From Rheinheimera sp. UJ63 (GTDB lineage: Bacteria > Pseudomonadota > Gammaproteobacteria > Enterobacterales > Alteromonadaceae), in assembly GCF_021568285.1 (NCBI RefSeq), contig NZ_JAKGTQ010000008.1, forward strand, positions 1 to 64,000: a stretch of 64,000 nt of DNA, read 5' to 3'. Positions within the stretch are counted from its first letter, which is position 1. Every line of letters starts with the position of its first letter. This document shows positions 1 through 64,000 of this stretch, piece after piece. A program made the position numbers and the translations under genes. A model generated the notes under the pieces. It was given only the letters and a program-made list of their open reading frames with translations. It was not told the origin of the DNA and searched no databases.

Positions 1-1
1 A

Positions 2-58
2 TGGCGTCCTACTTCTTACTACCTGGACGCCGAGAGCGATGTTATCCTCGCTGCCTAA
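2..58 (+). CDS. C-terminal tail of an unidentified protein (partial)
   Basis: Frame 2 is open from the window edge to a TAA at 56-58 and would encode 18 residues ending in SDVILAA. The gene begins outside the window, so its identity cannot be told. It would converge on argH, with hairpins lying between the two genes. The codon choice looks ordinary, but the segment is too short for a firm coding call. Confidence 0.4.
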   Translation, partial: WRPTSYYLDAESDVILAA

Positions 59-90
59 AGTCGAGTAAGCAGAAATACCCTGTCCGAAAG

Positions 91-122
91 AAAAATGCCG
101 GTCAGCTTAACTGACCGGCATT
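91..122 (-). terminator. Rho-independent terminator of the arg operon
   Basis: A perfect 12-bp stem (AATGCCGGTCAG at 94-105, CTGACCGGCATT at 111-122) with a 5-nt loop is followed on the minus strand by a short run of T (95-91). It lies 30 bases past the argH stop. On the plus strand, CCGGC (115-119) could instead pair with GCCGG (131-135) before eight T residues, so the site may also stop the incoming gene. Confidence 0.8.
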
Positions 123-152
123 AGGCGAAAGCCGGTTTTTTTTCAAGTGACC

Positions 153-1538
153 TTAGGCCAAAATACTATCCAACCAAGCTTGGCGCTCTTTTAACGCAGC
201 CAATACGCGTTGTGGTGAAGTGCCACCATAAGCATTGCGCTTGGCTAAGCCGGCTTCGATGGTCAAAGCAGCAAACACATCATCACTGATCAGTTCACAC
301 ACCTGCTGCATCTCTGCTAATGGCAGTGCTTCTAACGCAACCTTCGCCGCTGATGCCTTTAACACCAACTCTCCGGATAACTCATGCGCATCACGAAACG
401 GAATACCCTTCGCCACCAGATAATCGGCTAAGTCAGTCGCATTGCTATAGCCGAGCTCTGCTGCTAAACGACATTGCGCTTCGTTTACCGACAAATGCGG
501 CAATACGGTTGCCAGTACTAACAACGATTGCTGCCAGGTACTCATCAAGTCGAAAAAGCCTTGCTTATCTTCTTGCATGTCTTTGTTGTATGCCAGAGGT
601 AAACCTTTAATGACATGCAAAATGGCTACTAAATGGCCCAAGACACGACCGGTTTTACCACGCAATAACTCAAATACATCGGGGTTTTTCTTTTGCGGCA
701 TTAAAGAGGAGCCGCTACTGATCGCGTCACCCAATTTAAAGAAGCCCGCTTCACCTGAGCAAAAGAAAATAACATCTTCTGACAAACGTGATAAATGCGT
801 CATGCATAAGGTTGCGGCAGCGGATAACTCAACCACATAGTCACGATCGGATACCGCATCTAAGCTGTTAGCTGCAGGTTCGGCAAAATCTAGGCGTTGT
901 GCCAGTGTATGCCGATCCATTGCTACGCCCGTTCCGGCGAGTGCGCCACAACCTAGCGGACAACTGTCTAAACGTGCGACAGCATCATCCAATCGGCCCA
1001 GGTCACGTTTGAACATTTCTACATAGGCCAAGGCCCAGTGCGCCACTAATACCGGCTGTGCCCGCTGTAAGTGGGTAAAACCCGGCATCACTGCGGTTTC
1101 GGCGCGCTCAGCAAACACCAACAAGGCTTTTAACGCCGCCAGTAGTGATTGACGCACATGATCCGCATTTAAACGAGTCCAGAGCCGCAAGTCAGTTGCA
1201 ACCAAGTCATTACGGCTGCGCCCCGTGTGTAATTTCTTCGCAACATTACCTAGCTTGGCCGTTAGTTGGGCTTCGACCCAACTATGAATATCTTCTTCTT
1301 GCGTTTGCAGCGGTAACTTAGGATCAGCTTCAATCGCTACAGCTAAGTCGGCCAGGCCGGCATCTAACTGCTGCGCTTCTTGCTGATTGATAATACCGGC
1401 TTGCAGCAAACCCGCAGCCCAAGCACGGGATGCGGTAATATCTTGCAATGCAAGTTGATAATCAAAGCTCAACGAATCGTTGAACTCACGAAATTCTGCC
1501 AGTGTGGCCTCAGTAAAGCGCCCTCCCCACATAGCCAT
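153..1538 (-). CDS. argH: argininosuccinate lyase
   Basis: It catalyses the last step of arginine synthesis, splitting argininosuccinate into arginine and fumarate in the cytoplasm. At 461 residues it has the usual family length. The fumarase/aspartase-superfamily signature GSSLMPQKKNPD lies at about 276-287 and holds the catalytic serine loop. TGRSRND (about 105-111) and GFTHLQRAQP with its His156 are the other conserved active-site blocks. It is the last gene of argCBFGH and starts 5 bases after the argG stop, so it depends on the operon promoter upstream of argC. A second Met two codons in is possible as the start. Identification is secure. Confidence 0.97.
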   Translation of the reverse strand: MAMWGGRFTEATLAEFREFNDSLSFDYQLALQDITASRAWAAGLLQAGIINQQEAQQLDAGLADLAVAIEADPKLPLQTQEEDIHSWVEAQLTAKLGNVAKKLHTGRSRNDLVATDLRLWTRLNADHVRQSLLAALKALLVFAERAETAVMPGFTHLQRAQPVLVAHWALAYVEMFKRDLGRLDDAVARLDSCPLGCGALAGTGVAMDRHTLAQRLDFAEPAANSLDAVSDRDYVVELSAAATLCMTHLSRLSEDVIFFCSGEAGFFKLGDAISSGSSLMPQKKNPDVFELLRGKTGRVLGHLVAILHVIKGLPLAYNKDMQEDKQGFFDLMSTWQQSLLVLATVLPHLSVNEAQCRLAAELGYSNATDLADYLVAKGIPFRDAHELSGELVLKASAAKVALEALPLAEMQQVCELISDDVFAALTIEAGLAKRNAYGGTSPQRVLAALKERQAWLDSILA

Positions 1539-1543
1539 AATAC

Positions 1544-2758
1544 TTAACCCTTGTTTGCGTGTAAGGCTCTGATCCGGCTAGCCAGACTGTATAATCTGAT
1601 AAAGCCTTCAGCGTCTTTTTGGTTGTACACTTCATCACCTTCGAACGTGGCGAATGCTTCTGAGTACAAGCTGTTTGGTGAGCGACGTTTCGCTACCGTG
1701 ACATTGCCTTTGTATAGTTTGATCACAACATCACCGGTTAGCTGTGATGCTAAAGAGGTTGCTGCGGCAAGTAAGGCATCTTTTAATGGTGTGAACCAAC
1801 GTCCATCATAAACCAGCTGCGCAAACTCTAAACCCACTTCTTCACGGTATTTCAGTGAAGTACGGTCATACACTAAGGCTTCTAAACCTTTTAACGCGGC
1901 TAATAAAATTGTACCGCCGGGTGTTTCATAACAACCCCGAGATTTCATGCCAACCAAACGGTTTTCAACGATATCGATACGGCCAACACCATGCTCAGAG
2001 CCGATATCATTCAGTAACTCAATGGCAGCAACACCCCCCATCGCTTGACCATTGATGGTGGTTAATTCACCGGCTTCGAAACTTAACTCAACGTAAGCGG
2101 CTTGATCAGGAGCTTGTTCAGGTGATTTCGTCCACATCCAGATTTGATCTGAAGGCTCGTTCCACGGATTCTCAATTTCACCGCCTTCGTGTGAAATATG
2201 CCATAAGTTGGCATCACGGCTATAAATCTTGGTCGCAGAAGCGGTAGTCGGAATGTTTTTCTCAGCCAAGTAATTAAGCAGTGACTGACGAGAGTTAAAT
2301 TCCCATTCACGCCATGGCGCGATCACTTTTAATTGTGGCGCTAACGCGGCAAAGGCCCCTTCAAAACGTACTTGGTCATTACCTTTACCCGTACAGCCGT
2401 GACATAACGCATCGGCACCTAATTCTAAGGCTAAATTAACTTGGGCACGCGCAATCACAGGGCGCGCCATAGAGGTTCCTAATAAATATTGACCTTCATA
2501 CACCGCACCGGTTTTTAACGTCGGGAAAATCACTTCATTGACTAGCTCTTCACGTAAGTCAACGATGTAGCAGCTGCTAGCACCTGATTTAATGGCTTTT
2601 TCTTCTACACCGGCAAGCTCTTCATCGCCTTGACCGACGTTAGCAACAAAGGCAATCACCTCGCAGTTATAATTATCCTTTAACCACGGCACGATAGCCG
2701 ATGTATCTAAACCACCTGAATAGGCTAAAACTACCTTTTTAACGTTTTCAACGCTCAT
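1544..2758 (-). CDS. argG: argininosuccinate synthase
   Basis: It joins citrulline and aspartate with ATP to make argininosuccinate, the penultimate step of arginine synthesis. The N-terminal PP-loop AYSGGLDTS (12-20) is the ATP pyrophosphatase motif of the family, and the length of 404 residues is typical. The frame is open to a TTG at 2770, but GAGG at 2768-2765 sits 6 bases before the ATG at 2758, giving MSVENVKK, so I chose that start. The argF stop (2769-2767) lies in the same ribosome-binding region, which suggests translational coupling. Confidence 0.97.
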
Positions 2759-2766
2759 CATCAACC

Positions 2767-3681
2767 TCAACTAAATAAACTGACTAAAACGGCATTTTGT
2801 GCGTGCATGCGGTTTTCCGCTTGCTGCAATGCCAAAGAATGTTCACTGTCTAACACTTCACTGGTCACTTCGTGGCCACGATGTGCAGGTAAACAGTGCA
2901 TAAAATGTTTTACCGCTAAACGCTGCATCACTGCAGTATTGATCTGATAGGGTGAAAAAATTTCAGTAATTAACGCAGGATCAGAACGGGTACCCATTGA
3001 TAACCAAGTATCGGTATAGATCGCATCAGCACCGGCCGCAGAAGAAACATGCTGGCTCAATGTTAACTTGGCGCCACTGCGCTGCGCGATTTCTTGCGCT
3101 TTTAATAATACATGCGCATCAGGGCCAAAACCTTGTGGTGTAACCACCGTTAAGTCCATCCCCATGATCGCAGCACCTAACATCAAAGATTGGCAAACAT
3201 TATTGCCATCGCCAACATAGGCTAAGTGTACTTGAGATATATCGCCGTACTGCTCTTTTAATGTCAATAAATCGGCTAAGGCTTGGCATGGGTGATAAAT
3301 ATCACTTAACGCATTGATAACCGGTTTTTTACTGCTTAAAGCTAAACGCACCAGGGTTTTCTGTGAGTAAACACGCGCCACAATAGCATCGGTCCAGCAT
3401 GCTAAGTTACTGCCGAAGTCTTCAACCGATTCACGCTCACCCATAGCGCCATTTTGCAAATCAAGATAGACACTATGGCCACCTAATTTGTGAATACCCA
3501 CATCAAAGCTAACGCGGGTGCGTAACGAGGGCTTTTCAAACAGCAAAGCAATACTACGCCCCTGCAAAGCATGTCGGTAATTGTTAGGTGATTGTTTGAT
3601 ATCTAAGGCGAGATCAAGCAGAGCAGACAATTGTTGTTGATCCAGTTCAGCTAAACATAGCAGCTGGGTTAATTTACTCAT
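2767..3681 (-). CDS. argF: ornithine carbamoyltransferase
   Basis: It transfers the carbamoyl group of carbamoyl phosphate to ornithine, giving citrulline. At 304 residues it has the length of the short-form enzymes. The carbamoyl-phosphate site is SLRTR (52-56), a variant of the common STRTR. HPCQ (130-133), DTWLSMG (224-230) and HCLPAHRG (262-269) are the ornithine and domain-closure motifs. It is the third gene of the arg operon. The 63-base gap to argB is the largest in the operon, and no terminator is visible in it. Confidence 0.96.
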
Positions 3682-3744
3682 AGCACACGCGTTATCCGCT
3701 AAGCGGTATCCTTACTCAATGGCACCAAGCAATGGCGCCGTTAA

Positions 3745-4509
3745 TTAATACAAAATGCAGGTGCCGACCGGCTTATCCTGCATCAAATTCATCAAATCGG
3801 CTGGGTTTTGCCAGCCCGCGACCACAATATTACTTTGCAACGCGGCCGCTGTTTCTAAAGCAGCATCTAACTTCACTTTCATGCCACCTTTAATTACACC
3901 CTCAAGCACTAAGTTACTGGCTTGTTCGGCAGAAAGTTCGCTAATTAACTGCATATTGGCATCGAGAATGCCGGGAACGTCGGTTAATAACACCAATTGG
4001 CCTTTCACTAGCTGGCAAATAGCCGCTGCGGCTAAATCGGCATTCACATTTAACAACTGGCCATCGGCAGCAATGCCAATCGAGCTAAATACGGGGGTAT
4101 AGCCTTGAGTTAATAACAACTCAATTAAGGTCGCATCGGCGGGTTTAACAATACCTACCGCACCAAGGCGCGTATTCACGGTAAATTGACAGGCATTACC
4201 CGCGGATAAATTTAAGCCAACTGGGAGCAAACCTTGCAACATGGCGCGGCTGACCATTTCAGCATTTACCGCGCCATCTAAAGCACCGGTTATCACAGGC
4301 ATTTGTTCTGCCGGTGATACCCGTTGCCCATCAATTTTTTCTGTGACAAAACCAAACTTGCTCAGCCATTGATCAACCTGATCGCCACCGCCGTGTACTA
4401 AAATGACCGGCCGTTGCTGCTTAATGTTGGCACATACCGCTAATAAGGCATCTAACGCTTGCCTATCTTGCAGTAAGCGACCACCCATTTTTAATACTAG
4501 CGGTTTCAT
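3745..4509 (-). CDS. argB: acetylglutamate kinase
   Basis: It phosphorylates N-acetylglutamate, the second step of the acetylated arginine pathway. The 254-residue length matches the short, E. coli-like, arginine-insensitive type rather than the longer feedback-inhibited enzymes. This is inferred from length and from the lack of an N-terminal extension. The amino-acid-kinase glycine motifs KMGGRLL near the N terminus and VHGGGDQVD near residue 38 bind phosphate. Its start overlaps the argC stop by 4 bases (ATGA), a typical coupled junction. Confidence 0.95.
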   Translation of the reverse strand: MKPLVLKMGGRLLQDRQALDALLAVCANIKQQRPVILVHGGGDQVDQWLSKFGFVTEKIDGQRVSPAEQMPVITGALDGAVNAEMVSRAMLQGLLPVGLNLSAGNACQFTVNTRLGAVGIVKPADATLIELLLTQGYTPVFSSIGIAADGQLLNVNADLAAAAICQLVKGQLVLLTDVPGILDANMQLISELSAEQASNLVLEGVIKGGMKVKLDAALETAAALQSNIVVAGWQNPADLMNLMQDKPVGTCILY

Positions 4510-5534
4510 AGGCTGGCTCCTGCTAATAAACCCGCTGTCTCCGGTTTACCAAAACGCACATTCGCCGCCTGCATCGCTTGCGCGGCAGCACCTTTTAATA
4601 AGTTATCAATGGCTGACATAATGACTAATTGCTCGCCATCTTGCTGCCAATACAAATCACAAAACGGTGTACCCGCCACATCGGCAACATTAGGAGAGTT
4701 CTTAGTAAAACGGATTAACGGTTTATTGGCATAAGCATGCTGAAAAGCTGCCGCAACTTGCTCAGCGCTCACGCCGGCTTTTAACGTAACAACGCAGGTT
4801 GCCAAAATGCCGCGCTTAAAATTACCCAGATGAGGGGTAAACACCACTTTGCGTCCCAGATTTTGTTCAATCTCTGGGCGGTGCCGGTGTTTAAAGAAAC
4901 CATAAGCATTTAAACCGACTTCACAAAATGAAGTACTTAAGCTGGCTTTGCGGCCGGCACCCGAGACACCACTTGTGGCACTGATCACCGGAATGCAGTC
5001 TTGAGTCACTAAATCGGCTTTTAGCAGCGGTAATAACGCCAACGTACAAGCAGTAGGATAACAACCAGGAACCGAGACTAAATCACCCAATGGACTCGTT
5101 TGCCATTCCATTAAAGAATACACCGCTTGGGCTAATAACTCAGGATGTTGATGAGCGTAACCATAGTATTTCGGGTATAAGTCAGCTTGCTTTAAACGAA
5201 AGGCACCCGATAAATCCACAACCGCAATGCCTTTTGCTAACAACAGCGGGGCAATAGCTTCACTGGCTTCATGTGGCAACGCCAAAAACGCCACCTGCAC
5301 ATCTAACGTCTCAACGCGCTCATCGGTCCAAGGCTCAACCATAATATCAACTTGTTGCTGAAAACGAGGATATAACTGGGCGAAAGGTTCACTACTGCGA
5401 CCGGCTGATGCAAAAGCATAGCTCAGTTCAAAATAGGGGTTAGTGCATAACAAAGCACATAGCTCAGCACCACTGTATCCCGCTGCGCCGAGGACGGCAC
5501 TGCGAATTTTAATGTTTTGTTGTTCAACGGACAT
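4506..5534 (-). CDS. argC: N-acetyl-gamma-glutamyl-phosphate reductase
   Basis: It reduces N-acetylglutamyl phosphate to the semialdehyde with NADPH. The Rossmann motif GAAGYSGAE lies at 16-24, and the catalytic cysteine is Cys158 within SVPGCYPTA. The segment HRHRPEI is typical of the C-terminal catalytic domain. At 342 residues it is a normal length. It is the first gene of argCBFGH, about 85 bases downstream of a promoter overlapped by two ARG-box-like sites. No argE or argA is present, so acetyl donation and removal must be encoded elsewhere. Confidence 0.96.
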   Translation of the reverse strand: MSVEQQNIKIRSAVLGAAGYSGAELCALLCTNPYFELSYAFASAGRSSEPFAQLYPRFQQQVDIMVEPWTDERVETLDVQVAFLALPHEASEAIAPLLLAKGIAVVDLSGAFRLKQADLYPKYYGYAHQHPELLAQAVYSLMEWQTSPLGDLVSVPGCYPTACTLALLPLLKADLVTQDCIPVISATSGVSGAGRKASLSTSFCEVGLNAYGFFKHRHRPEIEQNLGRKVVFTPHLGNFKRGILATCVVTLKAGVSAEQVAAAFQHAYANKPLIRFTKNSPNVADVAGTPFCDLYWQQDGEQLVIMSAIDNLLKGAAAQAMQAANVRFGKPETAGLLAGASL

Positions 5535-5614
5535 GGAAAACTCTTAAAAGAAAAACTAGGCTACAAGTTATAGCACAATATGGCGCCTAGTGTAGAACGA
5601 AGGATATGCACAAT

Positions 5615-5653
5615 CAAGAATTATTATGCTGTTTTTTTGAATTAATACCCAAT
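5615..5653 (-). promoter_or_regulatory. argC promoter overlapped by tandem ARG boxes
   Basis: Read on the minus strand, a -35 TTGGGT (5652-5647) and a -10 CATAAT (5628-5623) are 18 bp apart. Two 14-bp cores resembling the ArgR half-site pattern TGAAT-4-ATTCA cover them: TGGGTATTAATTCA (5651-5638) and AGCATAATAATTCT (5630-5617). Exactly 7 bases lie between the cores, which equals the 3-bp gap between 18-bp boxes known from E. coli arginine operators. This implies repression by an ArgR encoded elsewhere. Confidence 0.75.
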
Positions 5654-5655
5654 AT

Positions 5656-8559
5656 TTAACGAGTGTTATCAGCTAAGGCTAAGCGATTACGCCCTAATCT
5701 TTTCGCGTTATACAAGGCTTTATCGGCACTGACTAATAGTTGGGGTAATTCCAACTTATTATTCGTGGTTAAACCAATACTAATCGTGATATGCAAATCT
5801 GCAGCTAGATCAGTGAAGTTAAGTTTTTCTACTTTATGACGAAGGCGTTCACACACCTCTGAAGCATCCTGTAATGAAGTATCAGGTAACAACACCACAA
5901 ACTCCTCGCCGCCCCAACGTGCAAGCATATCAACCGTCCGGCATTGCTGTTTTAACACTTCAGCCAAACGTTTCAGTACTTCATCACCTACCGCATGCGA
6001 CAGTTGATCATTAACCCGCTTAAAATGATCAACATCTATTAATGCCAGACATAAAGTGGTGTGATTCCGCTGCGCGCGTTGATACTCATGCTGCAATTCT
6101 TCATCAAAGGCTCGGCGATTAGCCAAACCGGTTAAGGCATCTTGTCTCGCCAGTAATTGCAGTTCTGTTGTTTGCTCTGAGACTAATTTACGCAAACGTT
6201 GTTCAGTGTGTCTCAAACTCGACATACGCCAACGCACCAACATAATACTGAGTGTGGTGAGTAACAAGATAATGGCTAATTTAAACCACCAACGCTGCCA
6301 AAGATGTGGCAATAACGTAAAAGTATAGACAGCTTCTTGCTTGCTCCACTCACCATCGGGATAACTGGCACTCACTAAAAAGCGATATTCGCCTGGTGGT
6401 AAGTTAGTGTACTCGGCGGTAATGGCGGTGCCACGCGCCACCCAATCACGATCAAAACCGTCTAACTTAGTGCGATACTGAATTCGCCCTGACATCACAA
6501 AACCCAAGCCTGCGTAACTAATTTCCAATCGATTGCTGCCTGCGGCGAGCTTAGCTGGAGAATCTAAGGGTAAAGCTTGGCCATCGACATGCACTTTTTC
6601 AATGACTACTGGCGGAGCAATTTCAGCAAATTGCTGCAAGCGCTCAGGCTGAACCCGCGTAACGCCCATAGATGTGGCAAACCACACCGAACCATCATGG
6701 TGTAGTGCACCCGCTTTAGCAGAGCCGCCATTGGCTTGCGAGCTGATCATGCCATCGCTTTCACCATACAGTTCGACATTTAATGCACTACGCTTACCGG
6801 CTAAAAGCGCTAGGGCATGGCTGCGATTTAACCTTAAAATACCCCTATTACTGCTGATCCAAAAGGATCCTTGCTGGTCTTGAACTAACTCAAATATTTT
6901 ATCAAACGGCATGCCTTGCGCTCGGCCAATAATCTGTATGTCATTACTGGCTAGATGATAGGCCATCAGGCCTCGATCCGTGGTGATCCATAAAATGTTA
7001 ACTGGGGCATCATAGGTCATCCCAAAGGCATAGTGTGCATCATCATAGGCGGCTAAATTTAGTGTTCTCAGCTGCTCGTTTTCATAAACGGCCACACCAT
7101 TGCCGGTACCAATAAAAATCCGCTGATCAGGTGCTTGAAACAGCGAGACAACAAACGAACTGGGTAAACCATCAGCAATGCCTAAACTTAAAATACCATC
7201 ATCCTTTACAAGACTGACACCATTAGACGTACCTACCCACATTTGACCGTTGCCCAGAGGTAAAATGGCGCGCACTTCATTGGCCGGTAAACCGTTCCCG
7301 GTATCATAATGGCGTCGGATTTGATCGTGTTGCAGTTCAATTAAACCATCGGCATAGGTACCCACTAACACCGTCTGATCGGGACCTTCCGCTAAACTTA
7401 ACACCGACTGCCCAACACTGACTGCCGATAAATCAATAATACTGAACACACCATTACAAATACGGGTTAAACCGCGGCTGCTACCAACATACATGCAGCC
7501 ATTGGAATGCGACAACACAGCACGGGTATAATTTCCAGCTAATCCGGCTTCGGTGGTCATGGTATTAAAAGGCGCATCTCTTAAACGAAAAATGCCGCCA
7601 TTAGTGCCAACCCACAAATTACCTTCTTTGTCTTTTAACAAGGCTAAAATACGATTATTGGGTAAGCCCTGTCGCATATCTAAGGTTTCAGTAATACCGT
7701 TATGTTGGCGTAATAAGCCTCTATCGATAGTGCCAATCCAAAGAATGTCGGCGTTATCCTGCAATATGGCCGACACTGGAACATTATCTAATAAAGTTAA
7801 TGGTTTAGCTTGACTTGGCTGTGCCAGATAAAGGCCACGTTCTGTACCCACCAGTAACTCTGCTTGATGATTTAATTCCAAAGCAAATATCGGTACGCCA
7901 TTAAATTCGTCAGCAGCAACCGGTTGAATTTGCAATTGTGCATCTAAGTAAACCAATCCATTCGCGGTGCCAACCCACAGCAAGCCCTTGGCGTCTTGTT
8001 GCAAACTGTGAATTTGGAGTGAGGGTAATCCATCGTCAAGCGTAAAATGTGTGCGTTTACCGGCAGCATCTTGCATGTAGAGGCCCTGCCCCTCAGTAGC
8101 AACCCATAATCGATCTTGATTATCCATAAACAAACGATTAATCAATTCACCAAAAGGGGGGAAAGCTTGCCATTGCCCATCTTGTACTTTAACCAACCCG
8201 CCTCGTGCACCACCTATCCACAAAACATTATGTTGATCTAAATGAAAAGTACGCACACCGACATCAGGCAAACCGGTTTGGGGGTTTCGATCAAAAATGC
8301 GAAATTCGCGGCCGTTATAACGTGCAACGCCTTCCCAAGTCCCAAACCACATATAGCCATCAGGGGTTTGAGCTATGGCATTAATAGTGTTGTGCGGTAA
8401 ACCGGCTCGAGTGTTAAGCGTTTCTTTAAAATAATTATCTAAGGTAGGAATATGCTTTGCAGCAGAAGTCGCCGCCGTATTAAAAAATACAGCACACAAC
8501 AAAAAGCAGAAAAACTGATAAACATGTCGCCGATGCCGACACAGGCCCGATAAAAGCAT
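5656..8559 (-). CDS. periplasmic two-propeller sensor diguanylate cyclase (Reg_prop/Y_Y_Y/GGDEF)
   Basis: This is a predicted inner-membrane sensor that makes cyclic di-GMP. After a hydrophobic N-terminal signal segment come about 700 residues of repeated units of the type GLP-N-I-DG-W-GT, the regulator-propeller repeats. A Y_Y_Y-like beta domain follows, then one membrane helix (WWFKLAIILLLTTLSIMLV, about residue 755-775) and a C-terminal GGDEF domain. The active-site loop is GGEEF (about 883-887), so catalysis is expected. RTVD five residues before it is an intact inhibitory I-site. The frame starts with TTG at 8571, but ATG 8559 is preferred. It is monocistronic between argC and metB, with no partner regulator nearby. 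The ligand is unknown. Confidence 0.9.
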   Translation of the reverse strand: MLLSGLCRHRRHVYQFFCFLLCAVFFNTAATSAAKHIPTLDNYFKETLNTRAGLPHNTINAIAQTPDGYMWFGTWEGVARYNGREFRIFDRNPQTGLPDVGVRTFHLDQHNVLWIGGARGGLVKVQDGQWQAFPPFGELINRLFMDNQDRLWVATEGQGLYMQDAAGKRTHFTLDDGLPSLQIHSLQQDAKGLLWVGTANGLVYLDAQLQIQPVAADEFNGVPIFALELNHQAELLVGTERGLYLAQPSQAKPLTLLDNVPVSAILQDNADILWIGTIDRGLLRQHNGITETLDMRQGLPNNRILALLKDKEGNLWVGTNGGIFRLRDAPFNTMTTEAGLAGNYTRAVLSHSNGCMYVGSSRGLTRICNGVFSIIDLSAVSVGQSVLSLAEGPDQTVLVGTYADGLIELQHDQIRRHYDTGNGLPANEVRAILPLGNGQMWVGTSNGVSLVKDDGILSLGIADGLPSSFVVSLFQAPDQRIFIGTGNGVAVYENEQLRTLNLAAYDDAHYAFGMTYDAPVNILWITTDRGLMAYHLASNDIQIIGRAQGMPFDKIFELVQDQQGSFWISSNRGILRLNRSHALALLAGKRSALNVELYGESDGMISSQANGGSAKAGALHHDGSVWFATSMGVTRVQPERLQQFAEIAPPVVIEKVHVDGQALPLDSPAKLAAGSNRLEISYAGLGFVMSGRIQYRTKLDGFDRDWVARGTAITAEYTNLPPGEYRFLVSASYPDGEWSKQEAVYTFTLLPHLWQRWWFKLAIILLLTTLSIMLVRWRMSSLRHTEQRLRKLVSEQTTELQLLARQDALTGLANRRAFDEELQHEYQRAQRNHTTLCLALIDVDHFKRVNDQLSHAVGDEVLKRLAEVLKQQCRTVDMLARWGGEEFVVLLPDTSLQDASEVCERLRHKVEKLNFTDLAADLHITISIGLTTNNKLELPQLLVSADKALYNAKRLGRNRLALADNTR

Positions 8560-8772
8560 GCAGAAATCCAATTCCTTGGCTGTAGCGTTAGCGCCTAGCT
8601 ACTTATATGCTTTAGATTACCCGAATTTAATTAACAATGCCAAGCGTGTTACCTGCTTACGGAACTTGATTTTACGGTGAAAAGAAGCCAACAAACACGA
8701 ACTAAAATAAAGAAATCATTAAGTTAATGAATTTTAGATATTAGCGAGAGCACACACAATATTTAAAAATAA

Positions 8773-8808
8773 CTTAGGCAACAGGCATTAAATCATCTGT
8801 TGCCTAAG
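8773..8808 (-). terminator. Terminator of metB
   Basis: A 12-bp perfect stem (CTTAGGCAACAG at 8773-8784 and CTGTTGCCTAAG at 8797-8808) with a 12-nt loop is followed on the minus strand by TTATTTTT. It lies just after the metB stop codon. Confidence 0.75.
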
Positions 8809-8822
8809 CTCGAGGGTTTGTT

Positions 8823-9995
8823 TTAGTCAGCTAAACGCTGAGCAACCACATTTAGCGCTTGTTGCAAATCAGCACGTAAATCTGCCACATCTTCAATGCC
8901 TATTGATAACCGCACTAAGGTGGCAGCAATACCCGCTCGCTGCTGCGCTGCCGCATCCATCGAAGCATGTGTCATTGAAGCAGGATGACAGATTAAACTT
9001 TCAGTGCCTCCCAGTGATTGCGCCAAAGTAAAATAGTCTAAAGCATTGAAAAAATCTTTTAACAATGCTGCAGGGGCGTTCAACTCAAAACTACACATCG
9101 CCCCAAAACCCAATTGCTGCTCTTTAGCAATCTGATGCCCAGGATGACTTGCCAGCCCGGGATAATACACTTTAGCGACTAAAGGATGCGCCGCTAAAAA
9201 ATCGACCACTGCAGCCGTATTTTCTTGTTGCAGCTTTAAGCGCAAGTTTAACGTTCTTAAGCCTCGCAAGGTAAGATAGGCATCAAATGCTCCACCGGTT
9301 AAGCCTAAACAGTTTCCCCACCATTTTAATTCTTCGCCAACCGCCAGATCCTTAGCAATCAGGGCACCGCCGATAATATCAGAGTGGCCATTGATAAATT
9401 TCGTCGTCGAGTGTATGACTAAATCGGCACCTAAGGAGAGGGGCTGCTGCAATACCGGCGATAAAAAGGTGTTATCCACCACCACTTTGGCTTTGAGGCT
9501 GGCCGCTAACTGACAAACCGCCCGCACATCGGTAATTTGCAGTAATGGGTTACTCGGTGTTTCTAACCAAATCATGCTGGCTTGGCTTAACCGTAGTTGT
9601 TCGGCCCAATCGGCATCTTGAAAATTGATAATCTGTAATTTAAAAGCCTGCTTTTTTTGCGCCAAATTGGTAAATAATCGATAACTACCACCATAACAAT
9701 CATGCGGGATCACTAAGGTGTCAGAGGGGGTCAGTAATTGCAGTGCTAACAAACAAGCTGACATACCCGTATTGGTAATAATCGCTTTAGCACCGCCTTC
9801 GAGTTCGGCTAGCGCCTCCCCTAGTACATCGCGGGTAGGGTTATTAGAACGTGAATAATCATAAGGACCTGGCTGCCCTAATGCCGGAAGTTGATAAGTT
9901 GAAGTGAGGTAAATCGGTGGTGTCACTGCACCAAAGGCGGTATCTTCCGCAATACCCGCTCGAGCAACGATAGTCGCTGGATGACGCTTGGTCAT
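8823..9995 (-). CDS. metB: cystathionine gamma-synthase
   Basis: This PLP enzyme condenses O-succinyl-homoserine with cysteine to give cystathionine in methionine synthesis. The 390-residue sequence follows E. coli MetB closely, with DYSR (46-49), NTGMSA, PHDCYGGSYRLF and DNTFLSP. The PLP lysine is expected at Lys199 in HSTTKFINGHSD. A gamma-lyase of the same fold is the alternative, but the similarity and the divergent metJ argue for MetB. Unlike in E. coli, no metL follows; the gene is closed by its own terminator. The upstream Met boxes imply MetJ repression. Confidence 0.92.
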   Translation of the reverse strand: MTKRHPATIVARAGIAEDTAFGAVTPPIYLTSTYQLPALGQPGPYDYSRSNNPTRDVLGEALAELEGGAKAIITNTGMSACLLALQLLTPSDTLVIPHDCYGGSYRLFTNLAQKKQAFKLQIINFQDADWAEQLRLSQASMIWLETPSNPLLQITDVRAVCQLAASLKAKVVVDNTFLSPVLQQPLSLGADLVIHSTTKFINGHSDIIGGALIAKDLAVGEELKWWGNCLGLTGGAFDAYLTLRGLRTLNLRLKLQQENTAAVVDFLAAHPLVAKVYYPGLASHPGHQIAKEQQLGFGAMCSFELNAPAALLKDFFNALDYFTLAQSLGGTESLICHPASMTHASMDAAAQQRAGIAATLVRLSIGIEDVADLRADLQQALNVVAQRLAD

Positions 9996-10008
9996 AATAC
10001 GCCCTTTT

Positions 10009-10071
10009 GGATGTTTAGATGTCTAAAAAGTATAATGCGTTAACACTGGAAGTCAAACCATTTAGCCGTCT
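10009..10071 (-). promoter_or_regulatory. metB promoter with Met boxes in the metB-metJ intergenic region
   Basis: On the minus strand a -35 TTGACT (10056-10051) and a -10 TATACT (10034-10029) are 16 bp apart. Adjacent 8-mers at 10017-10024 (AGATGTCT, 7 of 8 to the Met box AGACGTCT) and 10009-10016 (GGATGTTT, 5 of 8) lie at the expected transcription start. A further AGCCGTCT (7 of 8) lies at 10064-10071. This is the tandem arrangement used by MetJ, so metB, and probably metJ itself, should be repressed when S-adenosylmethionine is high. Confidence 0.75.
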
Positions 10072-10172
10072 ATAATGTTTATTTGTTGCACAGTGTTTGA
10101 CTGTAACAGAGAAAACAGTAGAATTTCGCACTTGCGCGAGCAATTTCTCTCGACCAATAACAAGGGACCCTT

Positions 10173-10508
10173 ATGGCTAAGTGGAATGGTGAGTATGCTC
10201 ACCCTTACGCGGAACACGGTAAAAAATCAGAACAAGTTAAAAAGATTACCGTATCGATCCCGCTGAATGTTTTAAAAGTGCTAACTGACGAACGCACTCG
10301 CCGCCAAGTGAACAACTTACGGCATGCTACAAATAGTGAGCTATTGTGCGAAGCCTTTTTGCACGCCTTTACTGGCCAGCCGTTACCGGCTGATGACGAT
10401 CTACGTAAAGATAATCCGCATCAAATTCCTGCTGAAGTTCGGCAGATTTTGACCAGCATGGGTAAACCCATCCCGGTCATCATTGAAGCAGAAAACGACG
10501 AAGAATAA
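10173..10508 (+). CDS. metJ: methionine repressor MetJ
   Basis: This ribbon-helix-helix dimer represses methionine genes with S-adenosylmethionine as corepressor. The first 80 residues are almost identical to E. coli MetJ, including the beta-strand region KKITVSIP that reads the Met box and the helix block [20 protein letters not shown]. Only the C terminus (from about residue 85) diverges, making 111 residues against 105. The ATG follows AAGGGA. It is divergent from metB and closed by a strong bidirectional terminator. Confidence 0.97.
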
Positions 10509-10534
10509 AAAAACCGCCAATAGGCGGTTTTTTT
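10507..10534. terminator. Bidirectional terminator between metJ and the malic enzyme gene
   Basis: AAAAAAACCGCC (10507-10518), loop AATA and GGCGGTTTTTTT (10523-10534) form a symmetrical hairpin with T runs on both strands. It serves two convergent genes. Confidence 0.9.
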
Positions 10535-10546
10535 ATAAGTGGTAGC

Positions 10547-11788
10547 TTACTTATAGTAATTATCAGGCAGTGGTAAACGAGCAACGCCCGAGTTTACCGC
10601 AGCTTCTGCCACAGCGCGTGCTACACGAGGCAACAATCTCGGATCCATCGGTTTTGGAATAATATAAGATTTACCAAACTCTAAAGCCGACACGTCAGCC
10701 GCCGCCAAAACTTCTGCTGGTACGGACTCTTTAGCAATTGAGCGGATCGCTTCTACTGCTGCAAGTTTCATTGCGTCATTGATTTCACTGGCACGCACAT
10801 CTAAAGCACCACGGAAAATAAACGGGAAGCACAAGACATTATTCACTTGATTAGGGTAATCAGAGCGACCTGTTGCCATGATCAGATCTTGTCGAGCCGC
10901 ATGCGCGAGCTCAGGCTTAATTTCTGGATCAGGGTTTGAACAAGCAAAAATTACGGGCTTATCTGCCATTAACTTTAATGCTTCTGCTGGCAACACATCG
11001 GGGCCCGATACACCAACAAAAACATCCGCCCCTTGTAAAGCATCTTCTAAAGTCCGTTTATCGGTATTATTGGCAAATAACGATTTATATTGGTTTAAAT
11101 CTTCGCGCCGAGCATGGATCACCCCTTTGGTATCCAACATATAGATATGCTCACGCATGGCACCGCATTTAATTAATAACTCCATGCAAGCAATAGCCGC
11201 AGCACCCGCGCCCATACAAACGATAATGGCGTGTTTAATATCCTTACCTTGGATTTCTAACGCATTAAGCATACCGGCAGCAGTGACTATTGCCGTACCA
11301 TGTTGATCATCATGAAACACCGGGATGTTGCAGCGTTTGATTAACTCTTTTTCTATTTCAAAACATTCTGGCGCTTTAATATCTTCTAAATTAATCCCGC
11401 CAAAGGTATCGGCAATATTGGCAACAGTCGTTATAAACTCTTCCGTTGTGCGATGTGACACTTCAATATCAATCGAATCTAAGTTGGCAAAGCGTTTAAA
11501 CAACAAGGCTTTACCTTCCATCACTGGTTTTGATGCTAAATGCCCGAGATTACCCAAACCTAAAATCGCAGTACCGTTAGAAATCACGGCGACTAAGTTA
11601 CCTTTAGCGGTATATTTATACACATTGTCTGGATCAGCGGCAATTTCACGAACGGGCTCCGCCACACCGGGGCTGTAAGCTAGCGCAAGATCACGGACGG
11701 TTTCAGCCGGTTTGCTGATTTCAATACTAATTTTTCCTGGGCGGGGTTCGGCATGATAGCGAAGTGCCTGTTCTCTGAAATCTGTCAT
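10547..11788 (-). CDS. malate dehydrogenase (decarboxylating), short-form malic enzyme
   Basis: It converts malate to pyruvate and CO2 with reduction of NAD(P). YSPGVAEP (38-45), LEDIKAP (about 134-140), HDDQHGTAIV (159-168) and the dinucleotide-binding GAGAAA (193-198) are the MaeB-type catalytic and metal-binding blocks. At 413 residues it stops where E. coli MaeB continues into a phosphotransacetylase-like domain, so it is the single-domain form. The frame is open upstream to 11932, but ATG 11788, preceded by AGGA, gives MTDFREQALRYHAEPRPGKI, the normal family start. The extra 48 residues look non-coding. Cofactor preference cannot be read from the sequence. Confidence 0.93.
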   Translation of the reverse strand: MTDFREQALRYHAEPRPGKISIEISKPAETVRDLALAYSPGVAEPVREIAADPDNVYKYTAKGNLVAVISNGTAILGLGNLGHLASKPVMEGKALLFKRFANLDSIDIEVSHRTTEEFITTVANIADTFGGINLEDIKAPECFEIEKELIKRCNIPVFHDDQHGTAIVTAAGMLNALEIQGKDIKHAIIVCMGAGAAAIACMELLIKCGAMREHIYMLDTKGVIHARREDLNQYKSLFANNTDKRTLEDALQGADVFVGVSGPDVLPAEALKLMADKPVIFACSNPDPEIKPELAHAARQDLIMATGRSDYPNQVNNVLCFPFIFRGALDVRASEINDAMKLAAVEAIRSIAKESVPAEVLAAADVSALEFGKSYIIPKPMDPRLLPRVARAVAEAAVNSGVARLPLPDNYYK

Positions 11789-12169
11789 TCTAATTGTCCT
11801 GGAGTAAGGTAAGCGGCGACAGGCTGCAATTATGCTTATTATTGTTTCACAGCAAGCCAGATGAAGGCTCATTTTAATGAGCTCTTTAATAGAAGAACAC
11901 CAATTTGTTGCTGGACCTACCAGCCTAAGCAAGTATGACCACCCTCTTGTTGATATTTTCTTCTCCTCTTATAGCAAGAAATGCGCTAGCCATAAAGAAG
12001 CCTATACACTTAAAACCCAATCTCTTGCTGAGTATTTATGTGTTGAACTAGCCACAACCAATATTTAACATAAATAAAACAATTTTCCGTTAATTTTGGC
12101 TACATCCCTTGACCGTCATTAAAATATCACTACAATAACTGGTAAATATTTAGTTAATGAGGTTATGCC
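11789..12169. other. Intergenic region between the malic enzyme and Sel1 genes
   Basis: These 381 bases hold the upstream regions of two divergent genes. A 63-codon plus-strand frame (11877-12068) is open and has GAAGG 9 bases before its ATG, but it resembles no family I know and is treated as doubtful. The promoter of the Sel1-repeat gene lies at the right end. No clear promoter for the malic enzyme gene stands out. Confidence 0.5.
12109..12136 (+). promoter_or_regulatory. Promoter of the Sel1-repeat gene
   Basis: TTGACC (12109-12114) and TACAAT (12131-12136) are separated by 16 bp. They lie about 30 bases before a TGAGG Shine-Dalgarno and the ATG at 12170. Confidence 0.6.
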
Positions 12170-13069
12170 ATGCGCCTTTTATCGATCTCTGCACTTATTA
12201 TCGTGAGTAGCATCAGTATTAGCCTGCCCGCCACTGCACAAAATGCCGGAAACAATGAGCAAATATGCACTGAAACTGACTGCACAAAAGAGCTGCGTAA
12301 ATTGATGCGACTGGCTCGAGCAGGTAGCGGCGATGCCGCGGCGATCGTTGCGATGTCTTATGCTACAGGCGATGGTTTAGAACAGAATACCAGTCAAGCA
12401 TTACGCTATCTTCGCCAAGGTGTGCGCCAGCGTAACCCCATGTCAGTTTACTTGATGTCAGATTGGTTAAGAAATGGCTTTGTTATTGAGCAAGATATCG
12501 CAGAAGCCGACCGGTTATTAGAACAAGCCATCTCTTTAAATTACGCTCCAGCCCAATATGCAAAAGCAGTAACATTATTGCAAACTGAAGATCCAACACA
12601 AATCGAGCAAGCGGTGGTATTACTCGAGCAAGCGTCAGAACAAAAGTTAGCAACGTCAATGCTGTTACTGGGCCAACTTAAACAACATGGTATTGGCACT
12701 GAAAAAGATCTCGTTGCTGCGGCGGAGTTGTTTAAACGCTTAGTGTTAACTGGTCAAACCCAAGCCAAACCTTATTTAGCGGAAGTAAGCGCTGAACTAG
12801 CAGCAAACAATGAACATGCAGAATTAGTAAAAGATTTACAGCAAGTTGAAAACATTGAAGTCATCCGCGTGACGGGTCAGCAAATACAAATGAACAACAT
12901 GCTTGTCGGTTTAGTCAAACGGTTAAATTCTTCAGGGCTTTATGATAGCCGTTCTGTCGGCAGTCGTATTCGCGGGGTCAGTTGTGAGCAAAGCGGCAGC
13001 AACTGTGCCAGTATTAAACCAGACAGCTCTTCCTCTTCAATCAACCAAGTGTTATCAGGTGGTCAATAA
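12170..13069 (+). CDS. secreted Sel1-repeat (TPR-like) protein
   Basis: Function unknown. The first 23 residues form a signal peptide ending in ATAQ, so the protein is probably periplasmic. Residues about 45-205 hold several Sel1-type helical repeats, recognisable by A-L-LG-G-GV-D-AA patterns such as LLGQLKQHGIGTEKDLVAAAELF. Such repeats usually act as protein-binding scaffolds. The C terminus is different: it is Ser-rich and contains two cysteines (VSCEQSGSNCAS) that could form a disulfide. The gene stands alone, with its own promoter and terminator. Confidence 0.8.
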   Translation: MRLLSISALIIVSSISISLPATAQNAGNNEQICTETDCTKELRKLMRLARAGSGDAAAIVAMSYATGDGLEQNTSQALRYLRQGVRQRNPMSVYLMSDWLRNGFVIEQDIAEADRLLEQAISLNYAPAQYAKAVTLLQTEDPTQIEQAVVLLEQASEQKLATSMLLLGQLKQHGIGTEKDLVAAAELFKRLVLTGQTQAKPYLAEVSAELAANNEHAELVKDLQQVENIEVIRVTGQQIQMNNMLVGLVKRLNSSGLYDSRSVGSRIRGVSCEQSGSNCASIKPDSSSSSINQVLSGGQ

Positions 13070-13122
13070 CCGGTTGTTTGAATTTGCTGCACAATCGTTT
13101 TAGCCATAGGTTGTACCCACTT

Positions 13123-13164
13123 AACGCTATGTCTTAGCTAGCATGCTGAGCATGGCGTTTTTTT
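13123..13164 (+). terminator. Terminator of the Sel1-repeat gene
   Basis: AACGCTATG (13123-13131) pairs with CATGGCGTT (13151-13159) with one wobble. An inner CTTAGC/GCTGAG stem extends the hairpin, and a run of T follows. Confidence 0.75.
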
Positions 13165-13252
13165 ATTGTGCTACAACCATCGCCATGACAACCGTGCCGC
13201 TATGCTCAGTACAGATTAATGCTAATGTGCACATTCAGGGTATTTTGAAGCA

Positions 13253-13284
13253 AAAAAAACCGGAGCTTAAGCTCCGGTTTTTTT
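13253..13284. terminator. Bidirectional terminator downstream of rpmE
   Basis: AAAAAAACCGGAGC (13253-13266), loop TTAA and GCTCCGGTTTTTTT (13271-13284) form a fully symmetrical 14-bp hairpin. It is 16 bases past the rpmE stop and acts mainly on the minus strand. Confidence 0.9.
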
Positions 13285-13299
13285 TCGTTCGGTAATCGA

Positions 13300-13512
13300 T
13301 TAACGATTGCCCAGAACAGAGAAACGTTTTTTGAAGCGATCTACACGACCACCTACGTCTAACACTTTTTGCTTACCAGTATAAAATGGGTGACAGGCTG
13401 AACATACGTCCAAGTGAATGTCTTTGCAAAGTGCAGAGCGAGTTTTGAATGCATTACCGCAAGTACAAGTAGCAGTAATTTCTTTGTATTCTGGATGGAT
13501 ACCTGGTTTCAT
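13300..13512 (-). CDS. rpmE: 50S ribosomal protein L31, zinc-binding form
   Basis: Component of the large ribosomal subunit, at the bridge with the 30S head. At 70 residues it matches E. coli L31 closely ([21 protein letters not shown]). The four cysteines of the zinc-holding C+ form are present (CTC near 16-18 and CSAC near 37-40), so it depends on zinc and would be the paralogue kept in zinc-replete cells. It is divergent from priA, as in E. coli. Confidence 0.97.
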
Positions 13513-13724
13513 GGGTTACCTCGTTAGGCCGTATCGCTATCTGGTCACAATTTTTAGCGCCAGACACCATACGCAATTACAGTTAATTTAGGGCGCGTAG
13601 CTTAATTGATAGGCAAACAAGTTGCAACCTGCCCGCGGCAAAAAAACACTATTTTTGTTTTACTTGGCAAGCCGGATATCGATCCTTAAACTAACAATCC
13701 CTTTGCTTTGTTGTGGAAACCATA

Positions 13725-15899
13725 GTGACCGTTATTCGAGTGGCTCTGCCCGTCCCGTTACGCCAACATTTTGATTATCTGTTGCCTGAAAACAGCAGTG
13801 TAACAGTGGGGTGTCGGGTACAAGTGCCATTTGGTCAACGTCAGTTAATCGGGATTGTTTGGCAAATTGATCCGGATAGCCCTTTTGAACACAGCCAACT
13901 CAAAGCAGTAAGTCACATTTTAGAAGACGCTCCGGTGATCTCCGGCACCCTACGCCTTTTATTAAGCTTTGCAGCGGATTACTATCACCATCCGTTAGGT
14001 GAAGTGCTGACCGCAGCCCTTCCTGCGTTATTGCGTGAGGGCCGACAACTGCGCGATTATGCCCTAACCGGCTATCGATTAACGGCGGCAGGCGAAGCAG
14101 CACAAAGTAGTGATTTTAAGCGTTCGGCGAAGCAACTTGCCTTGTGGCAAACGCTGCAAACCAGCCCTTTAGCTGAAGATACACTACTGCAACAGCATCA
14201 TCGCAGCACACTGAAACAACTGATAGACAAAGGCATGATTGTTGCTGAAACACTAGAGCGTCAACCTTACGCCTATCAAGGTTTAGCACAAACACCCTTA
14301 CAGCTGACAGTTGACCAGGCTATTGCTGTGAGTGCGGTGCAGCAGGCTCACGGAAAATTTCAGCCGTTCTTGTTAGAAGGTGTCACCGGCTCGGGTAAAA
14401 CCGAAGTGTATTTGCAATGCATTGCGCCTTTATTAGCCCGTGGCGAACAAGTCTTATTGTTGCTACCTGAAATTGGCTTAACGCCGCAAACGCTGCAACG
14501 TTTTGTGCAGCGTTTTAATGTACCCGTTTTAGCTTGGCACTCTAACCTCAGTGATGGCGAACGTTTATCATGTTGGTTACAAGCAGCAAGTGGCAGTGCG
14601 GCGATTGTCATTGGCACGCGCTCGGCGCTGTTTTTACCGTTTCGACAACTCAGTTTAATTATTATTGATGAAGAGCATGATTTATCTTTAAAACAGCAAG
14701 ATGGCTTTCGCTATCATGCGCGTGATCTGGCGATTAAACGCGGCTCATTAGAAGGCTGCCCTGTGTTGCTTGGCTCTGCCACTCCCAGTTTAGAATCTTT
14801 ATATAATTGCCAACAAAAACGCTATGTGCATTTAGCACTGCAACATCGCGCTACAGGGCAAAGCTTACCGCCATTTGAGTTAATTGATTTAAAACAGCAG
14901 CAATTACAGTTCGGTTTAGCCGATAGCAGCATTAAACAAATCCGCGGCCAGTTAGCCCGTGGTAAGCAAGTGATGTTATTTTTAAATCGCCGCGGTTTTG
15001 CCCCGGCGCTTAGCTGTCAAGATTGCGGCTGGCTGACCGAATGTAAACGTTGCAGTACCTTTACCACTTATCATAAACATAGTCGCCAATTGTTATGTCA
15101 CCATTGCGGCGCCAGCCGCCCTATTCCTAGGCAATGCGGATCTTGTGGCAGTGCTCGATTAGCGCCAGTCGGCCAAGGCACTGAACAGCTAGAAGAACAT
15201 TTGCAGCAGTTGTTTGCAGATACGCCCGTAACCCGTTTAGACCGTGATAGTACAAGGCGAAAAGGTGCTTTAGGGGAGTTGCTCAAGGATATTAATCAAG
15301 CTGGGCCACGCCTGATTTTAGGTACGCAAATGCTGGCGAAAGGCCATCACTTTCCTTTTGTGACCTTGGTGGTAATTGTTGATGTAGATGGCGCCTTATA
15401 CAGTGCAGACTTTCGCGCGCCAGAACAATTAGCTCAACTGCTGACACAGGTCGCTGGCCGCGCAGGTCGAGGCAATGACAAAGGTAAGGTATTACTGCAA
15501 ACACAGCATCCTGAACATGCTCTGCTGCAAGATATTATTCAAAACGGTTATGCGGCTTTTGCGCGCAGCGCCCTGCTCGAACGCCAACAAACCACCTTAC
15601 CGCCCTATCAGCACTTGGCATTATTTCGTGCCGAAGCCCTACAAAGTGACTTATGCCAGCAGTGGTTACAACAGGTCGCAGAGCTTTGCCAAGCCTATAA
15701 CGGTTTACAGCGGCTAGGGCCGTTATTATCGCCTTTAGAGCGCAAAGCGGGTAAGTATCGCTGGCAGTTGCATTTGTACAGCCATAATAGACCGCTATTG
15801 CATCACGCCTTAGGGCACATCTTGCCAGAAATCACACGTTGGCCGTTGAGCCGTAAAGTAAAATGGCAGCTCGATGTGGATGCACTGGATCTGAGCTAA
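13725..15899 (+). CDS. priA: primosomal replication restart helicase PriA
   Basis: This 3'-5' superfamily-2 helicase recognises stalled forks and reloads the replisome. RVALPVPLRQHFDYLLP at the N terminus is the 3'BD domain. The Walker A motif GVTGSGKTE is at about 219-227 and DEEH is the Walker B. The zinc-binding block between the helicase motifs has eight cysteines in CxxC-type pairs (CQDCGWLTECKRC to CGSCGS). At 724-728 residues it has normal length. The frame opens at GTG 13713 without a Shine-Dalgarno. GTG 13725, with GGAA 7 bases upstream, aligns better with other PriA N termini and is preferred. Confidence 0.95.
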   Translation: MTVIRVALPVPLRQHFDYLLPENSSVTVGCRVQVPFGQRQLIGIVWQIDPDSPFEHSQLKAVSHILEDAPVISGTLRLLLSFAADYYHHPLGEVLTAALPALLREGRQLRDYALTGYRLTAAGEAAQSSDFKRSAKQLALWQTLQTSPLAEDTLLQQHHRSTLKQLIDKGMIVAETLERQPYAYQGLAQTPLQLTVDQAIAVSAVQQAHGKFQPFLLEGVTGSGKTEVYLQCIAPLLARGEQVLLLLPEIGLTPQTLQRFVQRFNVPVLAWHSNLSDGERLSCWLQAASGSAAIVIGTRSALFLPFRQLSLIIIDEEHDLSLKQQDGFRYHARDLAIKRGSLEGCPVLLGSATPSLESLYNCQQKRYVHLALQHRATGQSLPPFELIDLKQQQLQFGLADSSIKQIRGQLARGKQVMLFLNRRGFAPALSCQDCGWLTECKRCSTFTTYHKHSRQLLCHHCGASRPIPRQCGSCGSARLAPVGQGTEQLEEHLQQLFADTPVTRLDRDSTRRKGALGELLKDINQAGPRLILGTQMLAKGHHFPFVTLVVIVDVDGALYSADFRAPEQLAQLLTQVAGRAGRGNDKGKVLLQTQHPEHALLQDIIQNGYAAFARSALLERQQTTLPPYQHLALFRAEALQSDLCQQWLQQVAELCQAYNGLQRLGPLLSPLERKAGKYRWQLHLYSHNRPLLHHALGHILPEITRWPLSRKVKWQLDVDALDLS

Positions 15900-15990
15900 A
15901 CGTAAAGCCAGAGTGATAGCTCTATTTCATTTTTTACTATTCAAGGTAGAATAGCCGTTGTTGTAATGAGTAGGTAACCAAACAGTCACT

Positions 15991-16560
15991 ATGCCACAAA
16001 AAGATTATGTGCGCGCCAGTCGCCCGAAACCGGCCAGCAAGACCAAAGGCAAAGCCCGCCCAGCGCGCGGCGCCAAAGCGCAAGCTGCCTCACAAAAACC
16101 TTGGATATTAATCGGCTTGGTGCTCTGTGTCTTATTGGCTTTTGTTTACGGTTTGTGGTTTTTACGCCAACAAGCTCCGGTCGTAACGCCGCCTGCAGCG
16201 CCCGCTCCGGCTGTTACCGTGAAAAAAGATGAGTTGCCTCCCAAGCCCGTAGCTGAGCCTTATCAATATATTGAAGAGCTTAAAAATAAAGAAGTGACCG
16301 TCGAAGTGACGGAGCAGCGCCGCAGTGGTCCGGCGCAACTGCAATGTGGCTCTTTTAGACAGCAAACCCAAGCCGAAGCCATGAAGGCGCAAATCGCCTT
16401 TGCGGGCATTACTGCCGATGTGCGCCGCACCGAAGGGACCAACGGCGTGTGGTTTCGGGTTGTGCTGGGCCCTTATGAGTCTCGTCGTGCTGCCACGGTT
16501 GATATGAATCGGTTACGGCAAATGGGTATTAATACCTGTCAGGTGCGTAACTGGGCTTGA
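15991..16560 (+). CDS. ftsN: cell division protein FtsN (SPOR domain)
   Basis: It is an essential late divisome protein that activates septal peptidoglycan synthesis. The cytoplasmic tail MPQKDYVRA matches the conserved FtsA-binding start of FtsN. A single membrane helix lies at about 38-57, then a Pro-rich periplasmic linker, and a SPOR peptidoglycan-binding domain at about 113-189 (QLQCGSF to CQVRNWA) with two cysteines. At 189 residues it is shorter than the 319 of E. coli, mainly in the linker. The position between priA and hslV matches E. coli minus cytR. Confidence 0.92.
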   Translation: MPQKDYVRASRPKPASKTKGKARPARGAKAQAASQKPWILIGLVLCVLLAFVYGLWFLRQQAPVVTPPAAPAPAVTVKKDELPPKPVAEPYQYIEELKNKEVTVEVTEQRRSGPAQLQCGSFRQQTQAEAMKAQIAFAGITADVRRTEGTNGVWFRVVLGPYESRRAATVDMNRLRQMGINTCQVRNWA

Positions 16561-16617
16561 AAAGCTAACGCCTAAACCCTATCTATGCCCTAAGTTAATT
16601 CGCCATAGGGCATATTC

Positions 16618-17136
16618 ATGACAACTATCGTATCTGTTCGACGCAATGGTCACGTCGCCATCGGCGGTGATGGCCAGGTGTCACTGGGCAACACCGTAAT
16701 GAAAGGTAACGCCCGTAAAGTTCGCCGTCTTTACCATAATAAAGTCTTGGCAGGTTTTGCCGGCGGTACCGCTGACGCCTTCACCTTATTTGAACGCTTT
16801 GAAGCCAAACTTGACATGCACCAAGGCCATTTAATGCGCGCGGCTGTTGAGTTAGCAAAAGATTGGCGTACCGATCGCATGCTGCGCAAACTCGAAGCGT
16901 TACTGGCCGTAGCCGATGCCAACACCTCTTTAATCATCACGGGTAACGGCGATGTGATCCAGCCAGAACACGATCTGATCGCCATTGGCAGTGGCGGCCC
17001 TTTTGCGCAAGCGGCGGCGACAGCGCTGCTACAAAATTCTGAGTTAGGCGCGCGTGACATCGTTGAAAAAAGCCTAAAAATTGCCGGTGATATTTGTGTC
17101 TATACCAATCACCATCACACCATTGAAGAATTATAA
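16618..17136 (+). CDS. hslV: HslV, proteasome-like peptidase of HslUV
   Basis: Dodecameric threonine protease that degrades proteins unfolded by HslU. After removal of Met1, Thr2 of [11 protein letters not shown] is the catalytic nucleophile. GGDGQVS and the [10 protein letters not shown] block are typical of the family. At 172 residues it has normal length. An AGGG lies upstream of the ATG, and hslU follows after 11 bases, so the two subunits are co-expressed. A heat-shock promoter might be expected, but I did not see a convincing one in the 57-base gap after ftsN. Confidence 0.97.
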
Positions 17137-17147
17137 GCGGAACAATT

Positions 17148-18476
17148 ATGTCTGACATGACGCCTAGAGAAATCGTCCACGAGTTGGATCGACATATTAT
17201 CGGTCAAAATAAAGCCAAACGTGCCGTTGCTATTGCCTTACGTAACCGTTGGCGCCGTATGCAGCTTGATGAAAGCTTGCGCCAAGAAGTCACCCCCAAA
17301 AATATTCTGATGATTGGCCCAACGGGTGTAGGTAAAACTGAAATTGCTCGTCGCTTAGCCAAATTAGCTAACGCGCCCTTTATCAAAGTTGAAGCCACCA
17401 AATTCACCGAAGTGGGTTATGTCGGTAAAGAAGTAGAAAGCATCATCCGTGATCTGGCAGACAGTGCCGTTAAAATGTTGCGTGAACAAGCGATTGCCAA
17501 AAATCGTTTTAGAGCAGAAGAAGCAGCAGAAGAGCGGATCCTCGATGCTTTACTGCCACCCGCCAAAGACGCCTGGGGTGAAACAGAAAAAAGTAGCGAA
17601 TCGAATACACGGCAAATTTTCCGTAAAAAGCTACGTGAAGGCCAATTAGACGATAAAGAAATCGAATTGGAATTGTCACAAGGCCCCATTGGCGTCGAAA
17701 TTATGGCGCCACCGGGCATGGAAGAAATGACGTCGCAATTGCAAAGCATGTTTCAAAGCTTGGGCAATGACAAAAAGAAAAAACGTAAGCTGAAAATCAA
17801 AGAGGCTTTAAAGCAATTAATTGAAGAAGAAGCGGCACGTTTGGTTAATCCTGAAGAGCTTAAGCTAGAAGCCTTAGAAGCGGTTGAACAAAATGGCATC
17901 GTGTTTTTAGATGAAATCGATAAAATTTGTAAACGCGGCGAAACCAGCGGCCCCGATGTTTCACGCGAAGGCGTGCAACGTGACTTACTGCCGCTGATTG
18001 AAGGCTGCACCGTGAACACCAAGCACGGTATGGTAAAAACCGACCATATTTTGTTTATTGCGTCTGGCGCCTTTCAAATGAGTAAACCCTCCGATCTTGT
18101 GCCTGAATTACAAGGTCGCTTGCCGATCCGGGTTGAACTGGAAGCGTTAACCGCCGCTGATTTTGAACGCATCTTAACCGAACCTAAAGCGTCACTGACC
18201 GAACAAGCGCAAGCGATGCTCGCCACTGAAGGGGTGAACATCAGCTTTACCGCTGACGGCATTAAGCATATCGCCGCCGCGGCCTTTCAAGTGAATGAAA
18301 CCACAGAAAACATCGGTGCTCGTCGTTTGTACACTGTGATGGAGCGTTTATTAGAGGAAATCTCTTATGATGCCGCCGATCATGCGGGGCAACAAATCAG
18401 TATCGATGCGGAGTATGTCGAAAAACATCTGGGCAACTTAGTACAAAACGAAGATCTCAGTCGGTTTATTTTGTAA
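17148..18476 (+). CDS. hslU: HslU, AAA+ unfoldase of HslUV
   Basis: ATP-dependent hexameric unfoldase that feeds substrates to HslV. Walker A is GPTGVGKT (57-64) and Walker B is VFLDEIDKI in the second half of the AAA domain. The family-specific intermediate domain is the charged insertion between them. The C terminus ends in EDLSRFIL, the tail that docks into HslV and opens its active sites. At 442 residues it is full length. Its TAA stop shares its last base with the ATG of the next gene. Confidence 0.97.
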
Positions 18477-18847
18477 TGACCAAAAAATTGGTTGGTCTTC
18501 ATTACCATCAACGTCGCCGTTTGCTCGACTTACAGTTTAGCGACGGCAGCCTCAGCAGTTTGAGTGCCGAATTTTTACGCGTGCACTCCCCCTCTGCTGA
18601 GGTGCGTGGTCATGGCCAACCTAAGTTGGTCAGCCATAAACGTGATGTTGCCATCAAGCAGATCCAAGCGGTGGGTCATTACGCAGTAAAACTGGTTTTT
18701 GATGATGGCCATGCCACCGGCTTGTACAGTTTTGCTTATCTTTGCCAGTTGGCTCAAGATGAAACAACCTTGTGGCAAGACTATTTGGCCAAGTTAAAAC
18801 ACGCTAATGCCAGCCGTGAACCGCTGATCAGTATTAAAACGCTGTAA
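18476..18847 (+). CDS. DUF971 protein (gamma-butyrobetaine hydroxylase N-terminal-like)
   Basis: A 123-residue protein of the DUF971 type, the small domain also found at the N terminus of gamma-butyrobetaine hydroxylases. The blocks FSDGSLSSLSAEFLRVHSPS and VKLVFDDGHATGLYSFAYL are the conserved strands. Its function is unknown; in some bacteria the domain is linked to iron-sulfur protein assembly factors. It overlaps the hslU stop by one base (TAATG), so it is translated with hslVU. The neighbourhood is conserved in many proteobacteria. Confidence 0.88.
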   Translation: MTKKLVGLHYHQRRRLLDLQFSDGSLSSLSAEFLRVHSPSAEVRGHGQPKLVSHKRDVAIKQIQAVGHYAVKLVFDDGHATGLYSFAYLCQLAQDETTLWQDYLAKLKHANASREPLISIKTL

Positions 18848-18950
18848 GGGCCAGTGTACTCCCGTTAAGCATCCGCCTGTTACCACTTCCCTCTCAAGTA
18901 GAAAACCGCATTGCGTAAGCGACTTTGCCTGATTGTGCTCGAAGTTGTGC

Positions 18951-18978
18951 TTGAGCTTAGGTGGTAGCAGGTTATACT
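18951..18978 (+). promoter_or_regulatory. Promoter of rraA
   Basis: TTGAGC (18951-18956) and TATACT (18973-18978) are 16 bp apart. They lie about 35 bases before the rraA ATG and a GGAG Shine-Dalgarno (19003-19006). Confidence 0.65.
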
Positions 18979-19013
18979 GTCTGCATACCTTTCTTGCAGT
19001 TTGGAGCCACCTT

Positions 19014-19499
19014 ATGGAATATAACACCTCAGAGCTTTGCGATCTGTACGCGGATCAAGTTGATGTCGTTGAGCCAATTTTTGCTAACTATGGTGGTCGC
19101 CGTTCTTTTGGCGGAAAAATCCACACCGTAAAATGTTTTGAAGACAACGGTTTGGTGCGTCAAATGCTGACTGACAACGGCATTGGTAAGGTGTTACTGA
19201 TTGACGGTGGTGGCTCAGCTCGTCGTGCTTTAGTTGATGCGGATCTGGCCTCTTTAGCGGCAAGCAACGGCTGGGAAGGCATTGTCTGCTACGGTAGCGT
19301 GCGCGATCTTGATGCATTAGAAGATTTCGATATCGGTATTCAAGCCGTTAATGCGATCCCGATTGGCGCTGACGATGCAGGCTTTGGTGAAACCGAAGTG
19401 CCCGTTAATTTTGCTGGCGTAACCTTCCTACCTGGTGATCATCTGTATGCTGACAGTACCGGCATCATTTTATCGCCTGATGCACTCGACATCGAGTAA
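19014..19499 (+). CDS. rraA: RraA, regulator of RNase E activity
   Basis: It binds RNase E and inhibits mRNA decay. The 161-residue sequence follows E. coli RraA from [12 protein letters not shown] to [12 protein letters not shown], including the trimer-core motifs [14 protein letters not shown] and [13 protein letters not shown]. The open frame runs 27 codons further upstream, but ATG 19014, preceded by GGAG, is the family start. It has lost its usual partner menA. Instead hutG starts 3 bases after its stop, so the two probably share an mRNA. Confidence 0.96.
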
Positions 19500-19502
19500 C
19501 GC

Positions 19503-20570
19503 ATGAACGCCCTGCACTATTTGACTCAAGCGCAACTTGCGCGTTGCTGTCAGCAGCGCAGCGGCGAGCAACGCTTATCTGCCCAGTTACGCTTTCCTGA
19601 AGCCACTTTATCGTTAGCAGAGAACCTTGCCTTACATGCCACTCACGGTGGCAAGTTTGTCATACTGGGGATCCCAGAAGATCTGGGCCCTAGAGCGAAC
19701 GGTGGCTTTGCTGGGGCACAATTAGGCTTTCAAGCGTTTTTAAACAAATTTCTTAATCTGCAAGCTAATGCATTACTCGCCGGTGAATCTATTTTGATCC
19801 TCGGTGAGGTAGCCTGTGCCGATTTACAAGCACAAAGTACAGCATTAGATCATCAACAACCCGAGCATTTAAACCAATTACGCGCCCTTTGTGCGCAACT
19901 TGACGAACGAGTATTCAGTGCCGTTAAACCTATTTTTGCGCAGGGCTTAACGCCGATAGTGATTGGCGGTGGTCATAACAATGCCTTGCCACTGTTGCGG
20001 GCGTTAAGTGATTGTCAGCAGCAACAGGTTAATTGTATTAATTTGGATCCGCATGCCGATTTTCGTGCTTTAGAAGGGCGACATAGCGGCAATGCGTTTA
20101 GTTATGCGCAAGCTGAAGCGTTATTACAGCACTATTTTGTGCTGGGGCTGCATGTGCAAAAAAATAATGCCGCCAGTTTGACGGCCTTACAGCAAGCGAA
20201 TTTTGAATATCTCAGCTATCAACAGATCTTTGTAGAAGGCCAGTACAACTGGAGCCAGGCCATCGAACTGAGTTTGCAAAGAGTGTTATCCGCTAACACC
20301 AAGTTAGCACTTGAAGTGGATACCGACTGCATTACCAGCATGCCGGCCAGCGCGCTTAACTACAGTGGTATTAGCGTAGCTGAAGCAGAGCAAGCCGTGT
20401 TTCACTTCGCCAAATTACCGCAAACCGCTTATTTACACTTAGCCGAAGCCGCGCCTGCGCAACATCCAAGTGGTGAAGCTGCAGGGATGAATCAATGCGG
20501 CCAAGTGTTAAGCCAACTGGTACAAGCCTTTTTAGCGGGTAAGCAGCAACAGCCGCCAAGCATTGACTAA
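19503..20570 (+). CDS. hutG: formimidoylglutamase (arginase family)
   Basis: It hydrolyses N-formimidoyl-glutamate to glutamate and formamide, the last step of histidine breakdown, inferred from family and location. The binuclear-manganese ligands of the ureohydrolase fold are all visible: His158 in GGGHNN, Asp182/His184/Asp186 in LDPHADFR, and Asp273/Asp275 in EVDTDC. At 355 residues it is slightly long for the family. It begins 3 bases after rraA and converges on hutI with an 11-base gap. It therefore lies outside the HutC-controlled promoters, and no HutC-like operator is visible upstream of rraA. Other ureohydrolase substrates cannot be excluded. Confidence 0.85.
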   Translation: MNALHYLTQAQLARCCQQRSGEQRLSAQLRFPEATLSLAENLALHATHGGKFVILGIPEDLGPRANGGFAGAQLGFQAFLNKFLNLQANALLAGESILILGEVACADLQAQSTALDHQQPEHLNQLRALCAQLDERVFSAVKPIFAQGLTPIVIGGGHNNALPLLRALSDCQQQQVNCINLDPHADFRALEGRHSGNAFSYAQAEALLQHYFVLGLHVQKNNAASLTALQQANFEYLSYQQIFVEGQYNWSQAIELSLQRVLSANTKLALEVDTDCITSMPASALNYSGISVAEAEQAVFHFAKLPQTAYLHLAEAAPAQHPSGEAAGMNQCGQVLSQLVQAFLAGKQQQPPSID

Positions 20571-20581
20571 GGGGTGATCAG

Positions 20582-21814
20582 CTACACATTTTTGGCTAAG
20601 CGGCATAAGGTGCCACCAATGACCACTTGTTTAAGCGCACTGACGCCAAATTGATAACATAATTCTGCCGGTTGGCTAATCGCATAACAGGCAAAATCGG
20701 CACGCATTCCCACAGCCAAACTTCCCCGGTCAGTAAATCCCAGCGCCTTGGCAGCATAACGCGTCACGCCTAATAACGCTTCTTCTGGCGTTAAACGAAA
20801 CAAGGTGCAGGCCATATTCAACATTAACAATAATGAACAAAATGGCGAGGTCCCCGGATTAAGATCGGTGGCAATCGCCATTGGCACCTGGTAGCGACGT
20901 AACAGCGCTATCGGTGGTAATTGGGTTTCCCGTAAAAAGTAATAGGCCCCCGGTAATAACACCGCAACGGTACCGGCTTTTGCCATACGGGCAATCGCTG
21001 CCTCATCCAAATATTCCAGATGATCCGCGGATAACCCCGAAAACTCAGCCACTAAGGCGCTGCCGCCTAAATTAGATAATTGTTCAGCATGTGCTTTAAC
21101 CGGTAAGCCTAATGCCTTGGCCGTGTTAAATACTTGCCGACACTGCTCAACACTAAAGCCAATACCTTCACAAAACACATCAACCGCGTCCACCAACTGT
21201 TGCTCAGCAAGCAGCGGTAACATACGACACACTTCGTTGATATAACCCGCCGCATCCTCTTTAAATTCTGCTGGCAGTGCATGCGCACCTAAAAAGGTTT
21301 TTACAATATTCAGCGGATGATGCTCAGCTAACAACGCGGCGACTTCAAGCAGCTTTTGCTCATTGGCTAAGTCGAGACCATAGCCTGATTTAATTTCTAC
21401 AGTCGTCACGCCTTCGTGCAGTAAGCTATTGAGCCGATCTTTACCTAATACAAACAATTGTTCATGGCTGGCTGCCCGAGTGGCTTTTACGGTACTGGCA
21501 ATACCACCACCTGCTGCCGCGATAGCTTGATAACTGGCCCCTTGTTGGCGCAGCTCAAATTCATTGGCGCGACTACCAGCAAACAGCAAATGGTTATGAC
21601 AATCAATTAAACCGGGCAGGATCCATTGGCCTTTTGCATCGTACAGCGGCGTACTTAATGCATCAAATTGCGGCAAATCGGCTTGTGGCCCAACATAAGC
21701 TATCAAACCGTCTTTGATGGCCAATGCGCCGTGCGCGATAGCACCATAAGGCTGGCCGTTTTCCGTCATGCTGGCGATCTGAGCATTCAGCCACACGGCA
21801 TCAAATTCTGTCAC
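20582..21814 (-). CDS. hutI: imidazolonepropionase
   Basis: It hydrolyses imidazolone propionate to formimidoylglutamate, the third step of histidine degradation. The amidohydrolase metal motif DCHNH holds His73 and His75. [18 protein letters not shown] and ATDLNPG carry the other expected metal or substrate residues. The open frame reaches 21844, but a perfect AGGAGG (21824-21819) sits 4 bases before GTG 21814. The true start is therefore GTG, giving 410 residues, the usual family length. It is transcribed away from hutC and shares the regulatory region with it. Confidence 0.95.
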
Positions 21815-21818
21815 TATT

Positions 21819-21824
21819 CCTCCT
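21819..21824 (-). promoter_or_regulatory. Ribosome binding site fixing the GTG start of hutI
   Basis: AGGAGG on the minus strand is followed by AATA and GTG. It is a perfect Shine-Dalgarno and overrules the longer open frame. Confidence 0.85.
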
Positions 21825-21907
21825 GAGCACGATTCTGCTAACACTTAATCGCGCAACGACCTCTAGGGCTAAAGCCCAAACTATTAAAAATAGTCTATAC
21901 GAAAAAC

Positions 21908-21919
21908 TTGTATATACAA
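21908..21919. promoter_or_regulatory. HutC-type operator between hutI and hutC
   Basis: TTGTATATACAA is a perfect 12-bp palindrome containing TGTA-2-TACA, the pattern known for HutC of Pseudomonas. It lies between the divergent hutI and hutC genes, close to a TATAGA (-10-like) for hutI, so binding would block hutI and probably hutCUH. Downstream, GATCCGCTAT occurs twice (21924-21933 and 21966-21975), exactly 42 bp apart, with a third GATCCG at 21956. The role of these repeats is unknown. Confidence 0.75.
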
Positions 21920-21995
21920 CCAAGATCCGCTATTTTTATTTGCAGCTAATTAGTGGATCCGTTCTGATCCGCTATCTGACTAACACGAGAATAAC

Positions 21996-22703
21996 ATGGC
22001 AAAATTTGCAGAAATAAAAGAGTTTATGCTGCGGCAAATTGAAAGCGGTGCCTGGCCTGAGCACAGCCGTGTGCCATCCGAAAATGAATTGGCCGAGCAA
22101 TTCTCCGTTAGCCGCATGACCGCCCGCCGCGCTTTGCAAGAGCTAACCGAGCAAGGTATTTTGTATCGAACGCAAGGTGTTGGCAGCTTTGTTGCGGCAC
22201 TTAAATCACAGTCATCTTTATTGCAAATACATAATATCGCTGATGAAATTGCCGGCCGTGGCCATACCTATAGCGCAACCTTAGTACAGCTGACCGAATT
22301 ACCTTGCCCCACCATTGTGGCAACAGCATTGGGGTTAAAACGCAATGACCCTGTATTTTTTTCACTGATTGTGCACTTGTCTGCCGGGCAACCACTGCAA
22401 CTCGAAGCGCGCTATGTCAATCCGCTGCAAGTGCCACTGTATATCCAGCAAGATTTTCAAGAGCAAACACCGCATCACTATCTGAGTATGATTGCGCCAC
22501 TGACCGAAGCTGAACATATCGTTGAAGCGATCTGGCCAGATAACTTTACTTGCCAGCATCTACAACTGAAAAAACCTGAACCCTGCCTGCGCTTGACCCG
22601 TCGCACCTTTAGCCGTGATGGTGCCGTTAGCCTGGCTTATCTCACCTCGCCTGGTAGCCGCTATCGGCTGGGCGGACACCTTAATTTTGCGTTACCCCGT
22701 TAA
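21996..22703 (+). CDS. hutC: histidine utilisation repressor HutC (GntR family)
   Basis: It represses the hut genes and is released by urocanate. Residues about 1-70 form a GntR winged helix ([30 protein letters not shown]), and residues about 90-235 form a UTRA effector domain with the typical [14 protein letters not shown]-type core. At 235 residues it has normal length. It lies first in hutCUH and is probably autoregulated through the palindrome at 21908. hutU begins 11 bases after its stop. Confidence 0.93.
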
Positions 22704-22714
22704 CAGAGGTTGCT

Positions 22715-24391
22715 ATGAACACGAACCGTATTGATAACAGCAGAGTGATCCGTGCCGCGCGCGGCAAGCAGATCACCGCCAAAAGTTGGCAAACTGAAGC
22801 CGCTAAGCGCATGCTAATGAACAACCTGGATCCTGAGGTGGCTGAGCATCCGCAAGCCCTGGTGGTGTATGGTGGTATTGGCCGCGCTGCACGAAACTGG
22901 GCTTGTTTTGATAAGATTGTCGAGGTGTTAGACCGGTTAGAGGATAACCAAACACTGTTAGTGCAAAGCGGTAAACCCGTTGGTGTTTTTCCAACCCACC
23001 CTGATGCACCGCGGGTGTTAATCGCCAACTCTAATTTGGTACCGGCGTGGGCAAACTGGCAGCATTTTAATGAGTTAGATCGACAAGGGTTAATGATGTA
23101 CGGCCAAATGACCGCTGGCTCATGGATCTATATCGGCACGCAAGGCATCGTACAAGGCACCTATGAAACTTTTGTGGCGATTGCTAAGCAGCATTTTGAC
23201 GGTAACGCCGCCAATAAATGGATCTTAACCGGTGGTCTCGGTGGCATGGGCGGTGCACAGCCATTGGCCGCAACCATGGCCGGGTTCCATATGATTGCCT
23301 GTGAAGTGGATGAAAGTCGCATCGATTTTCGGTTAAAAACCGGCTATATCGACCAAAAAGCCTATGCTTTAGATGAAGCGTTGCAATTACTTGAGCAAGC
23401 CAAAGCGTCAGGCAAACCCACCTCAATTGGTTTATTGGCGAATGCCGCCGATGTGTTCAGCGAATTAGTTAAGCGAAACATTACGCCCGATGTAGTGACC
23501 GATCAAACCTCCGCACATGATCCTTTAAACGGCTATTTACCCCAAAACTGGACCCTGCAAATTGCAGCAGAAATGCGCCAGCAAGACGAGGCCAAAGTGG
23601 TTAAAGCCGCGAAACATTCTATGGCCGTACAAGTGCAAGCGATTTTAACTTTACAGCAACGCGGCGCAGTCGCTACCGACTATGGCAATAATATTCGGCA
23701 AATGGCCAAAGACGAAGGCATAGACAATGCTTTTGATTTCCCGGGGTTTGTTCCTGCCTATATTCGGCCACTGTTTTGCCAAGGCATTGGACCATTTCGC
23801 TGGGTGGCCCTGTCTGGTGATCCCGAAGACATTTACAAAACCGACGCGAAAGTCAAAGAGCTGATCCCAGATGATACCCATTTGCATCATTGGTTGGATA
23901 TGGCACGCGAGCGCATTCAGTTTCAAGGTTTACCCGCTCGTATCTGCTGGATTGGTTTAAAAGATCGCGCCCGTATCGCTTTAGCATTTAATGAGATGGT
24001 AAAAAATGGCGAACTCAGTACCCCCGTTGTTATTGGTCGTGATCATCTTGATTCTGGCTCGGTTGCCAGCCCTAATCGTGAAACCGAAGCCATGCTAGAC
24101 GGCTCAGATGCCGTTTCCGATTGGCCATTACTGAACGCCTTATTAAATACCGCTGGCGGCGCTACGTGGGTGTCGTTACATCATGGCGGTGGCGTAGGTA
24201 TGGGTTATAGCCAACACAGTGGCGTGGTGATTGTCGCGGATGGCACGGAGCAAGCGGCAGCACGTTTAGGCCGAGTGCTGTGGAATGATCCGGGTACGGG
24301 GGTAATGCGTCATGCCGATGCAGGTTACGACATTGCCAAAAAATGTGCCTATGAACAGGGCCTTGATCTACCGATGATGACGGGAGAATAA
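22715..24391 (+). CDS. hutU: urocanate hydratase
   Basis: It converts urocanate to imidazolone propionate using tightly bound NAD+ as an electrophile. [11 protein letters not shown] near residue 50 and the glycine-rich [10 protein letters not shown] near residue 175 are hallmark motifs. The length of 558 residues is typical. It follows hutC by 11 bases and precedes hutH by 2, so it is part of a tight hutCUH operon. Confidence 0.97.
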
Positions 24392-24393
24392 CC

Positions 24394-25929
24394 ATGACCT
24401 TCGCCTTAAACTTGATCCCTGGCCAGCTTAGTTTGGCAAAATTACGTGCTGTGCAACAAGGCGCAGTAACGCTCAGCCTAGATGCCAGTGCGCTCCCTGC
24501 TATTGCTAAATCAGCCGCTTGTGTCGCCGATATTATTAAACAAAATAAAGTGGTGTATGGCATCAATACCGGCTTTGGCTTACTGGCTAGCACACGGATT
24601 AAAAACGATGAATTAGAATTGTTACAACGGTCTATCGTGTTATCGCATGCCGCGGGCTTTGGCCAGTTTATGGCAGATAGCACCGTACGCTTAATGATGG
24701 TGCTAAAAATCAATTCGCTCAGCCGTGGCTTTTCGGGTATTCGTTTAAGCGTGATTGAAATGCTGATTGCCATGGTCAATGCCGAGTTATATCCCTGCAT
24801 TCCAGAAAAAGGCTCGGTGGGCGCATCTGGCGATTTGGCGCCTCTAGCTCATATGGTTTTACCGTTAATCGGTGAAGGTGAGATTTGCTACAAAGGGCAA
24901 ATTTATGATGCTAAAGAAGCACTCGAATTAGTCGGTTTAGCGCCAATTACCCTTGCCGCGAAAGAAGGTCTGGCCTTACTGAATGGCACACAAGCCTCTA
25001 CCGCCCTAGCCTTACAAGGCTTGTTTCATGCCGAAGATTTGTACGCTGCGGGTTGCGTTATTGGTGCAATGAGCGTGGAAGCGGCACTTGGCAGTCGCGC
25101 GCCATTTGATCCACGCATCCATCAAGCGCGTGGCCAAAAAGGCCAAATTGATACTGCCAGCATTTATCGGCACTTGCTGCAAACCGGCTCTGAAGTAGGC
25201 CATTCCCATGAAAACTGTGAAAAAGTACAAGATCCCTACTCGTTACGCTGCCAACCTCAGGTGATGGGTGCCTGTTTAACGCAAATCCGTCATGCGGCAG
25301 AAGTGCTGCAAGTTGAAGCCAATGGCGTTACAGATAACCCCTTAGTATTTGCTGATGATGGCGATATTTTATCCGGTGGTAACTTCCATGCCGAACCGGT
25401 TGCTATGGCCGCCGATAACTTGGCCTTAGCCATAGCCGAAATTGGCGCACTGTCGGAACGCCGTATGGCGTTATTAATTGATGCTAGTTTGAGTAAGTTA
25501 CCGGCTTTCTTGGTGCCAAACGGTGGGGTCAACAGTGGTTTTATGATTGCACAGGTGACCGCTGCTGCGCTGGCCTCAGAAAATAAATCGTTAGCACATC
25601 CCGCTTCGGTCGACAGTTTACCAACTTCAGCCAATCAGGAAGATCATGTTTCCATGGCGACCTTTGCCGCTCGGCGCTTGGCTGATATGGCCGAGAACAC
25701 TACCGGCGTGTTGGCGGTGGAATATCTTGCTGCGGCACAAGGCTTGGATTTTCGGGCGCCATTGAAAAGCACCCCGGTGTTAGAGCAAGCAAAAGCTGCT
25801 TTGCGCGACGAAGTCAGCTTTTATCAGCAAGATCGTTACTTTGGTCCCGATATAGAAAAAAGTGCCGCCTTGGTACGATCGGGTGTATTTAACCCCATGT
25901 TACCCAGCGGTATGTTATGTAGCTTTTAA
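24394..25929 (+). CDS. hutH: histidine ammonia-lyase
   Basis: It removes ammonia from histidine to give trans-urocanate, the first step of the pathway. The self-formed MIO cofactor comes from Ala144-Ser145-Gly146 within [11 protein letters not shown]. The catalytic tyrosine region is VYGINTGFG (54-62). At 511 residues it is full length. GGGAG precedes the ATG. It is the last gene of hutCUH and is followed by a region rich in hairpins. Confidence 0.97.
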
Positions 25930-25970
25930 ACTCACACTACTATACTCACACTCCCCATAATGCCAGTAGG

Positions 25971-26082
25971 TTAAGCATGACCTGTTTGCTCTAAATCAAC
26001 CGTTGAAGGCCATGGATGGCCGGAATCGAGCCTCAGGGATGATTCATGGCGTGTTGATGTGAGCAAACCGCGTCATGCTAAA
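25971..26082. repeat. Long imperfect inverted-repeat element downstream of hutH
   Basis: Three stem segments match in order: GCATGAC (25975-25981) with GTCATGC (26072-26078), GTTTGCTC (25984-25991) with GAGCAAAC (26061-26068), and ATCAAC (25995-26000) with GTTGAT (26053-26058). Inside lie two smaller hairpins, GGCCAT/ATGGCC (26008-26021) and GAATC/GATTC (26023-26045). The RNA or DNA could form a multi-armed structure of about 108 bases. It has no coding frame and is not a simple terminator, as no T run follows. It may be one member of a dispersed repeat family. Confidence 0.6.
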
Positions 26083-26107
26083 CACTAAACTAATCGTTAT
26101 TAACACT

Positions 26108-26137
26108 ACCCAGTGCTTTTTCGTGCACTGGGTTTAC
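26108..26137 (+). terminator. Probable terminator of hutCUH
   Basis: ACCCAGTGC (26108-26116) and GCACTGGGT (26125-26133) form a perfect 9-bp stem with an 8-base loop, followed by a weak T-rich stretch. It is about 180 bases past the hutH stop. Confidence 0.5.
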
Positions 26138-26153
26138 CTTTTGCACAAGGTTA

Positions 26154-26184
26154 GGTCTAGCCAGACTGCGCTGCTGGCTAGACC
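26154..26184. repeat. Perfect 11-bp inverted repeat upstream of the chemoreceptor gene
   Basis: GGTCTAGCCAG (26154-26164) and CTGGCTAGACC (26174-26184) are separated by 9 bases. There is no T run on either side, so it is not a terminator. It lies 70 bases before the chemoreceptor ATG and could be an operator or an mRNA leader hairpin. Confidence 0.5.
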
Positions 26185-26254
26185 AGTGTGCTAAAAACTG
26201 CTAAGTTGAAACGATAAGAAAGATAATAAGTTTCTTCAAGCAGAGTATCTCAGC

Positions 26255-28276
26255 ATGAAATTAAAAGTTGCACATAAAGTGAGTATTGGTTTTGCCTTTA
26301 TCACCTTGTTATTACTGTTTGCTAGCATCTCAGCGCTGGGCATTTTTCGTAGCATCACCAGTGCCAATACTCAGGTCAATGAACAAGCGTTGCCCGCACA
26401 ACAACAAAGCAATTTAGCGCAAATTCAATTATTAAAACTGGCCCGCTTATCCGCTGCAGGGTTTAATGCGGAACAACAAAATGCCATTGAACGCCAACAG
26501 CAGCAGTTCCTACAAGCACAACGTGCTTTTGCTGAGCTAACAGAAGGCTTTACCCAGCTTAATGTAGACAGTGCGCTGCAACAAAACCTGCAACAAGCCA
26601 CCGAGTTTGCCAAAGGTTACACGGATGCCGCCGCAAAAATGTTTCAAGCGCGTTTAAGTAGCCTGAGCTACCAGCAGCAACTCAACAGTGAATTAGCTGA
26701 GTTAGAAATCCTGTTAGATGAAGCCGGCGCTAGCTTAATTGAATTATCTGAATTAGAGTTGCCTCGCGATAAACAACTGGCCGCCATCGTTGCCGGCACG
26801 GCTGCGCGTTTAGACGGGCAACTGGTAGGGTTAATTAACACGCTGCGCGAAACCGCAGGTTACAGTGACTACGCACAATTTGCACCGAACGAGCAAAATA
26901 TTGAATTTGCGGTCAGTGATATGCAGGTCAATGTCGATTATTTAGCGCAATTAGTACAAGGCATCAACAGCCAAGGTTTATGGCAGCAATTTGCTGAAAA
27001 TTGGCAAAACTTAAATACGGCTTTCGACAAAGAAACGAATTTAAGCCAACTGAAAAAACAGCATGTCACGGCCTTACAGCAGGCACGTTTACAACTGAAT
27101 CAAGCAGAGCAACAAATTGAGCAAGCGCTGAATAGCTTAGATCAAGTGGTACAAGCCGCAGATCAGCAATTTACTGAGCTACAACAGCAAGTTTCCAGCC
27201 AATTAAACTCTGGCAGCCAGCGCACCACTATTATTTTGGTCATTTTAGTCGTGCTGGCTTTTACTATCGCCTATTTCACTATTAATGCCATGATCAAACC
27301 GCTTAAAGGTATCAACCATATACTGGGCTATATCGCACAAGGCGATCTCACCCGGCAACTGATGATTAAACAACAAGATGAATTTGGCAGCCTCTCGGCT
27401 AAGGTTAACAGCCTCATCAGTGCCCTTAGCGGCTTAATTAATAATATCCAGCACAATGCCCGTGCGCTGAATAACACTGCCAGTCGCTCTACCCGTGCCG
27501 TCAGTGATATTAACCAATCGTTACAGCAACAACAGCAGCAAATTGGTGCGGTGAACAGTATTACCGAACAATTAGCCGATAATACGCAAGCGGTCGCAGA
27601 GCATGCGGCAGAAACTGGCCAAGCCATGCAATTGGCGCTGCAACAAAGCCAACAAATTAATACGCTGGCAGATGAAAACAGCGAACGTATCAGCAAATTG
27701 GCTGGGCAATTGGTGAATACCAGCAGCTTAATTAACAAAGTCAGTTCGGAGTCGACCAACATTGGGGGCATCTTAACCACCATTAGCAGCATTGCCGAAC
27801 AGACCAACTTATTAGCGTTAAACGCCGCCATCGAAGCGGCCAGAGCCGGCGAACAAGGTCGCGGCTTTGCCGTAGTGGCCGATGAAGTTCGCTCTTTAGC
27901 AAGCCGCACGCAGCAAGCGACCAGTGAAATACGCCAGATGATTGAACATTTGCAGCAACAAACTAAACAAGCCGTAACGGCCGTCACCGCGGGAACAACC
28001 GATGCGGAAAACTGTGTGCAAACCATGGCTGAATTAGTCAACGCCTTGCAGCAAGTGGCAGCAGCGATCCATGAAACTTTGAAAATAAGCGAAGCGGTTA
28101 CAAGCGCCAGTGCCAGTCAATTAGCCTTAGGGCAGTCGATTAACGATAATATGCATGAAATGGTCGGGCTGGCGCAAACCAGTGCCGCACAAGCTGAAGA
28201 AACCCTTAACCACAGTGCCGAAGTGGCAGCGTTGGCCGAACAGTTACAGCTTGCTGCTGCGAAGTTTAAAATTTGA
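26255..28276 (+). CDS. methyl-accepting chemotaxis protein
   Basis: Transmembrane chemoreceptor of 673 residues that controls CheA and flagellar switching. TM1 is at about 10-30 and TM2 at about 326-346. The periplasmic domain of roughly 290 residues between them is helical and very rich in Gln and Leu. A HAMP domain follows ([20 protein letters not shown]). The signalling hairpin tip contains the highly conserved [20 protein letters not shown] and [15 protein letters not shown]. The C terminus AAAKFKI lacks the CheR-tethering pentapeptide. The ligand cannot be told, and no che genes are nearby; the location next to hut is only suggestive. Confidence 0.93.
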
Positions 28277-28286
28277 GACAGGCTTA

Positions 28287-29099
28287 CTAACAATCGGCCA
28301 GCGCATCACGCGCATCACGATAGCGATAACGAAAAGGCGTATCTCGCTCTATTGCTAGGCTCTCAACTTTGCGCCATGGCGCTGCCGTTTCAGTATCAAA
28401 AGCACTGTCTGGCAGCCCAAGAGCAGCTGTTGCCGCATGATAAAATGCCTGCTTGCTCACCAGAGCGGGCGAGCTTAAGTTATAACAAGGCTGGCTTAAA
28501 GGCCAAACGGGCAGCAGAGCTAAAACAGCCTGCACCACCTCAGCACTGTGCAGCATATTCACCGGTTGCTGCGCATCAGCAAGCCGTTTACCTTGGGTAA
28601 AACGTGCCGGATGACGCCCTGGCCCCATTAGGCCGCCTAAACGCAACGTCAGCCAATTACCTTGCTGTTGTAAAGCCTGTTCCCCCTCGGCCAGCAACAC
28701 CGCTCGAGGCTGAGTTTCAGACAGCGTGGTCTGTTCATTAAGATGACCATCGACTCCCTGATACACACCTGTAGAACTAAAGTGGATGCCCCCTCTAAAA
28801 CCGGCTTGTTGGCAAAGCATGGCTAGCTGCTGCAGCGCACTGACATAGCCCGAAGGCGAGGCTCGACCCGGTGCAATACTGCAAATCACCCACGCATCCG
28901 CCAGCATTGCCAATAACCTGTCGCTCTCAAGTAGTGGTTGATTTAAAGCCAGCGTGAAACCTTGGATAGGCTCAGGTAATGCTGCCGCACTGGCACTCGA
29001 TTGACGGCTACCGAATACTTGATAACCGGCATGCACTAAAGGCCTCGCCAATTGCTGCCCTAGCCAACCACATCCAATAATGACGACCTTGTTAGTCAT
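28287..29099 (-). CDS. NAD-dependent epimerase/dehydratase-like (YeeZ-type SDR) protein
   Basis: A 270-residue extended or atypical short-chain dehydrogenase-like protein. The N-terminal Rossmann motif is GCGWLG (9-14). The later FSSTGVYQG block resembles the catalytic region of sugar epimerases of the YeeZ type, but a classical YxxxK is not evident. The substrate is unknown. The open frame begins at 29156, but ATG 29099 (MTNKVVIIGC) is the natural start. It overlaps the end of yiiD by 8 bases, so it is the last gene of the yihY-dtd-yiiD operon. Confidence 0.8.
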   Translation of the reverse strand: MTNKVVIIGCGWLGQQLARPLVHAGYQVFGSRQSSASAAALPEPIQGFTLALNQPLLESDRLLAMLADAWVICSIAPGRASPSGYVSALQQLAMLCQQAGFRGGIHFSSTGVYQGVDGHLNEQTTLSETQPRAVLLAEGEQALQQQGNWLTLRLGGLMGPGRHPARFTQGKRLADAQQPVNMLHSAEVVQAVLALLPVWPLSQPCYNLSSPALVSKQAFYHAATAALGLPDSAFDTETAAPWRKVESLAIERDTPFRYRYRDARDALADC

Positions 29100-30021
29100 C
29101 GCTTTGCTCAGGTAATACGGCATACAAACCCACAAACTGCGCACAATGCTGCTCATCGGCGAAAATATCTACGGTGATCTGCTGGCGTACTCTGCGACCA
29201 CTGGCTAAGGTACTGAGATCGCCCCGCACATCGGCTAAATGACAACGCGCAGTGGGGGTCGAACGCACCGGTTGTAAATAACGAATATTACCCTCGGCTA
29301 ACACCTGCGCGCCGGCTAAGCCTAAACTTTGCAACTGAAGATACAACATGCCCCAGCCGGTTAAGGTTGCTAAGGTATAAATACTGCCAGCAAACATGGT
29401 CTGATGCAGATTAATATTCGGTGCCAATGGCGCCTGACATTGCAAACTAAAACCATCAAAAGAGGTGATCTGTAATTGCATAAACTGGCTTAACGGAATA
29501 GTGCTGTGCCATGTCTGTTGCAAATCTGCACACCACTGGCGGAACTCGCTGTCAGTGCCGGCTAGCGTCAGCGTTTTACTCATGCGTTGATGTACAATGC
29601 CAAACATGCTGGGGGCCGAGCCCAACACCTGATATTGCTGGCGTAAGTAAAAAGGTAAGGCGCTATCGCGAGCGTTTAGCAGCAGCTTTTTATACCCTTG
29701 GCTTATCGCATAATGCTCCAAGCCTTGTAACACTGTGGCACCTGCGCCCTGGCCTTGCCATTCAGAAGCCACCGCCATATAACGCACTTGTGCCGTTTCG
29801 GCATCGACTTGATGTAACCGCCCCACCGCAATTAACTCGCCGGCTGCGTTAGTGAGCATCAGATGGTAAGCGTCTTGCTCTAATTCGTCGCGCTCACTAC
29901 CTAGGGCTTGTAACCATGGCGCCCGTAAAATTTGCCAACGTAATTGGTAATAGGCTTGCCAGTCGGCGGCGCTCTCTGGGCTGCGCAATTGCCAGCGCTG
30001 ATTCAGTAAGTTCGCGTTCAT
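29092..30021 (-). CDS. yiiD: YiiD-type fusion of GNAT acetyltransferase and hotdog domain
   Basis: A 309-residue two-domain protein. Residues about 1-150 form a GNAT domain with the acyl-CoA loop WQGQGAGATVLQGLE. Residues about 160-305 form the YiiD_C hotdog/thioesterase-like domain (NLHQTMFAGSIYTLATLTGW). E. coli YiiD has been reported to act as a malonyl-ACP decarboxylase that helps start fatty acid synthesis; whether this homologue does so is inference. It follows dtd by 4 bases, as in E. coli. Confidence 0.88.
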   Translation of the reverse strand: MNANLLNQRWQLRSPESAADWQAYYQLRWQILRAPWLQALGSERDELEQDAYHLMLTNAAGELIAVGRLHQVDAETAQVRYMAVASEWQGQGAGATVLQGLEHYAISQGYKKLLLNARDSALPFYLRQQYQVLGSAPSMFGIVHQRMSKTLTLAGTDSEFRQWCADLQQTWHSTIPLSQFMQLQITSFDGFSLQCQAPLAPNINLHQTMFAGSIYTLATLTGWGMLYLQLQSLGLAGAQVLAEGNIRYLQPVRSTPTARCHLADVRGDLSTLASGRRVRQQITVDIFADEQHCAQFVGLYAVLPEQSDD

Positions 30022-30025
30022 CGAT

Positions 30026-30466
30026 TTAACGACTCTCCAATAAAAAAGTTACCGGCCCATCATTGACCAAGCTCACCTGCATATTCGCGCCAAAACGCCC
30101 TGTCGCCACCTTAAGGCCAAGCGTTTGGCAAGCCTGGCAAAAAGCCTGATAATGCTGCTCTGCCAGTTGCGGGCTGCCTGCTGGGGTAAAACTCGGTCTT
30201 AAACCCGAACGTGTATCCGCCGCTAGCGTAAATTGAGAAACAACCAGCAAGGCTCCGCCGGCCTGTTGCACGTTCAAATTCATTTTGCCTTGATCATCGC
30301 TAAACACTCGATAACGACAGACTTTTTCGGCCAACTTTTGCACATCAGCAGCACTATCTGTCGCCTCTACGCCAAGCAGCACCAATAAACCTTGCTCAAT
30401 AGCACCCACTGTTGTGTGTTCAATCTCAACCTTGGCCGAACTCACGCGTTGAATTAATGCCTTCAT
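30026..30466 (-). CDS. dtd: D-aminoacyl-tRNA deacylase
   Basis: It removes D-amino acids (and glycine from tRNA-Ala) wrongly attached to tRNA. The 146-residue sequence has both active-site motifs, SQFTLAAD and NDGPVTFLL (the Gly-cisPro motif). Its ATG overlaps the yihY stop by 4 bases. It belongs to a yihY-dtd-yiiD order shared with E. coli. Confidence 0.96.
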   Translation of the reverse strand: MKALIQRVSSAKVEIEHTTVGAIEQGLLVLLGVEATDSAADVQKLAEKVCRYRVFSDDQGKMNLNVQQAGGALLVVSQFTLAADTRSGLRPSFTPAGSPQLAEQHYQAFCQACQTLGLKVATGRFGANMQVSLVNDGPVTFLLESR

Positions 30467-31377
30467 GTTAAGCGCTCGGTATCAATAGTGGTGGGAGGCG
30501 CTTCATCCTGATCGGGGACCGCACAATCATCGCCTTCTTCACACACCCCCTCTTCACGTTGTTGCAATAACGCCGTTAATTCTGCACCAAGCAATACAAC
30601 CATCCACGATAAATGCACCCAAACGAACAAAATAGGTAATAAGGCTAAAGCACCATAAATCGTTTGATAGGTTGGAAAGTGCGTCACATAAATAGCAAAG
30701 CCGCGCTTCGATAATTCAAATAATACGGTGGCCAATAACGCCCCGAGCAAGGCATGTTTAAGCCGCACTTTGATATTCGGCACCACCAAATACAAGATAA
30801 AAAAGGCGATTAACGACATGGCGTAAGGCACTAAGCCAAGGACGATGGTCGAAAAACCAGGCGTGTAATCATCGGCAAAACTGCTCAGTCGGACCAAGTA
30901 GGAGGTCATACCGATCGACAAGCCGACTAAAATGGGGCCTAGCGTTAAAATCATCCAATAAATAGAAAACGAAATGATTAAACGTGGTCGTTTCGTCACG
31001 CGCCAAATTTTATTCAAGGTTTTATCAATGTTGTGGATCAACAATAACGCCACACAGACTAAAGCCAAAATACCGATAGCGGTCATACTGCCGGTGTTGC
31101 CAATAAATTTCGTGAGATAGGTTTGAATTTCTTCGCCGCGAGAAGGGATCACATTCGCGTAAATAAACTGCTCTAAGTTCGTGCGAAACTGCGCGAACAT
31201 CGGAAAGGCGCTGAGCATAGAAAACATCACGGTGACCATGGGCACCAAAGACAGTAATGAGATATAAGCCAAATAGCCGCCCATCACAGACAACTGATCT
31301 TGCTTACAACGCTGGGCATAGGCTCGAACAAAATCTATCGTTTGCCGCCAACCATTTTGCCAATTTACAGATCGCAT
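30463..31377 (-). CDS. yihY: YihY family inner membrane protein
   Basis: Integral membrane protein of the YihY (formerly RNase BN) family, function uncertain. Six hydrophobic segments are visible between about residues 30 and 280, and family blocks include GGYLAYISLLSLVPM and KTLNKIWRVTKRPR. The C-terminal tail is acidic (EEGVCEEGDDCAVPDQDE) with two cysteines. The frame is open to 31476, but ATG 31377, preceded by AGGA, fits the family start, giving 304 residues. Confidence 0.9.
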   Translation of the reverse strand: MRSVNWQNGWRQTIDFVRAYAQRCKQDQLSVMGGYLAYISLLSLVPMVTVMFSMLSAFPMFAQFRTNLEQFIYANVIPSRGEEIQTYLTKFIGNTGSMTAIGILALVCVALLLIHNIDKTLNKIWRVTKRPRLIISFSIYWMILTLGPILVGLSIGMTSYLVRLSSFADDYTPGFSTIVLGLVPYAMSLIAFFILYLVVPNIKVRLKHALLGALLATVLFELSKRGFAIYVTHFPTYQTIYGALALLPILFVWVHLSWMVVLLGAELTALLQQREEGVCEEGDDCAVPDQDEAPPTTIDTERLT

Positions 31378-31520
31378 ATCGATTCCTTTTTTGCTGGCAT
31401 GGCAACTACTTAGCTTGGCCAATACCCTGTTACAGCATACCGTAAATCCAGCAAGCTCACCAGTTTGCCCGAGCAAGCTTTACACGCGAACGTGCCGCAA
31501 AAGGCGGATACTTTAGCGGA

Positions 31521-32378
31521 TTAAGCGCGATTTTTACTCAATAAGACCAAGCCTAAACCACAGAGTACGACAGCTGCAGCGGACACTAAACGTAGCGTTA
31601 ATGGTTCATTTAACAACACTATACCCAGTATGGCAGCCAAAACAGGGACTGCCAATTGTACCGATGCAGCTTGTAACGCTGATAAGGCTGGCAATACCCG
31701 ATACCAAATGTAGTAACCTAAACCAGAAGTAATAGCGCCACTGATCAGCGCCAGCAGCACACCATAGGGATCCCATTGCAGGTTCGGCCAAAATAGCACA
31801 CTCAGCACCAATGCCAGTGGACTCGCCCTTAAAAAATTGCCCGCAGTGTTTGCCGCAGCATCACCCGCGCGTTGGCCCAGTAAGGAATACAATCCCCATG
31901 CGGCACCCGCACATAACATGAAGAAGGCTGACAGGGGTTCTGGCGCACTGGCGCCTGGCAGCAATAACCAGCCAATCCCTGCCAGGGCCAAGCCTGCGCC
32001 AGCCCATTGCCAACCGCTAACCTGAGTTAATTGTTTTACACCCAACGCTAGCATGGTTAATTGCACGGCGCCAAATAACAATAACGCCCCGGTGGCGGTA
32101 TCCAACTGTATATAAGCAAAAGAAAATAACGCCGCATAGGCAAATAAGTAGCCCGCACCGAGCCAACTGCCCGCAGGCTGCCGTAGCGGTCGACGCACTC
32201 TTAATAACACGTATAACAGCAGTGCCGCAGATAGGATCCGCACTAAGGTAAAACTTGTCGCATCAATACTAGTATGACTAAATGCAGCTCGATTCAATAA
32301 ACTATTTCCCGCAAAAGCCAGTAATGCCAAAACCGTTAACCACAACACCCGCAAAGTAAGCATATTCGCTGTTACCAT
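31521..32378 (-). CDS. EamA/DMT family transporter
   Basis: A 285-residue inner membrane protein with ten predicted helices in two EamA repeats, typical of drug/metabolite exporters. The second repeat ends in PVLAAILGIVLLNEPLTLRL, the usual helix pair of the family. The substrate cannot be inferred. It is transcribed divergently from the pirin gene, 130 bases away. Confidence 0.88.
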   Translation of the reverse strand: MVTANMLTLRVLWLTVLALLAFAGNSLLNRAAFSHTSIDATSFTLVRILSAALLLYVLLRVRRPLRQPAGSWLGAGYLFAYAALFSFAYIQLDTATGALLLFGAVQLTMLALGVKQLTQVSGWQWAGAGLALAGIGWLLLPGASAPEPLSAFFMLCAGAAWGLYSLLGQRAGDAAANTAGNFLRASPLALVLSVLFWPNLQWDPYGVLLALISGAITSGLGYYIWYRVLPALSALQAASVQLAVPVLAAILGIVLLNEPLTLRLVSAAAVVLCGLGLVLLSKNRA

Positions 32379-32508
32379 CTAATTAACCGTAAGATTCATC
32401 ATATTTATTCCAATGTATTTGTTTAAGGCCACCGCTTAAACTAGCAACATAACGATGCAAGGCCAACGCAAACCACAGGGCCCTGCAACCTGATTAGCGG
32501 AGATTAAC

Positions 32509-33204
32509 ATGTTAGAGATTATTCGTTCAGCAGAGCGCGGACAAGCACAATTTGGCTGGCTAACCAGCAAACATAGCTTTTCATTTGGTCATTACTATAA
32601 CCCTAAGCAGATGGGGTTTTCAGCTTTACGCGTGATCAACGATGACAGGGTGATCGCAGGGGCAGGCTTTAGTACGCATGGTCATCGCAATATGGAAATC
32701 ATCAGCTATGTGCTCGACGGTCATATCGCGCATAAAGATTCTGCGGGTAATGAAAAAATTTTACCGGCCGGCGAGTTCCAACTGATGAGTGCGGGCAAAG
32801 GCATTCAACACAGCGAATATAATGCCAGTAAAACCGCGCCATTAACGTTTTTGCAGATTTGGATTGAACCCAACCAACAAGAGGGTGAACCACGCTATCA
32901 ACAAAAAGACTTTGGCCAAGCACTTGGCTTAACATGGGTGATTACGCCAGATGGCCGCAATGGCACTTTGCAGATAAGACAAGACGCCAAGGTGGCACAG
33001 CTTCGTTTAACCGAACGTGACGCATTTGAGTTGCCAGTTGTTGCTGGCAGAGCGTATTATCTGCACCTGATCAGTGGCACAGTGTCGCTGGCAGAGCAAA
33101 CGCTTGCCGCCGGTGATGGTATCAAGCTTGCCGCGATCGCGTCACTTCAAGGCAACGTGTTACAAGGACCTGTCAATGCCATTTGGTTTGATCTACCGGC
33201 TTAA
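32509..33204 (+). CDS. pirin family protein (YhhW-like quercetinase)
   Basis: A 231-residue bicupin. The metal ligands His57, His59, His101 and Glu103 (STHGHRNME and GIQHSE) are at the same positions as in E. coli YhhW, which cleaves quercetin in vitro. The natural substrate is unknown. It starts after a GGAG and is followed 18 bases later by a TauE/SafE permease, perhaps one operon. Confidence 0.92.
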   Translation: MLEIIRSAERGQAQFGWLTSKHSFSFGHYYNPKQMGFSALRVINDDRVIAGAGFSTHGHRNMEIISYVLDGHIAHKDSAGNEKILPAGEFQLMSAGKGIQHSEYNASKTAPLTFLQIWIEPNQQEGEPRYQQKDFGQALGLTWVITPDGRNGTLQIRQDAKVAQLRLTERDAFELPVVAGRAYYLHLISGTVSLAEQTLAAGDGIKLAAIASLQGNVLQGPVNAIWFDLPA

Positions 33205-33222
33205 GCTCGGTATCGCAACGCT

Positions 33223-33957
33223 ATGCTAATCGAACAATGGGCAGTGTTGATCATTGCCGTGTTACTGATTGGCATCTCCAAAGCCGCCTTTGCAGGTAGC
33301 CTTGGCTTACTGGCTTTACCGCTGCTATTACTGAGCTTTGAAGCCCCAACAGCACTCTCTCTACTCTTACCGTTATTAATTGCCGCTGACGCCTTAACCT
33401 TGCATCAATACTGGCGGCAATGGAGTCTGGTTGACTTAAAACGGCTGTTACCCGCTGCACTAGGCGGTATCTTGGTTGGCGCCTTGTTACTTGGCAAATT
33501 GAATACGGCTTTTCTACAAGGCTTAGTGGGGGCCGCCAGTGTGCTATTTGCGCTAAATTACTTTTTACAACGGGGTAAAGCGGCAACCTGGTTAGCCAAT
33601 AGCTTAGGAGGGGGTATTTTAGGCTTTGTCGCCGGGCTGAGCTCAACGTTATTGCATGCCGGTGGACCGCCAATAAAAATTTATTTACTGGCGCGACAGC
33701 TGCCTTACACAACATACCTGGGCACGGCAGCGGTATTTTTTGCCTTAACCAATTGGCTAAAAGTACCGGCGTATATTTGGCAAGGTCAATTAACCCTGCA
33801 ACACCTCTATCAAGTGTTACCGCTGTTACCCTTGAGCTTTATCGCAATAAAACTGGGCGTTTATTTAAAAAAACGCCTGCCTGAACGCATTATTATTCCG
33901 CTGATCTACAGCTTGCTATTCTTGGCAGGCGCGCGCTTATTGTGGACTTTGCCTTAA
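33223..33957 (+). CDS. TauE/SafE (TSUP) family permease
   Basis: A 244-residue membrane protein with about eight helices in two repeats. The GLSSTLLHAGGPP block in the middle is typical of the sulfite/organosulfonate exporter family. The substrate is unknown. It is probably co-transcribed with the pirin gene; its own Shine-Dalgarno is weak. Confidence 0.88.
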   Translation: MLIEQWAVLIIAVLLIGISKAAFAGSLGLLALPLLLLSFEAPTALSLLLPLLIAADALTLHQYWRQWSLVDLKRLLPAALGGILVGALLLGKLNTAFLQGLVGAASVLFALNYFLQRGKAATWLANSLGGGILGFVAGLSSTLLHAGGPPIKIYLLARQLPYTTYLGTAAVFFALTNWLKVPAYIWQGQLTLQHLYQVLPLLPLSFIAIKLGVYLKKRLPERIIIPLIYSLLFLAGARLLWTLP

Positions 33958-34025
33958 ACGCAACCGCAAGCCGCTTTCACAGCTCTTTAGCCAGAACATT
34001 GCGGCGTGGGGTGGCCAACCGCACT

Positions 34026-35396
34026 TTAATGCAAATTAGGAATGGTCAGGCTAAAACGACAGCCTTGAGCAGGCTCAGAGTGCAGGCTTAACTCACCTTT
34101 TAAGTGCTGTTTAACAATATTGTAGACAATCGATAAACCTAAGCCCGTGCCACCTCGCCCACGCTTAGTGGTAAAAAAAGGGTCAAAGATTTTTTGTTGA
34201 TGGCTGCGCGGAATGCCGCAACCATTATCACTGACCACAATGCACAGCTGTTGATCGGCAGATACCCGACTACTAATGTTAACTAACGCGGGCTGCGTCG
34301 AGTGCTCGAACGCATGTAAGCAAGCATTCGTGACTAAATTGGTGATGACTTGCGCTAAGGCACCTGGAAAAGTGTTTAAAGACAAGCCGCTACTCAGCTG
34401 TAACTGCAACTCAACCTGATGTTGGTGACAAAATGGTTGCAAGGTACTACTCAGCGCAGAAATATAATCGTCAATGTCGATCGCGTGCAATTCAAAATGC
34501 GCTTGATCTAAAGCCGTTTGTTTAAATTGTTGGATCAGCCCAGCTGCACGCTCTAAATTGCGCTCTACGATATTGCACGATTGCAATAAATCGGTCACAG
34601 CACTTTTTAAAGATTGCTTGGTGATGCCACCGGTTTCAACGGTACGCTGTACTTTTTCCAACACATATTGGCTATGGCTATTCGCCGTAAGCCCAACGCC
34701 AATCGGTGTATTAATTTCGTGCGCTACGCCCACCACTAAACTACCCAATGATGCCATTTTCTCTGATTCAATCAGATGATGCTGAGTTTGTTTTAACTGA
34801 TCTAATGCCGCCTGCAAGTGCTGTGTGCGCTCTTGCACTTGGCTTTCTAAACGGGCATTCGTTTTCTCTAGTTGAACCTGATAACGATGACGCTGGGCCG
34901 CGGCGACAATACGGCCATACAAGTCTGACAAGGCCCCCACAAAGGCCGCATCGCTATCCGACCACAAACGTGGCTGCTGTGTTTGTTCACAACAAATAAT
35001 GCCAATCACCTCGCCTTTGTAGCGTAGCGGCACATCTAACAGCGAATAGATGTTGCAAGGCTCAAGATAAACCAAGTTAAATTCACAGGTAGCCGGATCG
35101 CTGCGCGCATGTGGCGCAGTGATCACGCGCTTTTTATCAAGTTCGGCAAAATAACTGGGGTAGTCTATGCGGTTTAATGTGGGCAGATCGTGAGTGCTTA
35201 TGCCGTGTTGCGTGCACAACAACTTACACGCTATGGCACTGTTCTCATCGTTATACAGCCAAATACTGGCCCGCGATACCTTGATACCCTGCAAACACGT
35301 TTGCAACAACAAGCTTTCGGCTTGCGAGCGATGATCGCTATCTAACAGCGGATCCATCGACAGCGCTAATAACAATCCTTCAAGTGCATTGTTCAA
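34026..35396 (-). CDS. GAF-domain sensor histidine kinase (orphan)
   Basis: A 456-residue cytoplasmic kinase without membrane helices. A GAF sensor domain spans about residues 15-165 (SRASIWLYND to GIICCEQ), followed by a coiled coil (about 175-210). The phospho-accepting His226 lies in VGVAHEINTP, and the ATPase domain has NLVTNACLHAF, DNGCGIP and GRGGTGLGL. The open frame starts with GTG at 35468, but GGGAGG five bases before TTG 35396 points to a TTG start. No response regulator is adjacent, so its partner is elsewhere. The C-rich GAF domain may bind a small ligand. Confidence 0.88.
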   Translation of the reverse strand: MNNALEGLLLALSMDPLLDSDHRSQAESLLLQTCLQGIKVSRASIWLYNDENSAIACKLLCTQHGISTHDLPTLNRIDYPSYFAELDKKRVITAPHARSDPATCEFNLVYLEPCNIYSLLDVPLRYKGEVIGIICCEQTQQPRLWSDSDAAFVGALSDLYGRIVAAAQRHRYQVQLEKTNARLESQVQERTQHLQAALDQLKQTQHHLIESEKMASLGSLVVGVAHEINTPIGVGLTANSHSQYVLEKVQRTVETGGITKQSLKSAVTDLLQSCNIVERNLERAAGLIQQFKQTALDQAHFELHAIDIDDYISALSSTLQPFCHQHQVELQLQLSSGLSLNTFPGALAQVITNLVTNACLHAFEHSTQPALVNISSRVSADQQLCIVVSDNGCGIPRSHQQKIFDPFFTTKRGRGGTGLGLSIVYNIVKQHLKGELSLHSEPAQGCRFSLTIPNLH

Positions 35397-35483
35397 TATC
35401 GCCTCCCAGAATATGACATTAGGCAATAGTACAATTTGCTGCAGCAACGCGGCTGCAGCATAAATCACTATAATGAAAACAGC

Positions 35484-35903
35484 TTACTTAATAATGATCC
35501 TAGGGTCAAAGTCTTCACAGCCTGCGACTTTGACACCGTAATCGTAATGCTGCACAGCGTCATTTTTGATGCGACATTTTAATTTACCCTCAGTATTCGA
35601 CTCTAAATTACAATTTGGTTTAAAGGGGGAATCTTCATAAAAATAAATTTGATAGTCTTTTATGTCGGCACTTTGCCATTCAATATGCTTATCGGGTTTT
35701 ATGCAAACACAGTTGGCGATACCTTCACATTGACCACGCTGACCATTATTTTCTTTACAATTATCTTCACCGACAGGTTCAATGCCGACAATACAGTAAC
35801 CGCCTGCAACTGGCGTCGCTTCAATTTGTAACACCTGATCTTTATCCGCCGCAAACAACGAGTAGCTGCCGGTTAAAATCATGAACATCAGTAAGGTTTT
35901 CAT
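35484..35903 (-). CDS. secreted cysteine-rich hypothetical protein
   Basis: I do not recognise this family. The 139-residue product has a signal peptide (about 1-18, ending in LFAA). The mature part holds eight cysteines, including NCVC in the middle and GCED near the C terminus, suggesting four disulfides in the periplasm. Its ATG overlaps the stop of the upstream CadC-like regulator by 4 bases, so the two are co-translated. That coupling suggests a role with the regulator's periplasmic sensory part. Confidence 0.72.
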   Translation of the reverse strand: MKTLLMFMILTGSYSLFAADKDQVLQIEATPVAGGYCIVGIEPVGEDNCKENNGQRGQCEGIANCVCIKPDKHIEWQSADIKDYQIYFYEDSPFKPNCNLESNTEGKLKCRIKNDAVQHYDYGVKVAGCEDFDPRIIIK

Positions 35904-38374
35904 CTATATATTCCTTCATGTTGATTAATCGATACTGCATTTCCAGAACGGCGAGATGAGATCTCATGGGGAATTTTTGGATCAGCCGCCACCAAAGAGG
36001 CCGGATAACCGAAGTCGATAGCTTGCTGTAAATACGTTATGCCCTGTAAAGCACGCTGGCAGGTAAAGTTGGCGATGGCTAAATCATAAAACACGTAAAA
36101 GTCAGTCAGGTTATTCGCTAGTAATTGCTGTTCAGTATCAAGGGCTTGCTCACATTGCTGTAGCTCTGCTTGTAATCGGCTAATTTGCGATAATAGCGGC
36201 TGAGCTTGAGCATTGATCACCAAATTACCCTGCGCTAAGCTAAGCGCCCGCTGATACAGATCCAACGCTTCTTGTTGCCGTTCCGCCTGCACATCAAGCA
36301 CATCGGCTAGATTAGTCCAAATGGTGTAATCCGCTGGGCTCACGGCTAACGCTTGTCGATAGAGCTGCTCGGCTTGCAGATAATCGCCCGCAAAATATAA
36401 CGCCGTGCCAAGGTTAGAAAACGATAACGAGACAGGCGATAACTCCACCACTTGCTGCCAAACTGTTATCGCCTGCTGAAACTGCCCGCTTAAAAACCAT
36501 GCCGCCGCAAGGCTATTTAGCACATCGGTACTGCCTGGTTTTAAGCGCGACGCTTGCTCAAAACGACGCGCAGCGGCAGCAAAATTGGCATTGTCATATA
36601 AGAACCGGCCGTAATGCATATAGTTTTGCCAATATCCGGGCTCTAATTCGATGGCTTGATTAAACAGCAACTCCGCTTCTTGTGACTGCTCTTTAGCACT
36701 TAACACTCTGGCCTTACCGGTAATAGCATCAACCCAGCGGCTATTAACGGCAAGTGCTTGCTCATATTGCGCGATAGCTTCTGGGTATTGACCACGCAAC
36801 CGGTACAGCTCGCCTAAAGCAGAATACACTTCTGCTTGGTTAACCGCTAAACCCGCGGCATGTTGGCAAGCGGTATTGGCTAAATCGAACTCTTCGATAT
36901 GTCGAGTCAGGGCATATTTATCTAAATGCACCTTACACAAACTGGCTGAAGCCAATGCAAAATCAGCATCTTCCTTTAAGGCCTGTAATAACAGCTGTTC
37001 AGCCGTATCTAAACTGGCCAAATCATCATATTTTTTCAGCTGTTGCTGAGCCTGCATGTAGGCATCAAACGCTTTGAAGTTATTGGTTATTTGATAATCA
37101 CGCCCGGTTAAACTAACGGACACTTGCGGCATCACTAACACCAACGCATTTTGCACCTGTCGATGTAAATCGCGTTGCAATGTCGGTAAGGCTTGCTCTG
37201 GCTGAGCTAAACGTGTCGACCAGCGCTGCATACCAGTGGCGGTTTCAACCAACGAAATCGCCAGCTGAAACTGTTCATCCTCAATGTGCATACGCCCCTC
37301 TAGCACATACTCCACCCGCAATTGTTCCGCTAATTGTTGATAGCTCAGATCCGTACTGATATTTTGCATTGCCCGATCGGCCAGTACCGGAAATTGATTC
37401 AGTTGCGTTAAGGAATACACTAACTCATCACGGATCCCCGACAGCAGATAATCGGCTAATTTGCTGCCATGCTGCAGCTGAAACGGCAAAATGGCTAAGG
37501 AGTTTGCGATAGGCGCCAGAGCCACGGTTTGCTGCACAATAGCCGGGGCTTGCTGCACATCATCATCAATGGCCAACTTTATTGAGCGACCTAACAACCA
37601 CACCGCCGTAAACGACAGCAACAAAAAACCTAAATCGACGGCTAATTGCCGCCGCCAAAACTGCCGTTGCTGTGGATTATTCGACAAAGCCATCCGTCTT
37701 TTGCGCTCGCGTAAGTCACCTACCCAGGTAATCAACAACACCACCGGAAAACCTACCAGCAAGACCAGTAAAGTCAGCTTCATGCCTGTCGCCGAGATAT
37801 TCATAAGCGGAAAGGTGATGGCCATAACCTGAATAAATAACCAAACACTGACTAGAAACGCCACGCTTACACTAAACAGCCGACTGCCGCGAAATAGTGA
37901 CATCAACCACGACCAATGCCGATTTACCACGACAGTTTGGCTTCGCCGCTCTATCAGTGGTGGTGCATTGGCTGCGCTGGGAGTAGGATGAGATTGCAGT
38001 GGCGTGAGCAAGCGATACCCACGCCGAGGTAGGGTTTGAATAAACACCGGGCATTCTTTATGATCCCCTAATACATGCCGGATCTCACTAATCGCATGGG
38101 TTAAATTTGCCTTAGGTGCATCGGCATCAGCCCAAACTGCCAACAATATCTGTTGTTGCGGTACGATTTCTTCAGCATGCAGCGCTAACTGTAACAGCAC
38201 TTCAAATGCTTTAGCGGATAAATGTCGGTACTCGCCATTGACCACCACAAACCCTTTCTCAGGCAGAACGGTAATATCACTTAAACAAAAACCCGCCTGT
38301 AACGTCTGAGCGGTAAGCTCGACATCGGGCGGGTTAGTTGTTATTAATAATTTATCCTGATTATCCACTACCAT
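35900..38374 (-). CDS. CadC-like membrane regulator with winged helix, TolB-like and TPR domains
   Basis: Predicted one-component transmembrane transcription factor of about 824 residues. An OmpR/PhoB-type winged helix lies at about 35-125 (LSAKAFEVLLQLA, TLPRRGYRLL). Three hydrophobic helices follow at about 155-260, then a TolB-like FlgO-type region (SLAILPF, LVEGRMHIED-like) at about 285-400. From about 480 to 770 run tandem TPR repeats (ALGELYRLRGQYPEAIAQYEQALA). The longest frame starts at TTG 38398; ATG 38374 is preferred, but neither has a good Shine-Dalgarno. Targets and signal are unknown. It is coupled to the Cys-rich secreted protein. Confidence 0.85.
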   Translation of the reverse strand: MVVDNQDKLLITTNPPDVELTAQTLQAGFCLSDITVLPEKGFVVVNGEYRHLSAKAFEVLLQLALHAEEIVPQQQILLAVWADADAPKANLTHAISEIRHVLGDHKECPVFIQTLPRRGYRLLTPLQSHPTPSAANAPPLIERRSQTVVVNRHWSWLMSLFRGSRLFSVSVAFLVSVWLFIQVMAITFPLMNISATGMKLTLLVLLVGFPVVLLITWVGDLRERKRRMALSNNPQQRQFWRRQLAVDLGFLLLSFTAVWLLGRSIKLAIDDDVQQAPAIVQQTVALAPIANSLAILPFQLQHGSKLADYLLSGIRDELVYSLTQLNQFPVLADRAMQNISTDLSYQQLAEQLRVEYVLEGRMHIEDEQFQLAISLVETATGMQRWSTRLAQPEQALPTLQRDLHRQVQNALVLVMPQVSVSLTGRDYQITNNFKAFDAYMQAQQQLKKYDDLASLDTAEQLLLQALKEDADFALASASLCKVHLDKYALTRHIEEFDLANTACQHAAGLAVNQAEVYSALGELYRLRGQYPEAIAQYEQALAVNSRWVDAITGKARVLSAKEQSQEAELLFNQAIELEPGYWQNYMHYGRFLYDNANFAAAARRFEQASRLKPGSTDVLNSLAAAWFLSGQFQQAITVWQQVVELSPVSLSFSNLGTALYFAGDYLQAEQLYRQALAVSPADYTIWTNLADVLDVQAERQQEALDLYQRALSLAQGNLVINAQAQPLLSQISRLQAELQQCEQALDTEQQLLANNLTDFYVFYDLAIANFTCQRALQGITYLQQAIDFGYPASLVAADPKIPHEISSRRSGNAVSINQHEGIYR

Positions 38375-38474
38375 CACTGTTAACTGAATAAACGACAACT
38401 CATGGTCGCTTATTATTTAAACAAGTATGGCAAAGGTTGGCTTAATTACCAGCATGGTCAGCAAATGAAGGCGA

Positions 38475-38693
38475 CTACTTCCAGCCTTGTTGCCAAATCC
38501 GAATGTCTTTTAATTCTTGCCATTGAATAGGCATTGAACGCTTCGACATCACCGCTTCTATCGTGCAAGCAAGCACATTCCCCTCTTCATCAAACTCGAC
38601 TTCATTAACCATAAAATGCTTTTCTTTGTTTATCGGTTTTATTGCTGTCCATTTGCTCTTGAGCAATTTATTCGGATTAATTTGATTCATCAT
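38475..38693 (-). CDS. TIGR02450 family small Trp-rich protein
   Basis: A 72-residue conserved protein of unknown function with the family features NPNKLLKSKWTA near the N terminus, EVEFDEEG in the middle and a WQxLKD-W-QGWK ending. AAGG precedes the double ATG, so the second Met (38690) is equally possible. It is encoded on its own between two unrelated membrane protein genes. Confidence 0.82.
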   Translation of the reverse strand: MMNQINPNKLLKSKWTAIKPINKEKHFMVNEVEFDEEGNVLACTIEAVMSKRSMPIQWQELKDIRIWQQGWK

Positions 38694-38734
38694 TCACACC
38701 TTAAAGCCGGCTTATTTCAGCCAATGTTGTATTT

Positions 38735-39058
38735 TTATTTTGCCGATAAGACAGATTGACTTCTGAGTACTTTTGCTAAAAATAGCTCAAACGGTATCCA
38801 TAGCAGCAAAGCAAAGCCTATTTGAATCAATAATGCTAAAGGATGATCAATAAAAAAGACTGGTTGATACAGCAAGATAATCAAGAGCAATAACGCCAAG
38901 TAAATAGCGAGACAGATGCTGGTCAACAACCACGGAAAAGGCTTATAAACTAAGCCGCTTTTACAGTGCGGACAGGCTATCCGTGTAGGGAATGCCGCTT
39001 TCATAATGGCTAAAACGCCAATATCCTTGTTGCAAATGGGACAATGTTTACCGTTCAA
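38735..39058 (-). CDS. small membrane protein with N-terminal zinc ribbon
   Basis: A 107-residue protein. CPIC (6-9) and CPHC (about 29-32) form a four-cysteine zinc ribbon, followed by two membrane helices at about 44-66 and 76-98. Function unknown. The ribbon is likely cytoplasmic. It may form a small unit with the next gene downstream (38475-38693), 41 bases away. Confidence 0.72.
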   Translation of the reverse strand: MNGKHCPICNKDIGVLAIMKAAFPTRIACPHCKSGLVYKPFPWLLTSICLAIYLALLLLIILLYQPVFFIDHPLALLIQIGFALLLWIPFELFLAKVLRSQSVLSAK

Positions 39059-39125
39059 AAGCAGCGCTCCTTTTGCATATCATCTGGTTTTAATTGCTAA
39101 GACTTTAATTAACCATCAAAAAAGC

Positions 39126-40121
39126 TCAATCGACCTTGTCAGATAGTCGTGTTGCGGTCTGGTTTGCATCAGCCAAAAACTGCTTAAAAACAGTTACCGT
39201 ACTGCTGGGATCTTCTTCCTGTGGCACATGACCCAACCTATTAAAACGCACCAATTGACTCCCAACAATATCCTGATGAAAGCGATCAGCCATAGCAGGT
39301 GGAATAAGACGATCGCGGTCTCCCCAAATAATCAGTGTTGGCAACTTCAGATCCTTAATTCGGTTCACTAACGACTCGGTTTGTGTTTGCCGCAAACGCT
39401 GACTTAAAGCCTGACGATTACCCGCTCGAGTAGTAAGCTCGAAATAACGATCAATCAGTTCAGCCGTGACTAAGGCAGGATCACCATAAACATTCTTCAC
39501 GCTACTTTCTATAACGCTACGCGGTAAAACCTGCTCCATCAGTTTGTTTAATAGAGGAATACGGGCAATCATAAAGCCAATAGGTACAGACTGCGCTTGA
39601 TTTGGATAACCACTGGCATCAACCAGCACCAGTTTTTTTATACGTTGTGGATAAAGCACCGCCGTCGCCCAGGCCACATTACCCCCTAAAGAGTTGCCCA
39701 CGATCACCACTTGCTCTAGTTGCAACTCATCGAGTAGGGCTATAACAATTCGTGCATAGTTTTCAATACTATAGTTGTTATCAGCTGAAGGGCCAGTTAA
39801 ACCAAAACCAGGTAAATCAAATCGAATGACACGACGCTGGTCTTTTAACGCATGCACCCAGCCATCCCAAGTGTGCAGCGAAGAACTGGTTCCATGTATC
39901 AGTACAATAGGGGTGGGATCGTCGCGAGGGCCCTCATCCCGCAGATGCAGCTGCATGCCAGCCACATCAACAAATTGAGAAGGTGCTTGCGCCCAGCGCA
40001 CTCGAAGTTGTTCGACGGTACGATCAGGTACACGATGTAATGCCATGTATATCACGATACCGATAACCAGTATCAGACACAAAGCCCCCACTAACCTCAT
40101 TAAAAGCCGCATACTTATCAT
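39126..40121 (-). CDS. alpha/beta hydrolase, membrane anchored
   Basis: A 331-residue hydrolase with an N-terminal membrane anchor (about 8-28), so the catalytic domain probably faces the periplasm. The nucleophile is Ser144 in VGNSLGG. WGDRDRLIP supplies the acid (about 271) and LGHVPQEE the histidine (about 299). The oxyanion region is IHGTSSS. The fold resembles meta-cleavage product hydrolases and lipases; the substrate cannot be named. It is divergent from the DUF3297 gene. Confidence 0.85.
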   Translation of the reverse strand: MISMRLLMRLVGALCLILVIGIVIYMALHRVPDRTVEQLRVRWAQAPSQFVDVAGMQLHLRDEGPRDDPTPIVLIHGTSSSLHTWDGWVHALKDQRRVIRFDLPGFGLTGPSADNNYSIENYARIVIALLDELQLEQVVIVGNSLGGNVAWATAVLYPQRIKKLVLVDASGYPNQAQSVPIGFMIARIPLLNKLMEQVLPRSVIESSVKNVYGDPALVTAELIDRYFELTTRAGNRQALSQRLRQTQTESLVNRIKDLKLPTLIIWGDRDRLIPPAMADRFHQDIVGSQLVRFNRLGHVPQEEDPSSTVTVFKQFLADANQTATRLSDKVD

Positions 40122-40320
40122 CCACCATCAGGCCTTTGCTTAAATCACTATGACAGATTCTTTCATTTACTCGACTTTCATACGAAAAGGATGTTTTTGT
40201 AGGCGTCAGTCATGCCGTCAATCATTAAACATCCGTTGTCACAACCATAACACAGACTTTGCGTCCTATTTTTGTATTCCCCACTTTTGGTAATGTGTAA
40301 GCTGTTTCTTACCAACACAC

Positions 40321-40349
40321 TTGAGCGAGATCGCCGCTTTGCATACAAT
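40321..40349 (+). promoter_or_regulatory. Promoter of the DUF3297 gene
   Basis: TTGAGC (40321-40326) and TACAAT (40344-40349) with a 17-bp spacer lie 33 bases before the ATG. It is the best sigma-70-like promoter in this intergenic region. Confidence 0.65.
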
Positions 40350-40381
40350 GGCGCCCAACTAATTTCAGACAGAGCACTGCT

Positions 40382-40630
40382 ATGAACGATACGACCGCAC
40401 GCCCAGACTTACCGGACCACCTTTCTGTTAATCCTCGCAGCCGTTTCTATGTTGAAGCTATTTTTGAACACGACATCGGTATTCGATTAAATGGCAAAGA
40501 GCGCTTTGATGTAGAAGAATATTGTATCAGCGAAGGTTGGGTAAAAGTGGCGGCTGGCAAGGCATTAGACCGTCGTGGCCAACCCCTATTAATGACCCTA
40601 AAAGGCACAGTTGAAGCCTTCTATCGTTAA
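40382..40630 (+). CDS. DUF3297 family protein
   Basis: An 82-residue conserved protein of unknown function. The family blocks are NPRSRFYVEAIF, GIRLNGKERFDVEEYC and the ending GWVKVAAGKALDRRGQPL. It has no signal peptide. It is a single gene with its own promoter, followed by a hairpin at 40692-40721. Confidence 0.88.
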   Translation: MNDTTARPDLPDHLSVNPRSRFYVEAIFEHDIGIRLNGKERFDVEEYCISEGWVKVAAGKALDRRGQPLLMTLKGTVEAFYR

Positions 40631-40691
40631 TGATTAACCATCAACTCAGCCGTGCAGCACAAGGTATTTTTTAGGCGGCTTAGATTGATGA

Positions 40692-40721
40692 AACCGTAGC
40701 AGGCGCTTCGCTGCTACGGTT
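40692..40721 (+). terminator. Hairpin after the DUF3297 gene, possible terminator
   Basis: AACCGTAGCAG (40692-40702) and CTGCTACGGTT (40711-40721) form a perfect 11-bp stem. Only ATT follows, so the T tract is weak and termination is uncertain. Confidence 0.5.
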
Positions 40722-40832
40722 ATTCAGCTCACTTCTTCGCACTTCGTCAATTTCGCGGTTGTTTTAACAGCAAAACCCAACAACACTTTATCGCGTATAA
40801 GGCTTTTTTAGCGTTTTCATAGGGTTTTTTAT

Positions 40833-41615
40833 ATGCAAAGCAGCACCGTTTCTCAGGCTTCCTCAGATAAAGGCATCATTGTCATTACCGGTGCCGGCCA
40901 ACGTGTCGGGTTATATTGTGCCAAGGCATTGCTTGAACATGGCTATCAACTGGTGGTGACTTACCGCAAAATGACAACGGGCATCCGTGAGCTGCAACAA
41001 GCGGGCGCGCAGTGTATTGCTACCGATTTAAATGACTTAACCAGTATGGCATCGTTTATTGCAGCACTGGCGCCCTATCCTGCGATCAGAGCGGTGATTC
41101 ATAATGCTTCGAGCTGGCAAGCAGATCGCCCGCAAGCCGCAACAGCTCAGCCGCAAGATATACTGAGCCAGTTACAGCAGGATGCAGAGGTTTTTGATAC
41201 GATGCAGCATATCCATGCGCGTGCCGCCTATTTGTTAAATCGAGCCCTGTTGCCCCAATTACTCGCCAGTACGGAGACTGCCGATATTATTCATTTAACC
41301 GACTTTGTTGCCAGTGTCGGTAGCAGCAAACATCAAGCCTATGCTGCCTCTAAGGCCGCATTGGAAAACTTAACGCTATCACTATCACGTAAGTTAGCGC
41401 CTAAGGTGAAAGTGAATTCGATTGCCCCAGCGCTATTGATGTTTAACGAGCATGATGATGCAGCTTATCGCGAAAAAGCATTGAAAAAATCCTTAATGGG
41501 CATTGCCCCTGGCCCAGATGAAGTATTACAAAGCGTGTTGTACTTGCTAAATAGCCGCTATATTACCGGTCGTTGCTTAGCGCTGGATGGCGGCCGTCAT
41601 TTGCAATTACCTTAA
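40833..41615 (+). CDS. folM: dihydromonapterin reductase FolM
   Basis: A short-chain dehydrogenase that reduces dihydromonapterin (and dihydrofolate weakly) to the tetrahydro form. At 260 residues it follows E. coli FolM closely: ITGAGQRVGL (NADPH site), YAASKAAL (catalytic Tyr and Lys), LAPKVKVNSIAPALL and FNEHDDAAYR. The RVG/TGxGxRxG form and Tyr-rich loop mark FolM rather than a general SDR. It has 20 extra N-terminal residues. No folE or folX is nearby; a GNAT gene follows. Confidence 0.9.
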   Translation: MQSSTVSQASSDKGIIVITGAGQRVGLYCAKALLEHGYQLVVTYRKMTTGIRELQQAGAQCIATDLNDLTSMASFIAALAPYPAIRAVIHNASSWQADRPQAATAQPQDILSQLQQDAEVFDTMQHIHARAAYLLNRALLPQLLASTETADIIHLTDFVASVGSSKHQAYAASKAALENLTLSLSRKLAPKVKVNSIAPALLMFNEHDDAAYREKALKKSLMGIAPGPDEVLQSVLYLLNSRYITGRCLALDGGRHLQLP

Positions 41616-41725
41616 CTCTCGCGGCATAAATACTGCCACACCTCGTATTAAGACATTGCCACATTTACCTGCTCAGTTAGCTTTGCTAGCATAAGGCACA
41701 CTTTATTCACTGAAATAATGGTCTT

Positions 41726-42361
41726 ATGTCTAGCAAACCTATCACCACTTGGTATTTACAGTATCAAGGCCCTACCCTGTCACTACCCGACTGGCCAACC
41801 GACTGTTTGCTGATGGAAGCCCGTCGACCGAGCCCAGAGCTCAGCCAATTTTTATTTCACGCTGTAGGTACGCCTTGGCACTGGTTTAGCCGCTTAAGCT
41901 GGGATTATCAGCAATGGCTGGATCATGTTGCAAATGAAGATGTTCGCACCTGGGTGCTGTATCAAGATGGCAGTATTGCCGGTTTTGTCGAGCTGAACTT
42001 ACACCCAAGTACACCCAGTGCGGTGGCTGGCTCAACAGAGGCCAAGCAGTGCAGTGTCGAATTAAAGTTTTTTGGTTTATTACCCGCATTCACCGGCCAA
42101 GGCCTAGGCCCTAAATTAAGCCAAGCCGCTATTGCCTTAGCGCAGCAGTGGTTACAAGCGCAGAAAAATGCAGAAACGCCGAATATCTGGGTGCATACCT
42201 GCTCGGACGATCATCCTGCAGCCTTAGCGACTTATCAGCGAGCGGGCTTTGTTGAATATCATCGCGAACAAGAAGCGGCAACGATACCTGTGGATTATGC
42301 AGAAGCGGCGTTATGTCGCTCTTATGTCCACTCGCGCTTAGCGCGATTTCAAAAGCCTTAG
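41726..42361 (+). CDS. GNAT family N-acetyltransferase
   Basis: A 211-residue acetyltransferase. The acetyl-CoA loop is LLPAFTGQGLGPKLSQAA (about 116-133), and the C-terminal part NIWVHTCSDDHPAALATYQR is typical of the fold. The acceptor is unknown. It has its own Shine-Dalgarno-poor start and ends at a bidirectional terminator. Confidence 0.85.
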   Translation: MSSKPITTWYLQYQGPTLSLPDWPTDCLLMEARRPSPELSQFLFHAVGTPWHWFSRLSWDYQQWLDHVANEDVRTWVLYQDGSIAGFVELNLHPSTPSAVAGSTEAKQCSVELKFFGLLPAFTGQGLGPKLSQAAIALAQQWLQAQKNAETPNIWVHTCSDDHPAALATYQRAGFVEYHREQEAATIPVDYAEAALCRSYVHSRLARFQKP

Positions 42362-42439
42362 CGCTTATCAGAAAAAAAGCTGCCCGCAAACCGTTGAAAA
42401 ATTTACCTTTCGTGAGGTAAGCGAGATACTTATAAATAA

Positions 42440-42468
42440 AAAAACAGCGGCTTAAAACCGCTGTTTTT
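42440..42468. terminator. Bidirectional terminator between the GNAT and yqhD genes
   Basis: AAAAACAGCGG (42440-42450), loop CTTAAAA and CCGCTGTTTTT (42458-42468) give a symmetrical hairpin with T runs on both strands, between convergent genes. Confidence 0.85.
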
Positions 42469-42492
42469 ATTCGGTAAGTTAACTTAGCCGTA

Positions 42493-43647
42493 TCAAAGCG
42501 CCAGCGTAAGGATCTGCCGTGCTTTAGCTAAATCGATATCGCCATGCTCGCCTAACGCCGTCATGCCATTACGCTCGAGATTGGCAACTAATTTATCAAT
42601 ATCCGCTTCGGCTAAGTTGTAATCGCTTAAACGTGTTTTAACACCCATGTTTTCAAAGAAGTCTTGCGTCGCTTTGATGGTTAAATCAATCACTTCATCT
42701 TCTGAGCTATTATTGATGTTAAATACGCGCCGACCAAACTGCAGCAGCTTTTGACGTTTCTTCTCGCGCTGCACATACATCAGTGTCGGCAACACTACCG
42801 CCAAGGTTTGTGCATGATCCAGCCCGAATAACGCCGTTAATTCGTGACCAATCATATGCGTTGCCCAATCTTGCGGCACGCCTTTACCAATTAAACCGTT
42901 TAACGCCATAGTCGCCGACCACATCACGTTAGCACGCACATCGTAATCATCGGGTGTGGCTAAGGCTTTTGGCCCTTCGCTAATTAAGGTTTGTAAAATA
43001 CCCTCGGCAAAACGATCTTGCAGCGGCGCATTTACTGGATAAGTAAGATACTGTTCAATTACATGCACAAAGGCATCCACCACACCATTACTCACCTGCT
43101 TGACCGGTAACGACAGCGTATACACCGGATCTAACACTGCAAAGGTTGGCTGCACGAGATCAGAGGCAAAGGCACGTTTTTGCGCAGTGGCTTTGTTGGT
43201 AACAACCGAGTTACCGTTACTCTCAGAGCCCGTCGCGGGTAAGGTTAATACGGCACCAATGGGTAAGGCATGTGCAAAGGCCGCGCCTTTGGCCAGAATA
43301 TCCCACGGCTCACCCTTGAAATGGGCTGCTGCTGCAATAAACTTAGCACCGTCAATCACACTGCCGCCGCCGACAGCTAAAATAAAGTTAATGTTTTTGG
43401 CTCGCACTAACTCGACAGCTTGCATTAAGGTTTCTAGGGTCGGGTTGGGTTCAACCCCTGCAAATTCATGAAAATTTACGCCATCTAGTAACGCTATCAC
43501 GTCATCATAAACGCCGTTGCGTTTAATCGAGCCACCACCATATAAAAACAGCACCTTGGCATCTTGTGGTAAACGACTTTTCGCTTCTTTAATTTGACCT
43601 TTACCAAATAAGATTTCTGTTTGATTTTTAAAATTAAAATTTAACAT
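42493..43647 (-). CDS. yqhD: NADPH-dependent aldehyde reductase YqhD
   Basis: An iron/zinc-dependent group III alcohol dehydrogenase that reduces toxic aldehydes with NADPH. The 384-residue sequence follows E. coli YqhD, with YGGGSIKRNGVYD and AVGGGSVIDGAKFIAAAA (cofactor region), VDAFVHVIEQY and GHELTALFGLDHAQTLA (metal ligands). Two ATGs are adjacent; GGAG is 5 bases before the second (43647), so that start is preferred. The DJ-1-like gene lies 53 bases upstream in the same direction, suggesting joint transcription for carbonyl detoxification. Confidence 0.93.
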   Translation of the reverse strand: MLNFNFKNQTEILFGKGQIKEAKSRLPQDAKVLFLYGGGSIKRNGVYDDVIALLDGVNFHEFAGVEPNPTLETLMQAVELVRAKNINFILAVGGGSVIDGAKFIAAAAHFKGEPWDILAKGAAFAHALPIGAVLTLPATGSESNGNSVVTNKATAQKRAFASDLVQPTFAVLDPVYTLSLPVKQVSNGVVDAFVHVIEQYLTYPVNAPLQDRFAEGILQTLISEGPKALATPDDYDVRANVMWSATMALNGLIGKGVPQDWATHMIGHELTALFGLDHAQTLAVVLPTLMYVQREKKRQKLLQFGRRVFNINNSSEDEVIDLTIKATQDFFENMGVKTRLSDYNLAEADIDKLVANLERNGMTALGEHGDIDLAKARQILTLAL

Positions 43648-43670
43648 CATTACTCCAAAATAAGGGGAAT

Positions 43671-43694
43671 ACTGCTGGCTCGCTGGCCAGCAGT
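43671..43694 (-). repeat. Intercistronic hairpin between the DJ-1-like gene and yqhD
   Basis: ACTGCTGGC (43671-43679) and GCCAGCAGT (43686-43694) form a perfect 9-bp stem with a 6-nt loop, directly after the DJ-1 stop. No T run follows on the minus strand, so it probably stabilises or processes the mRNA rather than ending it. Confidence 0.55.
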
Positions 43695-43699
43695 TAACA

Positions 43700-44539
43700 T
43701 TACTTAGCGGCTAATTGCTTTAATACTTCGGCAGCAAGGGCTTTATCCGAAAAAGGGTTTTGCCCAGTAATCAGCTCGCGGTCTACCACCACATTCGATG
43801 TCCAATCAGCAGCATACTGCATATTGCCACCGGCCTGCTGCATGGCCTGGCCTGGGTAATACTGCAGCTTTTTGCCGTCAAGTGAGCCTTCAAATACCGC
43901 TTCTTCACTGTTCGAGAAAATGGTCATCTTGTAGCCGGCATAAATCCAGTCACTGGCTTTAGGGTTAGTTTGCTCAATTAAACCTTGCTGAAAAGCCATT
44001 GGGTTTTGTTGGGGTGACAATAACGCTATCGGCCCATGACAAATGGCCGCAGTAGGCTTAGCGTTAGCATTAAAATGCGTCAGTATTTTGCCGACTTCAG
44101 GATTGTTAGCTAAATCAATTAAAGGCGCATGACCACCTGGAATAAACACCGCTTTATACTGCGCTAAACCGCCGTCTAAAATTTCACGCAGCGACAAGGT
44201 ATCGTCGATGCCAGGGATCGCGGCAATAACCTCTTTGATACGCTGCATTTCAGCAGCACTGCCACCAAAATAGTCGGTGGTGACTGATTTTTGATCGACC
44301 ACCGGCGCATTACCTTTTGGCGTAGCTAGCACCAACTCATAGCCGGCTTGAATAAAAGCATCAGCCGGTACGCCAAACTCATTTAAGTAATAACCGGTAC
44401 TAATGGTTTTACCCTCTTGCAGCTGCATTTCGCTTTCGCTTGATAACAACACCAAGATCTGACCTTTACTGTCTGATGCCATAACGCCTTGGCTAAATAC
44501 GCTAACGAGTGCTACGGCAATTAAGCTTTGCTTGAACAT
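43700..44539 (-). CDS. secreted DJ-1/PfpI family protein
   Basis: A 279-residue DJ-1/Hsp31-type protein. The first 21 residues are a signal peptide (ending in VMAS), so it is periplasmic, unusual for this mostly cytoplasmic group. The nucleophile elbow is AICHGP with Cys167 and His168; Glu54 in LNEFGVPADAF is the conserved partner acid. Hsp31 relatives act as glyoxalases or deglycases, which fits the next gene, yqhD. AAAGGAG precedes the ATG. The divergent LysR gene probably regulates it. Confidence 0.88.
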   Translation of the reverse strand: MFKQSLIAVALVSVFSQGVMASDSKGQILVLLSSESEMQLQEGKTISTGYYLNEFGVPADAFIQAGYELVLATPKGNAPVVDQKSVTTDYFGGSAAEMQRIKEVIAAIPGIDDTLSLREILDGGLAQYKAVFIPGGHAPLIDLANNPEVGKILTHFNANAKPTAAICHGPIALLSPQQNPMAFQQGLIEQTNPKASDWIYAGYKMTIFSNSEEAVFEGSLDGKKLQYYPGQAMQQAGGNMQYAADWTSNVVVDRELITGQNPFSDKALAAEVLKQLAAK

Positions 44540-44634
44540 AGTGACTCCTTTGGTTTCACAGGCCGACGTGACCGCCGCTGTGTTTTTAGTGAGTAAAGCT
44601 TAAAGGGTTTTACTTGTGGTTAGAACTCAGCTCT

Positions 44635-44674
44635 TTTACTATCAGCCATCATATTTCTGATGGCTGATAGTAAA
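44635..44674. repeat. Perfect 17-bp inverted repeat ending on the LysR start codon
   Basis: TTTACTATCAGCCATCA (44635-44651) and TGATGGCTGATAGTAAA (44658-44674) are fully complementary with a 6-base spacer. The last A of the repeat is the first base of the ATG of the LysR gene (44674). It could be an operator for the LysR protein or a hairpin that limits its translation; it may be both. Confidence 0.8.
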
Positions 44675-45588
44675 TGTCGTATTTTGTGCAGTTACGCACC
44701 TTTGTTGAAGTGTATCGCTGCGGCACCATTACCAAGGCCGCCGCCAATTTAGGCTTATCACAACCGGCAGCCACCGCGCATATTCAAAGTATCGAATCTT
44801 GGGTGGGCTTTGCGTTGTTTGAGCGCAAAGCTCGCGGTGTTGAACCCACGGTAGCGGCCCATGATTTAGCACTGCAAGTGGCACGACACTTTGATGCCGT
44901 CGAGCAAAAGCTAGCGTCAGTGCGTAATCGTAATAGTGCCGTTTATGGCACCTTGAACATTGCCGGGCCGGCTGAATATATTAGCTATATTGCCGGTGCA
45001 CAGTTTGCTAATTTACTGCAAGCGGGTGAAGTGAATTTAGTGGTACACGTGGGTAATAAAGATCGTATTTATCAGTTATTGGCTGAAGGTACCGCGGAAT
45101 TGGCGATCACAGCTTCTACTCCCGATCCTGCCTTGTATGATTATCAAATTATTGATAGCGAGCGTTTAATTTTAGTGACCAACCGCTTTAATGGCCAGCA
45201 ATTAGCCCAGCAAACCTTAAGTAGCGAACAGTTAAAACTGTATCCCGTGGTCAGTTACGACGAGACACTGCCATTGATCCGGCCGTATTTTAAAACCGTG
45301 TTTAATGACAGCTGTTTGTCACCGATCGCCGCCATTTGCCCCGATATTCGTGCCATAGCTGGCATTATAAAAGCCGGTATTGGTTATAGCGTTTTACCCG
45401 ATTATTTGTGTAAAGAGGCGATAACAGCAGGGGAGTTGATGCAATTAGGGCCAGAAGGGCCTGAGAATTTTATCTATTTAGTTTGGCGCAAGGGCGCACT
45501 AAAACACCCGCGGATCAGCTACGCCAAAGATATCTTGATGGCGTTCGCCAACATTAATAAATATGCCCATCAAAAAGCCAGCAGTTAA
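44674..45588 (+). CDS. LysR family transcriptional regulator
   Basis: A 304-residue regulator. An N-terminal winged helix (about 1-60, TKAAANLGLSQPAATAHIQSIE) is followed by a substrate-binding domain of the periplasmic-binding type (about 90-295). It is divergent from the DJ-1-like and yqhD genes and so probably controls them; E. coli instead uses the AraC-type YqhC for yqhD. No Shine-Dalgarno is visible, and the ATG is embedded in a perfect inverted repeat, suggesting leaderless or structure-controlled translation. The ligand is unknown. Confidence 0.88.
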   Translation: MSYFVQLRTFVEVYRCGTITKAAANLGLSQPAATAHIQSIESWVGFALFERKARGVEPTVAAHDLALQVARHFDAVEQKLASVRNRNSAVYGTLNIAGPAEYISYIAGAQFANLLQAGEVNLVVHVGNKDRIYQLLAEGTAELAITASTPDPALYDYQIIDSERLILVTNRFNGQQLAQQTLSSEQLKLYPVVSYDETLPLIRPYFKTVFNDSCLSPIAAICPDIRAIAGIIKAGIGYSVLPDYLCKEAITAGELMQLGPEGPENFIYLVWRKGALKHPRISYAKDILMAFANINKYAHQKASS

Positions 45589-45595
45589 GCTAACC

Positions 45596-45619
45596 GCCGA
45601 CAATCTGACGATTGCCGGC
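45596..45619. terminator. Hairpin between the convergent LysR and metalloprotease genes
   Basis: GCCGACAATC (45596-45605) and GATTGCCGGC (45610-45619) form a 10-bp stem with one mismatch. It is the only candidate terminator in the 46-base gap, but it has weak T tracts. Confidence 0.45.
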
Positions 45620-45634
45620 TTGCTGTTATAACCG

Positions 45635-48022
45635 TTAAATTGGCGAGCCTGGTGGCGCTTGTAAGGTTTTCACCTTATTGAGATCCGCTGCCGCATTACT
45701 CACTTGCCCCGCCATTTTCAATAATAACAAATGGTGCGCATCATTACCCAAAGCGAACTTTTCGCTGAGCTCTTGCAGATGAAACAATAACTCTGCGCGC
45801 AGTTCTGGCGCTAATTCTGTTGACTTAGCCAGCGCTAATAACTGCTGCAAATAACTGATTTGCATGCGTCGACTGAGCAAAGGTTGGGTTGCAACCGGCT
45901 GCTGAATTTGTTGCCAAGTAGCCGCTAAAACCGCACTGACACTGGGCACCTTGTTATCAAACTGTTGTTGCCACTGCAGCCGAGCTAAACGCTGCTCATC
46001 CAATAAAATGGCTAAGCTTTGATTGGCGGCCGCTTCGGCTAAAGATAGCGGGTCAAAAATCAACCCCGTATAACCTTGTGGGCTCTCGCGACTACTGCGA
46101 TAACCATAGGCTTTAGGGGGAATTAATGCCTGGATCTGCGCACTTAACGCCAATTGTGCTGGCTCTAAGGTTTTCAATAATGCCGCTAACGCGCGTTGCT
46201 GTTCAGCACCCGACAACGGTTGATAATCTGGCGCCACATTCGCCGTTTTAACCTGATAACTATATTGATAACCGCCGAGCCATTTCCCGACGGCTTCGGT
46301 TTGGTAGCGATGCGAAAAATACAGCGGCACTAGAATTTCCGCTAAATCAGAATAAGGGCGCTCAAACGCCAGAGTCGCGGGGCTAAAATTTGCCAAGCCC
46401 TGTTGGCGTACCGCTAAAATACGCTCTAACTCGGTAACCGCATCGGCGCCACCGTCCCATAAACTCGAAAATGCATGTGCTTTGCTAATGCCATTACTGT
46501 CGGCATCAGACATAAACACAAAACCGGCATTATTCGATTCTGCAATAAAGGCTAAGCGAGCAGCGTCATCCGCAAAATCACCATAACCGTATTGCACAAC
46601 CCGTTTATCCCAAGCCCCAATACCCGTGGCATAAGCATCGTTTAAATTGATGCTTTGCTCAGGCGTTAAAGTAAATTTCGGATGCGGGTAATCCATCACC
46701 GAGGCACGGTCTTGATTACTGGCGGCAAAGTTATGCGCAATGCCTAGCGTATGGCCAATTTCGTGTGCCGATAATTGCCGAATACGCGCTAACGCCATCT
46801 CGGTTAGTTCAGACGCCACGATGTCGGGCTCCGTAAACGGTGACGTCATACCTTGCGCCAACAAATAATCTTGTCGCACCCGCAGCGAACCTAAAGTGAC
46901 ATGCCCTTTAATAATCTCGCCGGTACGTGGATCAATCACACTGCTGCCATAAGACCAACCGCGCGTCGCCCGATGTACCCATTGGATCATGTTATAACGC
47001 ACATCCATGGCATCAGCGCCTTCAGGCATCATTTTTACCACAAACGCATCTTTGTATCCGGCCGCGGTAAAAGCATCATTCCACCAACGCGCGCCATCTA
47101 ATAGTGCCGAACGAATCGGCTCTGGTGTACCTGCATCCAAATAATACACAATCGGCTCAACAGCTTCGCTCAGCTTGGCCGTGGGATCTTTTTTCGCTAA
47201 ACGGTGGCGTGGGATCACACGCTGGGTAATAGGTTGATCAATAGGGGCAGCGTAATCTTCATAGTCGAAAGACCAAAAGCCGCTTTGTGGATGAAAGGTG
47301 CGCGGGATAAAGCCGGGTTCAGGCAGCGCAACAAAACTGTGATGCACGCGCACACTAATTTGGTAAGGATCAGGCGCCACTTGGCGCACAAAATTACCCG
47401 GATTATCGCCAGTAAAGGTTAAGGTCGCTTCAAGCTCAGTATTTCTTGCAAAGCTTTTCGTCCGAGGCCAATACAACGCCGAATGGCTCGGCGTTAGCGT
47501 AAAATCGCCTTGCCCGCGCGCTTTCAAAATACGTGCTACGCCATGGCTATCGCTGACCACGAAATCGGTCGCATCGATCAGCACGCTTGTGGCATCACGC
47601 GCCACTACGCTAAAACTGCCAATAATGGCACTGGCAAAAGCCTCATCGACTGAACGTTGCTCTAAAGGATTGTTCGATTCGGCACGAAATTGCGTATTGT
47701 GCTGGCGTAATAACATTTTGTCGCCAGCATCTTCAAAACTGACCAAGCGTGCGCCTAACTCCATCAATTGCCCGCGATCTAAACCGATATCATTTGAACC
47801 TAACCCCTGTGGCAAGCTGGAATAATAAAGATATTGCTGATCACTCGCCGGCACCTGCAAATAGACCTTACCCGCCTCATTATCACGATAAAGCGTAAAC
47901 AAACCCGGTTCAGCATCAAGCCGCTGACTATAATCGGCTAAACTCTGCTGCTCAGTGGCTGGTTGACAACCACTGAGCAATAATAAAAAGACCAGCCCAC
48001 AAGCTGCAAAAAACTTTTCCAT
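45635..48022 (-). CDS. zinc-dependent metalloprotease lipoprotein (DUF5117 type)
   Basis: Secreted zincin of about 795 residues. The N terminus has a lipoprotein signal with lipobox LLSGC, so it is probably anchored in the outer membrane. The catalytic site HEIGHTLGIAHN is the extended HExxHxxGxxH zinc motif, with MDYPHP as the following Met-turn. The rest matches the DUF5117/zinc-dependent DUF4953 layout. Substrates are unknown. Three Met starts exist; AAGG lies 9 bases before ATG 48022, which I chose over 48043. It is monocistronic. Confidence 0.87.
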   Translation of the reverse strand: MEKFFAACGLVFLLLLSGCQPATEQQSLADYSQRLDAEPGLFTLYRDNEAGKVYLQVPASDQQYLYYSSLPQGLGSNDIGLDRGQLMELGARLVSFEDAGDKMLLRQHNTQFRAESNNPLEQRSVDEAFASAIIGSFSVVARDATSVLIDATDFVVSDSHGVARILKARGQGDFTLTPSHSALYWPRTKSFARNTELEATLTFTGDNPGNFVRQVAPDPYQISVRVHHSFVALPEPGFIPRTFHPQSGFWSFDYEDYAAPIDQPITQRVIPRHRLAKKDPTAKLSEAVEPIVYYLDAGTPEPIRSALLDGARWWNDAFTAAGYKDAFVVKMMPEGADAMDVRYNMIQWVHRATRGWSYGSSVIDPRTGEIIKGHVTLGSLRVRQDYLLAQGMTSPFTEPDIVASELTEMALARIRQLSAHEIGHTLGIAHNFAASNQDRASVMDYPHPKFTLTPEQSINLNDAYATGIGAWDKRVVQYGYGDFADDAARLAFIAESNNAGFVFMSDADSNGISKAHAFSSLWDGGADAVTELERILAVRQQGLANFSPATLAFERPYSDLAEILVPLYFSHRYQTEAVGKWLGGYQYSYQVKTANVAPDYQPLSGAEQQRALAALLKTLEPAQLALSAQIQALIPPKAYGYRSSRESPQGYTGLIFDPLSLAEAAANQSLAILLDEQRLARLQWQQQFDNKVPSVSAVLAATWQQIQQPVATQPLLSRRMQISYLQQLLALAKSTELAPELRAELLFHLQELSEKFALGNDAHHLLLLKMAGQVSNAAADLNKVKTLQAPPGSPI

Positions 48023-48250
48023 CAACGCCATCCTTTCAATCATTCAAGCCTCTACCATAAAGGTTTTTACGCCGTCTTGTATATGATTAAAAAGGAAAAT
48101 TAGGAACATAATTGGTGAGATTACTGACTGATGTCATGCAACTGCCGCAATCTACCACGCAGCAAGGAGCACGGTTTTATGCCGTTCTCTGCTGGTATAA
48201 CACTATTTATCCACTACACTCCAATGCAGAAAAATAATAAGATGGTGTAA

Positions 48251-48988
48251 ATGACCATCCGTAACTTAGCGGTACACAATATGCGCATTGTCCTGATCTG
48301 CTTTTTACTGTTAGCTTGGCCCTGCTTTTCGGCTCAGAAAACACTGAAAGTGGCCGTCAATATTGGCCCGCCATGGGCCTTTCAGCCTGCAGGGCAAGAA
48401 GTCACCGGCATTGATGTTGAGATATTACGGCATGTATTCCAGCAAATGGGCTACGCCACAGAATTTCACTTATTAGGTTATAGCCGGCTGATTAAAGACT
48501 TTAACGAGGGCAAATTTGATGTGGCCAGCCCAGCTGCTTTTGAATCGAATAGCGGTTTTCAAACGCAGCCTTATTTACCTTTTCAAGATGTAGTCGTTTC
48601 TCTTCAATCAGAGCAGCAAAAAATCAAACATACCGATGATTTAAAAGGAAAAAGAATTGTTACTTACCAATTCGCTCATGCGGTGCTGGCTGATCAGTTA
48701 AGTCATGTTATTCAAGACACAAATTATTTAGAGGTCGCTGATCGGGAATTACAATTAAGATTACTGGTAAATAACCGCACAGATGTGGTGATTGGCGAGC
48801 GCCGTTTATTAACACACATTTTCAAGCAATATTACCCGCAAGAGCAATTCTCGATCCATCCTATCTTTGTAGCAAAATCCTATGGTGCGATTATTAAAGA
48901 CAAACAGTTACAGCTGCAATTTGATCAAGAGCTTACCAAACTGATGGCGTCTGACAAGTATCAACAACTGCTGAAACAGTGGCCTTAA
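48251..48988 (+). CDS. periplasmic substrate-binding protein (SBP_bac_3 type)
   Basis: A 245-residue family-3 solute-binding protein. The hydrophobic signal ends near residue 27. The mature start KTLKVAVNIGPPWAF and GIDVEILRHVFQQMGY are typical of amino-acid binding proteins. There is no ABC permease next door, and the domain is single, so it may be an orphan sensor-type binding protein like those linked to chemotaxis or c-di-GMP enzymes. A diguanylate cyclase gene lies 51 bases downstream but on the opposite strand. The start may instead be Met11. Confidence 0.82.
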   Translation: MTIRNLAVHNMRIVLICFLLLAWPCFSAQKTLKVAVNIGPPWAFQPAGQEVTGIDVEILRHVFQQMGYATEFHLLGYSRLIKDFNEGKFDVASPAAFESNSGFQTQPYLPFQDVVVSLQSEQQKIKHTDDLKGKRIVTYQFAHAVLADQLSHVIQDTNYLEVADRELQLRLLVNNRTDVVIGERRLLTHIFKQYYPQEQFSIHPIFVAKSYGAIIKDKQLQLQFDQELTKLMASDKYQQLLKQWP

Positions 48989-49038
48989 AAACATCCATCG
49001 CGGCATAACACCTTCTGCGATGCTAACCCTAAGGCTGC

Positions 49039-50001
49039 TTAACTAAAACAAACCTGATCTCGACCATTTGTTTTAGCTTGGTACATCATGTCGTCAGCGC
49101 GTTGTAATAAACTTTGCGGCGTATCCGTCATTTGGCAGTCAGTAACACCAATACTAACAGTACAATTAGGCAAAGCCTGTTTAGTCGATTGCTGATTAAG
49201 TGCCAACCGGATCCGTTCAGCCAGTTCAACCGCAGGGTCAATGGCGGTATCAGGCAAAATAATCAAAAACTCCTCGCCACCAATTCGGCCAATAAAATCT
49301 ATTTTTCTGATCTGCTGTTTAAAGCATTCAGCCGCGAATTTCAGTGTTTGATCACCCGTTTGATGGCCATGATCATCATTAATAGCTTTAAAATGATCAA
49401 GATCGAGCATCATGATACATAGTGATGACTTTTGCCGCAGGCAACGTAATAACTCAATATCAAGGATGCGCATGATTTCTCGACGATTCGCTAACCCTGT
49501 CAGCTCATCCGTGGTAGCCAGCTTTTCTAATTGCGCGGTACGCTTTGCTACTTCTGACTCTAAATGCTGATTGGCTTGTGCTAATTTTTTTTCAGCAAGG
49601 GTTAAAGCAACAATTTTCTCTTCGAGATTGCGCTTACTCGGCATCGCTATCGCATAAGGCAATAAATGCCACAGCATAATGGCCGTTGCAATAGAGATAA
49701 TGCCCGTTAATGATTTCACAATGCCGTGAATATAGTAGTAACCATGCCAAACATTAACGACGCCCAAAAAATGGGTTGCACCGCAAAAAAATATAAAACA
49801 AGCAAACATCAACACGATCCAACTAAACTTTAAGTCATCACGCATTTTAACTAACCGAAGCAATGCCAAAGGGATCAGCATATAAGCCACAAAGGTCATC
49901 AAGTCGCCGCCGACATGCAAAATCAGTAAATCTGTACGCCAGAGCAAACAATGACCGTGCGGCATAAAGCTACCGTTAAACAAGTCGTTGATAAATGTCA
50001 T
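49039..50001 (-). CDS. diguanylate cyclase with ethylene-receptor-like membrane domain
   Basis: A 320-residue protein. Residues about 15-120 form three membrane helices resembling the ethylene-binding domain of plant ETR1. Asp33, Tyr40, Pro44, Cys73 and His77 occupy the same relative spacing as ETR1 Asp25, Tyr32, Pro36, Cys65 and His69; the last two bind copper in ETR1 and lie here in CGATH. A coiled coil (about 125-160) leads into a GGDEF domain with active loop GGEEF (241-245) and an I-site RKID five residues before it. It should make c-di-GMP. GGAG lies 6 bases before ATG 50001, so that start is preferred over GTG 50013. Ethylene binding is inference. Confidence 0.88.
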   Translation of the reverse strand: MTFINDLFNGSFMPHGHCLLWRTDLLILHVGGDLMTFVAYMLIPLALLRLVKMRDDLKFSWIVLMFACFIFFCGATHFLGVVNVWHGYYYIHGIVKSLTGIISIATAIMLWHLLPYAIAMPSKRNLEEKIVALTLAEKKLAQANQHLESEVAKRTAQLEKLATTDELTGLANRREIMRILDIELLRCLRQKSSLCIMMLDLDHFKAINDDHGHQTGDQTLKFAAECFKQQIRKIDFIGRIGGEEFLIILPDTAIDPAVELAERIRLALNQQSTKQALPNCTVSIGVTDCQMTDTPQSLLQRADDMMYQAKTNGRDQVCFS

Positions 50002-50143
50002 GTTGAACTCCACTGCCTCACTACGTTATTCAGTTTAGCTAACAATCAACGTTTATGGGGGAGTAATCCTTACACTAACGAGTACGTTCAATATGAACAA
50101 CTGCCATGCAGCAACTATTAATGCTAGCTATGGCTTAAATTTC

Positions 50144-50949
50144 TTAACCCAAAAAGAATAATGCCGGCAACAAAAAGCTCAGCCACACTAGGCTTATCGT
50201 GGTTATAAAAATGAATTTTTGATGCTGATAGTACTGTATAGACACACTTTGAAAAAACAGGGTATAAACCTTAAATTCGTGCCAGATGAAATGTGTGCAA
50301 GCTATGATTAATGGCACAAGCATTATATAACCAATCACCAGAGCACCCATATCAAACAGCAAATTTTGACTGCCTAGTAATAACATGGTCATAGTTAAGC
50401 TTACACAGCAACAAACAGTCAGCCGCAACGCAATTCGAGTTAAAGACAAATAAACAAATTTTAAATCGATGGGTAACTGCAATATTACAATGCTAAAGTT
50501 AGTTTTGCCCTGTAAATGCCTAACGCTTAGTAAAACTATAAATGTGCTCAAAAGCACCAGTAACAACACGCACCGCAGCACAGTATTAGTTGAGAAGGGA
50601 GCATGCACAAACCCGGACACCAACAAAATAAACACAGGAGTGCAGAATTTAAGCTGGCTTTTACAGTATAAATGTTGAAACTGCCAAACGCCGAAGGTAT
50701 CCATTGCCCAGCAAAAATAACGCTGGTGCACCACAGCAGCATGCAGTTTAAGAAGTCCAAGTACCAGCACAATGAACAAAACCAATGCCAATACAAAGCG
50801 GCTATCCAGAATGGGTAATGACAAGGCCCAATAACCAGGTAAAGGAATAAGTAAAAGTACGACTGGCGATATTAGTGCGCCGAGGCCAATTAATACACGA
50901 TAAAAAACGCTATTATTCGCTCTATGCTCACTAAAAAGACCACGCTCTA
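50144..50949 (-). CDS. ABC transporter permease-like membrane protein without a normal start
   Basis: Hydrophobic protein with about six or seven membrane helices. The first in-frame start (TTG) is at 50824, giving 226 residues, but the frame stays open 48 codons further upstream. It reads through FNEIERGLFSEHRANN and a good membrane helix, back to a TGA inside the ATPase gene. In that stretch no ATG, GTG or TTG occurs; an ATA overlaps the ATPase stop. The frame is -1 relative to the ATPase. It may start at ATA, be made by frameshifting, or be disrupted. I give the span back to the ATPase stop as the best estimate. Confidence 0.65.
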
Positions 50950-51540
50950 TCTCGTTAAACTGCTTAACCCAGACTCAATACGTAACTCATCTTGTATATG
51001 AACTGTAAAACGCTGCTCATGATCAACGATCAGCATAGGCCTGTTATCTTCAAACAAGGCTTGTATCACAAGATCAGCCGTTTCATCATCTAAGCCATTT
51101 AGAGGCTCATCTAACAACAACATGTCATGAGTAGAGCTTAAGGCAACTGCAACACGGAGTTTTTGCCTTGTACCAGTGGATAACTTACCAGCTTGAGTTT
51201 TTTGGTAGGGCTGTAAAGACAACACTTTCATATAGTGTTCAAACACGTCAGCCTGAATGACTGATTCTTGTAAATATAAATGACTGATTTGTTCTAGGGT
51301 TAACATCTCTGGATAATAAATGCAGTCTGACAAAAGACCGATTCGATTTACACCATGAGGATAAAGAATGACGCCTTGATCTGGCTTTTCAAACCTAGCA
51401 AGTAACTTAAGAAAAGTGGTTTTACCTGAACCATTTTTACCAGCTAGCCGGATCTTGTGTAATGGTATTTCAACAGAAAGATTAGTTAGCACTGTTTGGT
51501 TTCCAAACCGTTTTGAAATATTTTCTACCTGAATCGCCAC
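50947..51540 (-). CDS. ABC transporter ATP-binding protein
   Basis: A compact 197-residue ATPase. Walker A GKNGSGKT (34-41), signature LSTGT (120-124, altered from the usual LSGGQ), Walker B LLLDEP (141-146), D-loop LNGLDD and switch His174 are all present. It is therefore complete despite its length. Together with the permease frame downstream and the small membrane protein upstream it forms a local exporter-like cluster. The substrate is unknown. The cluster's AT content looks higher than its neighbours, hinting at transfer. Confidence 0.87.
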   Translation of the reverse strand: MAIQVENISKRFGNQTVLTNLSVEIPLHKIRLAGKNGSGKTTFLKLLARFEKPDQGVILYPHGVNRIGLLSDCIYYPEMLTLEQISHLYLQESVIQADVFEHYMKVLSLQPYQKTQAGKLSTGTRQKLRVAVALSSTHDMLLLDEPLNGLDDETADLVIQALFEDNRPMLIVDHEQRFTVHIQDELRIESGLSSLTR

Positions 51541-51705
51541 TAAAACAGCCTCTTACCTAGCTATGACTAAAATTGTTTAATATCCATTGTTTCAGAGTTG
51601 AAGCTCAAATATGAATCATCATCATTAATAACCAACCGCAAAAATAATAAATAACCAAAATAATGATTACCTAAGTGTTAACAAAGGCAGTTCAGGCCTC
51701 AACTA

Positions 51706-52083
51706 TTAATGCTCTGCTTGCCTCTTATGGCCTAATACCAACACAATCGCCGAAGAGTTAAATGAAAGCACAAAGACCTTACTCATTAAAATACCTAAGT
51801 GATTAAGGCCAGTGATATTAATCAGTGATGCCAGACCGACTAATAACAACACAATAATAAACAATGCAATAAACCGATAACCGCGGATAGTCTGCAGCTT
51901 AATTAGTGCTTTCGTAAATATAAAATACGCCAGCAGCACCCCTAGAATGGAAGACGCTATACAGCGTAAAAAAGACAGTATGCCAAAGGGCTGATCGTCG
52001 ATAAAAAACTCAACAACATAAAACGTCAGCGGCACCACCACCAGCAAGATCCAAAGCCACTGTTTAGTTGAAAGGTTATTCAT
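51706..52083 (-). CDS. small four-helix membrane protein
   Basis: I do not recognise a family. The 125-residue product has four hydrophobic segments (about 8-24, 37-57, 72-92 and 99-117) and a short charged C terminus. It lies upstream of the ABC ATPase gene on the same strand, with a 165-base AT-rich gap, so it may belong to the same transporter cluster or be an immunity-type partner; that is speculation. Confidence 0.6.
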   Translation of the reverse strand: MNNLSTKQWLWILLVVVPLTFYVVEFFIDDQPFGILSFLRCIASSILGVLLAYFIFTKALIKLQTIRGYRFIALFIIVLLLVGLASLINITGLNHLGILMSKVFVLSFNSSAIVLVLGHKRQAEH

Positions 52084-52168
52084 TTAAAGTTCCAAGGGTT
52101 ATCACAACGCTACTCTTTAATGGCTGAACTTTTAAAGGTTAGCCAAAATCGATTTTTTTGTGTTCCGT

Positions 52169-53167
52169 CTACTGCGGTTTTAGTGCAATACGGAGTAAAT
52201 AATGGGTGGCAGTAATATATAACCAGCGGTTATCGGCACTTAATGCCACATTAGCAGAGGCGACACCGGTTTGAATAGTACCTAAATGTGCGCCATCAGG
52301 TGAAATCACCCAAACACCACCCGGCCCCGTGGCCAATAACACACCTGATGGTAATACTTTCAAACCATCGGGTAAGCCGCGCTGTTGCTGCGCCTGTGCG
52401 GTGGCATCCAGGAATAGCTCACCTTCAGCCACACTGCCATCGGCTTGTAATAGATAACGCCACCACTGTGCGGCAGCGCGATCAGAGTTGGCTACGTACA
52501 ACCATTTACCATCTGCGGAAAACGCTAAGCCATTCGGCCGAGTTAATTGCGTAACCAATAACGTCACTGTGCCATCGGGTGCCAACCGATAAACACCATT
52601 TACAGGTTGCTGTTTGTCTGGCGAAGCGTCACCACCGGCTAAACCGTATGGCGGGTCAGTAAAATAGTAGGCTCCGCTACTGTGTTGTACGACATCATTC
52701 GGGCTGCTAAATAACTTATCGTTGTAACGCATCGCCAGTGTTTGATATTGCGGCACGCCCTCTTGCATCCCAGTAAATAGCGCTAAACGGCGATCACCAT
52801 GCTGCGCGATAACAAGCTGCTTATCCGCATTAAAAATCAGACCATTAGCCCCCTGCTGCCGGTTATTCTCGGGATGTAAACCGGTGTAACCCGATGGCTG
52901 CAAAAACAATGTTAAGCCGGCGTGTTCATTCCAACGGTACACTTTATTTTCAGGCACATCAGAAAACACAATATCGCCACTACCCGGCTCGGCAATCGGC
53001 CCTTCTGACCAGCTAAAGCCTTCGGCCAATATTTCTAAAGTGGCATCTTCAGCAATAATCTCAGCCAATTGTGGTTGTAGCATCAACACAGGCCTTTGGG
53101 GCAGTGGTGTCGTTTGTGCCAAAACCGCCGGCGTTAACAAGGCTAAAAGTAGCATTCGAAGCAGCAT
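52169..53167 (-). CDS. SMP-30/gluconolactonase family protein, secreted
   Basis: A 332-residue six-bladed propeller hydrolase. The first 17 residues are a signal peptide, so it is periplasmic. Family blocks are EGFSWSEGPI (metal-binding Glu), SSPNDVV (Asn), LTRPNGLAFSADGKWLYVANS and LPDGLKV (Asp). It probably hydrolyses sugar lactones with a divalent metal; the exact lactone is unknown. It is divergent from ibpA and monocistronic. Confidence 0.9.
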   Translation of the reverse strand: MLLRMLLLALLTPAVLAQTTPLPQRPVLMLQPQLAEIIAEDATLEILAEGFSWSEGPIAEPGSGDIVFSDVPENKVYRWNEHAGLTLFLQPSGYTGLHPENNRQQGANGLIFNADKQLVIAQHGDRRLALFTGMQEGVPQYQTLAMRYNDKLFSSPNDVVQHSSGAYYFTDPPYGLAGGDASPDKQQPVNGVYRLAPDGTVTLLVTQLTRPNGLAFSADGKWLYVANSDRAAAQWWRYLLQADGSVAEGELFLDATAQAQQQRGLPDGLKVLPSGVLLATGPGGVWVISPDGAHLGTIQTGVASANVALSADNRWLYITATHYLLRIALKPQ

Positions 53168-53349
53168 GGTAGATCCTCAAGATTAAACAGCTTGGCTAAG
53201 GCTAGCAGCAGTTTCACTACACCTCTAGCTAAGAATTAACTTTAAACGGCATTTTACACTGCGACTTAATCATTCGGCTTTAATACTACAGCAGCACGTT
53301 CCCAAACCGCTTTCATAATTACTGCCAACCAAAAATGTTTAACTTTATG

Positions 53350-53378
53350 CTTGAAAAAACCAACCGTGACCTTATTTA
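53350..53378 (+). promoter_or_regulatory. Sigma-32-type heat-shock promoter of ibpA
   Basis: CTTGAA (53350-53355) and CCTTATTTA (53370-53378, 7 of 9 to CCCCATTTA) are separated by 14 bases, matching the E. coli heat-shock consensus. It would start transcription near 53386, giving a leader of about 110 bases. Confidence 0.75.
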
Positions 53379-53383
53379 TTTAG

Positions 53384-53498
53384 CAAGGTGGCCGGATACG
53401 GCACCTTGAATGAAACCGACAGCCGCTGTGCTGTTAACCCTAACGCCCGTTCAATTGAAGGGCAAAAAAACTACCTGTTTGCTGAAGAGGAATTGGTT
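53384..53498 (+). promoter_or_regulatory. ROSE-like RNA thermometer in the ibpA leader
   Basis: The first hairpin is CAAGGT-G-GCCG, loop GATA, CGGC-ACCTTG (53384-53408). A small ACAGC/GCTGT hairpin follows. The last, ACCTGTTTGCT (53473-53483), loop GAAG, AGGAATTGGT (53488-53497), pairs the Shine-Dalgarno AGGA with TTGCT and leaves a G unpaired, the hallmark of ROSE elements. It ends one base before the ATG. Translation should rise when heat melts it. Confidence 0.72.
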
Positions 53499-53966
53499 AT
53501 GACAAACATTGACTTAGCACCATTTTACCGTTCATTTATTGGCTTTGATCACTTAGCAAATTTAATGGATGCCGCAGCGCGTAATGAAAAACAACCTGCC
53601 TACCCACCTTACAATATTGAAATTACCGGCGAAGATCAGTACCGCATCACGATGGCGGTAGCAGGCTTCGACGAGCAAGAAATGAGTATTGAGACCGAAC
53701 ATAATACGTTACTGGTTAAAGGGCAAAAAGCCGGTAAAGAAGAAGGCCGTCGCTTTGTGCACCAAGGCATCGCCGAGCGTAACTTTGAGCGTAAATTTCA
53801 ATTATCCGATTACATTAAGGTAACCGGCGCCCACATGGCGCATGGCCTGCTGCATATCGAGCTAGTACGCGAAGTACCCGAAGCGTTAAAGCCGCGTAAA
53901 ATCAGCATTGGCAACAGCACTAGCCAAGTTCAAAACGAGCTATTAAAAGCCCAAAACGTGGCTTGA
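53499..53966 (+). CDS. ibpA: small heat shock protein IbpA (Hsp20)
   Basis: Alpha-crystallin chaperone that holds aggregated proteins at heat shock. At 155 residues the sequence follows E. coli IbpA: MTNIDLAPFYRSFIGFDHL, PPYNIEITGEDQYRI, and GIAERNFERKFQL with the crystallin core between about 40 and 130. The C-terminal tail is longer than in E. coli and lacks an obvious IxI-like end, apart from RKISIG. The longer frame from 53388 would run through the thermometer leader, so ATG 53499 is the real start. Control is by sigma-32 and the RNA thermometer. Confidence 0.95.
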   Translation: MTNIDLAPFYRSFIGFDHLANLMDAAARNEKQPAYPPYNIEITGEDQYRITMAVAGFDEQEMSIETEHNTLLVKGQKAGKEEGRRFVHQGIAERNFERKFQLSDYIKVTGAHMAHGLLHIELVREVPEALKPRKISIGNSTSQVQNELLKAQNVA

Positions 53967-53982
53967 ACTAACTAAAGAATAG

Positions 53983-54010
53983 AAAAAGCCCTGACTTATC
54001 AGGGCTTTTT
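53983..54010 (+). terminator. Terminator of ibpA
   Basis: AAAAAGCCCTGA (53983-53994), loop CTTA and TCAGGGCTTTTT (53999-54010) form a strong hairpin with a T run, shortly after the ibpA stop. Confidence 0.9.
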
Positions 54011-54051
54011 GCTTTCTGTAAAAAAGATTTAAAGCGAAGCGCTTAAAACAA

Positions 54052-54074
54052 AAAACCGCCGATAAAGGCGGTTT
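54052..54074 (-). terminator. Terminator of tRNA-Leu
   Basis: On the minus strand, AAACCGCC and GGCGGTTTT flank a short loop, and a run of T follows. It lies just past the tRNA 3' end. Confidence 0.8.
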
Positions 54075-54083
54075 CTTTCAATT

Positions 54084-54170
54084 TGGTGCCTAGGGTCGGA
54101 CTCGAACCGACACGGAGTTTCCCCCGGCGGATTTTGAATCCGCTGCGTCTACCGATTTCGCCACCCAGGC
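54084..54170 (-). tRNA. tRNA-Leu (anticodon CAA)
   Basis: The 87-base gene reads GCCTGGG at the 5' end (54170) and CCTAGGC-A-CCA at the 3' end, with the CCA encoded. The anticodon arm is GCGGA-TTCAAAA-TCCGC with anticodon CAA for codon UUG. GGTTCGAGTCC is the T-arm. A long variable arm is present, as expected for Leu. Confidence 0.96.
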
Positions 54171-54616
54171 ATTGAGAGGACTTGCAAACAGTATGCAGCT
54201 TGGCTACTGTTTTCAAAACTTTTGAACTGTAGACGTTTCAAGAGTTTAAAAATCTAATTTAAAAGCCTAACGGTAAAGTTAACTAACCTGTACAAGGCTT
54301 TAAATTAAAGTTCTCGCATTATACGATGCGCGGCTGACTGTGCAAGTGCTTTATGCGGTTTATTGTATAAGCCTGATGCATTTGCTTATTTTTACAGCAA
54401 GATTGTAACCGAGTGACTAAGCATCCTAATGATTGCAAGCCAACATACACTTAAGTGCCACTGGCGGCTAATGCGATCTTGTCAGCGCAAGGCTCGGTAA
54501 AAAGCCGTTCATCTGTGCACACTCGCTAAAAAGCGACCGACTAAATAAACGCTCGTCTTTAGCTTGCTTTCAGTGTCATGCTAAACTTGCGACTTCAGTT
54601 TAAAAGGAAACCCGAT
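54171..54616. other. Intergenic region with the tRNA-Leu leader and RDD gene upstream
   Basis: About 445 bases without a gene. It holds the tRNA promoter (54318-54345) and a leader of roughly 140 bases between promoter and tRNA. The part from 54350 to 54600 has no coding frame or clear promoter that I can support. AAGGA at 54604-54608 is the RDD gene ribosome binding site. Confidence 0.6.
54318..54345 (-). promoter_or_regulatory. Strong promoter of tRNA-Leu
   Basis: On the minus strand, TTGCAC (54345-54340) and a perfect TATAAT (54323-54318) are 16 bp apart. GCGAG follows, a GC-rich discriminator typical of stringently controlled stable-RNA promoters. Confidence 0.8.
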
Positions 54617-55120
54617 ATGTACGCTAATGCGCCAAGAGCGGGCTTTGCCCGTCGTCTCTCTGCGATTATTTATGATGTTTTAATCTTATGCGCGTTGGTA
54701 ATGCTGGCAGCAGGGGTCGCCATGTTGTTGGTGCAACTGCTGGTATGGGGTGCCGTTGTGTCGATTGAAGGCTATGCTGACATTGCCGATTATTTAAATA
54801 GTAGTTGGCGTCGCTGGGTCTACCTTGGCTATTTTGTTGCCATCATATTAGGCTTTTATGTGTACTTTTGGTCTAAAGCGGGGCAAACCTTAGGCATGCG
54901 CGCTTGGCGCATGTTATTGGTAACAGATGCTGGCGCACCTTTATCGCTGCTACAAGCGTTAAGTCGTGCCTTGTTATCGCTAGGCGGCTTAGGAAATATT
55001 TGGTTATGGTTACGTTGGGGTAAAGGTTTGGCTCTGCAAGATCAGTTTACGGGCACACAAATGATCGTATTAACCAAAGAGCAAAGCAAAGCGCTGAATC
55101 TGCACGACACAGCGCGTTAA
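54617..55120 (+). CDS. RDD family membrane protein
   Basis: A 167-residue membrane protein with RDD-type features: AGFARRLSAIIYDVLILCAL at the N terminus with the conserved Arg and Asp, about three membrane helices, and GQTLGMRAWRM. Function unknown; such proteins sometimes act in ion or small molecule transport. The longest frame begins at 54578, but AAGGA 8 bases before ATG 54617 supports the shorter one. Its TAA and the lptG stop share the bases TTAA at 55117-55120. Confidence 0.85.
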   Translation: MYANAPRAGFARRLSAIIYDVLILCALVMLAAGVAMLLVQLLVWGAVVSIEGYADIADYLNSSWRRWVYLGYFVAIILGFYVYFWSKAGQTLGMRAWRMLLVTDAGAPLSLLQALSRALLSLGGLGNIWLWLRWGKGLALQDQFTGTQMIVLTKEQSKALNLHDTAR

Positions 55121-56184
55121 ACTTTTTGGCGCATAAAGTACAGCGAGATCCCGATAAACAATAAACTGGGTATCGCTGCACCGGCTAAGGGCGGTAGTTG
55201 ATAGACGAGCGCTAAAGGCCCGAACACTTCATTACTCATGTAAAAGCCAAAGCCCGTTAAGATCCCCAATAACACCCGCGCGGCCATGGTAACGCTACGT
55301 AGCGGACCAAATATAAACGATAAAGCCAATAACAACATAGCCCCCACCGTAACCGGCTGCAGTACCTTACGCCAATAGGCTAATTGGTAACGGCTGGCGT
55401 CTTGGCCATTTTGCTGCAAATAATCGACATACTCCATTAAACCTTGCAGCGATAGCATTTCAGGCTTAACCGTTACCACGCCGAGTTTTTCAGGGGTAAG
55501 GGTGGAACGCCAACGTTGGCTTTCTGCTTCAACGCGAATAATTTGCTCAGGCGTAAAATTTAACGCGGTAACCTGCTGTAAACGCCAAGCATCCTCGATG
55601 TATACCGCACTGATTGCCGTGATTTTTTGCTGCAAAGCCAGGTTTTCGTCAAATTGGTAAATGGTTAATTCTTGTAAGTTACCAACATCATCGACTTCTT
55701 TGATATTAACAAAACTATCGCCATCTTTCGCCCAAACGCCTTGGCGGGCCGCAAATAAGTTACCGTCAGAAATCGCTTTTATGCGCAGCTCTCGTGCCGC
55801 ACGATCACTGACCGGCGCGCCCCATTCTGCAATAGCCATCATCACTAACACCATCAATACCGCTGACTTCATCACCGAACTGATAATATTTAAACGCGAT
55901 AAACCCGCCGCCTGCATCACCACTAATTCGCTGTTACTGGCCAACATGCCCAGGCCAATTAACCCGCCAATCAGTGCTGCCATTGGAAAGAAAATCACCA
56001 CATCACCCGGTACGCTGTACAAGGTAAACAAGGCGGCATGCACCATATCGTAATAACCGCGACCAATAGAGCGCATTTGATCGATAAAACGAAACATGGA
56101 TGACAGACCAATTAACACAGTAAGCGTAAGCACACTGGTCATTAAAATAGTGCGGCCAATATAGAGATCGAGAATTTTCAGCAT
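55117..56184 (-). CDS. lptG: LPS export permease LptG
   Basis: Inner-membrane permease of the LptB2FG transporter that drives lipopolysaccharide to the cell surface. The 355-residue sequence has six membrane helices, three at each end, with a periplasmic beta-jellyroll (about 130-260) between. Blocks such as SVPGDVVIFFPMAALIG and FGPLRSVTMAARVLLGIL fit LptG. It starts 1 base after the lptF stop and ends in a convergent overlap with the RDD gene, with no terminator between them. Confidence 0.94.
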   Translation of the reverse strand: MLKILDLYIGRTILMTSVLTLTVLIGLSSMFRFIDQMRSIGRGYYDMVHAALFTLYSVPGDVVIFFPMAALIGGLIGLGMLASNSELVVMQAAGLSRLNIISSVMKSAVLMVLVMMAIAEWGAPVSDRAARELRIKAISDGNLFAARQGVWAKDGDSFVNIKEVDDVGNLQELTIYQFDENLALQQKITAISAVYIEDAWRLQQVTALNFTPEQIIRVEAESQRWRSTLTPEKLGVVTVKPEMLSLQGLMEYVDYLQQNGQDASRYQLAYWRKVLQPVTVGAMLLLALSFIFGPLRSVTMAARVLLGILTGFGFYMSNEVFGPLALVYQLPPLAGAAIPSLLFIGISLYFMRQKV

Positions 56185-56185
56185 C

Positions 56186-57289
56186 TTAACGTCCTGCTAG
56201 CCATGCTCGAACCCGCTGAGCACTGGAGCGATTTCGTAAAATTAACACGGTACCCACTGTCAGCCCAAGTAGATGTAACCACCACATACCCCACTCTGCG
56301 GGAATCTTGCCATCTTCAATCGCCGAGCGCGCAATAATCATCAAGGCGTAATAGCCTAAATAAAGTAATAAGGCTGGCAGTAAACGACCAAACTTGCCTT
56401 GGCGTGGATTAACTCGAGCTAAGGGCACAGCAATGAGCGTAAGGATCGGAATAGACAATGGGATAGCAATGCGCCAATGCCATTCGGCAGCCGCTTCGGC
56501 GTTATTTTCTTGTAATAACGCTGGGGTGCTAAGACTGCCTAATTTACGGCGGCGCTGTTCTACTTCTTGTTCACGAATTTGCATCAGGTAACTGCCAAAC
56601 TCGGTGATCTCGTAGGCCGCAGTTTGGCTATCACCGGCATAGCGTCGGCCTTGTTGCAACTGCAACATCTGCGCGCCGGTTTGCGGATCTTCTTTTACTG
56701 CACCGCTTTGTGCATAAACAATAGCATGGCCAGGGTTCGCCGGATTATCACTGCTTTGCGCCACAAACACCTTAGATAGCTCATTACCCGAACGACTGAC
56801 ATCTTGCACAAAAATCACGGCTTTTTCATTTGAGGTATGCTGAAAACGCCCCGGCACCAACGAAAAAAGCCCCGCATCCGATTCAGCACGTTCCAGCAAG
56901 GTATATTCTTGCTCTGTAGCCCATGGGCTCAGATACAGCGTTACCGCACCGGCTAACAGCGCCATCACGAGCGATAACAATAAAGTGAGACGAGTGATAT
57001 ACCATTCACTGACGCCGGTAGCATGCAACACCGTCATTTCACTATCGGCATAAATGCGGCCATAAGCGACTAAAATACCTAAAAAGGCACTCAACGGCAG
57101 AATAATCACGGCTAATTGCGGCAATTTCAGCGCAACAATACTCATGACCAATTGGCCCGGTATTTCACCCTCAGAGGCATCAGCCAAAATCTTCACAAAA
57201 CGTTGGCTAATAATGATGGTGGTCAAAATTAGAAAGACAGCTAACTGAGAGCGAAAAACTTCACCAATCAGATAACGAAAAATAATCAA
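56186..57289 (-). CDS. lptF: LPS export permease LptF
   Basis: Partner permease of LptG in LptB2FG. The 367-residue sequence has the same helix-jellyroll-helix layout. MIIFRYLIGEV, PLSAFLGILVAYGRIYADSEM and PLARVNPRQGKFGRLLPALLLYL are family blocks. It is divergent from pepA, as in most gammaproteobacteria, with a 214-base intergenic region holding both promoters. Confidence 0.94.
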   Translation of the reverse strand: MIIFRYLIGEVFRSQLAVFLILTTIIISQRFVKILADASEGEIPGQLVMSIVALKLPQLAVIILPLSAFLGILVAYGRIYADSEMTVLHATGVSEWYITRLTLLLSLVMALLAGAVTLYLSPWATEQEYTLLERAESDAGLFSLVPGRFQHTSNEKAVIFVQDVSRSGNELSKVFVAQSSDNPANPGHAIVYAQSGAVKEDPQTGAQMLQLQQGRRYAGDSQTAAYEITEFGSYLMQIREQEVEQRRRKLGSLSTPALLQENNAEAAAEWHWRIAIPLSIPILTLIAVPLARVNPRQGKFGRLLPALLLYLGYYALMIIARSAIEDGKIPAEWGMWWLHLLGLTVGTVLILRNRSSAQRVRAWLAGR

Positions 57290-57503
57290 AATGCCCCCTA
57301 AAAACCTGTCTTTTCACTGGAAAGCTGGTCATTTTTCAGTAAACTTGGTATTTATAGCAATTATTATCGGGCAAAGCGGCTTAAAATCCGAGCTTTTTTA
57401 TTTATTCTCGGTAAAATTCATTATCACTTTGTAGTCTGCTACTGCCCGCAGTACTTTAATTAGCGACTTATAGTAGCATAGTCTCTTAGAATCAGGAGTA
57501 AAC

Positions 57504-59012
57504 ATGGAGTTCAGCGTAAAAAGCGGAAGTCCCGAAAAACAACGTAGTGCTTGCATCGTTGTTGGTGTCTATGAACCGCGTCGCCTTTCTGCAGTAGCAG
57601 AGCAATTAGATAAAATCAGCGAAGGCTATATCAGCAATTTGCTTCGCCGTGGTGATTTAGAAGGCAAACCAGGGCAGATGCTGTTACTGCACCATGTTCC
57701 GAATGTACTAAGCGAGCGAGTGCTATTAGTAGGCTGTGGTAAAGAGCGTGAGCTAGACGAGCGCCAGTATCGGCAAATTATCGCCAAAACCATCAGCACC
57801 TTGAACGAAACCGGTTCAATGGAAGCCGTCTGCTTTTTATCTGAATTGCATGTGAAAGGTCGTGATACCTACTGGAAAGTGCGTCATGCCGTTGAAACCA
57901 CACAAGATTGCCTCTATGTGTTTGATCGTTTAAAAAGCAAAAAAGATGAAACACGCCGCCCGCTACGTAAAATTGTGTTTAACGTTCCCACCCGTCGCGA
58001 TCTGACCATTGGTGAACGTGCGGTAGACCATGGTTTAGCCATTGCTGCCGGTATCAAACAATGTAAAGACGTGGGCAACATGCCTCCGAATATCTGCACA
58101 CCGGTGTACCTTGCGGAACAAGCCTCTGCCTTACAAAGCCTGTCTGACAAAGTCAGTGTTGAAGTACTGGGTGTAGAGGAAATGAGCGCCCTTGGGATGA
58201 ACTCTTACTTAGCGGTTGGCCGCGGTTCGGTTAACCAGCCACGTATGTCGGTGATTAAATACAATGGTGCCGGTAACGACAGCGCGCCTGTGGTATTAAT
58301 TGGTAAAGGTTTAACCTTCGACTCGGGTGGTATTAGCTTAAAACCGGGCGATGGCATGGACGAAATGAAGTTTGATATGTGCGGCGCCGCCTCAGTGTTT
58401 GGTACCATGCACGCCGTGATCAACTTACAATTGCCGATTAATATCGTGGCGGTGTTAGCCGCCGCTGAAAACATGCCGGATGCCAATGCTTATCGGCCAG
58501 GTGATATTCTTACTACGATGTCTGGGCAAACGGTTGAAGTATTAAATACCGACGCCGAAGGCCGTTTAGTATTGTGTGATGCACTCACTTACGTTGAACG
58601 CTTCGATCCTGAGCTGGTGATTGATGTGGCCACCTTAACCGGTGCTTGTGTGATCGCACTGGGCAAACACGCTTCTGGCTTACTGAGTAACCACAACCCG
58701 CTTGCCCATGAAATCCTCAATGCTTCAGAGCAAAGCGGTGACCGTGCTTGGCGTTTACCGCTGTGGGATGAATATCAAGATCAACTGGAAAGCCCTTTTG
58801 CCGACTTCAGCAACTTAGGGGGGCGTGCAGCCGGTACTATTACCGCAGCCTGCTTCCTGTCACGCTTTACACGCAAATATAACTGGGCACACCTTGATAT
58901 TGCCGGAACGGCTTGGCGTAGTGGCGGTAAAGATAAAGGCTCTACCGGTCGTCCGGTCGCGTTATTAACGCAGTTCCTGATTAACCGTACGGGCAACAAT
59001 CAGGATCATTAA
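57504..59012 (+). CDS. pepA: leucyl aminopeptidase PepA
   Basis: Cytoplasmic M17 aminopeptidase with two metal ions; in E. coli it also binds DNA in carAB control and Xer recombination. The signature NTDAEGRL lies near 347-354, and [15 protein letters not shown] and [10 protein letters not shown] supply metal and active-site residues. The 502-residue length is typical. AGGAG five bases before the ATG is a perfect ribosome binding site. Its TAA overlaps the holC ATG by one base. Confidence 0.96.
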
Positions 59013-59476
59013 TGACTGTTACGTTTTATGTGCTGGCTGAGCCTGATGGCTCAGCTGAACACACCGCAATCTCAAATGAGCTGTCGCCTGCGCCAGCTCA
59101 TTTTGCTTTTGCTTGTCAGCTTTGTGCAGATTTGTACCGCGCCAATCAACGCGTTTTTGTATATACTGCCGACCAACAGATGGCCGAACAGCTAGATGAA
59201 TTACTCTGGCAGTTTGATGCGGAACGTTTTGTGCCGCATAACCTCAGTGGTGAAGGCCCAGCGCGTGGCGCACCCATTGAGATTGGCTGGCAAGCACCAC
59301 GACAAAGTCGTCAGGTGTTAATCAATTTAACCGACAACATGCCGGAATTTGCCCGGCGTTTTGCGCGAGTAATCGAATTTGTTCCGGCAGAAGCGTCGTT
59401 AAAAGCGCAAGCCCGGGAACGTTACAAACAATATCGTCAAGCTGGCATCACGCCTGAAACCGTGCAAGCCGACTGA
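59012..59476 (+). CDS. holC: DNA polymerase III chi subunit
   Basis: Clamp-loader accessory subunit that links the replisome to single-strand binding protein. The 154-residue sequence starts [17 protein letters not shown] and includes [32 protein letters not shown] and [23 protein letters not shown], all standard HolC blocks. It is translated with pepA through a TAATG overlap and followed by valS. Confidence 0.93.
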
Positions 59477-59493
59477 ATTTACAGGTATCTCTG

Positions 59494-62352
59494 ATGGAAA
59501 AAACCTTCAACCCAAGCGAAATAGAACAGGCCATGTATCAGGCCTGGGAAAGCAAAGGCTATTTTAAACCGAACGGTGATGATCGTGCAGGTAATAACTA
59601 TTGCATCATGATCCCGCCACCAAACGTTACCGGTAGCCTGCATATGGGGCATGCCTTCCAGCAAACCATTATGGATGCGCTAACGCGTTACCAACGCATG
59701 CAAGGAAAAAATACCTTGTGGCAAGTGGGCAGTGATCACGCCGGTATCGCCACGCAAATGGTGGTTGAACGTAAATTAGCCGCAGAAGGTTTGCCAGGCC
59801 GCCATGAGCTTGGCCGTGACAAATTTATTGAAAAAATTTGGGAGTGGAAAGCCGAATCAGGTGGCACCATCACCTCGCAAATGCGCCGTTTAGGCAACTC
59901 GGTAGACTGGGATCGTGAACGTTTTACCATGGATGCCGGTTTATCCAATGCCGTGCAAGAAGTGTTTGTGCGTTTATACGAAGATGATCTGATCTATCGT
60001 GGTAAGCGCTTAGTGAACTGGGATCCGAAACTGCACACGGCTATCTCTGATTTAGAAGTTGAAAACAAAGATCAGAAAGGCCAAATGTGGCACCTGCGCT
60101 ATCCGTTAGCCGACGGCGCCATGACCGCTGAAGGCAAAACTTACCTAGTGGTGGCCACCACACGCCCAGAAACCATGTTGGGCGATACCGGTGTTGCAGT
60201 AAACCCAGACGATCCACGTTATCAAGCGCTGATCGGCAAAGAGATCCTGTTGCCTTTAGTTAATCGCCGCATCCCAATTGTCGCCGACGACCATGCCGAT
60301 ATGGAAAAAGGCACGGGTTGCGTCAAAATTACCCCAGCACATGACTTCAACGACTATGAAGTAGGTAAACGTCATCAATTGCCGATGATCAACATTCTAA
60401 CTCTCGATGCCATGATCCGCAGCGAAGGCGAATGTTTTTTCACTAATGGTGAAGTTAACCCGGCGCTTAGCGCGCCTATTCCTGCCGAGTTTCAGCAGCT
60501 AGAACGTTATGCTGCACGTAAAGCCATTGTTGCGGCTTTTGATGCCGCGGGCTTGCTGGAAAAGGTGGAAGATCATAACAATACCCTGCCCTACGGCGAT
60601 CGTAGCGGCGTGGTGATTGAGCCGATGCTGACCGATCAATGGTATGTGCGCGCTGCACCGCTGGCGAAAACCGCAGTAGAAGCGGTAGAAAGCGGTCAAA
60701 TTCAGTTTGTACCAAAACAATATGAAAACATGTATTACAGCTGGATGCGCGATATTCAAGATTGGTGTATCTCGCGCCAACTCTGGTGGGGCCATCGTAT
60801 TCCCGCTTGGTACGACGCCGACGGTAAAGTCTATGTCGGTCGTAACGAAGCCGAAGTTCGCGCGAAGTATCAACTGGCCGACAGCATAGCGCTGCAACAA
60901 GATAACGATGTATTAGATACCTGGTTTAGCTCCGCGTTGTGGACCTTCTCTACGCTTGGCTGGCCAGAGCAAACCGATGATTTAAAAACCTTTCATCCGA
61001 CCGATGTGTTGGTAACTGGTTTTGACATTATTTTCTTCTGGGTAGCACGCATGATCATGATGACCATGCACTTTATCAAAGATGAACAAGGCCAACCGCA
61101 AGTACCGTTTAAAACGGTCTATGTTACCGGCCTGATCCGCGATGAAAGCGGCGATAAAATGTCGAAATCCAAAGGCAACGTTATCGATCCATTAGACATG
61201 ATTGACGGTATTAGCCTGGAAGATTTATTAGCCAAGCGCACCAGTAATATGATGCAGCCGCAATTAGCGAAGAAAATTGCTGATCGCACCACGAAACAAT
61301 TCCCTGAAGGCATCCCCAGCAGCGGCACTGACGCTGTGCGCTTTACTTTAGCCACGTTAGCCTCAACCGGTCGTGATATTAACTGGGATATGAAGCGCTT
61401 AGAAGGTTACCGTAACTTCTGCAATAAATTGTGGAACGCTAGCCGCTATGTGCTGATGAATACCGAAGAGCAAGATTGCGGTTTCGGCACTGCAGAGAAA
61501 ACCCTGTCGCTGGCCGACAAATGGATCTTGGCGCAGTATCAACAAACGGTGAAACAAGTGCGGCATTACTTTGATACCTACCGCTTTGACTTAGCCGCTA
61601 CGGCCTTGTATGAATTTACTTGGAATCAGTTCTGTGACTGGTATTTAGAACTGACTAAGCCGATTTTATTTAAAGGTAATGAAGCGGAACAACGTGGTAC
61701 GCGCCACACCTTGATCACGGTGCTCGAAAGCTTACTGCGTTTAATGCACCCGATCATGCCGTTCATCACCGAAAGCATCTGGCAATCGGTTAAACCGTTG
61801 GCCAATATTCAAAGCGACAGTATTATGCTGGCCGCTTACCCTGAGTATCAGGCTGACTTAGTCGATGAAACAGCACAAGCCGATCTGGAATGGCTCAAAG
61901 CCGTGATCACCGCTATCCGTAACGTGCGTGGTGAAATGAACATTTCGCCGAATAAGCCCTTAACGGTTTTATTACGTAACATCTCCACCGAAGAACAGCG
62001 CCGTATCGACCAGAACCGTAACTTCCTATTAGTGATGGCAAAACTGGAAAGCCTAGAGTTGTTAGCGCCTGAGCAAAAAGCGCCTGCCAGCGCCGCACAG
62101 TTAATTGGCAATATGGATCTGCTGATCCCGATGGCCGGTTTAATTGATAAAGAAGCCGAATTAGGCCGAATTGCTAAGCAGCTGGAAAAAACCGAGCAAG
62201 AGCTGTCTCGTGTTGCCGGTAAGCTAAATAACGAAGGCTTTGTTGCCAAAGCACCAGAGGCGGTTTTAGCGAAAGAGCGCGCCAAACAAGCTGAGCTAGA
62301 GCAAGCCGTTGCCAAGTTACAGCTGCAACAAGCCGAGATCGCTGCGATTTAA
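59494..62352 (+). CDS. valS: valyl-tRNA synthetase
   Basis: Class I aminoacyl-tRNA synthetase that charges tRNA-Val and edits misacylated Thr. The HIGH motif is HMGH (50-53) in [15 protein letters not shown], and KMSKS is at 555-559. The editing CP1 domain is the insertion of about 190 residues between about 180 and 370. A C-terminal coiled coil (about 885-950) contacts tRNA. At 952 residues it is full length. It is the last gene of pepA-holC-valS, with its own terminator. Confidence 0.97.
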
Positions 62353-62376
62353 GCAACACGGTTAACATGTTAAGCA

Positions 62377-62413
62377 ATACCCACGGCCAGTAACTGGCCG
62401 TGGGTATTTTTTT
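62377..62413 (+). terminator. Terminator of pepA-holC-valS
   Basis: ATACCCACGGCCAG (62377-62390), loop TAA and CTGGCCGTGGGTAT (62394-62407) form a 14-bp perfect stem followed by seven T. It is a very strong terminator. Confidence 0.93.
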
Positions 62414-62427
62414 GTTAGCGCCGGTAA

Positions 62428-62643
62428 TTGTACAAGCGCGAGTTTTTGTTATCATGCACAGGTTTGTTTGTATCCTAAACAAACACAATTAGCGTGCTCA
62501 GGTAAGAAAGCTTTTACGGTAAGTTTTTCAAGCCACAGCTACTGCTCGCACTGTGACTATCGCTCCGTTGAGTTGTCCATTCTGCTGCAACGGTTCAATA
62601 CCTTTTTTGCCGGTAAGCCGGACTTTTATACGAGAATAAAAAT
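62428..62643 (+). promoter_or_regulatory. Promoter and long structured leader of the NhaC-type gene
   Basis: TTGTAC (62428-62433) and TATCAT (62450-62455) with a 16-bp spacer may be the promoter. The leader of about 185 bases holds GGTAAG three times (62501, 62519, 62612), a CCGTTG/CAACGG stem (62565-62593) followed by a T-rich stretch, and a small CCGG/CCGG hairpin just before the ATG. No riboswitch class that I know fits it, but a regulated leader is possible. Confidence 0.4.
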
Positions 62644-64000
62644 ATGTCAGCAGAAGATACCTTAGGGAGTTTGGCCGAGCCTGTTGCAGCGGCGGTCGAA
62701 GCGGCCGCCATTGCGCCAAGTGCGATAAGTTTAATCCCACCTCTTGTTGTTCTAGCCTTTGCCATCTGGTTAAAGCGCCCCATTTTGGCGCTGGTGCTAG
62801 GTGCTGCGTCAGGCCTATTATTAATTGGCTCACCACTCGACGCGCTATTTAATTTAGGCGAAACATCTGTTCGCGTGATGCAAGATGAAACCATCGGTTG
62901 GCTCATTTTAGTTTGCGGTGGCTTTGGTGCATTAATTGCGCTGTTGGTGCATACCGGTGGGGCCTTTGCCTTTGGCCGCATGGCGCAACAATATGCAAAA
63001 GGGCGTAAACCGTCCCTGTTCATGACCTACCTATTAGGTTTAATTATTTTTATTGATGATTACCTAAATGCCCTGACTGTCGGTGAAACCATGAAACGGT
63101 TAACCGATAAATATAAAGTGTCACGCGAAATGCTGGCCTATGTGGTCGATTCCACCGCAGCCCCCATGTGTGTGTTAGTACCGATCTCAACCTGGGCTAT
63201 TTTCTTTGGGGGCTTATTAGTTGCCAACGATATTGCGCCGGCTAGCGATCCGAATGGTATTAAAACCTATATCGCGGCCATTCCTTACATGATCTATGCT
63301 TGGTTAGCGCTGTTGTTAGTGCCGCTGGTTATTTTAGGCATAGTGCCCTTAGTTGGCCCAATGAAAAAAGCCGAGTTAGCCGCGATGCAAGCAGTGGATG
63401 CCCCGGTGGACAGCGTGGTCAGTGCCGAAGCACTCGCCAGCAGTGAAGCTAATCACGCCACGGCTACTGGCCAACCACATACGGGTTTTGCCGTGGCATC
63501 GTTAGAAGAAGAATTTGATCATGCCGATAAGAACGACGGCAAGTTGATGAACTTCTTATTACCGATGTTGATGCTGATTGGTTTTACCATTTGGTTTGAA
63601 GCGGAAATTTGGCCCGCGCTCATTCTAACGTTTATTATCACCATTCCGATGTACATGGCGCAGCGTTTAATGCCGTTCGTAGATATGATGGAGCTAATGA
63701 TGCATGGTTTTAAAACCATGCTACCGGCTATTTGTACCGTTATCGCCGCCTTTACCTTTAAAGATGTTTGCGATCAACTCGGCTTACCGCTGTATGTGAT
63801 TGAGAATTTAGCCCCCTACATGACAGCACAAATGCTCCCTGCCTTAGTGTTTGTCGCGATGGCCGTATTAGCTTTTGTCACGGGTTCAAGCTGGGGCATC
63901 TTCGCGGTATCAATCCCTATCGTTATGCCATTAGCAATGACTGTCGACGCCAATATCCCACTGGTGATCGGCGCTCTGCTCTCAGCCAGCTCGTTCGGTA
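62644..64000 (+). CDS. NhaC family Na+/H+ antiporter-like transporter (partial, 3' end outside window)
   Basis: At least 452 residues are visible, with the C terminus beyond the window edge. Many hydrophobic helices carry NhaC-family blocks: IFIDDYLNALTVGETMKRLTD, STAAPMCVLVPISTWAIF and FVTGSSWGIFAVSIPI. Relatives exchange Na+ for H+ or organic substrates (malate/lactate, amino acids such as lysine), so the substrate is open. An acidic, Ala-rich cytoplasmic loop (about 245-290) is family-typical. No Shine-Dalgarno is clear before the ATG. Confidence 0.88.
   Translation, partial: MSAEDTLGSLAEPVAAAVEAAAIAPSAISLIPPLVVLAFAIWLKRPILALVLGAASGLLLIGSPLDALFNLGETSVRVMQDETIGWLILVCGGFGALIALLVHTGGAFAFGRMAQQYAKGRKPSLFMTYLLGLIIFIDDYLNALTVGETMKRLTDKYKVSREMLAYVVDSTAAPMCVLVPISTWAIFFGGLLVANDIAPASDPNGIKTYIAAIPYMIYAWLALLLVPLVILGIVPLVGPMKKAELAAMQAVDAPVDSVVSAEALASSEANHATATGQPHTGFAVASLEEEFDHADKNDGKLMNFLLPMLMLIGFTIWFEAEIWPALILTFIITIPMYMAQRLMPFVDMMELMMHGFKTMLPAICTVIAAFTFKDVCDQLGLPLYVIENLAPYMTAQMLPALVFVAMAVLAFVTGSSWGIFAVSIPIVMPLAMTVDANIPLVIGALLSASSFG

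Follow-up and report, generated by a model that had tools for sequence, protein, structure and literature searches.

A Rheinheimera membrane protein that joins an ethylene-receptor-type sensor domain to a diguanylate cyclase

Can a single bacterial protein couple an ethylene-receptor-type copper site to the synthesis of c-di-GMP? This question is raised by a gene at positions 49039..50001 of the window, i.e. of the whole stretch of 64,000 nucleotides from Rheinheimera sp. UJ63 that was analysed. Translation confirmed these coordinates, which had been given in a preliminary description of the locus, and placed the gene on the minus strand, with an ATG at 50001 and the stop codon at 49041-49039; the plus strand is interrupted by many stops. 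In the list of open reading frames, the frame starts with a GTG at 50013, and the ATG at 50001 was preferred because the match to 8 of the 11 orthologous loci starts at residue 1. The encoded protein of 320 amino acids, here called EBD-DGC for its ethylene-binding domain (EBD) and its diguanylate cyclase, matches two Pfam families well above their cut-offs, ETR1_N (PF25487; residues 25-119) and GGDEF (residues 162-316), and no kinase (HisKA, HATPase), PAS, GAF or receiver family up to an E-value of 1. With NCBIfam, we obtained matches to diguanylate cyclases and other c-di-GMP proteins, among which the general GGDEF domain model was the only one to reach its cut-off. As judged from its sequence, EBD-DGC is a membrane protein in which the sensor part of an ethylene receptor is joined to a c-di-GMP enzyme.

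The membrane part of EBD-DGC, encoded at 49645..49929 (minus strand), was recognised by the PF25487 profile over residues 25-119 with 107.5 bits (cut-off 27) and an E-value of 4.3e-31, and its predicted membrane helices span residues 23-53, 61-86 and 89-119. The EBD postulated in the preliminary description, a claim tied to such a profile match, is upheld by this significant result. A chance resemblance to the domain was ruled out by the profile E-value (4e-31) and by the same family search in control genomes, where PF25487 was found in 0 of 14. In ETR1 of Arabidopsis, seven residues are needed for ethylene binding, the source of which is reportedly Wang 2006; we take Y32 to be the seventh, in line with the preliminary description. 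The other six, D25, I35, P36, I62, C65 and H69, are named as binding residues in the excerpts available from PMC6586836 and PMC11819568. All seven have a counterpart in EBD-DGC (D33, Y40, I43, P44, I70, C73 and H77) at a constant offset of 8, the two proteins being compared by residue numbers only. Five of these, D33, Y40, P44, C73 (within CGATH) and H77, had been listed before at the spacing of ETR1, and each was indeed found at the ETR1 number plus 8; I43 and I70 (ETR1 I35 and I62) as well as K96 (ETR1 K91) are present in addition. On the minus strand, Asp33 (ETR1 D25, AzoEtr1 D35) is encoded at 49903..49905, and the putative Cu(I) ligands Cys73 (ETR1 C65, AzoEtr1 C75) and His77 (ETR1 H69, AzoEtr1 H79) at 49783..49785 and 49771..49773, respectively. 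Lys96 (49714..49716, minus strand) corresponds to K98 of AzoEtr1, which is equated in the available part of PMC11819568 with ETR1 K91, a residue involved in receptor output. These results support the view that EBD-DGC carries a true ethylene-binding-type domain with intact putative copper ligands.

The conservation of these residues was assessed in 26 distinct direct fusions, i.e. proteins in which EBD, helix and GGDEF domain follow directly upon each other, consisting of EBD-DGC, 16 others of the genus and 9 from six other genera. All seven binding residues, among them Asp33, Cys73 and His77, and also K96 are invariant in 26/26, a set that represents 7 genera and includes 17 proteins from the genus of the window; of the 108 domain positions, 67 vary and 41 do not. 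The probability of finding seven of seven invariant by chance is p = 8e-4, a value that serves as a guide only because the 26 rows are related. In a wider set of 121 distinct EBDs, Cys and His were each kept in all 29 GGDEF-bearing proteins and in 88 of the 92 others, which include weak and partial matches. Among the 29, one has N in place of D33, one has S in place of P44 and two have a changed K96; the proline equivalent to P44 is kept in only 73 of the 92 others. In another family of the phylum, the copper-ligand His is replaced by Arg and the Cys is kept in two loci, L165 (CGVTR) and L166; judging from this exchange, they may be natural variants that do not bind ethylene.

The GGDEF domain, encoded at 49054..49518 (minus strand), was matched by Pfam with an E-value of 2.6e-42. 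The fusion to a GGEEF cyclase with an intact I-site, as described before, could be verified: the GGEEF motif occupies residues 241-245 and the I-site RKID (R232-xx-D235, residues 232-235) lies five residues upstream. D200, N208, D209 and D217, which we take to be the metal and GTP residues of the cyclase, and R232 and D235 of the I-site do not vary among the 26 direct fusions, for the selection of which the GGEEF motif itself was used in part. By these residues, the cyclase domain is complete, with motif, metal/substrate residues and I-site intact. The structure was modelled with AlphaFold2 using as input the EBD-DGC protein and segments from 29 of the 80 loci retained in the orthologue search. 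The model consists of helices 23-53, 61-86 and 89-119, followed by a single helix (residues 123-163) and the GGDEF fold, with a mean pLDDT of 84, a pTM of 0.56, blocks of 64-82 in the membrane part and values below 50 for residues 1-20. The three N-terminal helices agree, at moderate confidence in the membrane part, with the three membrane helices expected of an EBD, and the hydropathy peaks of the protein lie at about the same places. The linking helix, encoded at 49513..49635 (minus strand), is continuous in the model and would form a coiled coil. A fold search gave 388 matches, the best 50 of which are all GGDEF proteins, some of them preceded by a coiled coil or sensor helix, and include nothing for the membrane domain. 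Among the matches listed are WspR fused to GCN4, Caulobacter DgcB and an Idiomarina phytochrome-DGC, which resemble EBD-DGC in having the GGDEF domain behind a helix or coiled coil but differ in their sensors. A profile of 33 EBDs (from 135 matches, EBD-DGC included) detected no solved EBD structure, the sole row being xanthorhodopsin with an E-value of 0.28.

The strongest comparison with a proven receptor is offered by AzoEtr1 of Azospirillum brasilense Sp7, which aligns with residues 9-128 of EBD-DGC without gaps and with 53 of 120 positions identical (44%). We located AzoEtr1 in a plasmid record (L211:2465-4042) as a frame of 525 codons, in agreement with the length given in PMC11819568 as far as available, with D35, C75, H79 and K98 in place. 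According to the same excerpts, the first 130 residues of AzoEtr1 produced in Pichia showed saturable binding of 14C-ethylene, ethylene lowers both biofilm and c-di-GMP in A. brasilense, disruption of the receptor also lowers biofilm, and the pathway from ethylene to c-di-GMP is unknown according to the authors. Both proteins share an EBD with all seven binding residues and the lysine in helix 3, whereas AzoEtr1 is an EBD-PAS-histidine kinase acting with a separate response regulator (PMC11819568, in part) and EBD-DGC consists of EBD, one helix and cyclase. More generally, EBD-DGC gave no match to the histidine kinase output domain that characterises the receptors ETR1, SynEtr1 and AzoEtr1. 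Arabidopsis ETR1 shares the seven residues at offset 8 and, as far as PMC6586836 was available, the C65/H69 copper site, but is a plant kinase-type receptor that acts via CTR1/EIN2 (PMC7700396, in part) and not via c-di-GMP. The cyanobacterial receptors GeiEtr1, GeiEtr2 and SynEtr1 likewise have an N-terminal EBD, and a gene with a predicted diguanylate cyclase domain is clustered with GeiEtr2; however, the Geitlerinema receptors are longer (655 and 1025 residues) and the cyclase is a neighbouring gene and not part of the receptor (excerpts of PMC6682694).

Taken together, our preferred reading is that EBD-DGC is a one-component, membrane-bound ethylene sensor controlling c-di-GMP synthesis, to which we assign a probability of about 0.62; the sequences themselves establish the domains, the residues, their conservation and the orthology, and the binding of copper and ethylene, the coupling through a dimer and the sign of the response are what we infer. 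The N-terminal three-helix domain would dimerise in the inner membrane, and Cys73 and His77, close to Asp33 and Lys96, would coordinate Cu(I), to which ethylene would bind. Binding of ethylene would alter the packing of the membrane helices, and this change would be passed down the putative coiled coil of helix 123-163, a shift of which would change the meeting of the two GGEEF domains and, as a consequence, c-di-GMP synthesis; feedback by the product would act at the I-site. By analogy, a cyclase that is active without ethylene and turned down by ethylene appears likelier, because in the AzoEtr1 system ethylene and loss of the receptor lower biofilm and ethylene lowers c-di-GMP. The sign is unsure since ethylene raises biofilm in Synechocystis, which is the opposite of AzoEtr1 (PMC11819568, in part).

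The surroundings of the gene were compared in 19 loci (L019-L029 and L171-L178, where L021 and L177 denote one stretch, as do L027 and L178), using blastp for the genes of the window and inspection by eye for all other frames. No window gene lies beside the orthologues throughout these 19 loci, so neighbouring genes were abandoned as a clue to the signal and EBD-DGC looks like a stand-alone enzyme. An SMP-30-like gene at 52169-53167 of the window adjoins the orthologue in 6 of the 11 loci (L022-L026 and L028), there on the other side and in the other relative orientation. Neither a family-3 solute-binding protein encoded convergently to EBD-DGC (48251-48988, plus strand) nor a small block upstream of it (50144-52083, minus strand) has relatives next to the orthologue in any of the 19 loci; the latter consists of a lone ABC ATPase between proteins of 226 and 125 amino acids that are hydrophobic by eye and gave no Pfam match. 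Eight neighbouring frames were scanned and contained neither an ethylene-related family nor a copper-handling gene. The genome has 49 GGDEF matches including EBD-DGC, another of which lies in the window (5683-6147, minus strand) within a frame of 980 codons, so that the effect of one cyclase may be narrow or hidden. Six PilZ matches in 5 frames, one with an internal stop, likely represent users of c-di-GMP.

Alternatively, the domain may sense another small ligand, such as another alkene, CO, oxygen or the redox state, at the same copper site. Ethylene-binding-type domains are widespread and few microbial members were tested individually for ethylene binding, namely SynEtr1 and AzoEtr1 in the available parts of PMC11819568 and PMC6682694, besides the saturable ethylene binding seen in many cyanobacteria (PMC11819568, in part); nevertheless, we consider this explanation unlikely in view of a residue set identical to that of the proven ethylene binders. 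The domain could also bind Cu(I) at Cys73/His77 and report copper or its redox state instead of ethylene, in which case c-di-GMP would follow the metal supply. The ligands kept most strictly are primarily those of copper, which would fit such a sensor, as would the lack of an ethylene-related family in the eight scanned frames, but these frames are equally devoid of copper-handling genes, invariance in the 26 fusions extends beyond the metal ligands to all seven ethylene-binding residues, and AzoEtr1, an ethylene binder, has the same residue set (PMC11819568, in part), all of which makes a copper sensor rather improbable. Many cyclases have membrane anchors, and the 49 GGDEF matches suggest redundancy, yet a three-helix domain reduced to anchoring and dimer formation, with a constitutive or otherwise controlled cyclase, would have no need to keep D33, Y40, I43, P44, I70, C73, H77 and K96 in 26/26 fusions while 67/108 positions vary, and we give very little credence to it.

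The fusion is not a peculiarity of one strain. Of 441 candidates, 80 loci were retained in the orthologue search; 11 are orthologues with 65-72% identity from named Rheinheimera genomes and a few gammaproteobacterial MAGs, and 69 match one part of the protein only, nearly all the cyclase and two (L089 and L096) the membrane part. Within the genus, 17 of 31 genomes had PF25487 above cut-off, and each of these 17 has a GGEEF frame. The gene was not found intact in the remaining 14: 13 have no match, and one (L018, G002:C26:277555-277758) has an ETR1_N match that stays below cut-off and contains four in-frame stops, possibly a decayed copy or a chance match. In the family, which we take to be Alteromonadaceae, where GTDB places Rheinheimera (filed under Chromatiaceae in the NCBI taxonomy), PF25487 was above cut-off in 70 of 295 genomes, and a match was seen in 25 of 52 genera. 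The corresponding numbers above cut-off were 12 of 369 genomes for the class sample and 28 of 398 for the phylum sample, both of which also include some of these family members. Because the domain is this common in family, class and phylum samples, the statement that bacterial EBDs occur mainly in cyanobacteria cannot be maintained; the available part of a review (PMC7700396) also reports that EBDs occur in many proteobacteria, joined to output domains of diverse kinds. Direct EBD-helix-GGDEF proteins of 322-357 codons, identified by Pfam for eight and by motif for the rest, occur in 18 or more of the 295 family genomes, spread over 7 of the 52 genera (codes g1, g5, g6, g10, g24, g45 and g50), a lower bound as many longer frames end at the edge of the locus. 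A one-off fusion or an assembly artefact is ruled out by its presence in 17/31 genomes of the genus and outside this genus in several others. Carriage by phages or plasmids was rejected as well, since there was no phage match and the matches in 18 plasmid records were all below 60% identity and from other taxa including Azospirillum and cyanobacteria.

The direct fusions cluster in a single group of 26 rows, supported at 88 (not starred), in a tree of 120 distinct EBDs that was calculated by a quick method with SH-aLRT only and in which several branches are long; the sole row of this group without a fusion label, L029, is an orthologue ending at a contig end. Three further proteins with EBD and c-di-GMP domain in one chain are found elsewhere in the tree with a support of 91 (not starred): L130 (PAS domains, GGDEF and the beginning of an EAL domain), L133 (PAS domains and GGDEF) and L096 of Chitinimonas prasina (GAF and GGDEF). 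They differ from EBD-DGC by the PAS or GAF domains in between and are probably separate fusions, and from their placement we conclude that EBD-to-c-di-GMP fusions probably arose more than once. The preliminary description had called the system unusual, which holds for the uncommon one-piece c-di-GMP output, EBDs in proteobacteria being known already, but not in the sense of an isolated oddity since the fusion is a conserved orthologous group.

Among the matches listed in the open-access literature, as far as their text was available, no description of an EBD-cyclase fusion was found; what comes nearest is the cyclase gene that accompanies GeiEtr2 (PMC6682694, in part) and the general statement on EBD outputs in PMC7700396. 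The domain composition suggests a single protein through which a gas from plants or algae could alter biofilm behaviour, and EBD-DGC would provide a direct design for the link between ethylene and c-di-GMP seen in A. brasilense. With sensor and cyclase in one 320-residue chain without kinase, PAS or receiver, this link is testable with purified protein, and EBD-DGC would be a small model for signal transmission by the copper-ethylene domain, for which sequence search gave no solved structure. A more far-reaching and tentative proposal, which we hold at rather less than even odds, is that EBD-DGC is a one-protein ethylene-to-c-di-GMP switch and that the family wired ethylene perception to c-di-GMP at least twice, in the one-piece EBD-GGDEF proteins and in a split block of genes (L181-L185). 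If true, ethylene from algae, plants or sunlit organic matter would set the choice between attached and swimming life in aquatic heterotrophs. The block was found in six family genomes (L180-L185; e.g. L182:2-5019), with Pfam applied to L182 and L184 only, and in 6/6 loci it comprises a stand-alone EBD (182-184 codons), the tail of which looks helical, flanked by a GAF-histidine kinase on one side and by another histidine kinase, hydrophobic at its N-terminus, on the other. A receiver-GGDEF-EAL protein adjoins it in five of the six (L181-L185), and these five blocks may be a split receptor with c-di-GMP output, joint action being suggested by gene order; they would fit, by a separate route, ethylene-type sensing feeding c-di-GMP in this family. 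In L180, this place is taken by a 357-codon receiver-like frame without GGDEF or EAL motifs on the other strand.
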